This document shows, piece by piece, positions 1 to 30,065 of a DNA stretch of 30,065 nt. The notes under the pieces were generated by a model. The model saw only the letters and a program-made list of their open reading frames with translations. It ran no database searches and was not told the DNA's origin. This DNA comes from a virus. The stretch spans positions 1-30,065 of IMG/VR virus record IMGVR_UViG_3300006802_000353; one strand, written 5' to 3'. A program made the translations under genes and the position numbers. The stretch's first letter is position 1; each line of letters starts with the position of its first letter.

Positions 1-119
1 GCTACGCGCACAGCTTCGGCATAATCAACTGTGCTTTCCGCACCCTCGGCGCTTCCTTGGCTCACGCCAAGGCCGTAGCCGATCATCACGCTGGCCATGA
101 TAAGTATGAGGCGGTTCAT
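1..119 (-). CDS. Small exported or membrane-anchored protein, N-terminal part (cut by window edge)
   Basis: Only the first 39 codons are present. The N-terminus reads MNRLILIMASVMIGYGLGV followed by a small, polar Ser/Gly/Ala/Glu-rich stretch, which looks like a signal peptide or signal anchor with a short positive n-region and a hydrophobic core at residues 4-18. The ATG overlaps the TGA of the upstream ORF in an ATGA arrangement, and a run of G lies about 5 nt upstream as a possible ribosome site, so translation is probably coupled. It is the last visible gene of a minus-strand row starting at 825. No family is recognisable and the C-terminus lies outside the window. Confidence 0.5.
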   Translation of the reverse strand, partial: MNRLILIMASVMIGYGLGVSQGSAEGAESTVDYAEAVRV

Positions 120-349
120 GACAGCCCCCATGTTTTGCATGCCTTGATCCGGCGGCGCTTTTTGAATATCCGGTTGCGGATTAAGAGGAGGGTGGCGCGG
201 AGAATCCTAAAGGGGGTTGATGATCCTCCGCGCCTTCCTGCAACAAGCGCCCCTGAATTTGCGCAGCAGGAATTATCGTTAGCCGTAATATTCATTAACC
301 AAGCCTCATCATGCCATGACGTGTTCAACGTTCTAATTACCAGTCTCAT
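116..349 (-). CDS. Short coupled ORF, 77 aa, uncertain
   Basis: The chosen ATG at 349 overlaps the TGA of the upstream gene (ATGA), and its own TGA overlaps the ATG of the next gene in the same way. That double coupling is the main argument that it is translated. An ATG at 361 would add four residues. Against it, the protein has no recognisable fold: it is Asn/Ser-rich first, then very Arg/Lys-rich around residues 50-70, and a strong DNA hairpin (194-234) sits inside it. The sequence could instead be a non-coding spacer that happens to stay open. I do not recognise a function. Confidence 0.35.
   Translation of the reverse strand: MRLVIRTLNTSWHDEAWLMNITANDNSCCANSGALVAGRRGGSSTPFRILRATLLLIRNRIFKKRRRIKACKTWGLS
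194..234. repeat. Strong inverted repeat (hairpin)
   Basis: GGCGCGGAG (194-202) pairs perfectly with CTCCGCGCC (226-234). Three further pairs, ATC with GAT, follow one mismatch that would be a G-U wobble in the minus-strand transcript. The loop is about 15 nt. Neither side is followed by a clear T-run, so it is not a convincing intrinsic terminator. It is much more GC-rich than its surroundings and lies in the middle of a doubtful short ORF. Confidence 0.6.
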
Positions 350-825
350 GATATCCCCCATGTGATAAGCATTGCGGCGATCCCGGCCAGCAATACGGCG
401 GTAACAATGGCAGTGTCGGCAAAGCCGCGCTGCCGGACAAGATTATATACCGTAGTTCTGCCTTCTTTGGTAATAATTGCATCAGGAAAGGCGGCAGCAA
501 TAATGGCTTGCCGCGTTGTTACCCGGTATTTTGAAAGGACTTCGCCCATAACGGTGAATGCCTCAAAGCAATCATCATATTCAATAGTCATGAACTGCTC
601 AAACCATGGATTTTCTGCATCCCCATCAAAGATGGAGAGGATATAATCACGGCTGAAATTAACATAGCCCCTGCAATTATAATGCGCCTCGTCAACGAAG
701 TCCTCAACGAACCTTTCCTCGGCTAGCTTAATGGCTTCCTCACGGCTGGTGGCCTCTTCAACCATCGGCCTTCCCCTGCCGCCGTATCCATCGTTTTCAT
801 AAATATAGAAATATTGTTTGTTCAT
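346..825 (-). CDS. Tail-anchored hypothetical protein, 159 aa
   Basis: The start is placed at the ATG at 825 because AGAGGA lies about 8 nt upstream and the protein then begins MNKQYFYIYENDGYGG; an earlier in-frame ATG at 861 would add 12 residues without a good ribosome site and lies within the promoter. The body is acidic and aromatic, with a helix typical of EEAIKLAEERF near residues 30-40. The last 23 residues (IVTAVLLAGIAAMLITWGIS) form one hydrophobic segment ending at the C-terminus, suggesting a tail-anchored inner-membrane protein with its bulk in the cytoplasm. A strong sigma70-type promoter lies directly upstream. The family is unknown; an early host-takeover or regulatory role is only a guess from position. 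Confidence 0.7.
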   Translation of the reverse strand: MNKQYFYIYENDGYGGRGRPMVEEATSREEAIKLAEERFVEDFVDEAHYNCRGYVNFSRDYILSIFDGDAENPWFEQFMTIEYDDCFEAFTVMGEVLSKYRVTTRQAIIAAAFPDAIITKEGRTTVYNLVRQRGFADTAIVTAVLLAGIAAMLITWGIS

Positions 826-863
826 ATTTATTCCTCTGTTTTTAGTTAATTGATCCTGCATCC

Positions 864-892
864 TTTATAAATCAGTCATTCTGGCTTGTCAA
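864..892 (-). promoter_or_regulatory. Strong sigma70-type promoter with heptamer in its -10 box
   Basis: On the minus strand a perfect TTGACA (892-887) is followed after 17 bp by TATAAA (869-864). This is the best consensus promoter I found in the window, and it points at the 159-aa gene. The -10 box runs straight into TAAAGGA (867-861), the same heptamer that forms the array at 1370-1639, so a protein binding that word should compete with RNA polymerase here. Confidence 0.75.
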
Positions 893-911
893 ACAATTTG
901 TTTTACATTTT

Positions 912-1355
912 TTACTTTTCATCCATTATTTTTATATATTCATAAGATGGCCTCCCCTTCGATCCCTTCACAATTAATTTTTTGATTTTTCCATCATCAA
1001 TCAAAAAATCTAAAGCCTTTTTAAATTTTGAATATGAACACGAAGAATAATGATTTCTTAACCCACTTGAAGAAATAGAATCGGGGTACGAAGCTTCTAT
1101 ATGGTCTAGTAATTCCCATGCCAGTTTTTCAATAGCATCTACACTTCCACTATATGCTATTTTGCCAGCCACTATGAATTTTACATGATCGGCATATTCG
1201 AGCCATTCAAGATCAACGCCAGCCCGCGCCGCATACTTCACCATCAAACTAATACCGTTATAGCCTCCCACGTCCTCCATAGGGATTTTAACGCTTTGCC
1301 ACTTTTTAAAAGTGGACCAGTCAATAGATGCATAATATGGAATTTTTTCGCTCAT
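912..1355 (-). CDS. Putative DNA-binding protein with winged-helix-like C-terminus, 147 aa
   Basis: The ATG at 1355 is preceded by GGAGA at a good distance. Residues about 90-147 show the pattern of a winged helix: a helix (SSSGLRNHYSS), a second helix (YSKFKKALDFLIDDGKI), then a beta hairpin containing KGSKGRPSYEYIKI. Comparable small wHTH units occur at the ends of phage and plasmid replication or regulatory proteins. The N-terminal 80 residues are not recognised. The gene borders the phased TAAAGGA array directly, with copies inside its own upstream region, so it is the obvious candidate to bind that array, either as an autoregulator or as an initiator-like protein. That link is inferred from position only. 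Confidence 0.7.
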   Translation of the reverse strand: MSEKIPYYASIDWSTFKKWQSVKIPMEDVGGYNGISLMVKYAARAGVDLEWLEYADHVKFIVAGKIAYSGSVDAIEKLAWELLDHIEASYPDSISSSGLRNHYSSCSYSKFKKALDFLIDDGKIKKLIVKGSKGRPSYEYIKIMDEK

Positions 1356-1391
1356 ATAATCTCCGTTATTAAAGGACTAATCCTTTAATTT

Positions 1392-1420
1392 CCTTTATCA
1401 GTCCTTTAAAAAGAAGTCAA
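1392..1420 (-). promoter_or_regulatory. Possible promoter for the 147-aa gene, covered by heptamers
   Basis: On the minus strand TTGACT (1420-1415) is followed after 17 bp by TAAAGG (1397-1392), a weak -10 match. One heptamer lies in the spacer and another is the -10 itself, so the site could be autoregulated. The -35 is good, the -10 is poor, hence modest confidence. Confidence 0.35.
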
Positions 1421-1450
1421 TAGAATTAAGAGAAATTTATATATAAAGGA

Positions 1451-1569
1451 TTATCCCTTAAAATATATATCTATATCTATATATATATTTATATATAGGA
1501 GTATGTTTATATGTAAAGATATAGGCATGGGGAGGGATAGATATACCGATACTAATTTTTAGGGGACAG
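1451..1569. other. AT-rich centre of the intergenic region
   Basis: Between the two single heptamers lies a stretch dominated by alternating TA and TATATC-like runs (about 1460-1525), then a short G-rich patch near 1528-1536. No gene is visible. A low-melting stretch flanked by iteron-like repeats is the usual arrangement of a DNA unwinding element, but it could equally be an AT-rich promoter region. Confidence 0.4.
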
Positions 1570-1669
1570 TCCTTTATTAATGTTAAAACATTGATTTTAT
1601 TATTAAATTAATTAAGGATTGTTAAAGGACAATAAAGGATTGATCACTTAATAAAATTTTTCACTTGCC

Positions 1670-2149
1670 TTGACCAGAAATAATGTGAAATATTATGGCA
1701 TGGAAGATGTTAAGCGTGTTTCTATAAGAAAGAAAAGAGGCAGGGGAAATATTAAAGGGTTCTCAAAAACCCCCCCACATGTGCCAACCGATGAAGATCG
1801 TGAACTTGTCAAAAGGTTGGTTGCTTTCGGAAATCGCAATGAGGACATCGCTGACATTATCGGCATTTCACACGATACGCTTACTAGATATTATAGTTTT
1901 GAAATTAAAGTTGGCCGCGCAGAAATCACAAGCCGAATCGCCAACAAGGTGACTACCCGCGCCCTATCGGATGATCACAAGGACGCACAACGCGCCGCCG
2001 AATACTGGCTTTCACGGCGCGGTGGATGGAAGGAAATCACAGGCCATGAACTATCCGGGCCGGATGGAGGGGAAATAGAGGTCAAACAAATTTCAGAAAC
2101 AGATCAAGAAATAATTAATCGGTTTCTTGCTTTTAATGAAAAAATATGA
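1670..2149 (+). CDS. terS: Terminase small subunit
   Basis: The protein would recognise phage DNA and hand it to the large terminase during packaging. After a basic N-terminus, residues about 40-75 form a helix-turn-helix (RELVKRLVAFGNRNEDIADI, then IGISHDTLTRYY), followed by EIKVGRAEITSRIANKV and the ending AEYWLSRRGGWKEI. This series is typical of small terminases of podoviruses and siphoviruses. It is the first gene of the rightward packaging block, three small genes ahead of the large subunit. The start is uncertain: TTG at 1670 gives 159 aa but has no clear ribosome site; GTG at 1685 and ATG at 1700 are in-frame alternatives that keep the whole HTH. Confidence 0.82.
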   Translation: MTRNNVKYYGMEDVKRVSIRKKRGRGNIKGFSKTPPHVPTDEDRELVKRLVAFGNRNEDIADIIGISHDTLTRYYSFEIKVGRAEITSRIANKVTTRALSDDHKDAQRAAEYWLSRRGGWKEITGHELSGPDGGEIEVKQISETDQEIINRFLAFNEKI

Positions 2150-2182
2150 AACTGTTTTACAAACTCATGGAGATTTAAAAAT

Positions 2183-2410
2183 ATGAATTATACTTCACAA
2201 CTACGCGGCTGGGCTGTTGATCGTGCAATTTCAATCGCGCAAATTGGCAAAGAGGCCGTCACCACTGCGGCAATCATTGACGCGGCCAAAGAACTAATTA
2301 ACTACGTTTACGTGGTTCAGGAAGATATCGAACAAACGGAAAACTATCTTGAAGAACTGAAACAGACTAAAGCACTTGAAGAAAAATCACATGCTGGGGG
2401 TGTTCAATGA
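2183..2410 (+). CDS. Small helical hypothetical protein, 75 aa
   Basis: ATG at 2183 follows GGAG about 13 nt upstream. The sequence looks all-helical: residues 10-40 are Ala/Ile-rich and amphipathic, and residues 45-68 (VQEDIEQTENYLEELKQTKA) could form a short coiled coil. The stop overlaps the next start in an ATGA junction. The position between small and large terminase suggests a packaging or early-structural accessory role, but no family is recognised. Confidence 0.7.
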   Translation: MNYTSQLRGWAVDRAISIAQIGKEAVTTAAIIDAAKELINYVYVVQEDIEQTENYLEELKQTKALEEKSHAGGVQ

Positions 2411-2838
2411 ACCGCGAGGAACTGGAGAATAAAACACCGGAAGAACTACAATTGATTGAGCAACGGCTTGATATTAAGCCACATCACCGCGAAAAAACAG
2501 AAACACGGATTAATAATATTTTGGCGAAACTTCAACCATCGCCAATTCCTGAAATGGTTCATCCATCACAGAAGCATGTTGAACCAAGCAACATTAACAC
2601 CAAAGAAAAAATACTTGGAGCGATTGAAAAATATATTGGCGTTCCTGGCTTTGAAGCCATCTTTCACGATGACGACACATGGACATTCAAATGCAAAGGC
2701 GCTGAAGATTCGGGCCATAATTCCGTTGCGCTTCGCGTCATTCAAATGAAAGCTGAAAGCGTGTCCAAAGGACGCAGGGCACTCCGTGCAATGGCGGATG
2801 GTAAATACACGGGATATGCTGGCAATATATTGGTGTAA
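2407..2838 (+). CDS. Hypothetical protein, first of a tandem paralogous pair, 143 aa
   Basis: The start overlaps the previous stop (ATGA). Residues 1-42 read as two short helices (ELENKTPEELQLIEQRLDI and RINNILAKL) similar to the SAP/Rho-N-like unit of the next gene. A Pro-rich linker follows (44-65). The C-terminal part, about 67-117, contains FHDDDTWTFKCKGAEDSG and ALRVIQMKAE, matching the neighbour's TWDDEHWHMQHGKREDTG and PLRILLKCAEK. A short basic tail (KGRRALRAMADGKY) is unique to this copy. Its function is unknown; a nucleic-acid-binding role is possible from the N-terminal unit. Confidence 0.75.
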   Translation: MNREELENKTPEELQLIEQRLDIKPHHREKTETRINNILAKLQPSPIPEMVHPSQKHVEPSNINTKEKILGAIEKYIGVPGFEAIFHDDDTWTFKCKGAEDSGHNSVALRVIQMKAESVSKGRRALRAMADGKYTGYAGNILV

Positions 2839-2840
2839 TC

Positions 2841-3212
2841 ATGACGTTGCGGGATAAATCACTTACCCAGCTTCGCGGAATTGCTCAATCATTCGGCGTT
2901 CAAGATATTTTTTCTAAAACAGACATACAGCTCATTCAGGCAATAGAGCTAAAACAAAAAAAATTATTGCCTGAAAAACAAACAGAAACTCCAAAGCCTG
3001 AATATGACGCACGGCTCATGACTAAGCCACCATCAAAGAAATCATCAAAGGATGAAGCGTTTGAATTGCTACAGCCGTTCATTGAACGCGGAATGAAATT
3101 CACATGGGATGATGAACACTGGCATATGCAACACGGCAAGCGCGAAGATACAGGATCAGTGCGTATTCCTTTACGAATTTTATTGAAGTGCGCTGAAAAA
3201 ATAATGGCGTAA
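2841..3212 (+). CDS. SAP/Rho-N-like protein, second of the paralogous pair, 123 aa
   Basis: Residues 3-36 (LRDKSLTQLRGIAQSFGV, then TDIQLIQAI) have the helix-extended-loop-helix look of SAP or Rho N-terminal domains, which bind nucleic acid in other proteins. A Lys/Pro-rich linker (40-68) leads to a C-terminal domain (71-120) with WDDEHWHM and a final helix, paralogous to residues 67-117 of the upstream protein. It lies 2 nt after that gene and 1 nt before the large terminase, so all are one transcription unit. Role unknown. Confidence 0.75.
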   Translation: MTLRDKSLTQLRGIAQSFGVQDIFSKTDIQLIQAIELKQKKLLPEKQTETPKPEYDARLMTKPPSKKSSKDEAFELLQPFIERGMKFTWDDEHWHMQHGKREDTGSVRIPLRILLKCAEKIMA

Positions 3213-3213
3213 C

Positions 3214-4767
3214 ATGGAAGACAAATCAGAATTGTTGAAGGCAATTTGTCGCGAAAGTTTTTATTTTTACCAGCAAAAAGCCTTCAGCATTCTTGAACCC
3301 GGCGTACCTTATGAAGATAATTGGCACATCGAGTGCATAGCTGAACATCTTCAGGCGCTTCACGAAAATAGATTGCCGGATGGAAAAAAGCGATTGGCAA
3401 TTCTTGTGCCACCTCGCTCGCTCAAAACATTCATGGCCTCTATAGCGTTTCCTTCATGGGTCATGGGAAATCAGCCGTATCAAAAGTTTATTTGCACCTC
3501 GTACAAGTTTGATCTGGCAAAAGAGATGGCGCAGAAATCCAGAATCATCATGAGTGATGAATGGTACACAAGCACGTTTCACGAAACGAAGATTGATGAA
3601 CGGCAAAACGAAAAGCATAATTTTTGGACAACACACCGAGGAATGTATTATTCAGCGGCTATGCTCTCTATTACTGGCCGGGGCGCTACATATTGCATTT
3701 TGGATGATCCAATCAATCCGAAAGAGGCAGTCTCTGAAACGATCAGGAACGATACAAACTCCACGATCAGGTCAACCATACCCACACGGTTTAACGATCC
3801 CAGAAACGCTAAGTGGATTTTAATTATGCAGCGATTGCATGACGATGATCCGGCTGGGAACATGGCAATCAAAGATGATCGTTGGTTTATTTTGAAATTG
3901 CCGGGTGAAAATAAAACGGGCAAGGATATCGTTTATGAATTGGGCGATAAGAAATGGATATTTAAAGATGGTGATTTGTTATTCCCACAGCGATTAACGC
4001 GCACCGTTCTTGATGAGTTGCGCGAAGATTTGGGGGAATATAACTATGTCGGGCAGATATTGCAGGAGCCAGCACCGATAGGTGGCGGCGTATTTCGTGA
4101 TGGATGGGTGCAACACTACGCCCAAGGCTCAATTAAGCCGCGTACGATGAATGTAGCCATTCTGGTTGATCCATCTGGCGGTAAGGAGTTAAACAAAAAG
4201 CGCAAGAAACTATCGGACTGGACGGCCTTCATGGTGGTGGGTTTGGGGACTGATAATAACTATTATTTGCTTGATATTATCAGGGACCGCCTGAACCCGA
4301 CTGAGCGGGTGGATACCCTGTTTATGCTCCACAGAAAATGGAATGATTTGTGCGGGAAGCCCCCTAAAGTTGGGTATGAAAAATACGGCATGATGGCAGA
4401 TACCCATTACATTGAGGCCAAAAAGAAGCAAGATGCCTATCATTTCCCGCTTGTGGAACTGGGCGGGACGATGGCGAAAGAGGAAAGAATACGCCGTTTA
4501 ATTCCTGACATGCAAAATGGACGTTGGTATTTTCCACAAAGTTTGATATATGTAGATGGTGAGGGAAGGCAATTTGATCTTGTCAAGGAAATAATTCAAT
4601 CTGAAATGGCGACATTTCCGAGAGCAAGATTCGATGATATGCTGGATGCCCTTTCAAGAATATATGAAACTGATTTAAGTATGTCTTTTCCAAAGCCTAA
4701 TTTGACGATGACGCAAAAGGCCTATTTGCCAAAGTCAAAAGAATATACCGATTATATGGATTTTTAA
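3214..4767 (+). CDS. terL: Terminase large subunit (ATPase and nuclease)
   Basis: This is the packaging motor that pumps DNA into the prohead and cuts concatemers. The ATPase half holds a non-classical Walker A (VPPRSLKT, 65-72), Walker B (CILDDP, 161-166) and a coupling motif with QR at 206-207. The RNase H-like nuclease half has acidic residues at D319 (ILVDPSGG), D335 (LSDWTA), the YEKYGMMAD segment at 388-396 and D475/D478 (DDMLDAL). The length of 517 aa is normal for the family. The stop shares one base with the portal start (TAATG), so the two are coupled. The Walker A with PPRSLKT in place of GxxxxGKT is common in this terminase group. Confidence 0.93.
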   Translation: MEDKSELLKAICRESFYFYQQKAFSILEPGVPYEDNWHIECIAEHLQALHENRLPDGKKRLAILVPPRSLKTFMASIAFPSWVMGNQPYQKFICTSYKFDLAKEMAQKSRIIMSDEWYTSTFHETKIDERQNEKHNFWTTHRGMYYSAAMLSITGRGATYCILDDPINPKEAVSETIRNDTNSTIRSTIPTRFNDPRNAKWILIMQRLHDDDPAGNMAIKDDRWFILKLPGENKTGKDIVYELGDKKWIFKDGDLLFPQRLTRTVLDELREDLGEYNYVGQILQEPAPIGGGVFRDGWVQHYAQGSIKPRTMNVAILVDPSGGKELNKKRKKLSDWTAFMVVGLGTDNNYYLLDIIRDRLNPTERVDTLFMLHRKWNDLCGKPPKVGYEKYGMMADTHYIEAKKKQDAYHFPLVELGGTMAKEERIRRLIPDMQNGRWYFPQSLIYVDGEGRQFDLVKEIIQSEMATFPRARFDDMLDALSRIYETDLSMSFPKPNLTMTQKAYLPKSKEYTDYMDF

Positions 4768-6908
4768 TGTCTGATTTAAAGCTTGCAAAAAAATTGGAAA
4801 AGCAAAGAAAAGCTTCAAAGCAGGGCTTGACGGCGCAATATCAAAATACCGATTCATGTTTTAGCTTTTATAACGGCGACATGATGGATTATAAGGATCG
4901 CATTCAATTCGTCGATCCTGAAGGACGAAGGAAGAGGGCGCTTGTTCATTTTAACAAGGTGCAGCCAAATGTTGATACGGTTGTCGGGTTTATGGCGCAG
5001 AACCGCCGCAAGGCTTCCTTCATAGCTCGGATGTCTTCAAGTGCTGGCCAGCAGCTTTATTCTAAAAATATGAATGCGCTGTATGATTATCATCGTGAGA
5101 ATGAGAATGCAGATCAGGTGGAGACAGAGCAAGACGCGGACATGATGATTTGCGGTTATGGTGCTACCGAAACTGACCTTTCATATATTGCCGGCAATGC
5201 AACGACTGACCCGAATGGGGAGATTTTAAAAGTTAGAATACATCCTAAAAAGGTTGGGTGGGATGCAAGATCAAGATCAAAGAACCTGCTTGATGCGCGC
5301 TGGGCCTTTTATTGGGATGACTACGATCTAAAAGAGGCGCTGGAATTATTCCAAGGTTCTGTTGAAGAGGACTTTACGCGGGTTGGCGAGGAAGATCAGG
5401 ACAATTCAGGATACGAATATAATCCTTGGGGTGGATTGTACGATAAAATACGGCTTGAGGATTGCGTAGAATGGGCCATTAAAGATGAGGATATGGTCAG
5501 GGTTTATAATCATCAATGGTATGAGTATGAAACCTTTTATAAAGCTGAAAATCCTATATATGAAGCAACCGATCCAATGGATGCCTTGTTTTTCAAGGCG
5601 CGTCTTGACGTTATAAAATCAGAAATTAAGTCACAGTCTCCGGAGGGATTAGAGACTGAAGATATGTTTGAGTTTGATCCTGTCGCACAGGTTCTTGTTT
5701 TTGACGAGGCGACAAAAAGAAAGCTGGTACAGGATTTTGGAGAATTAATCCAGCCCGTAGGTTTTAAGCGCAAGGTATTTAAAACGGCTGTTTATTCAGG
5801 CAATCATATTTTTGCGACATTCAAATCCATTTCACAGCAGGGATTTTCTATTAAATTTAAGACCGGAATTTATAATGAACAAGGCCAGTTCTGGACGGGC
5901 ATGGTTAATCCGATGATGGAGCCTCAAAAATATCAAGATAAGGCATTGACTGAGCTTCTTTTCACAATTGCCGCCAATTCTAAGGGCGGCGTGATGGTGG
6001 AGGAGGATGCTGTTGAGGATATTGATGATTTTTCTTCAAAATGGTCAAAGACGGACGCGGTTATCACTGTTGCTTCTGGTGCTTTAGGTAACGGAAAAAT
6101 CCAGCAAAAGGCGCAAGGCGCAGTTCCAACTGGTTTAGAGGGAATTATACAGCTTACGGCGCAATCCATATCAGATAATGGCGTTAATCCTGAGTTCATG
6201 GGCAATATGCGCGAAGATGCCCAATCTGGCATTTTGTACAAGCGGCAAATCAGGCAGTGCATATCCAAGATGGCGCGGTATTTTGACAGCATAACCCTTT
6301 ATCAAAAGGAAGATGCTAGATTGCATGGTGATTTAATCCCGGTATGGATCGAGAACAATGAAGGCCAATGGGTGCGCATAACCGGGGAAGATGGGGCAGA
6401 TGAGTTTGAACAGATAACCAAGGATATGCTTGCGCCTGAATATGATGTTTCTATTCAAGAGGCGCAAAAAACGCCGGAAGACCAGCAAGAAACGGCTATT
6501 CTTTTGGGTGGAATGGCAGATAAATATCTTTCAATTGGAGATGCGGCCACAGCCAAGGCCATTCATGCTGAAAGCATTCGCTTTTTGCCGCTTGATGGGG
6601 ATGTTCGCAATCGCATTGTGCAATTCTTGCAGCCGCAGGAGGAAGACCCTCGCATTGCTCAGCTACAGGCTATTATTGAGCAGTTGCAATCAGAGGCCGC
6701 ACAAGCGGAGGTCAATAAAAAGAATGCCGATGCAAAATACTCTGAGGCCAGAGCAATTCAGACAATGGCAAATATTGAGGCTATTAAGGCCAAAATACCA
6801 CAAACAAATGCCCAGACGGTTAAAACTTTGGAAGAAGCAAGAAAAACCGCCGCTGAAACGCATATGGCAGAAAATGCCCCTGATGAAAATATAAGCGTAG
6901 GTGTTTGA
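4767..6908 (+). CDS. Portal protein, P22 type
   Basis: This is the dodecameric ring at the head vertex through which DNA enters and leaves. The length, 713 aa, is close to that of P22 gp1, and the early segment HFNKVQPNVDTVVGFMAQNR (61-80) is the kind of conserved region expected in this family. Residues about 640-700 are rich in Ala, Glu, Lys and Gln and probably form the long C-terminal helix or barrel seen in P22-like portals. It follows the large terminase directly and is followed by a fibre gene whose ATG overlaps its stop. The assignment rests on position, length and overall pattern. Confidence 0.88.
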   Translation: MSDLKLAKKLEKQRKASKQGLTAQYQNTDSCFSFYNGDMMDYKDRIQFVDPEGRRKRALVHFNKVQPNVDTVVGFMAQNRRKASFIARMSSSAGQQLYSKNMNALYDYHRENENADQVETEQDADMMICGYGATETDLSYIAGNATTDPNGEILKVRIHPKKVGWDARSRSKNLLDARWAFYWDDYDLKEALELFQGSVEEDFTRVGEEDQDNSGYEYNPWGGLYDKIRLEDCVEWAIKDEDMVRVYNHQWYEYETFYKAENPIYEATDPMDALFFKARLDVIKSEIKSQSPEGLETEDMFEFDPVAQVLVFDEATKRKLVQDFGELIQPVGFKRKVFKTAVYSGNHIFATFKSISQQGFSIKFKTGIYNEQGQFWTGMVNPMMEPQKYQDKALTELLFTIAANSKGGVMVEEDAVEDIDDFSSKWSKTDAVITVASGALGNGKIQQKAQGAVPTGLEGIIQLTAQSISDNGVNPEFMGNMREDAQSGILYKRQIRQCISKMARYFDSITLYQKEDARLHGDLIPVWIENNEGQWVRITGEDGADEFEQITKDMLAPEYDVSIQEAQKTPEDQQETAILLGGMADKYLSIGDAATAKAIHAESIRFLPLDGDVRNRIVQFLQPQEEDPRIAQLQAIIEQLQSEAAQAEVNKKNADAKYSEARAIQTMANIEAIKAKIPQTNAQTVKTLEEARKTAAETHMAENAPDENISVGV

Positions 6909-8281
6909 TGGATGGCGATAGCGCATATGAAATTGCCGTCAATCAAGGCTTTACAGGTACGGAAGAAGATTGGCTTGAATCCCTGAAAGTAAAGGGAGAC
7001 AAAGGCGATAAAGGAGAAAAAGGCGATAAAGGCGACATCGGCCCGGAGGGGCTGCCCGGTAAGGATGGAATTGATGGGAAAGACGGGAAAGACGGGTTTT
7101 TGGGGAAAAAAAGCGGATACGAGACTGACCTTGGAAAGATCGTGGGCCATGCGATTGGTGGCACGGTGGAGAAAACCGTAAACGAAAAAATTAATTTTAT
7201 TGTTAATTCCGGCGCATTAAATGGCAAGGACGGAGTTAAGGGCGAAAAAGGGGAAAAGGGCGATAAGGGAGACCGAGGAGAAAAGGGAGACCCCGGCCCA
7301 AAAGGTAATGATGGCAAAGACGGCAGGGGAATTCAAGGTATTCAGGGATTGCCGGGTAAAGATGGCAAGGATGGTAAAGACGGAGATGATGGCAAATCCG
7401 CTTATGAATTGTGGAAGGATTCGGGCAACAAGGGAACGATAGAAGATTTCTTCCAAGAGATTGTCCGTCAGGGCTGGGGAAAGTATGGCGGTTTGTTCAC
7501 TTCAAACCAAACCATTCAGAATATCACGGGGTTGTTAGAGGCCGGGACTAATATCACAATTACAGGTGCGGGGACTAGGGCTAGTCCTTATGTTATCAAT
7601 GCCTCTGGCGGCGGCGTAACAGATGGCGATAAGGGTGATATTACTGTATCTGGATCGGGTACTGTATGGACTATTAATGCTGGTGCTGTTGCGATTTCAG
7701 ATGTCACTGGTCTGCAAACTGCGCTCGATGGGAAGCAGCCATTGGCTACCGTCCTGACGAACACCACGGCGGCATTTACCACGGCGCAGGAAACGAAGCT
7801 GGCCGGGATTGCAACGGGTGCGACGGCAAACAGTCCAGATTCTTTTTTGCTTGACAGGGCAAACCACACTGGTGTTCAGGCCATATCGACGGTGACGGGT
7901 CTGCAAACGGCTCTGGATGCAAAAGCACCCCTGTCCAGTCCGACTTTTACGGGAACGGTGACGCTTCCGGCTGGTCAGGTGGTCAACGGTGTCACGCTGT
8001 CAACGGCACAAGGGACGAGCAATTTTTTAAGAGGTGATGGCACGTATGCCGCGCCGCCGGGGGGAGGCGTTTCAGACGGTGATAAAGGCGATATCACCGT
8101 ATCAGGCTCAGGGGCTACATGGACAATCGACGCGGGCGTTGTAACGACCACAAAGCTGGGAGGCGACATAACAACAGCAGGAAAGGCATTGCTTGACGAT
8201 GCTGATGCTGATGCGCAAAGAACAACGCTAGGTGCGCTTGGTTGGGGTAAAACTTTGGCAGCGGCATCAATTATAGGATAG
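6908..8281 (+). CDS. Collagen-like fibre protein
   Basis: The ATG at 6908 shares a base with the portal stop. Gly-X-Y triplets fill residues about 30-63 and 106-162 (units such as GDKGEKGDK and GKDGKDG), with one register break at GRG 139-141. Two copies of a capping module, SAYEIAVNQGFTGTEEDWLE (5-24) and SAYELWKDSGNKGTIEDFFQ (164-183), bracket the collagen part; similar modules are common in collagen-like phage proteins. The rest (from about 200) is fibre-type beta sequence with repeats such as DGDKGDITVSGSG, occurring twice. It probably forms a trimeric fibre. Its place between portal and scaffold rather than in the tail module hints at a head or neck fibre. Confidence 0.82.
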   Translation: MDGDSAYEIAVNQGFTGTEEDWLESLKVKGDKGDKGEKGDKGDIGPEGLPGKDGIDGKDGKDGFLGKKSGYETDLGKIVGHAIGGTVEKTVNEKINFIVNSGALNGKDGVKGEKGEKGDKGDRGEKGDPGPKGNDGKDGRGIQGIQGLPGKDGKDGKDGDDGKSAYELWKDSGNKGTIEDFFQEIVRQGWGKYGGLFTSNQTIQNITGLLEAGTNITITGAGTRASPYVINASGGGVTDGDKGDITVSGSGTVWTINAGAVAISDVTGLQTALDGKQPLATVLTNTTAAFTTAQETKLAGIATGATANSPDSFLLDRANHTGVQAISTVTGLQTALDAKAPLSSPTFTGTVTLPAGQVVNGVTLSTAQGTSNFLRGDGTYAAPPGGGVSDGDKGDITVSGSGATWTIDAGVVTTTKLGGDITTAGKALLDDADADAQRTTLGALGWGKTLAAASIIG

Positions 8282-8288
8282 GTGAAAT

Positions 8289-8702
8289 ATGGCAATTAAT
8301 ACAAACCCGGCTTTTATAATGGCTCCCCGCGTTGAATGGGGAACGATCACGACAGCGAACACCGCGAAGGACGGTACGGGAACTGTCGTCACTGTTTTTA
8401 CAGGCGAGGCTACGGATGGATCATTATTACGCTCGGTTATCTTTAGGCCGCTCGGCACGAACACCGCCACGGTTGCCCGTATCTTTTTGAACAACGGCAG
8501 CACGAATGCAACAGCCACGAATAATACGCTTATAGGCGAAATAACGCTGGCCGCAACGACCTTATCCGAGGTGTCCGCAACACCTCATTATGAATGGAGT
8601 GCCAATAATATTTGGGTTCCCGCAGGGTATAAAATTAATATCACGATAGGAACGACTGTTGCCGCTGGATATGCGGTCACTGGTGTCGGGGGTGACTTCT
8701 AA
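8289..8702 (+). CDS. Small beta-rich virion protein, 137 aa
   Basis: AGGTGA precedes the ATG at 8289. The sequence is Thr/Ala/Asn-rich with alternating hydrophobics (for example SVIFRPLGTNTATVARIFLN and WVPAGYKINITIGTTVAAGY), as in a compact beta sandwich. Proteins with this look accompany phage fibres and capsid decorations. No cysteine or catalytic motif is visible. The stop shares a base with the next gene (TAATG), and both lie in the fibre insert between portal and scaffold, so a joint structural role is likely. Confidence 0.68.
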   Translation: MAINTNPAFIMAPRVEWGTITTANTAKDGTGTVVTVFTGEATDGSLLRSVIFRPLGTNTATVARIFLNNGSTNATATNNTLIGEITLAATTLSEVSATPHYEWSANNIWVPAGYKINITIGTTVAAGYAVTGVGGDF

Positions 8703-9607
8703 TGTCTTTTGGTTTGCCGCAACAACCGAGAAAACAGTTTCGGGTTTTTTACGAGGCTGGGGGCGCGTGGCAACCATTTCACGTTCCGACAGAAGCGGAA
8801 ATGTTAATGATTTTGCTGATTGGCGCGGGGGCTGGTGGCGGATCTGGCTTTTCAGCAGCAGAAGGAAGCGCCAGAGGCGGCGGCGGAGGAGGAGGTAGCG
8901 CCGGACAGTTTAGAATGATTGTTCCCGCAGCGGTTTTACCGCGCACTTTGTATTTTCAAGTTCCTTCTCGTGGCGCAGCAGGGGCGGCAGGGGGACGCAC
9001 GTTTTGTTCAATCAGACCGAATACGGGGGCTGGGTATTGCCTCGGAGTTTCCGGGGCGGCGGACGCTGGCGCTGGTGGTACAGGAACAGGTGCGGCGGCA
9101 GGAGCAGCCGGGGCGGCCAGTACCATTTTTTCCCCCGGCTTTGGCGCGCTTTGTGTGCTTGGCCTATGGGTAGCGATTGCTGGTCAAGCTGGCGGCATTG
9201 GCGGGAACCAAACGGGAGGCGCAGCAGGAACAGCGGCCATAGCATCTTCTATGGTGACTTGCGGCGGGGGTGGTGGCGCTGGCCGTGCGACAGGTAACGG
9301 CGCGGTGAACGGTGGCGGGATAACTTCAAACATCACGGACTTATTGCCCACACTAAACGGAGGGACAGGAGTTGCGTCAGGGGCAGGCGGCGCAGGCGTG
9401 TCAGGAACGGGTTTCGGCCCTGATAATTTTGGCGATTTACCGCTTATTTTTGCAGGCGGCACAGGCGGCGGCAATGGATCGACAACCGGAGGAAACGGCG
9501 GGTCAACGGACGGCATAGGCTGCGGCGGCGGGGGTGGTGGTGCTTCGGTCACAGCCGGAACGGGTGGCGCTGGTGGGCCGGGCCGGGCTTATGTATGGTG
9601 GTGGTAA
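8702..9607 (+). CDS. Glycine-rich virion protein
   Basis: After a normal N-terminus (residues 1-45, with MLMILLIGAGAGGG) the protein is almost entirely Gly/Ala-rich, for example a run of seven glycines near residue 60 and GCGGGGGGAS near the end, closing with GPGRAYVWWW. This matches the Gly-rich domain known from phage adhesin tips and related secreted proteins, thought to form polyglycine-II-like packs. It is translated right after the 137-aa protein. Opposite-strand open frames here are artefacts of GGC/GCC-rich codons. An adhesin or capsid-fibre tip role is inferred. Confidence 0.72.
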   Translation: MSFGLPQQPRKQFRVFYEAGGAWQPFHVPTEAEMLMILLIGAGAGGGSGFSAAEGSARGGGGGGGSAGQFRMIVPAAVLPRTLYFQVPSRGAAGAAGGRTFCSIRPNTGAGYCLGVSGAADAGAGGTGTGAAAGAAGAASTIFSPGFGALCVLGLWVAIAGQAGGIGGNQTGGAAGTAAIASSMVTCGGGGGAGRATGNGAVNGGGITSNITDLLPTLNGGTGVASGAGGAGVSGTGFGPDNFGDLPLIFAGGTGGGNGSTTGGNGGSTDGIGCGGGGGGASVTAGTGGAGGPGRAYVWWW

Positions 9608-9655
9608 TTGCCTGTTGTTTTTATATAAGTTAATTATTTAAAATAGGAGATAAAC

Positions 9656-10531
9656 ATGAAGATTATGCAAGAACTTGAAGCTATGAAAAAAGAGATTGAT
9701 GAAGCTGAAAATGACAATGAAAAAGATGATGATCTTGAAAAAGAGGAAATCAAGAAAGAAGCAGATACTCCTATTGAAGACGATAAAAAAGACGATGGGG
9801 AAGAAAAAGAAGGTGAAAAGAGCGACGATAAGCAAGAAGAAGAAAAAAAGGCTGATGATGCAAAGCCTGAAAAGGATGAAAAAGAGCTAATTATTGCGCG
9901 TGAACGCCGGGAAAAGAGGGCGCTTGAGCGTAAATTGCAAGAAGCGGAAGACCGCGCAAGGCAATTGGCTGAAAAGCCTCAAATTGAGGAAAAAGAGGCA
10001 TCGGCTGAAGTTGACCCCCTTTTAGATCGTGTGTTGCGTCAGCAATTAAAGGCGGATGCAATGCGTGAATTTTCACGCTATGAAACTGAATTTAAACGGC
10101 CTGATGATTATGATGATGTGGCACTTCAATACCGGGCGCGTTTGTATGAAAATTTGAGGTTTGATAACCCTCGCTTGCCGCATGAAGAACTTTTGGAAAT
10201 GACCGCCGAGGCGTTGCTTGTTAAGGCTTCTCGGTATGTTGAAAAAGGGCTTAATCCGGCAGAGGAATTATACGCGGATGCAAAGTCTATGGGCTATTCC
10301 AAGATGAAAAAAGAAGAGGAAAAGGAATCTGTGCCAGACGAAATAAAGCCTGACCTTAAAAAGGTTGCGGCGAATAAAGCAAGGAATGCAGGGACTGCCG
10401 GGGCTTCTGGGCGCGGTTCCAATCCTGATTTGACAGTTGCCGGAGCTGCTTCATTATCTCCTAAGGAGTGGTCTCGCCTTCCAAGATCAGAGCGTGAGAG
10501 GATTTTACGTGAAGCAAATATCCGGGCTTGA
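9656..10531 (+). CDS. Scaffolding protein
   Basis: AGGAG lies 7 nt before the ATG at 9656. Residues 1-80 are extremely charged (Asp/Glu/Lys blocks), followed by a helix-rich coiled-coil part (RERREKRALERKLQEAEDRA, near 82-101), a folded middle with HEELLEMTAEALLVKASRYV, and a basic C-terminal segment ending WSRLPRSERERILREANIRA. Acidic-coil-basic design directly ahead of the coat gene is typical of assembly scaffolds, whose C-terminus binds coat subunits. It would guide prohead assembly and then leave or be degraded. The terminator-like hairpin overlaps its stop codon. Confidence 0.85.
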   Translation: MKIMQELEAMKKEIDEAENDNEKDDDLEKEEIKKEADTPIEDDKKDDGEEKEGEKSDDKQEEEKKADDAKPEKDEKELIIARERREKRALERKLQEAEDRARQLAEKPQIEEKEASAEVDPLLDRVLRQQLKADAMREFSRYETEFKRPDDYDDVALQYRARLYENLRFDNPRLPHEELLEMTAEALLVKASRYVEKGLNPAEELYADAKSMGYSKMKKEEEKESVPDEIKPDLKKVAANKARNAGTAGASGRGSNPDLTVAGAASLSPKEWSRLPRSERERILREANIRA

Positions 10532-10542
10532 TTTGCTTTTTT
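10512..10542 (+). terminator. Terminator-like hairpin at the scaffold stop codon
   Basis: AAGCAAAT (10512-10519) pairs with ATTTGCTT (10531-10538) around an 11-nt loop, and six T follow the C at 10536. The stem is 8 bp but AT-rich, so termination may be partial. It would lower scaffold-to-coat readthrough and separate the coat transcript. Confidence 0.5.
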
Positions 10543-10556
10543 AGTTGTGTCATAAT
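10528..10556 (+). promoter_or_regulatory. Candidate promoter for the coat gene
   Basis: TTGATT (10528-10533) and CATAAT (10551-10556) are separated by exactly 17 bp, giving four and five matches to the sigma70 boxes. Transcription would start near 10563 and give a leader of about 186 nt before the coat ATG. It overlaps the 3' arm of the terminator-like hairpin, so upstream transcription and this promoter may interfere. Confidence 0.45.
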
Positions 10557-10563
10557 CCCGCAC

Positions 10564-10684
10564 AAGGACACCTACTCCTTTTCGTAGAGGCTTTAGGGAA
10601 TAGCTTTAAAACCCTCGTCGGGAATCGTCTTCCCCGTCTGCAAAACGGCTCACCCACGTCACGGGGAGGAGGGTCAAGACCTCT
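10564..10684 (+). ncRNA. Candidate structured RNA leader of the coat gene
   Basis: In the 217-bp gap before the coat gene I find a small hairpin (AAGGA 10564-10568 with TCCTT 10576-10580) and then three nested stems: AGAGG 10586-10590 with CCTCT 10680-10684, ACCCTC 10611-10616 with GAGGGT 10669-10674, and TCCCCGT 10631-10637 with ACGGGGA 10661-10667. All pairs are Watson-Crick. Local alternatives exist, for example CCGT 10634-10637 with ACGG 10645-10648, so switching is possible. No open frame fills the gap. I do not recognise a named RNA family. Confidence 0.5.
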
Positions 10685-10748
10685 TTAAATATCCTTGCCG
10701 CAGTCGTTGGATAATTTTTTTTCAACCATTAAACGGTAAAGGACAATC

Positions 10749-11867
10749 ATGTCTAGCACAGGTATGCTTACAAGCAATTCCCTTGCAGTTAAACTGTGGG
10801 GAACGGAAGACTGGGTAAATCCCGGTCAACGTGTTGCATTTGGCCATATGTTTTCAAGAGGTTCTGTATTTTATGCAGAGGAGCTTGAAGGGCAACGGGC
10901 CAGAGGCGACCAAATTACTTACGATTACACCGGAAAACTAACGGGGATTCCCATTGGTGAAGGCGGCACGCTCGATGGCAATGAAGAGGCTCTCGATCTT
11001 GGCTATTTTACCATGGCTATCAACATTACCCGTATCGGTGTTCTCAATCCTAATGACGATACGATTGAACAACAAAGGACGATGGTTGCATTCCCTGAGC
11101 GCACACGGAAAATTATTCCGCAGCGCCACATGGAATTGATCGACGCTTCTGTTTTCAATCAACTTGCCGGGTTTAATCCTACATCCTACACGCAAAATGG
11201 CACTACGTGGAGCGGTACGAATAAGCTGTTTGTGCAAGGGCATAATACGCCTGTAGCACCTTCAACAAATCGTATCATTCGCGCTAATGCTGCTGCTACG
11301 GATCAGGCATTAACTTCATCTGATAAGATGACGCTTGATATTATTGATTATGCGCTAGAGAAGATCGACACATCGGATCAGCCCATTAAACGATTGGCTG
11401 ATGACACATTCGATCTTTATATCTCGCCTGAGCAATATGTAGACCTTAAGCAGGACACGACCGGGAAGATTCAATGGTTCAATATTGAACTGGCGAAAAT
11501 CACCGGAGGCAAGAGCAATGAGCTTGAAACGAACATGTTCGATACGATGCCAAAAGCTGGCATTTATTCGAACGTCAACATTTATGTAGCTCCTCGCGTT
11601 GCATACGGCCAGCGTTCTGATACGTCCGCAGTTATTACCACGGTTCGCCGTGCTGTGCTTGTTGGAAAGGATGCGTTGACCTATGCATCGCCATTTGGAC
11701 GACCTGACGAAAAGTCGCCGTTGAAGTATTTCAGCCAATTGAAAGACTATGACTACTTCAAAGGTTTGGAAGGACGTTTGATTTACGGTTTGAAAAAGAC
11801 TGTTGCTTCAAACTCTGAAGACATTGGCGTTATGGTCATTTCAACTTATGCAGCAGCTCATAGCTAA
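10749..11867 (+). CDS. Major capsid protein, N4 gp56-like family
   Basis: This is the main shell subunit, with an HK97-type fold expected. The 372-aa sequence carries hallmarks I associate with the N4 gp56 / DUF4043 coat family: RARGDQITYDYTGKLTGIPI near 49-68, then EGGTLDGNEEALDLG, then IEQQRTMVAFPERTR, with a C-terminal KDYDYFKGLEGRLIYGLKKT. AAAGGA precedes the ATG, inside an 11-base word shared with the heptamer array. It follows the scaffold after a long leader and is followed by a head protein with an AAGGAG ribosome site. The coat gene alone appears to have its own promoter candidate. Confidence 0.87.
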   Translation: MSSTGMLTSNSLAVKLWGTEDWVNPGQRVAFGHMFSRGSVFYAEELEGQRARGDQITYDYTGKLTGIPIGEGGTLDGNEEALDLGYFTMAINITRIGVLNPNDDTIEQQRTMVAFPERTRKIIPQRHMELIDASVFNQLAGFNPTSYTQNGTTWSGTNKLFVQGHNTPVAPSTNRIIRANAAATDQALTSSDKMTLDIIDYALEKIDTSDQPIKRLADDTFDLYISPEQYVDLKQDTTGKIQWFNIELAKITGGKSNELETNMFDTMPKAGIYSNVNIYVAPRVAYGQRSDTSAVITTVRRAVLVGKDALTYASPFGRPDEKSPLKYFSQLKDYDYFKGLEGRLIYGLKKTVASNSEDIGVMVISTYAAAHS

Positions 11868-11879
11868 GGAGAGAAAAAC

Positions 11880-12365
11880 ATGACTACACCTACTTATCTA
11901 CCGACTGGCTTTGATGGCACCTATAAGGACTATCTGAAGGCAAAAGTTGACAAAGACGGATGTTTGCGCATGCAATATCGTCCTGTTACCGTTGCAGATA
12001 ACGCAACGGCTGGCACGACTTATGGCGTGGTTCCATTCCAAAGAGGGTTTAGGCTTTCAATGGGTGGAACGAAGATTTATACAACTGACCTTGATACAGC
12101 AGCTAATACAACGCTGAACATTGGTTATGTGTATAAAACTGGCTCATCTTTCACTGACGATCCTGATGCGTTCGCTTCGGCTGTTTCTGCTCAAACCGCT
12201 GGCTTTATTTCCTTTGACGAGGAAGAGGGCTTGTATTGGGTTGCAGAAGATGACGGATGGATTCAGATCGCATTGGCTGGTGGCCCTGTCACAACTGCCG
12301 GAACGATCTACAATCAGATCGTAGGATGCTATGATTCCACTACTGGAGTTTTAGCGGACAACTAA
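11880..12365 (+). CDS. Head-associated structural protein, 161 aa
   Basis: AAGGAG lies 11 nt before the ATG. The sequence looks like an all-beta structural protein with short acidic turns (GFISFDEEEGLYWVAEDDGW near 109-128) and no catalytic motif. Position right after the coat gene suggests a decoration or head-completion protein. It ends one base before the adaptor gene. No family is recognised with confidence. Confidence 0.7.
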   Translation: MTTPTYLPTGFDGTYKDYLKAKVDKDGCLRMQYRPVTVADNATAGTTYGVVPFQRGFRLSMGGTKIYTTDLDTAANTTLNIGYVYKTGSSFTDDPDAFASAVSAQTAGFISFDEEEGLYWVAEDDGWIQIALAGGPVTTAGTIYNQIVGCYDSTTGVLADN

Positions 12366-12366
12366 T

Positions 12367-13002
12367 ATGAACTTCGGGCAGATACAGTCTAATGTTTCAA
12401 GGCGTCTCCTCGATAGCGGGAACGTGGCTGTATCTGCCTCTGAGGTTCAGGATGCAATTAATGCATCTATAAAATATTGGAAGTTTCGTCGTTTTTGGTT
12501 CAATGAGGGGTTCCAATCTCAAACTATGACGGCGCAAAATGCGCTTATTCCCCTTCCAACTGACTTTCTTGTTCCATCAAAGGAAAATGGGGGATTTGAA
12601 ATTCAATATGGTGATATGCGCTATGTTTTGAAGAAGGTAACTGCGGCGGTTTATGATGGTCTTTGGTTGCAAAATGGGTATGGACTTCCGGCTTGGTATT
12701 CAAGGCTTGCAACATCTTACAATGTATATCCAATTCCAGATCAGGCATATCAAATCAATTGTTATTATTTGATTGAATACGGTGATTTGTCGGATGCCGA
12801 TGATGAAAATGATTTTACGATTTATGCTGACAGGCTGATTATGCTTTGGACGCTGGCCAATTTAAGCGCCGAGCTTTTGCAGGACGATAAAATGGAAGCT
12901 TATTACCGAGAAGCTGCCAATGATGAATATAGAAATCTGCGTGTCATGACGAACAAGTCAAATGCCACGGGATCGTTGTTAATCAGTTCAACATTAATAT
13001 AG
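12367..13002 (+). CDS. Head-to-tail adaptor (P22 gp4-like)
   Basis: The N-terminus (FGQIQSNVSRRLLDSGN, then ASEVQDAINASIKYWKFRRF) has the pattern of ring adaptors that sit under the portal: a first helix, then a helix with conserved Asn and aromatic residues followed by RFWFNEG. The C-terminal half is helical (ADRLIMLWTLANLSAEL, then YYREAANDEYRNLR). The length of 211 aa and position between coat and nozzle genes fit. It would dock on the portal and accept the nozzle protein. Start ATG is adjacent to the previous stop. Confidence 0.78.
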   Translation: MNFGQIQSNVSRRLLDSGNVAVSASEVQDAINASIKYWKFRRFWFNEGFQSQTMTAQNALIPLPTDFLVPSKENGGFEIQYGDMRYVLKKVTAAVYDGLWLQNGYGLPAWYSRLATSYNVYPIPDQAYQINCYYLIEYGDLSDADDENDFTIYADRLIMLWTLANLSAELLQDDKMEAYYREAANDEYRNLRVMTNKSNATGSLLISSTLI

Positions 13003-13012
13003 GAGAGATAAT

Positions 13013-13270
13013 ATGGCGAACGAAACACTAGGCGGTATGTTTCGCATCTTTCAGGGGCGAAGCGGGACGGTAACGGCAAACGGCACGAGCGCAGTTGCGG
13101 TGACGAATAAGCTTGTTACTGCAAACTCTGTGATTGTATTTACGCTTAAAACAGTTGGTGGCACGCCAGCCGGAGCGCCGTATCTTTCAGCGGTTACTGC
13201 TGGGTCTGGATTTTCTATCAAGGCCGCTGCTGGCGATACGTCAATTTATAATTATGTTATTTTGAGATGA
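13013..13270 (+). CDS. Small beta-type virion protein, 85 aa
   Basis: AGGAGA precedes the ATG by about 7 nt. Residues 15-85 (GRSGTVTANGTSAVAVTNKL, then VTANSVIVFTLKTVGGTPAG, ending YNYVILR) match a beta module often seen in phage fibres and small capsid-decorating proteins. The gene overlaps the following enzyme-like gene by 4 nt (ATGA). It is probably a minor virion component or a fibre-attachment module expressed separately. Confidence 0.7.
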   Translation: MANETLGGMFRIFQGRSGTVTANGTSAVAVTNKLVTANSVIVFTLKTVGGTPAGAPYLSAVTAGSGFSIKAAAGDTSIYNYVILR

Positions 13271-13950
13271 AAATTGCAATCATAGGAACGGGTCCAACAT
13301 GGGATCATGCGCCGACTGATTTTCAAAAGTGGGGCATTCCGGGTTTGTGGAATACTGGCATTAAACTTGATCGCCTGTATGAGGTCCATTCTGCCATTCG
13401 TGTTCAGAAGATTTTCAATGATGAAATTAAAACGGCTGGTGCAAAATTAAAATGGATGAAGGATCAGAATATTTTTATTCATCCAACTCTTCAAACCACA
13501 TTTCCTAATGGGAATGTTATGGATTATCAAAAGCACATTGATATGTTTGGCCCTTATTTCACATCTTCTATTTCATGGATGATTGCAGAAGCTATAATGG
13601 AAAACCCGGAAGAGATTGGAATTTATGGAGTGTCTATGGCTTCAAGTTCAGAATATGGACATCAAAAGCCTTCAATTTCATATCTTTTGGGATGGGCTAG
13701 GGCTAAAGGAATTAAAATTACAGTCCCTGATGGATGCGAACTCCTCTCTTTTCCATGGATTTATGGGCTTCAAGACCCGCCGCCTATTGCCGATACTTTA
13801 GCCAAAAAGAAGGCAGAAGTGAACGGATATATGGGAGAGGCCGAGGATGAATATTTACAGGCCAAGGCCAAATATCATCACGGCAAAGGATTTATGGAAG
13901 CTTTAGAATATTTTGAAGATAATTTTTGGTCACATTCGAGGAAAAAATGA
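13267..13950 (+). CDS. Rossmann-like putative transferase or nucleotide-binding protein
   Basis: The N-terminus MKIAIIGTGPTWDHAP is a beta strand plus glycine-rich loop, as in Rossmann folds. Later conserved-looking blocks are LDRLYEVHSAIR (34-45), GPYFTSSISWMIAEAIMENP (98-117), IGIYGVSMASSSEYGHQKPS and SYLLGWARAKGIKITVPDG. This arrangement resembles a phage protein group distantly like DUF115/MptE or sialyltransferase-type folds, which suggests sugar or nucleotide chemistry, but I cannot name the reaction. It sits coupled (ATGA on both sides) between structural genes, so a virion-modifying role is possible. The last 40 residues form a helical, charged tail. Confidence 0.6.
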   Translation: MKIAIIGTGPTWDHAPTDFQKWGIPGLWNTGIKLDRLYEVHSAIRVQKIFNDEIKTAGAKLKWMKDQNIFIHPTLQTTFPNGNVMDYQKHIDMFGPYFTSSISWMIAEAIMENPEEIGIYGVSMASSSEYGHQKPSISYLLGWARAKGIKITVPDGCELLSFPWIYGLQDPPPIADTLAKKKAEVNGYMGEAEDEYLQAKAKYHHGKGFMEALEYFEDNFWSHSRKK

Positions 13951-14846
13951 GTACGCTTACCGCAAATTATGATCTTATAAAGCCCGGTGTCGCTGACCCT
14001 TCCGATCAAGATTTATGGGGAGGGATGCTGAATGATGACCTTGATGATATCGACGCTCTTTTAAAGATCGGTATTGACGAAGTAACGGCATCGGTTGCGG
14101 CAAATACCGTACTTGATGAAACATACAGAAATAAACTTGTTCTTGTAGATGCATCTGGAGGAAACAAGACAATAACTCTTCCTGCGGCGGCAACCGTTGC
14201 ATCTGGATACAAGGTGACTGTCAAAAAGATAGATTCATCGTCTAATACGGTGACTATTGATGGGAATGCGGCTGAAACTGTCGATGGCGCTGCAAATTTT
14301 GTGCTTTCGGATCAATATCAATCTTCCGCTTTTACATCTGATGGAACTAATTTTCAAATAACGCCGAGGGTTGGTGCGAATTCTCTAACAGGGGTTACGA
14401 CTGAAGGATATTTGCACATTGTAGATCAAAAGGCCGTGGCTACTAGTGGTGGAACATTTACAAGCGGGGCGTGGAGAACGAGGGATTTAAATACAACGCG
14501 CACAAATACCATTTCAGGTGCTTCACTTGCATCAAATCAAATTACGCTTCCGGCTGGTGATTATGAGATAGTTGCGTCAGCTCCTGCGTATCAATGCGAT
14601 GGCCACCAGTGCAGACTTTACAATATTACAGATGCTTCAGAGATTATTTTAGGAACCAATGAATATTCTCAACAAACATATTCAGGAAATTGCAGATCAT
14701 TCGTTCTTGGAAGATTTACGTTAGCTGGCGTAAAAGTTCTTGAGTTGCAGCATAGATGCCAGACAACTGCCGCAACTGCTGGCTTTGGTATTTCAAATTC
14801 ATGGGCAAATAGCATTTATGCAGATGTTCAGATATGGCAGATTTAA
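13947..14846 (+). CDS. Fibre or tail appendage protein, 299 aa
   Basis: ATG at 13947 is chosen over an upstream TTG because GAGG lies 6 nt before it and it overlaps the previous stop (ATGA). Residues 1-40 look like a short attachment part (LTANYDLIKPGVADPSDQDL). Residues 62-138 form a beta module (KTITLPAAATVASGYKVTVK, then TVTIDGNAAETVDG) that also occurs in the large fibre at 21449. From about 165 the sequence (GGTFTSGAWRTRDLNTTRTN, ITLPAGDYEIVASAPAYQCD) resembles a C1q/TNF-like jelly-roll tip known from phage fibres. It is likely a trimeric receptor-binding or appendage protein attached near the tail. Confidence 0.72.
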   Translation: MSTLTANYDLIKPGVADPSDQDLWGGMLNDDLDDIDALLKIGIDEVTASVAANTVLDETYRNKLVLVDASGGNKTITLPAAATVASGYKVTVKKIDSSSNTVTIDGNAAETVDGAANFVLSDQYQSSAFTSDGTNFQITPRVGANSLTGVTTEGYLHIVDQKAVATSGGTFTSGAWRTRDLNTTRTNTISGASLASNQITLPAGDYEIVASAPAYQCDGHQCRLYNITDASEIILGTNEYSQQTYSGNCRSFVLGRFTLAGVKVLELQHRCQTTAATAGFGISNSWANSIYADVQIWQI

Positions 14847-16907
14847 ATGAAGGATACGATATATCGAAAGATAGAGGTGCTTGGAGGTGTTCAGCCTTCC
14901 ACTGACGAAACGGCCTTTTGCACGTCTCATTTCACCCATACATATCATGTTCGATTTAGGAATGGATTTCCTGAAAAATTAAAGGGATGGATTTCCACTG
15001 TATTTGATTATGGGGCCGAAATAGCAGGTGTTGCCCGGTCGATAACATCCGATTGGATCAATGGAAAATTATATACTTTAATCGGTACAAACTCCAAACT
15101 TTACTCATTGATTGGATCGACACTTACAAATATTTCACCCTTTCAAACGGTTTCTATAGCTGTTGCCAATTCTCTTGATACGCACTACGACACGCTTGTA
15201 AATGACCCAGTTTTAACCGTGAACGGTCTTGATTATTTATTCTTTGCCGATGCTGCGGCTGATGATTTACAGCCCGGAGATGAAGTAACAATTTCCGGTG
15301 CAGTTGGGGCTGTTGGGGGTATTCCTGATACAGAAATTAATGGAACTCATCTTGTAAGAACAATCGTTCCAAGCTCTGGCTTTTCTGTAAGGGTGACAAC
15401 AATTGCATCTTCTGATGATGCTGGTGGCGGCGCGGCAGTTGTTAGAACTTCAGGCCTGTTGACTGTGAACGATGCGGCGCATGGTCAGTCTGATGGGGCA
15501 AGAGTAAGCATTACAGGAGCCGCTAACACAGGCGGCATTTTGGCGGCTGAAATTAATCAGGAATTTATTATAAGAAATGTTGCAGTAAATTCCTTTGATG
15601 TTATGACGACTGGCACGGCCACATCATCGGTTGCGGCTGGCGGCGGTGCAGCAACGGCATACTATCAGGAAATTGGCGAAGGGCCAGTAAATGAATCTGC
15701 GGCTCAAGGTTATGGGGCTGGATTGTATGGGGCAGGATTATACGGAACTGCGCTTGTGTCGTCGTTGGCGCGTGCATATCCCCGCGTCTGGTTCTTTGAT
15801 AGATACGCCGATACGTTCATTATGACACCGGGCAATCAGGGGGCTGTTTACCAATGGGATGGGAATACCCAGACTGCACCTTCAATAATAACCAATGCGC
15901 CGACAACTATAAATTATGCCTTTGTTTCAGATAACATTTTGGTGACTTTTGGGGCCGGGGCTGTTGAAAACAAAATTTTTGCATCGGATCAGAACGATAT
16001 AGAAATGTGGGTTTCATCGTCCACAAATCAGGTTTTCGAGGATAATGTGGAAGGGGCCGGAAGGCTTATTTCTCATGTTCCAGTCGAGAATTACAATCTT
16101 ATTTTCACAGAATTTAAAACCTATAAATTCAGATATATCGGCCTTCCATTGGTATGGGAGATATTGCCTATTGATGAGGAAATAGGATTGATTGCACCGA
16201 TGGCTAGGGTGTCTGTCAATGGCGTTGCCTACTGGATGGGGCAAGAGAATTTTTATATGTACAGGGGAGGCGGGATTGTTGAGATTATCCCCTCGAATAA
16301 TCCCAATGTTCCCCAATGCACGGCGCTTGAATATGTATTTGATAACCTTAATTATGGCCAAAAATCAAAGATTTTTGCATGGTATAACAAAGAATTTAAT
16401 GAAATATGGTTTCATTACCCGCAAGCAAGCTCGAATGAGCCTGACCGGGTTATAAGGGTATGTTTGGCTGATTATTCTTGGTCTATTGATGAATTTAATA
16501 GGACTTGTGCTGAATATCCGAATATGAAGCTTAAAAATCCGCGCCTGATTGATACTGATGTTTTATATAATCATGAATATGGATGGAATGCTGATGGCGC
16601 GGCGATGCCATGGAGCGTCACAAGCAATAAGAGATTTGGGGAAAAGAAATATATAAATCTTAATGGAATTATTCCTGATTCCGTGCAGGTTGGAACCATT
16701 CAATTTGACGCTGTGGGGTATGCTTATCCACAATCCACGGCGCAAAGATCGAATGAAAGCCGCAATGTTACGGCAACTCAAGAGCGTATCCCATATACGA
16801 ATACGGGTCGTTTTTGGCAATATACATGGTCCGGCGAGGAAATAGATCAGGAATGGTCTTTAGGTTGCTGGATTGAGGAAATACAAGAAGGCGCAACGGC
16901 ACCATGA
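14847..16907 (+). CDS. Tail nozzle / stabilisation protein (P22 gp10-like)
   Basis: The gene starts directly after the fibre stop. The 686-aa protein begins with a tail-stabiliser-type opening (VRFRNGFPEKLKGWIS) and early beta repeats (INGKLYTLIGTNSKLYSLIG). Two inserted domains of similar design lie at about 100-190 and 195-270; each ends on a short TSS/SSDDAGGGAA-type loop (for example ATSSVAAGGGAATAYY). The remainder has propeller-like strands ending in WSLGCWIEEI. Length and place, between adaptor and ejection genes, fit the tail nozzle of podoviruses, which closes the head below the adaptor. The stop overlaps the next ATG. Confidence 0.75.
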   Translation: MKDTIYRKIEVLGGVQPSTDETAFCTSHFTHTYHVRFRNGFPEKLKGWISTVFDYGAEIAGVARSITSDWINGKLYTLIGTNSKLYSLIGSTLTNISPFQTVSIAVANSLDTHYDTLVNDPVLTVNGLDYLFFADAAADDLQPGDEVTISGAVGAVGGIPDTEINGTHLVRTIVPSSGFSVRVTTIASSDDAGGGAAVVRTSGLLTVNDAAHGQSDGARVSITGAANTGGILAAEINQEFIIRNVAVNSFDVMTTGTATSSVAAGGGAATAYYQEIGEGPVNESAAQGYGAGLYGAGLYGTALVSSLARAYPRVWFFDRYADTFIMTPGNQGAVYQWDGNTQTAPSIITNAPTTINYAFVSDNILVTFGAGAVENKIFASDQNDIEMWVSSSTNQVFEDNVEGAGRLISHVPVENYNLIFTEFKTYKFRYIGLPLVWEILPIDEEIGLIAPMARVSVNGVAYWMGQENFYMYRGGGIVEIIPSNNPNVPQCTALEYVFDNLNYGQKSKIFAWYNKEFNEIWFHYPQASSNEPDRVIRVCLADYSWSIDEFNRTCAEYPNMKLKNPRLIDTDVLYNHEYGWNADGAAMPWSVTSNKRFGEKKYINLNGIIPDSVQVGTIQFDAVGYAYPQSTAQRSNESRNVTATQERIPYTNTGRFWQYTWSGEEIDQEWSLGCWIEEIQEGATAP

Positions 16908-17188
16908 AGGCGTTATATACAAATCGTCATATTGTCACATTGGAAGATGCAAGCGCGGCGCTTGAGGAAATAACGCGCACACGCCGGGAAGATGTCGCTG
17001 ATTTCACTAATTTACCCAATATTTTTATGCGGGGGCGCAGGGTTGGGCGCGTTCCATCATCATCCGCCGATGTGATCGACGGTGATAAGGATATGGATTT
17101 TAATATGGCTGATGACGGATTGGGGACCATATACCTATATGCTCTTGTCGGCACTCAATGGCTCAGAGTTCAGTTGCAAAGTTTTTAA
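16904..17188 (+). CDS. Small tail-associated protein, 94 aa
   Basis: The start overlaps the nozzle stop (ATGA). The protein has a helical first half with EDASAALEEITRTRREDVAD (18-37), a basic patch RGRRVGRVPSSS, and a beta-like end GLGTIYLYALVGTQWLRVQL. It occupies the slot where P22-type phages carry small tail-completion proteins. No motif allows a firm name. Confidence 0.68.
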   Translation: MKALYTNRHIVTLEDASAALEEITRTRREDVADFTNLPNIFMRGRRVGRVPSSSADVIDGDKDMDFNMADDGLGTIYLYALVGTQWLRVQLQSF

Positions 17189-17258
17189 AATTGGTTCATT
17201 ATGTTTGCAGAGGAGACGCCACCATTTCCCTTAAGTGGGTTTTAGTGAGAGGCGTTTC

Positions 17259-18092
17259 GTGGGTTTTTTTTCAAGTTTAACTGGAAAACAAAAAACTAAA
17301 GTTCCTGCATCTGGCTATTATGCTATGCCGCAGGAATACCGAGATTTATATGACGGTCTTCTTAAAAACGTATCATCTACACTCCTTCCCGGTGGTCAAT
17401 TAAATACAGAGATGTTCACGCCGCTTCCCCAAACGGCGGATGAAACACGCGCATTTGATCTTTCGCGGCAAGGACTAGCGCCTACCGAGGAATCTTTGCG
17501 CCGGGATTTGTCGATGTTGATGAACCCATTTGATGAATTTGTGATTAATGACATTAACCGGGAAGCGACAGGCCAAAACTCACTTGTAAATCAATATGCC
17601 ACCAGAGCCGGACAGCAGGGATCAAATCGTGGGTTTTTAGGCACTTCTGATGTTGAAAGAACAAGGCTTAATGATATTGGACGTTTTCGTCAGGGCCAGT
17701 ATAACACGGCTGTTCAAAATATCCTTGGGCCAATGGCCGCACTTAAACAACAGGATATTGGAAACCTATTAAATGCAGGGCAATTTGAGCGAGGGCTAGA
17801 TACACAGACACGCCAAGCCCCAATGACAGCTCTAACTGCTGGTCTTGGTGCCATAAATTCTATTCCTACGTCATTTGGGGACTTTGGCTCTCCTGAAAGA
17901 ACGATCAAGTCAGGTGGTGGATTGATGGGGCTTTTGAATGGCCCTATCGGCAAACTTGGCCTTGCATATGCCACTGGAGGCATGAGCGGCGGTGCTGGCT
18001 TTTTCGGAGGCTCTGGTCTAGGGGGTTTAAATCAAGGTATCGGCTCTATGTTTAGCTCAAGCCCAATGGGGCCGTATCAAGGGGTATTTTAA
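17259..18092 (+). CDS. Ejection / internal virion protein (P22 gp7-like position)
   Basis: I place the start at GTG 17259 (MGFFSSLTGKQKTK) because GAGAGG lies 6 nt upstream; an in-frame GTG at 17235 would add eight residues. A nine-base word (GTGGGTTTT) is repeated at both GTGs, and a run of eight T follows the chosen start. The protein is helical and Gln/Arg-rich to about residue 200 (MNPFDEFVINDINREATGQN, then GRFRQGQYNTAVQNILGP) and ends with a Gly-rich flexible part (GGMSGGAGFFGGSGLGG). Such proteins leave the head with DNA and help build the conduit through the envelope. Role inferred from composition and order. Confidence 0.65.
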   Translation: MGFFSSLTGKQKTKVPASGYYAMPQEYRDLYDGLLKNVSSTLLPGGQLNTEMFTPLPQTADETRAFDLSRQGLAPTEESLRRDLSMLMNPFDEFVINDINREATGQNSLVNQYATRAGQQGSNRGFLGTSDVERTRLNDIGRFRQGQYNTAVQNILGPMAALKQQDIGNLLNAGQFERGLDTQTRQAPMTALTAGLGAINSIPTSFGDFGSPERTIKSGGGLMGLLNGPIGKLGLAYATGGMSGGAGFFGGSGLGGLNQGIGSMFSSSPMGPYQGVF

Positions 18093-19246
18093 TGTCCTTT
18101 TTGCCGCAACAAAGGCCGTCTTTTGGAAACTTGCTTATGAAAGCAATCCCAGAATTTGCGCAACAATACCAGACAAATAAACAAGATGAACATATGAATA
18201 AAGTATTCGCGGCTAATCCTGATTTTGCCATGAAGTTGTATGCAGCAAAGACAAACGCTGAGCAAAATGCGCTAAGATCGAAAGCGATTGAACAAGAAAA
18301 TTCGCTTTTAGATCGCAATATTCAAAAGGAAAATGCGCTTGCAAAATTGGCTGAAATGTATGGGCAAGGTATTACTGGGCCTAATGGAAAAATGGACCTC
18401 AATCAATTACTTACCCAAAGCGCAGCTATTACGGGCGATTTCTCCCCGCTGGTTAAGTATGCAATGGGTCAAACAGGATCTGATGCCCCTAGCAATGTTC
18501 AAACGGCACTTTGGTATGAAAACGCAACGCCAGAGCAAAGGGCAATATTTGACAGAACGAATAAAAATATAATTGGAACGATGGATGTAGGCGGCAATAT
18601 CATTCAGTACGATAGAACCACTGGCCAGCCCATTGGAAATATTGACAAAACGCTTGCTCCTGCCGATGTTCCAGAAAATGCCGCTGCCAAGGTGGCCGCA
18701 ATGGAAGAAGCAAAGCTTGCAGAACAGCTTAAAACTGAGCCTTTAATCACATCGGCAAATAAAGCTGCTGAATTAGAGGCCACAGCTTCAGCCGATTTGC
18801 TTAAAAAATCAAAAAATGCACAAAATACCATTGATATTTTGCAAAAAGCTGAAATTTTATTGCCAAAAGCAACTGGTGGATTGGGCGGCGCTGTTGTTTC
18901 ATCTACTAAAGGGGCGCTTGATATAAGCGATGAAAGTACACAGGCCAATGAAGAATTAAAATTATTGTCTGGATGGCTGGTTTCTAATGTTCCACGGATG
19001 GAAGGGCCGCAATCAAATTACGATGTTGGAGTTTATAAAACGATGGCTGCTGATTTAGGTAATCAACTTAAATCAAAAGGTGATCGTATGGCGGCGCTTA
19101 ATACTCTTATGTTGTTGCAAGCAAAATATGCAGATTTAAATCAAGATAAAAACAATCAAACTGTACCAGAAGGTACAATACAAAGAAATAAAAAGACAGG
19201 TGCGCAACGAATTATGAGGGGGGGTAAATGGGAAATTTTACCATAG
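18092..19246 (+). CDS. Ejection / internal virion protein (P22 gp20-like position)
   Basis: The ATG shares a base with the previous stop. The 384-aa protein is helical and Gln/Asn/Lys-rich, with long amphipathic stretches at about 30-95 (HMNKVFAANPDFAMKLYAAK) and 190-260 (AAAKVAAMEEAKLAEQLKTE). The C-terminus reads PEGTIQRNKKTGAQRIMRGG then KWEILP, an ending often seen in virion proteins of this kind. It overlaps the next gene by 19 nt. Together with its neighbours it forms a three-gene ejection set as in P22-type phages. Confidence 0.68.
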   Translation: MSFLPQQRPSFGNLLMKAIPEFAQQYQTNKQDEHMNKVFAANPDFAMKLYAAKTNAEQNALRSKAIEQENSLLDRNIQKENALAKLAEMYGQGITGPNGKMDLNQLLTQSAAITGDFSPLVKYAMGQTGSDAPSNVQTALWYENATPEQRAIFDRTNKNIIGTMDVGGNIIQYDRTTGQPIGNIDKTLAPADVPENAAAKVAAMEEAKLAEQLKTEPLITSANKAAELEATASADLLKKSKNAQNTIDILQKAEILLPKATGGLGGAVVSSTKGALDISDESTQANEELKLLSGWLVSNVPRMEGPQSNYDVGVYKTMAADLGNQLKSKGDRMAALNTLMLLQAKYADLNQDKNNQTVPEGTIQRNKKTGAQRIMRGGKWEILP

Positions 19247-21099
19247 ATGACCCCTATTTGCTTAGGCTTGCACAGATTGAAAGTGGCATGAATCCGCTTG
19301 CAAAAAATCCAAATTCATCGGCTGGTGGCCTTTTTCAATTTGTCGATGCAACGGCAAATCAATATGGACTTGCAGGGCGAGACAGATTTATTCCTGAAAA
19401 AGCAATTCCTGCTGCCAAGAAGCTTACAGATGATAACCGGGCCTATTTAAAAAAGGCTTTAGGTCGTGAACCAACGCCGGGAGAATTATACCTTGCTCAT
19501 CAACAAGGCGCTTTAGGTGCGAAAAAACTTTTATCTAATCCAAATTCACCAGTTACAAAAATAGTTGGAAAAGATGCTGCAATTTTAAATGCTGGGACGA
19601 CTGATATGACGGCAGGGGAATTTGTAAATAATTGGTCTGATAAATTTGAAAGTGGTCTTGAATCAGATGATGATTGGGAAACTATTGAAAGTTCAGATAA
19701 CGGAGATTGGGAAGATGTTGCAATCGAAGAAGATGTAAAAATTCCAGAAAAAAAGCAAAAGTCACTTTCAGTTGCTTTAAAGGGTGCGCCATTATCAATT
19801 GCGAAAGGGACAACTCTTGGATTTTCAGATGAAATTCAGGGTGCTTTAGCTGCCATTCCTGCCGCCATTGGCAGAACTGCCATGGGAAATCCGACAACGA
19901 TTGGCGAAGCTTATAAAATTGGAAGAGATATTGCGCGAAGGCAACAAGGAGATTTTGAAGAACAAAATCCATATATATCTTCTGGTTTGGAATTTGTCGG
20001 AGGACTGACCGGAGGAATTGGCGCAGCTAAAATTGCTCCTAGTAAATTAACGGCATTTGCAAGATCAAATCCTGTAAAATCTGCCATTTATGGGGGTGCT
20101 GCATCTGGCGGCTTATATGGTGCTGGCGCAAGCGAAAAAGAGGGGTTCGGTAGATTGGAAGATGCAGTTTCTGGCACTGGCGTTGGCGGTGTTACGGGGG
20201 GAACTGTAGGATATTTGGCAAATAGAATAATTCCTAAAAAAATTCCTTCTTCTGAAGAAATGAGAAAACAAGCGTCTAAAATTTTCAAATTATCTGAAGA
20301 ATCAGGGGTTATTGTCCCTGCTAAAGAAGTTGATAACTTTATCACAAATATAAAATCAAATATCAACACTGGACGCGCTGGTAATGTAGGCAGAAAATAT
20401 ATGGGATTGGTTGATGATGTTATAGAAGATATTCAGAATGAATTTCAAAAAACGGATATGTCTGTCCAAGATATCAATCAACTTGATAGTAGATTAGGCG
20501 ATTTGATTGATTCAACCATGGATGATTTTGGAAAGGTTGGCGCACGAGGAAGACTCCTTATTCAAGTTCAAAAAAGCCTTCGTGATATGTTTGAAAATTT
20601 ACCCGGCACTGAATTAAGCAAACAAGCCCGTGAAGCTTGGGCAAAGTCTTATAGGATTAGAGATATAGAAAGAGTAATTGAAAAATCACTCGGAACAGAT
20701 CAACCAGCTAATACAATCAAGCGTGGCCTTAATTCCTTATTAAGGAATAAAGCAAAACTTAACGGATATAATAAAGAAGAAATTAAGGCTATCAAAGAAG
20801 CAGCTAGAACAGGATTTCCTGCTGAAATGTTGCGTACTGTCGGCAGTAGATTGGTCGGCATTGGCGGCACTGTTATGGGTGGCGCTCCCGGCGCAGTGGC
20901 AAGTGTCGGGGCTGGAATGCTTGCGCGTGATATCGGGAAAAATGCCGCTGAAGATCAGGCGTTAAGAGCAATGCAAATTATTGCAAACAGAGGAACTGGA
21001 AAAATTGTAGGATCAACAATTCCGGGAAGTTTAGGTACAATTTCAGGAATGCAATCATCTGCTCAAGTATCAAGATTAAGAAATAGAAATGGAGAATAG
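19228..21099 (+). CDS. Ejection protein with lytic transglycosylase domain
   Basis: A run of G (GAGGGGGGG) ahead of the ATG provides the ribosome site. Residues 10-140 form an SLT-type domain: catalytic Glu is probably E18 in LAQIESGMNP, followed by SSAGGLFQFVDATANQYG and ELYLAHQQGALGAKKLL. This domain would open a local hole in peptidoglycan during DNA entry, as in T7 gp16. From about 175 there are Gly/Ala-rich hydrophobic segments (GGLTGGIGAAKIAP, GVGGVTGGTVGYLANRIIP, GGTVMGGAPGAVASVGAGML) that could enter the membrane, separated by a helical part. The length of 623 aa is close to P22 gp16. Confidence 0.8.
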   Translation: MGNFTIDDPYLLRLAQIESGMNPLAKNPNSSAGGLFQFVDATANQYGLAGRDRFIPEKAIPAAKKLTDDNRAYLKKALGREPTPGELYLAHQQGALGAKKLLSNPNSPVTKIVGKDAAILNAGTTDMTAGEFVNNWSDKFESGLESDDDWETIESSDNGDWEDVAIEEDVKIPEKKQKSLSVALKGAPLSIAKGTTLGFSDEIQGALAAIPAAIGRTAMGNPTTIGEAYKIGRDIARRQQGDFEEQNPYISSGLEFVGGLTGGIGAAKIAPSKLTAFARSNPVKSAIYGGAASGGLYGAGASEKEGFGRLEDAVSGTGVGGVTGGTVGYLANRIIPKKIPSSEEMRKQASKIFKLSEESGVIVPAKEVDNFITNIKSNINTGRAGNVGRKYMGLVDDVIEDIQNEFQKTDMSVQDINQLDSRLGDLIDSTMDDFGKVGARGRLLIQVQKSLRDMFENLPGTELSKQAREAWAKSYRIRDIERVIEKSLGTDQPANTIKRGLNSLLRNKAKLNGYNKEEIKAIKEAARTGFPAEMLRTVGSRLVGIGGTVMGGAPGAVASVGAGMLARDIGKNAAEDQALRAMQIIANRGTGKIVGSTIPGSLGTISGMQSSAQVSRLRNRNGE

Positions 21100-21101
21100 A
21101 A

Positions 21102-21440
21102 ATGGCAAAATATACAGCGTCACTTGTGGCACAAAATACATCGGTTTTTATTTGTAACATTGACAAGCCAAGGCATGCAAATGACTGGTTTGCAAATGTG
21201 CTTGTTACCGGAACATTCGGAGGTGGAACGGTTACGTTCGGATATACCTTAGATAATGGCGTAACGATCGTTCCTACATTTATGGATGGAACGGCCACGG
21301 CAACAACCGCAACATCGGCATCTGCCTTTAATTTACGTGCAGGATCAGGAGATAATAATTCCGATAAGGTTCAGCTATGGGCTTTTATTCTCGCAGCAAC
21401 AAATCCTTCTATTACAATCAATGTTTTTGATAACCGATAG
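21102..21440 (+). CDS. Small beta-rich virion protein, 112 aa
   Basis: The ATG lies 2 nt after the previous stop and follows a GGAGAATAG ribosome site. The sequence alternates hydrophobic and small polar residues (VLVTGTFGGGTVTFGYTLDN, then VQLWAFILAATNPSITINVF), as in a beta sandwich. It comes just ahead of the large fibre, and a role as its partner, base or decoration is inferred. No family is recognised. Confidence 0.68.
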   Translation: MAKYTASLVAQNTSVFICNIDKPRHANDWFANVLVTGTFGGGTVTFGYTLDNGVTIVPTFMDGTATATTATSASAFNLRAGSGDNNSDKVQLWAFILAATNPSITINVFDNR

Positions 21441-21448
21441 GATAAATC

Positions 21449-23974
21449 GTGAGCGGAGATACCACATTACAATCTCTAAAACGACTAAGCTGGCTTCCAG
21501 ATCGGGATTCAGGGGATAACGGCAATCTTATTGCCGGACAGGAATATTATGATGTCGATTTTACAGGCGGCTCAATTTCAAATGTCACACTTACAAACGT
21601 AACAATTAATGGAACGGCTACAGTTAGAAATGAGCGTGTCGTAACTGCGTCTGGGAATGTTGCCGTTGCATCGGATGATTATATCATCACGATGAACAAA
21701 ACAGTTGGTGAAATAACAACAATCACGCTTCCTGCGTCTCCTTCAACTTCACGATCTTTGATTATAAAGGATGGTAAGGGTGATAGTTCTACATTCAATA
21801 TAACAATTGACGGAAATGGTAAAACGATTGATGGATCGGCGAGCCTCGTTCTTGATTTTAATTTTCAGGCCATTGAAATTGTATATAACGGCACAGAATG
21901 GAATGTCATAGGGAGTTATGGGGCTGCTGTAGATATTTCAGATGTTTCTGGCCTCGGCGCAAATGTTGCCCAATTCCTTGGTAATCCATCGAGCGCCAAT
22001 TTAAGATCGGCATTAACGGATGAAACTGGAAATGGCGCAGCATATTTCCAAAATGGAGATTTGGGGACACCTAGCGCCGGGGTAGCTACTAATTTGACTG
22101 GCACTGCCGCAGGTCTTACGGCTGGAACGGCAAGCCTTGCATCTACTATAACCGTAGCAGATGAATCCTCAGATACAACTTGTTTTCCTCTATTTACAAC
22201 CGCTGCGACTGGTTCTCTTTCAGCTAAAACGAATTCTGGGTTGTCGTTTAATTCATCATCGGGACTTTTAACCACTACATCCATATCATCGGGTGTCGTT
22301 ACATTAACTTCAACTTCGGCAGGGGTTCTAGTTGCAGGAAGAAACGGAGCTGTTGACCCTGTTTTTAAAGTTAATGCAAATACTGCATCTGCTGCCACTG
22401 GCATTGAAATTACCGGGGCAGCGGCTGGCGGCGGCGTTGATATAAATGCTATTTCATCAGGTGCTAATGAGGATTTGAATATAAGAAGCAAGGGCACTGG
22501 CAATATTTCTCTATACCAAACATCTACCTTGAAGATGTCAGTAACGGCAAACGCCGTAAACTTTACGCCGGGGACTTCTTCTGCTGCGTCACAAACTAGA
22601 TTTTCCTTTACGGGCGCTGCCGATACATCTCTCAGCGCTGGAACTGAAGCGCCAAGTGTCCATTTTAATATGGCGCAAACAAGACAGCATGCGTCGAATA
22701 CTGCAATTACCCTGCAACGTGATTTACAAGTATCGGGTTCAACTCATACGTTCGTAACGGCAGGAGGCGTAATTACAGATTGCGCAGCGTTTGCTGTTAA
22801 TGGTCCTTCAAATGGTGGAACCAATTCCACACTTACAAATTCTCATGCCATTCTAGTACCAACACGCGCACTTACGAATGTAACTAATGGCTATGGCATG
22901 ACGATTGTTGCACCAACAGGTGCAACAAATAATTATTGCGCTCAGTTTGTGGGGAAAGTTCAAAACACAATAACGGATACATCTACAGGTACAACAACTG
23001 TAGGAGAAGTAGCAAGCCCTCATTATGCTTTTTTGAATTGGTCCCCTCCTGCTGATACAGGGGCTGTAAGATTTGCCAGCACAGGTTACGCGCAGCACAC
23101 AACAGCTAATTCAATTACTGGCGTTGGACATTATGGTGGTCTTCTTGGTTATGCGCAAAAGAATAATGCCACTGGTACAGATGAACTTGTTATTGGCGTT
23201 GAGGGGCGAGTAGGCGCTTTAGCTGGAGCAATAACAATTGGCGCATCTGTTGTAGGTACTTTTGATACCAACGTAGAAGACGCAGGGACCATAACTTATG
23301 GTGCTGCGTTTTATGTTCCAACGCAATCTGATTCAGGACACATTACAAATAAATTTGCGTTCTGGAATAACAATTCTGATTGGCAAGTAAGAACCAACGG
23401 GCCTATTGTTTGCGCGTCTGCGACGACAGGAGATCAACAAGTCATTCCCCGCACGCGGGGCGCTGTTGCTACAAATGTTTATTACCCTATTGAAGGTGTC
23501 ACTGGTCTTTTTGCCTCTACATCTCATGCCCGAAACCTTGCATGGGCTGTTCCTTGGATTTGCTCTGAAAAGGTAACATGGACAAGGGCCGGGTTTACAA
23601 ACGGCATTGGCGTTGCGTCTGCCGTTGGGCGCATGGGTATTTACACAGATAGTTCTGGACGTCCGGGGGCAAGAATTGCAGATTTCGGCACTGTAACTGC
23701 TGGAATTGCTGATACTGGTGCAAGAGAAATTACGATATCTCAAACCCTTGAGGCTGGAATGTATTGGCTGGTTTTAGCTATTCAAGGTGGTGCAACTGAT
23801 AATTCAATAACTTATGCAAGCGTAAATTCATGGAATACAATGGGAATGACTGCGCCAACTGCTCAGGATGGAACTTGCTATGTGGCAGCGGCGGGAGCAC
23901 TTCCTGACCCATTCGGCGCTCCTACAGTTACGGGGGCAGGCTTTGCCCCCTTTCTTTGGATGAGGAAAGTATAA
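21449..23974 (+). CDS. Large tail fibre / receptor-binding protein
   Basis: The GTG at 21449 is the best start in frame; no strong ribosome site is visible. Residues 1-60 are a probable attachment domain, and 76-154 share a beta module with the 299-aa fibre (TTITLPASPST, then NITIDGNGKTIDG). The long middle is Ser/Thr/Ala/Gly-rich fibre sequence without enzymatic motif. The last 160 residues (WAVPWICSEKVTWTRAGFTN, GRMGIYTDSSGRPGARIADF, ISQTLEAGMYWLVLAIQGG, ALPDPFGAPT) have the pattern of a beta-sandwich found at the tip of many phage fibres, so this part probably meets the receptor. It ends on a terminator-like hairpin and precedes the lysis genes. Confidence 0.82.
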   Translation: MSGDTTLQSLKRLSWLPDRDSGDNGNLIAGQEYYDVDFTGGSISNVTLTNVTINGTATVRNERVVTASGNVAVASDDYIITMNKTVGEITTITLPASPSTSRSLIIKDGKGDSSTFNITIDGNGKTIDGSASLVLDFNFQAIEIVYNGTEWNVIGSYGAAVDISDVSGLGANVAQFLGNPSSANLRSALTDETGNGAAYFQNGDLGTPSAGVATNLTGTAAGLTAGTASLASTITVADESSDTTCFPLFTTAATGSLSAKTNSGLSFNSSSGLLTTTSISSGVVTLTSTSAGVLVAGRNGAVDPVFKVNANTASAATGIEITGAAAGGGVDINAISSGANEDLNIRSKGTGNISLYQTSTLKMSVTANAVNFTPGTSSAASQTRFSFTGAADTSLSAGTEAPSVHFNMAQTRQHASNTAITLQRDLQVSGSTHTFVTAGGVITDCAAFAVNGPSNGGTNSTLTNSHAILVPTRALTNVTNGYGMTIVAPTGATNNYCAQFVGKVQNTITDTSTGTTTVGEVASPHYAFLNWSPPADTGAVRFASTGYAQHTTANSITGVGHYGGLLGYAQKNNATGTDELVIGVEGRVGALAGAITIGASVVGTFDTNVEDAGTITYGAAFYVPTQSDSGHITNKFAFWNNNSDWQVRTNGPIVCASATTGDQQVIPRTRGAVATNVYYPIEGVTGLFASTSHARNLAWAVPWICSEKVTWTRAGFTNGIGVASAVGRMGIYTDSSGRPGARIADFGTVTAGIADTGAREITISQTLEAGMYWLVLAIQGGATDNSITYASVNSWNTMGMTAPTAQDGTCYVAAAGALPDPFGAPTVTGAGFAPFLWMRKV
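23932..23957 (+). terminator. Intrinsic-terminator-like hairpin inside the fibre 3' coding end
   Basis: GGGGGCA (23932-23938) pairs perfectly with TGCCCCC (23944-23950) over a 5-nt loop (GGCTT), followed by TTTCTTT. The hairpin is fully within codons for GAGFAPF, about 17 nt before the stop codon. The T-run is interrupted by one C. It could reduce transcription into the lysis cassette. Confidence 0.55.
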
Positions 23975-24012
23975 TGATTATCTTGGGAACATTATAAAAA
24001 AAGGGCGGGGAT

Positions 24013-24273
24013 ATGACGGATATTTTAACCACGGTAGCGGATTGGATAGTAATGATAGCCGTTGCAATCGTAGGAGGTTTTGTGAACAAGCTACACAACC
24101 GATTAAACGCGCACAGCGACAAGCACGATCAGCACGAGCGCGCCCTCAAAGATTTGGAACTAAATATAACACGAGATTATTCTTTAAAAAGCGATGTTGA
24201 GAAAAAGTTCGATAAGATCGTTGATAAGCTGGACCTCATATTTGAAAAGCTCGACAAAAAGGCGGACAAATGA
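24013..24273 (+). CDS. Small membrane protein with coiled coil (possible holin or lysis accessory)
   Basis: Residues 8-24 (VADWIVMIAVAIVGGFV) form one membrane segment. From residue 25 the sequence is highly charged and helical (HSDKHDQHERALKDLELN, then KSDVEKKFDKIVDKLDLIFE), likely a cytoplasmic coiled coil. A G-rich site (GGGCGGGG) precedes the ATG. Single-pass proteins with charged tails at the head of lysis cassettes act as holins or regulators in several phages, but this one lacks a decisive motif. The stop overlaps the next start (ATGA). Confidence 0.7.
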   Translation: MTDILTTVADWIVMIAVAIVGGFVNKLHNRLNAHSDKHDQHERALKDLELNITRDYSLKSDVEKKFDKIVDKLDLIFEKLDKKADK

Positions 24274-24488
24274 CCCGGAGCGAAAAGGCCGATATGTTTA
24301 GCGGCCTGAATTACACGGTGTCCCTGCGCCCGACGTTCTCAAACGCTGCCGTTGCTATGGCGCGGTTTCCGGCATGGGTGCAGCCGGGCGATGCCTTCAA
24401 CCATGTCATGAAGGAATGGGAGGGCAGCGCCGATGCTGGCCCGGTTCAGGTCACATTCACAATGCCTGAGGTTCTGCCGCATGTTTGA
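24270..24488 (+). CDS. Hypothetical protein in lysis cassette, 72 aa
   Basis: The start overlaps the previous stop by 4 nt, and the gene overlaps the endolysin start by 8 nt, so it is translated as part of the cassette. The sequence is soluble-looking, with aromatic and Pro-rich turns (MARFPAWVQPGDAFNHVMKE, then GPVQVTFTMPEVLPHV). No membrane segment or catalytic motif is visible. It may be a virion or baseplate-type leftover placed before the lysis genes. Confidence 0.6.
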   Translation: MTRSEKADMFSGLNYTVSLRPTFSNAAVAMARFPAWVQPGDAFNHVMKEWEGSADAGPVQVTFTMPEVLPHV

Positions 24489-24879
24489 ATTTGGGAAACA
24501 ATCAGAAAAGAATCTTCTTGGTGTTCACCCTGACCTTGTATCCTTGTGCCGCCGGGCGCTTGAAATAACCAACGTCGATTTTGGCATTTTATGCGGCCTT
24601 CGCACACCGGAAGAACAGGCCGATCTTGTAAGGAAGGGGGCCAGCAAAACATACAATTCCCGCCACCTGACAGGCCATGCTATAGATTTTGGCGTTTATG
24701 TGGAAGGAAAATATATCAATGGAGACACGCCCGGAGAATACAGGCTTTATGAACTGGTGGCCGATGCCTTTGCGGTTGCTTCGCTGGAATTAAAAACACC
24801 GATTGTTTGGGGCGGTGAGTGGAAACACTTCAAGGATGGTGGACATATCGAATTGTCAAGAAGGAAATACCCTGCATGA
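24481..24879 (+). CDS. Endolysin, M15-type zinc peptidase
   Basis: ATG at 24481 is chosen because GAGG lies about 9 nt upstream and it gives a normal 132-aa protein; the frame is open further upstream only by chance. Zinc ligands are H62 and D69 in SRHLTGHAIDF and H122 in GHIEL, and D119 is the likely catalytic acid; the spacing of 7 and 3 matches the T5 endolysin type. It would cut L-alanyl-D-glutamate or a similar peptide bond in peptidoglycan. No signal peptide is seen, so release should depend on a holin. The stop overlaps the next start (ATGA). Confidence 0.9.
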   Translation: MFEFGKQSEKNLLGVHPDLVSLCRRALEITNVDFGILCGLRTPEEQADLVRKGASKTYNSRHLTGHAIDFGVYVEGKYINGDTPGEYRLYELVADAFAVASLELKTPIVWGGEWKHFKDGGHIELSRRKYPA

Positions 24880-25100
24880 CAAAGATGCTTGAATTTTTCC
24901 AATCTGATGCAGGGACATTAAGTATGAGCCGCCTGTTAATGTTTGGCGCGTTTATGATTACAAGCATTATTATGATTCTTCTTACCAAATCAGGAGCCAT
25001 GAATGAGGGTTATTTTTACGGATATCTGGCGGCCTTCACTGGTACATATTTGGGTGGCAAGGCGCTTGATGTAAGAGCCACAGGCGGGGCAAAAGAATGA
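24876..25100 (+). CDS. Two-pass membrane protein, likely holin
   Basis: ATG at 24876 overlaps the endolysin stop, with AAGGAAA about 8 nt upstream. The 74-aa protein has two membrane segments: residues 19-38 (LLMFGAFMITSIIMILLTKS) and about 45-61 (YFYGYLAAFTGTYLGGK), with a short N-terminal amphipathic part and a charged C-terminus. Size and topology fit a class II-type holin, and the location between endolysin and spanins supports it. The 86-aa protein at 24013 is the alternative holin, so the pair might act as holin and regulator. Confidence 0.75.
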   Translation: MTKMLEFFQSDAGTLSMSRLLMFGAFMITSIIMILLTKSGAMNEGYFYGYLAAFTGTYLGGKALDVRATGGAKE

Positions 25101-25399
25101 TGGTTATGTCCTTCATTATCCGGTATAGGTATGCAGTGGCCGCAGGGCTGGCGGTTCTATTCCTTTCTATCGCTGCATGGCAAGCCTATTCAAGAATATA
25201 TGCGAAGGGCTATGATGCCTGTGTCGCAGCCGTGACAGAAGCCAAGCACAAGGCCGATGAAGAAACGCGGGCGCGGCAAAAGAAAATCAGGAAAAAAACG
25301 GAGGTACAAGAGCATGAAATTACGAAGCAAAGCGGCGCTGACGCTCCTGCAAGCCCTTATTTGCGCGGCGTTCTTGAGCGGTTGCGCTCCGGCGATTAA
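25097..25399 (+). CDS. Inner-membrane spanin subunit (Rz-like)
   Basis: The start overlaps the previous stop (ATGA); ATG codons at 25097, 25100 and 25106 are all possible. Residues about 12-30 (AVAAGLAVLFLSIAAWQAY) form the N-terminal signal anchor. The rest is a helical periplasmic region (EAKHKADEETRARQKKIRKK) that ends with a Pro-containing stretch and LRGVLERLRSGD. This is the usual design of i-spanins, which bridge to the outer-membrane partner and fuse the two membranes in the last step of lysis. The o-spanin gene begins inside it in another frame. Confidence 0.82.
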   Translation: MMVMSFIIRYRYAVAAGLAVLFLSIAAWQAYSRIYAKGYDACVAAVTEAKHKADEETRARQKKIRKKTEVQEHEITKQSGADAPASPYLRGVLERLRSGD

Positions 25400-25538
25400 A
25401 GCCAATGGCGGCGTGGCCGTTGATCAACCGATAGTCCCAGAACCGCAAACGGCCACCGAGGGCGATATAGGCGTATTCATGCTGCGTCAGCAATCAGCCA
25501 TCAAGCAATGCAATGCAAATTTTGAGATTAATCAATAG
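25314..25538 (+). CDS. Outer-membrane spanin lipoprotein (Rz1-like), nested start
   Basis: ATG at 25314 is preceded by GGAGG and opens a different frame within the Rz-like gene, overlapping it by 86 nt. The 74-aa product has a lipoprotein signal MKLRSKAALTLLQALICAAF then LSGC, with the lipobox cysteine at C24. The mature part is short and Pro-containing (DQPIVPEPQTATEGD), as expected for an o-spanin. An earlier in-frame ATG at 25257 would add a very basic stretch and spoil the signal. The stop region overlaps the end of the convergent ribbon-helix-helix gene by 11 nt. Confidence 0.85.
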   Translation: MKLRSKAALTLLQALICAAFLSGCAPAIKANGGVAVDQPIVPEPQTATEGDIGVFMLRQQSAIKQCNANFEINQ

Positions 25539-25695
25539 TTTGTTTCTTTAGAAATTCGTCAATAGAATGACGGATAATATCCGAGGATTTTACTTTGTTC
25601 TCCTTGGCTATCTTTTTGATTTTATTCCATTGATCTAAATTTAACCGCACGGCGGTATATTTATCAACTTTTTGTTTTTTAATTTCTAGCATCAT
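25528..25695 (-). CDS. Ribbon-helix-helix DNA-binding protein, 55 aa
   Basis: The pattern YTAVRLNLDQWNKIKKIAKE then NKVKSSDIIRHSIDEFLKK is a complete ribbon-helix-helix unit: beta strand, helix, turn, helix, as in CopG/Arc-type repressors, which bind DNA as dimers. ATG at 25695 is preferred as it lies one base after the upstream stop (TGACATG), which suggests coupling; GTG at 25713 would add six residues. It is the last gene of the leftward operon and could repress that operon or the lysis genes it faces. Confidence 0.75.
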   Translation of the reverse strand: MMLEIKKQKVDKYTAVRLNLDQWNKIKKIAKENKVKSSDIIRHSIDEFLKKQTID

Positions 25696-25696
25696 G

Positions 25697-25876
25697 TCAA
25701 ACAATTGTAACACAATCCTGCTTTAAATCAATGGTTTTTTTAGTCAAAACAAGGAAATGATTGTCATTTCCTAAAATTCTAACTTCCTCCTGCGTATAAC
25801 CAAAACGGCTTATATAGGCTTTTGCTTCATCCACGCTATAGCCGCAAAAAAGGCAGAAATCCTTAGCAATTTTCAT
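25697..25876 (-). CDS. 59-aa CxxC protein
   Basis: A good ribosome site (GAGGA) sits 7 nt ahead of the ATG at 25876, partly within the end of the upstream helicase gene. The product begins MKIAKDFCLFCGYSVDEAKA, with a CxxC pair at residues 8 and 11, and continues as a helical then beta-like sequence (EEVRILGNDNHFLVLTKKTI) to residue 59. One CxxC pair alone is too few for a classic zinc ribbon unless it dimerises. It starts 10 nt after the helicase stop and ends one base before the ribbon-helix-helix ATG, so it fits neatly in the operon. Confidence 0.65.
   Translation of the reverse strand: MKIAKDFCLFCGYSVDEAKAYISRFGYTQEEVRILGNDNHFLVLTKKTIDLKQDCVTIV
25704..25731 (-). promoter_or_regulatory. 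Possible internal promoter for the ribbon-helix-helix gene
   Basis: On the minus strand TTGATT (25731-25726) and TACAAT (25709-25704) are 16 bp apart. The start point would fall a couple of bases before the ATG at 25695, giving an almost leaderless message. The -10 overlaps the palindrome ACAATTGT (25701-25708), a possible small operator. The site is inside the 59-aa coding sequence, so a chance match cannot be excluded. Confidence 0.3.
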
Positions 25877-25885
25877 GGTTTTTCC

Positions 25886-27595
25886 TCAAAAGGGAATATC
25901 AAAATATTCCTCTTCTCCTATCTTTTCTGGTTGCGGTTCATTGGAAAACTCATAATCAAGAATTTCGTAAAAATTACCCTTTTTCCTCGCATAAATACGA
26001 GATGGTTTCGGCCAGTTAATATTTAGAGCATCCTCAATTGTTTGCGGGGGGTCACTTATCATCCGGTCACTAGCCCATTGAACCGCTTTATTCCATGCGT
26101 ATCTGCGATTGTCTGTATGGATATGATGTTCAAAGCAAATCCATTCATTTATTGATCCTTGTAAAGTGTAATAACTGACCTTCATAGAAGGTGTCTTCCC
26201 TTCCTTTTCATGCTTTTTATAAAAAACATTGAGGACATTCAGCCATTCAGGTGGGATATCTTGGCTCATAATTGCTGCGTTTGCCGCCTCATCTTCAAGC
26301 TGAATAAAGCAATAAGAGCAAGCATAGCAATATCTTTGCGCGGCTGCGCATTCGGCACCACATGACGGGCAAATCTTCATAATGGCTTCGCCGCCTTCGC
26401 CTTCCTTTTCGCCGTCGTATTTTTTTCTAATTGATATTTGATCTATCGGGCCAAGGCTTGATACAACGCCGCCAAAATCTAAAATCATGCAATTGGGCTT
26501 ATGACTTGCGGCAATAGCTTCAAGCCTTCCCTCTTTTGTGCTTAAATCATAGCCGGGTGCATAGACAGGACGAACGCCACGGCCTGTTATCTGAACATAT
26601 AAAACGGGGGAACGTGTCGGGCGCATGAAGGCTAGCAAATCAATATCAGGGACGTTAAATCCAGTAGTTAAAACCGCGACATTGACAAGACATCTAATTT
26701 CATCCGTCTTTTCACTAAACCATGCAATCGTTTGCTTGCGTTCTTCCGGCGGTGTATCACCCGTAACAACTCTTACAGCAACTCCAAACTTTTTAATGTC
26801 TTCAGCGACATCATGCGCATGTTGAATTCCGGCTGTGAACACAAGCCATTTTTTGCGCGTTTTTCCGTGTTCTATTAACTCTTTAACGCACGCATTGTTT
26901 AATTCAGTTGTATTAATTCTCTTTTCAAGATCACCTATCACATAATCGCCGCCTCTTGTGGCAACGCCGGACACATCCATCTTTGTTGCAATTTGTGGGC
27001 ATACTGGCTTTGCCCAATACCCTTGCTCGATCATATATTCCATGCTGATTGTGTAGGCTACGCCATCAAATAGCTTATTATGGCCTTCATCCAATCGTCC
27101 GGTGTCTGACCTGTAAACCGTTCCTGTAAATCCGGCTACGATGCAATTGGGATTTATGGCCTTGGCCTGTTCTATAAATTTCCGGTATTGCGTTTCGCCC
27201 TTATGACTTATTAAGTGTGCTTCGTCGATTATAATAACTTCAGGGCATCGGTTTAGGCTTCCAAACTTATTGTAAATGCTCTGGATTGAAGCGATTGTGA
27301 TATCATTGTGCAGTCTTTTCTGTCCAAGTCCTGAACAATAAATGCCGTAATCAGAACCGGGGTAATGACCGTGCAATTCAGTGGCGCATTGCTCCAGCAA
27401 TTCCTTTACATGAGATAAAACCAAAATGCGCGTGCGCGGGTATCGTTCATGTATTTGCCGGATAAATTCACAAATCAATAATGTTTTACCGGATGCAACC
27501 GGGGCATCAATTAGCGGATTTTTCCCCGGATTGTTTTCGATCCAGAGCCATAATGATTTAATGGCTGCATCTTGATACGGTCTTAGCGTTTTCAT
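25886..27595 (-). CDS. DEAH-type superfamily 2 helicase with Cys cluster
   Basis: ATP-dependent strand separation or remodelling is expected. Seen motifs: Walker A APVASGKT (31-38), DEAH (124-127), motif III-like GFTGT (155-159), and motif VI QITGRGVRP (335-343). A cysteine cluster follows at C409, C412, C416, C423, C426 and C429, probably a zinc ribbon. The C-terminal domain (about 455-545; KVSYYTLQGSINEWICFEHH, then SRIYARKKGNFYEILDYEF) resembles the tail of other phage helicases of this type. Its ATG overlaps the methyltransferase stop (ATGA). It is probably used in phage replication, recombination or DNA repair. Confidence 0.87.
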   Translation of the reverse strand: MKTLRPYQDAAIKSLWLWIENNPGKNPLIDAPVASGKTLLICEFIRQIHERYPRTRILVLSHVKELLEQCATELHGHYPGSDYGIYCSGLGQKRLHNDITIASIQSIYNKFGSLNRCPEVIIIDEAHLISHKGETQYRKFIEQAKAINPNCIVAGFTGTVYRSDTGRLDEGHNKLFDGVAYTISMEYMIEQGYWAKPVCPQIATKMDVSGVATRGGDYVIGDLEKRINTTELNNACVKELIEHGKTRKKWLVFTAGIQHAHDVAEDIKKFGVAVRVVTGDTPPEERKQTIAWFSEKTDEIRCLVNVAVLTTGFNVPDIDLLAFMRPTRSPVLYVQITGRGVRPVYAPGYDLSTKEGRLEAIAASHKPNCMILDFGGVVSSLGPIDQISIRKKYDGEKEGEGGEAIMKICPSCGAECAAAQRYCYACSYCFIQLEDEAANAAIMSQDIPPEWLNVLNVFYKKHEKEGKTPSMKVSYYTLQGSINEWICFEHHIHTDNRRYAWNKAVQWASDRMISDPPQTIEDALNINWPKPSRIYARKKGNFYEILDYEFSNEPQPEKIGEEEYFDIPF

Positions 27596-28584
27596 GAAGA
27601 TAATTTTTCAAATAAATCTGCACTTTGTGAAACAAGAGCATCATCCTTCAAGTTTTTTAATGCTTGATAGTAATAAGCTGGATTTAATTCTGTACCAATG
27701 AATTTACGTTTATTCCTTAAAGCAACAACGCCTTCGCTACCAACTCCCATAAATGGAGAATAAATAACATCTCCTTCATTCGACCAAAGACGAATTGCCC
27801 TTTCAGTAACGTTAAGAGGCATTGGGCAAAGGTGTTTTTCCGCCTTTTCATCACGTGCAGATTTTACATTTAAAACATCAGTAGCCGGCATATCACCGTC
27901 CCCATATCCTGATTTATTCAAGTTCCATACATGACTCCCATACGGCAATGCGACATCTTCATCTTTAAATGGCGCTCTCCATATCGGGCTTGCCAAATCT
28001 TGCCATACAGATAATGGAATATTTGTTTTTGGATGAATGACAGGCTTTATAAGATTTTCATCTCCATCTTTCGCCCACTTTCTGAAAACCAAAACATATT
28101 CAGGCATTCCAACACGGCAAAAGCTGGCATCGGCTTGAAAATTTTTATATAGAAGCCCATGTGCGTTTGTTTTCGCACGTTCTAATACAGGATCGCGGAA
28201 TATTGTTATTCGACAATGGAAGTCAAATCCCGCTTTAATATGCGCTTGTGTGCACATATCAGTAAATGGACGAATGCCAGAAGTTCCTGTTTCTGAACTT
28301 CCTTGATAATAGACGAGGTCTTTTACATGAATGGCAGATATTCGGCCCGGTCTTGTAAATCTATATTTTTCTCGGATTAAATATGAGTACTGCTCGATGA
28401 ATTGCTCATCGTTTTCAACATTTCCCATGTCGGCAATAGATTCACTGTAAACATACAATGATGAAAATGGAGGGCTATAAACCGTCATATCTATAGAATT
28501 GTCAGGCAAATTCTTGCTAAATTCAACGCAATCAGAAAGATACGCGCTGTAATTTTTTCCTTCATATTGATCTATTACTGACAT
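27592..28584 (-). CDS. DNA N4/N6 methyltransferase, beta class
   Basis: The enzyme would transfer a methyl group from S-adenosylmethionine to an exocyclic amino group in DNA. Catalytic motif IV is SPPF (37-40) and the AdoMet loop is SPFMGVGSEG (276-285), followed by FIGTELNPAYY with E299 as likely ribose contact; order IV before I defines class beta. SPPF is more usual in cytosine-N4 enzymes, but adenine is not excluded. The motif I start is SPF in place of the common DPF. It has no restriction partner here and sits between two helicases, so self-protection of phage DNA is the simplest role. Confidence 0.85.
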   Translation of the reverse strand: MSVIDQYEGKNYSAYLSDCVEFSKNLPDNSIDMTVYSPPFSSLYVYSESIADMGNVENDEQFIEQYSYLIREKYRFTRPGRISAIHVKDLVYYQGSSETGTSGIRPFTDMCTQAHIKAGFDFHCRITIFRDPVLERAKTNAHGLLYKNFQADASFCRVGMPEYVLVFRKWAKDGDENLIKPVIHPKTNIPLSVWQDLASPIWRAPFKDEDVALPYGSHVWNLNKSGYGDGDMPATDVLNVKSARDEKAEKHLCPMPLNVTERAIRLWSNEGDVIYSPFMGVGSEGVVALRNKRKFIGTELNPAYYYQALKNLKDDALVSQSADLFEKLSS

Positions 28585-28589
28585 AATAA

Positions 28590-29963
28590 CTATCCTTTCA
28601 AAAATGTTGGTAATTTTGGTTTTTGGTTTCCTTCATAAGCATGTTTTACAGTTTTATTTACAACAACTCTTTTCATGGCTTCCGCCATTTCAGATTTCAT
28701 ATTTTCGTGATCTTTCATTTTTCTTTGTATAACGTTATAAATTTGCATTTCCGTGTCGCTCATTACAATATGAGATTCAACGCAATTTTTTTGCCCAAAT
28801 CTCCAAAATCTACGCAATGCTTGATAATATTGCTCATAGCTAAATGACAGGCCTATAAAAGCTGTTTTGTGGCAATGTTGCCAATTCAAACCAAATCCGG
28901 CTAATTTAGGTTTTGTAATTAATTTTTTTATTTCACCATTAGAAAAAGCAGTAAGTAATTCTTCTTTTAGTTCAGATTTCATACTGCCGCGTATTTCTAC
29001 AGCATCAGGAATAACGGCAACTAAAGCATCAGCTTCGTAATCGGTATCGCACCAAATTGCCCACGTGTCTTTTGTATTGCACAACTCTGCAACCTTTGCG
29101 GCTCTGATTTCAGATGTAATTCTTTTTTCATTATGAATGGAAGTTGCAGATGTTTCTGGTATTCTAAAAAGCATCCCCTCAGATGCTCCATGAGATATAT
29201 CAGCTTCAACTATATGCTTAAATGTCTTTAATTCAGGCAATATAAATCCATCATCACAATATCCTAAATCGCTAGGTTTTGTCGCACAACGCGCCCAGCT
29301 TGCGACCCATGACCAGAAGTCTTTAATTGCGTATCCCTTTAATCGGTACCTTCCCATTTGTTCTTGATCAGCTATAAAGAATCTCGCCAGCATTTCATTG
29401 GAATCCATAGCCCCTAAAAATTGAGAATGTTGCCCAAGTTCCATGTGGTCATTTGGGGATGGTGTAGCAGTCGCCGCCAACTTCCATTTGTGCCTATCCC
29501 ATGCGGCCATTAGCTTTCGCGTAGTTGATCCGTTGTAATTCTTTATGATGGAGCTTTCATCTAATATTATTCCTGCAAAATCATCAGGATTGAATTTGTG
29601 CATATTATCGTAATTTGTAATATTAATTCCATTTACGATTTGAGATGATTCACGGATGAATTTTACATCAGCGCCGATTTTAAACTTTTCAGCTTCTCTG
29701 GCATGTTGTTGACCAACTGCCAACGGCGCTAACATTAAAACAGGCTTATTTTCAAGATAATTTACTATACGGCCATACTCCAAGCTGACTATTGACTTTC
29801 CTAATCCTGTATCAAGAAAAGCCGCGCTACGCCCACATTTCAAATGAAATTGAACACAATCAATTTGATAATCAAATAAATTACGGTTTAACGTTCCTTC
29901 ATAATTAGTTCCGCAATACGATGCAGCAATCTTTTTTGTTGCTAAAAAATCTTTATATTCCAT
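28590..29963 (-). CDS. SNF2-like helicase / translocase
   Basis: ATG at 29963 is chosen because AGGA lies about 8 nt upstream and the previous gene stops 10 nt before; an earlier ATG (30005) lies inside the repeat. Motifs: Walker A DTGLGKS (51-57), motif II DESS (135-138), motif III ATATPSPND (164-172), and C-terminal motif VI-like ALRRFWRFGQKN. The gap-filling sequence DLGYCDDGFILPEL is familiar from phage SNF2-like proteins. The 457-aa protein lacks extra DNA-binding domains. It would move along duplex DNA, possibly during recombination or replication, together with the neighbouring nuclease and helicase. Confidence 0.85.
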   Translation of the reverse strand: MEYKDFLATKKIAASYCGTNYEGTLNRNLFDYQIDCVQFHLKCGRSAAFLDTGLGKSIVSLEYGRIVNYLENKPVLMLAPLAVGQQHAREAEKFKIGADVKFIRESSQIVNGINITNYDNMHKFNPDDFAGIILDESSIIKNYNGSTTRKLMAAWDRHKWKLAATATPSPNDHMELGQHSQFLGAMDSNEMLARFFIADQEQMGRYRLKGYAIKDFWSWVASWARCATKPSDLGYCDDGFILPELKTFKHIVEADISHGASEGMLFRIPETSATSIHNEKRITSEIRAAKVAELCNTKDTWAIWCDTDYEADALVAVIPDAVEIRGSMKSELKEELLTAFSNGEIKKLITKPKLAGFGLNWQHCHKTAFIGLSFSYEQYYQALRRFWRFGQKNCVESHIVMSDTEMQIYNVIQRKMKDHENMKSEMAEAMKRVVVNKTVKHAYEGNQKPKLPTFLKG

Positions 29964-29973
29964 GATATTGATC

Positions 29974-30065
29974 CTATCCGTGGCATTCCATTGCGATATG
30001 GGCATATTTTACATTACGATATGGGCATATTTTACATTTAAAAAAATCTGGATTTTCACTAATAC
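29974..30065 (-). CDS. C-terminal end of a probable PD-(D/E)XK (RecB/Cas4-like) nuclease
   Basis: Only the last 29 residues are visible. They contain ENPDFFKCKICPYR and end in MECHG. A C-terminal Cys cluster of the form CxxC, five residues, CH is, to my knowledge, common in phage RecB/Cas4-like exonucleases, where it may bind an iron-sulfur cluster or zinc. Here eight residues (NVKYAHIA) separate CPYR from MECHG, and the DNA shows a 23-bp tandem repeat exactly there. The stop is 10 nt before the SNF2 start. The catalytic part lies outside the window. Confidence 0.5.
   Translation of the reverse strand, partial: ISENPDFFKCKICPYRNVKYAHIAMECHG
29994..30038. repeat. Two tandem copies of a 22-23-bp unit
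   Basis: The 22-bp unit beginning CGATATGGGCATATTTTA occurs at 29994-30015 and 30017-30038, perfectly repeated with a 23-bp period. Each unit includes ATATG-GG-CATAT, an inverted repeat with 5-bp arms. The copies lie in the end of the nuclease frame and just upstream of the SNF2 gene, so they could be a recent duplication or a paired operator. Confidence 0.8.

Follow-up and report, generated by a model that had tools for sequence, protein, structure and literature searches.

A mirror-symmetric TAAAGGA array between divergent operons of a tailed phage is a probable replication origin

IMGVR_UViG_3300006802_000353 is a 30-kb virus contig with no whole genome behind the record; its 30,065 nt, all of which were analysed, are termed the window. 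Near the left end a cluster of the heptamer TAAAGGA separates two divergently transcribed genes, and the question is what such a cluster is for. An earlier note on this DNA offered two readings, an origin of replication with iterons and an unwinding element or a looping operator that controls both directions.

The array fills the gap between two divergent operons. On its left is the gene for a 147 amino acid protein (positions 912–1355, minus strand), the first gene of the leftward operon, with faint hints of a C-terminal winged helix; the repeat sites start about 15 bp from its start codon. On its right is a terS-like gene (1670–2149, plus strand; PHROGs 309/12540; alternative start ATG at 1700), the first gene of a rightward late operon that continues through the terminase large subunit gene terL (3214–4767, plus strand). 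Leftward genes encode the 147-aa and a 171-aa protein at the left of the window, and helicases and a methyltransferase at its right (25886–30005, minus strand). In the latter segment an N6/N4 DNA methyltransferase lies between two SNF2/ResIII-type helicases, and this resembles a phage helicase-methyltransferase module. A sister contig, with 99.9% identity over the compared sequence, spans positions 1171–30065 and then runs 6.65 kb past the right end of the window, with genes for a 261-aa protein, DUF669, an AAA ATPase, RusA and a 755-aa Toprim-DUF3987 primase-helicase (L004:885–3152). The 261-aa protein occupies the position of the Cas4-like nuclease of Pseudoalteromonas phages H40/1 and C7. 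The stretch between the first base of the window and that of the sister contig is unsequenced, and no overlap of these ends was found. In a circular or permuted genome the array would be the gap from which the two operons run apart. Gene content is the basis of the labels “early” and “late”.

Eight exact heptamers and one near copy, with spacings of 11, 10, 11, 42, 126, 42, 11 and 10 bp, had been claimed for positions 1370–1639, and both the sites and the spacings were confirmed. The exact copies in the left arm are at 1370–1376 (plus strand, outermost), 1381–1387, 1391–1397 and 1402–1408 (all minus) and 1444–1450 (plus, inner pair); those in the right arm are at 1570–1576 (minus, inner pair), 1623–1629 and 1633–1639 (both plus). 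The near copy is TTAAGGA at 1612–1618 (plus). The excess over chance also holds: in dinucleotide shuffles of positions 1340–1680 (n = 3000) the expected number of TAAAGGA copies is 0.25 and the maximum 3, and heptamers with at least two G/C reach at most 5 copies. The whole window has 16 copies of TAAAGGA where 4.4 are expected. The count that the earlier note proposed, made over the window, shows the copies outside the array to be single, and there is no second cluster in the window or on the sister contig, including its extra 6.65 kb. A scan of the window with an array detector, whose scores are a Poisson approximation and raw with respect to the number of words tested, gave this locus as the only strong mixed-strand array. 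Two regions outscore it (7004–7284 and 9682–9993), both with short same-strand repeats (GGCGAAAA and GATGAAAA) inside long open reading frames that probably encode repetitive structural proteins. No Rfam match was found, and a terminator scan gave no more than shuffles did.

The near mirror symmetry around an AT-rich centre was borne out, and had if anything been understated. With one or two mismatches allowed, there are twelve sites in all, which form six mirror pairs of opposite orientation centred on position 1510: 1370/1644, 1381/1633, 1391/1623, 1402/1612, 1444/1570 and 1454/1560. The three additional sites are degenerate: TCCCTTA at 1454–1460 (minus, one mismatch) and TAGGGGA at 1560–1566 (plus, two mismatches), each of which completes an inner pair, and TCACTTA at 1644–1650 (minus, two mismatches). 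Between the inner pairs is a core of about 99 bp (1461–1559) with no exact iteron, a putative unwinding element; GC content is 24% over positions 1401–1600, in a context that is 57% AT. When only sites with no more than one mismatch are counted, four pairs share a centre, a number that 0 of 2000 random placements reached. The mirror runs without insertions or deletions across 281 bp. On reflection about 1510 the sites agree at 38 of 42 positions and the linkers at 25 of 54, against a chance value of 19.8 ± 3.2 (about 1.6 standard deviations above). Thus the sites are mirror-conserved while the linkers are barely above chance: the spacing has been held and the intervening sequence has drifted. 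The proposal of a shared helix face is likewise upheld for the ten best sites, whose phasing gives a Rayleigh R of 0.98 at 10.5 bp; R drops at periods on either side. Helical phasing is not general, being weak or absent in the arrays of other phages, and both the symmetry and the phasing of the window array are unusually exact among the arrays compared.

The earlier note asked whether relatives keep the heptamer and its spacing. Relatives were gathered by TerL similarity. In one of them, L006 (TerL 70% identity), a TATATA core is surrounded by 11 GTGTAAGG sites, and this array separates the late genes from a VapE primase gene; L009 has a TGGGACA array in the same position, and the divergent gap of MW202485, a phage reached via the primase of L009, contains a weaker GTGGCTATAG array. 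The array and its layout were therefore found again in L006 and L009, and the heptamer itself was not, its place being taken by GTGTAAGG and TGGGACA. Judged from these sequences, position and layout are conserved in the TerL lineage and the heptamer is not. In the partial stretches of TerL relatives that lack a VapE/DUF3987 match, no array was found with a score of at least 8 and at least 20% minority-strand sites, and a TerL scan of genome contigs gave a single distant match, in an alphaproteobacterial MAG. L006 also has, at 2232–2504, about 25 copies of a CGAGCAG-containing unit, mostly 9 bp apart. The iteron word TGGGACA/GTGGGACA is common to L009:5387–5665, from a metagenomic phage, and Pseudomonas phage U5 (L045:7193–7461); the primases of the two share only about 32% identity.

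The same layout recurs, beyond L006 and L009, beside Toprim/VapE-type primase-helicase genes in many phages: an outer cluster, 33–57 bp, an inner pair, a core of 70–110 bp, and the mirror image, with a repeat word that is mostly different. In a first comparison set, fetched by primase similarity, it was found just 3′ of the primase gene in Marinobacter phage PS3, Idiomarinaceae phage 1N2-2 and Staphylococcus phage phiSP15-1, and near the primase gene in U5. Two Jilinviruses have arrays about 2 kb from the primase; these (L060:9200–9521 and L061:8761–9057, GGTGACAA/GGTGACCA) lie downstream of it in an otherwise empty gap, and their word resembles the P4 iteron GGTGAACA. A less biased sample consisted of eight diverse VapE phage records taken from an evenly spaced match list. 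In six of the eight, the top-scoring array of the searched stretch is at the downstream end of the VapE gene or no more than 127 bp away from it, five of these with at least 20% minority-strand sites and the sixth, Streptococcus phage 040922, nearly one-stranded; in the other two, BV737P3 and SR18, there is no clear array at that end. An AT-rich core is not universal (exceptions are PS3, U5 and RcWhiteOak). Among phages with DUF3987 primases, arrays are weak in H40/1 and C7, and none was detected near the primases of CRP-901 and pCB2051-A, so that DUF3987 primases are less clearly tied to arrays than VapE ones. Lactobacillus phage LfeSau shows a second mixed-strand array (L189:22014–22265, TGTTACAC) far from its VapE gene, which may be a second element of the kind that P4 has.

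The heptamer itself turned up in another setting. A scan for three spaced TCCTTTA gave matches that, among those listed, were mostly short-period tandem repeats, and at least five contigs among the matches listed (L074, L101, L126, L146 and L178) carry a mirrored TAAAGGA array. Each has 9–10 copies, spaced 29-46-9-101-9-46-19-10-9 or nearly so. They share with the window the word and the mirror layout (46-9-101-9-46 in their case); they differ in that their arrays are directly 3′ of a BT4734/PriCT/VapE primase gene, in L126 and L074 about 3 bp past the 3′ end of a 722-aa one. In BLASTP these primases show no kinship to the window phage's primase.

The latter, the 755-aa Toprim-DUF3987 protein, has no VapE match, its helicase domain being DUF3987 and not of the VapE/D5 type. 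Its C-terminal region can be aligned among DUF3987 homologues and, on inspection, resembles a winged helix. Its gene is at least ~2.2 kb from the array even if the contig ends are joined. As for the 147-aa protein, no homologue was found in phages, PHROGs or Pfam, and in IMG/VR the sister contig alone has one; its AlphaFold model is of low confidence (mean pLDDT 44) and winged-helix-like. Its similarity to the C-terminal part of the primase (pairwise E = 0.13; E = 0.049 in hhalign) is not significant when ranked among 83 phage open reading frames and other primases.

Could the array instead be a looping operator, at which a regulator, perhaps the 147-aa protein, sits on both arms and so represses, or acts as a switch for, the two divergent promoters, early and late? 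Its place between divergent operons, its closeness to the 147-aa start codon, the dyad with 10.5-bp phasing, which fits looping, and a possible C-terminal winged helix in the 147-aa protein all suit such a device. In several phages, however, the same architecture lies between co-directional genes downstream of the primase gene, with no divergent promoter, and an early/late operator would not account for those arrays. Further, a scan for sigma-70-like promoters found no more sites than in shuffles. The idea that the 147-aa protein is the binder gains nothing from the recurrence, as no such gene lies beside the L006 and L009 arrays; the protein has, besides, no detectable homologue outside the sister contig, a poor model and the non-significant similarity to the primase. 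An operator function by itself is thus considered unlikely. It is somewhat less doubtful, though still a minority view, that the array is a shared element, origin and operator in one, coupling the start of replication to the early/late switch. In that case the 147-aa protein might be a separate winged-helix protein, related to the C-terminus of the primase and in competition for the iterons, for which the P4 copy-number regulator Cnr offers a comparison.

The position directly upstream of a terS-like gene raises the thought of a pac recognition site for the adjoining small terminase, and repeats can occur in pac sites, but in the sampled phages the architecture follows the primase-helicase gene and not terS, and this explanation is very improbable. 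Hardly more can be said for a decayed inverted duplication of a promoter region, in which the spacing would have no function. A 281-bp mirror free of insertions and deletions is what such an event would leave; against it, the linkers are so near to chance while the sites are not, and similar spacing recurs with unrelated words across lineages. This last reading is given the least credence.

The region 1370–1650 is probably a tailed-phage replication origin, with iterons in two inverted arms around an AT-rich core. Of the two readings first offered, the origin is the one that gained, because the architecture recurs at primase-helicase genes, even without a divergent promoter, and matches the Sfi21 origin and P4 crr; the operator lost ground. 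Counting against an origin are the primase gene that is not adjacent, the DUF3987 in place of a VapE domain, and a divergent promoter position that suits an operator as well. GC skew flips at the array and was left out as evidence, since the genes and the motifs reverse direction at the same place. What we infer for this locus is that it acts as an origin, which protein binds it, and that synthesis runs both ways. The phage's own Toprim-DUF3987 primase-helicase, which has the winged-helix-like C-terminal region and is encoded in the leftward operon, would bind the iterons, probably as two opposed assemblies. The bound protein would melt the AT-rich core, and bidirectional synthesis would start there, much as is thought for P4 alpha and SaPI Rep. 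The comparisons indicate that the layout occurs commonly among ordinary tailed phages that carry VapE/Toprim primase-helicases, across several bacterial phyla, and that the iteron word turns over fast while the spacing stays. This supplies a simple sequence rule for locating phage origins and matching them to initiators, with a bearing on origin specificity and satellite-phage interference.

It had been stated that no phage array of this layout is described. This is wrong in kind, the layout being common to the P4, Sfi21 and PICI origins; what is unusual is a perfect dyad together with phasing that is exact at 10.5 bp. In PICI origins an AT-rich region is always flanked by two sets of iterons (PMC6092414). 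Iteron binding by SaPI Rep and by Cch2 is through a C-terminal domain, Rep apparently acting as two hexamers (PMC7581432), and in P4 alpha a winged helix binds the ori repeats (PMC4234260). The window resembles PICI/SaPI origins (PMC6092414, PMC7581432) in its short iterons of both orientations, grouped in two sets around an AT-rich region, and in a dedicated primase-helicase as candidate initiator, the Toprim-DUF3987 protein. Its spacings fall inside the ranges of bipartite origins: 10 bp in the inner pair (7–10), then 42 bp (33–57) and a core of ~99 bp (~70–110). It differs in belonging to a tailed phage genome, in its word and stricter dyad and phasing, in a helicase domain that is DUF3987 and not VapE/D5, and in not being immediately 3′ of the initiator gene; the P4 ori, L006 and L009 arrays are also away from that end.

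P4 and Streptococcus phage Sfi21 served as positive controls. The detector's top match in P4 is crr, with ori third, and its top match for Sfi21, 9503–9757, is the annotated origin (L193:9488–9785). P4 ori has three direct repeats 10/11 bp apart, one inverted, then 43 bp and a pair 10 bp apart; each arm of the window has as counterpart 10/11, inverted, 42 and 10. Like the window array, P4 ori lies between divergent operons, and both genomes have a Toprim primase-helicase, which in P4 is the initiator. P4 differs in its word (GGTGAACA), in the order of the inverted site, in the helicase family, and in having two separate elements, ori and crr, where the window has both arms in one. The 302-bp Sfi21 element, reported to be active as an independent origin (PMC6356513), is likewise bipartite with an AT-rich core and belongs to a full-size phage; its inner pairs are 8 bp apart, with outer clusters 44/46 bp away. 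Unlike the window array, it uses the word GTAAC(T), is directly downstream of a VapE-like gene, and is imperfect in its symmetry.
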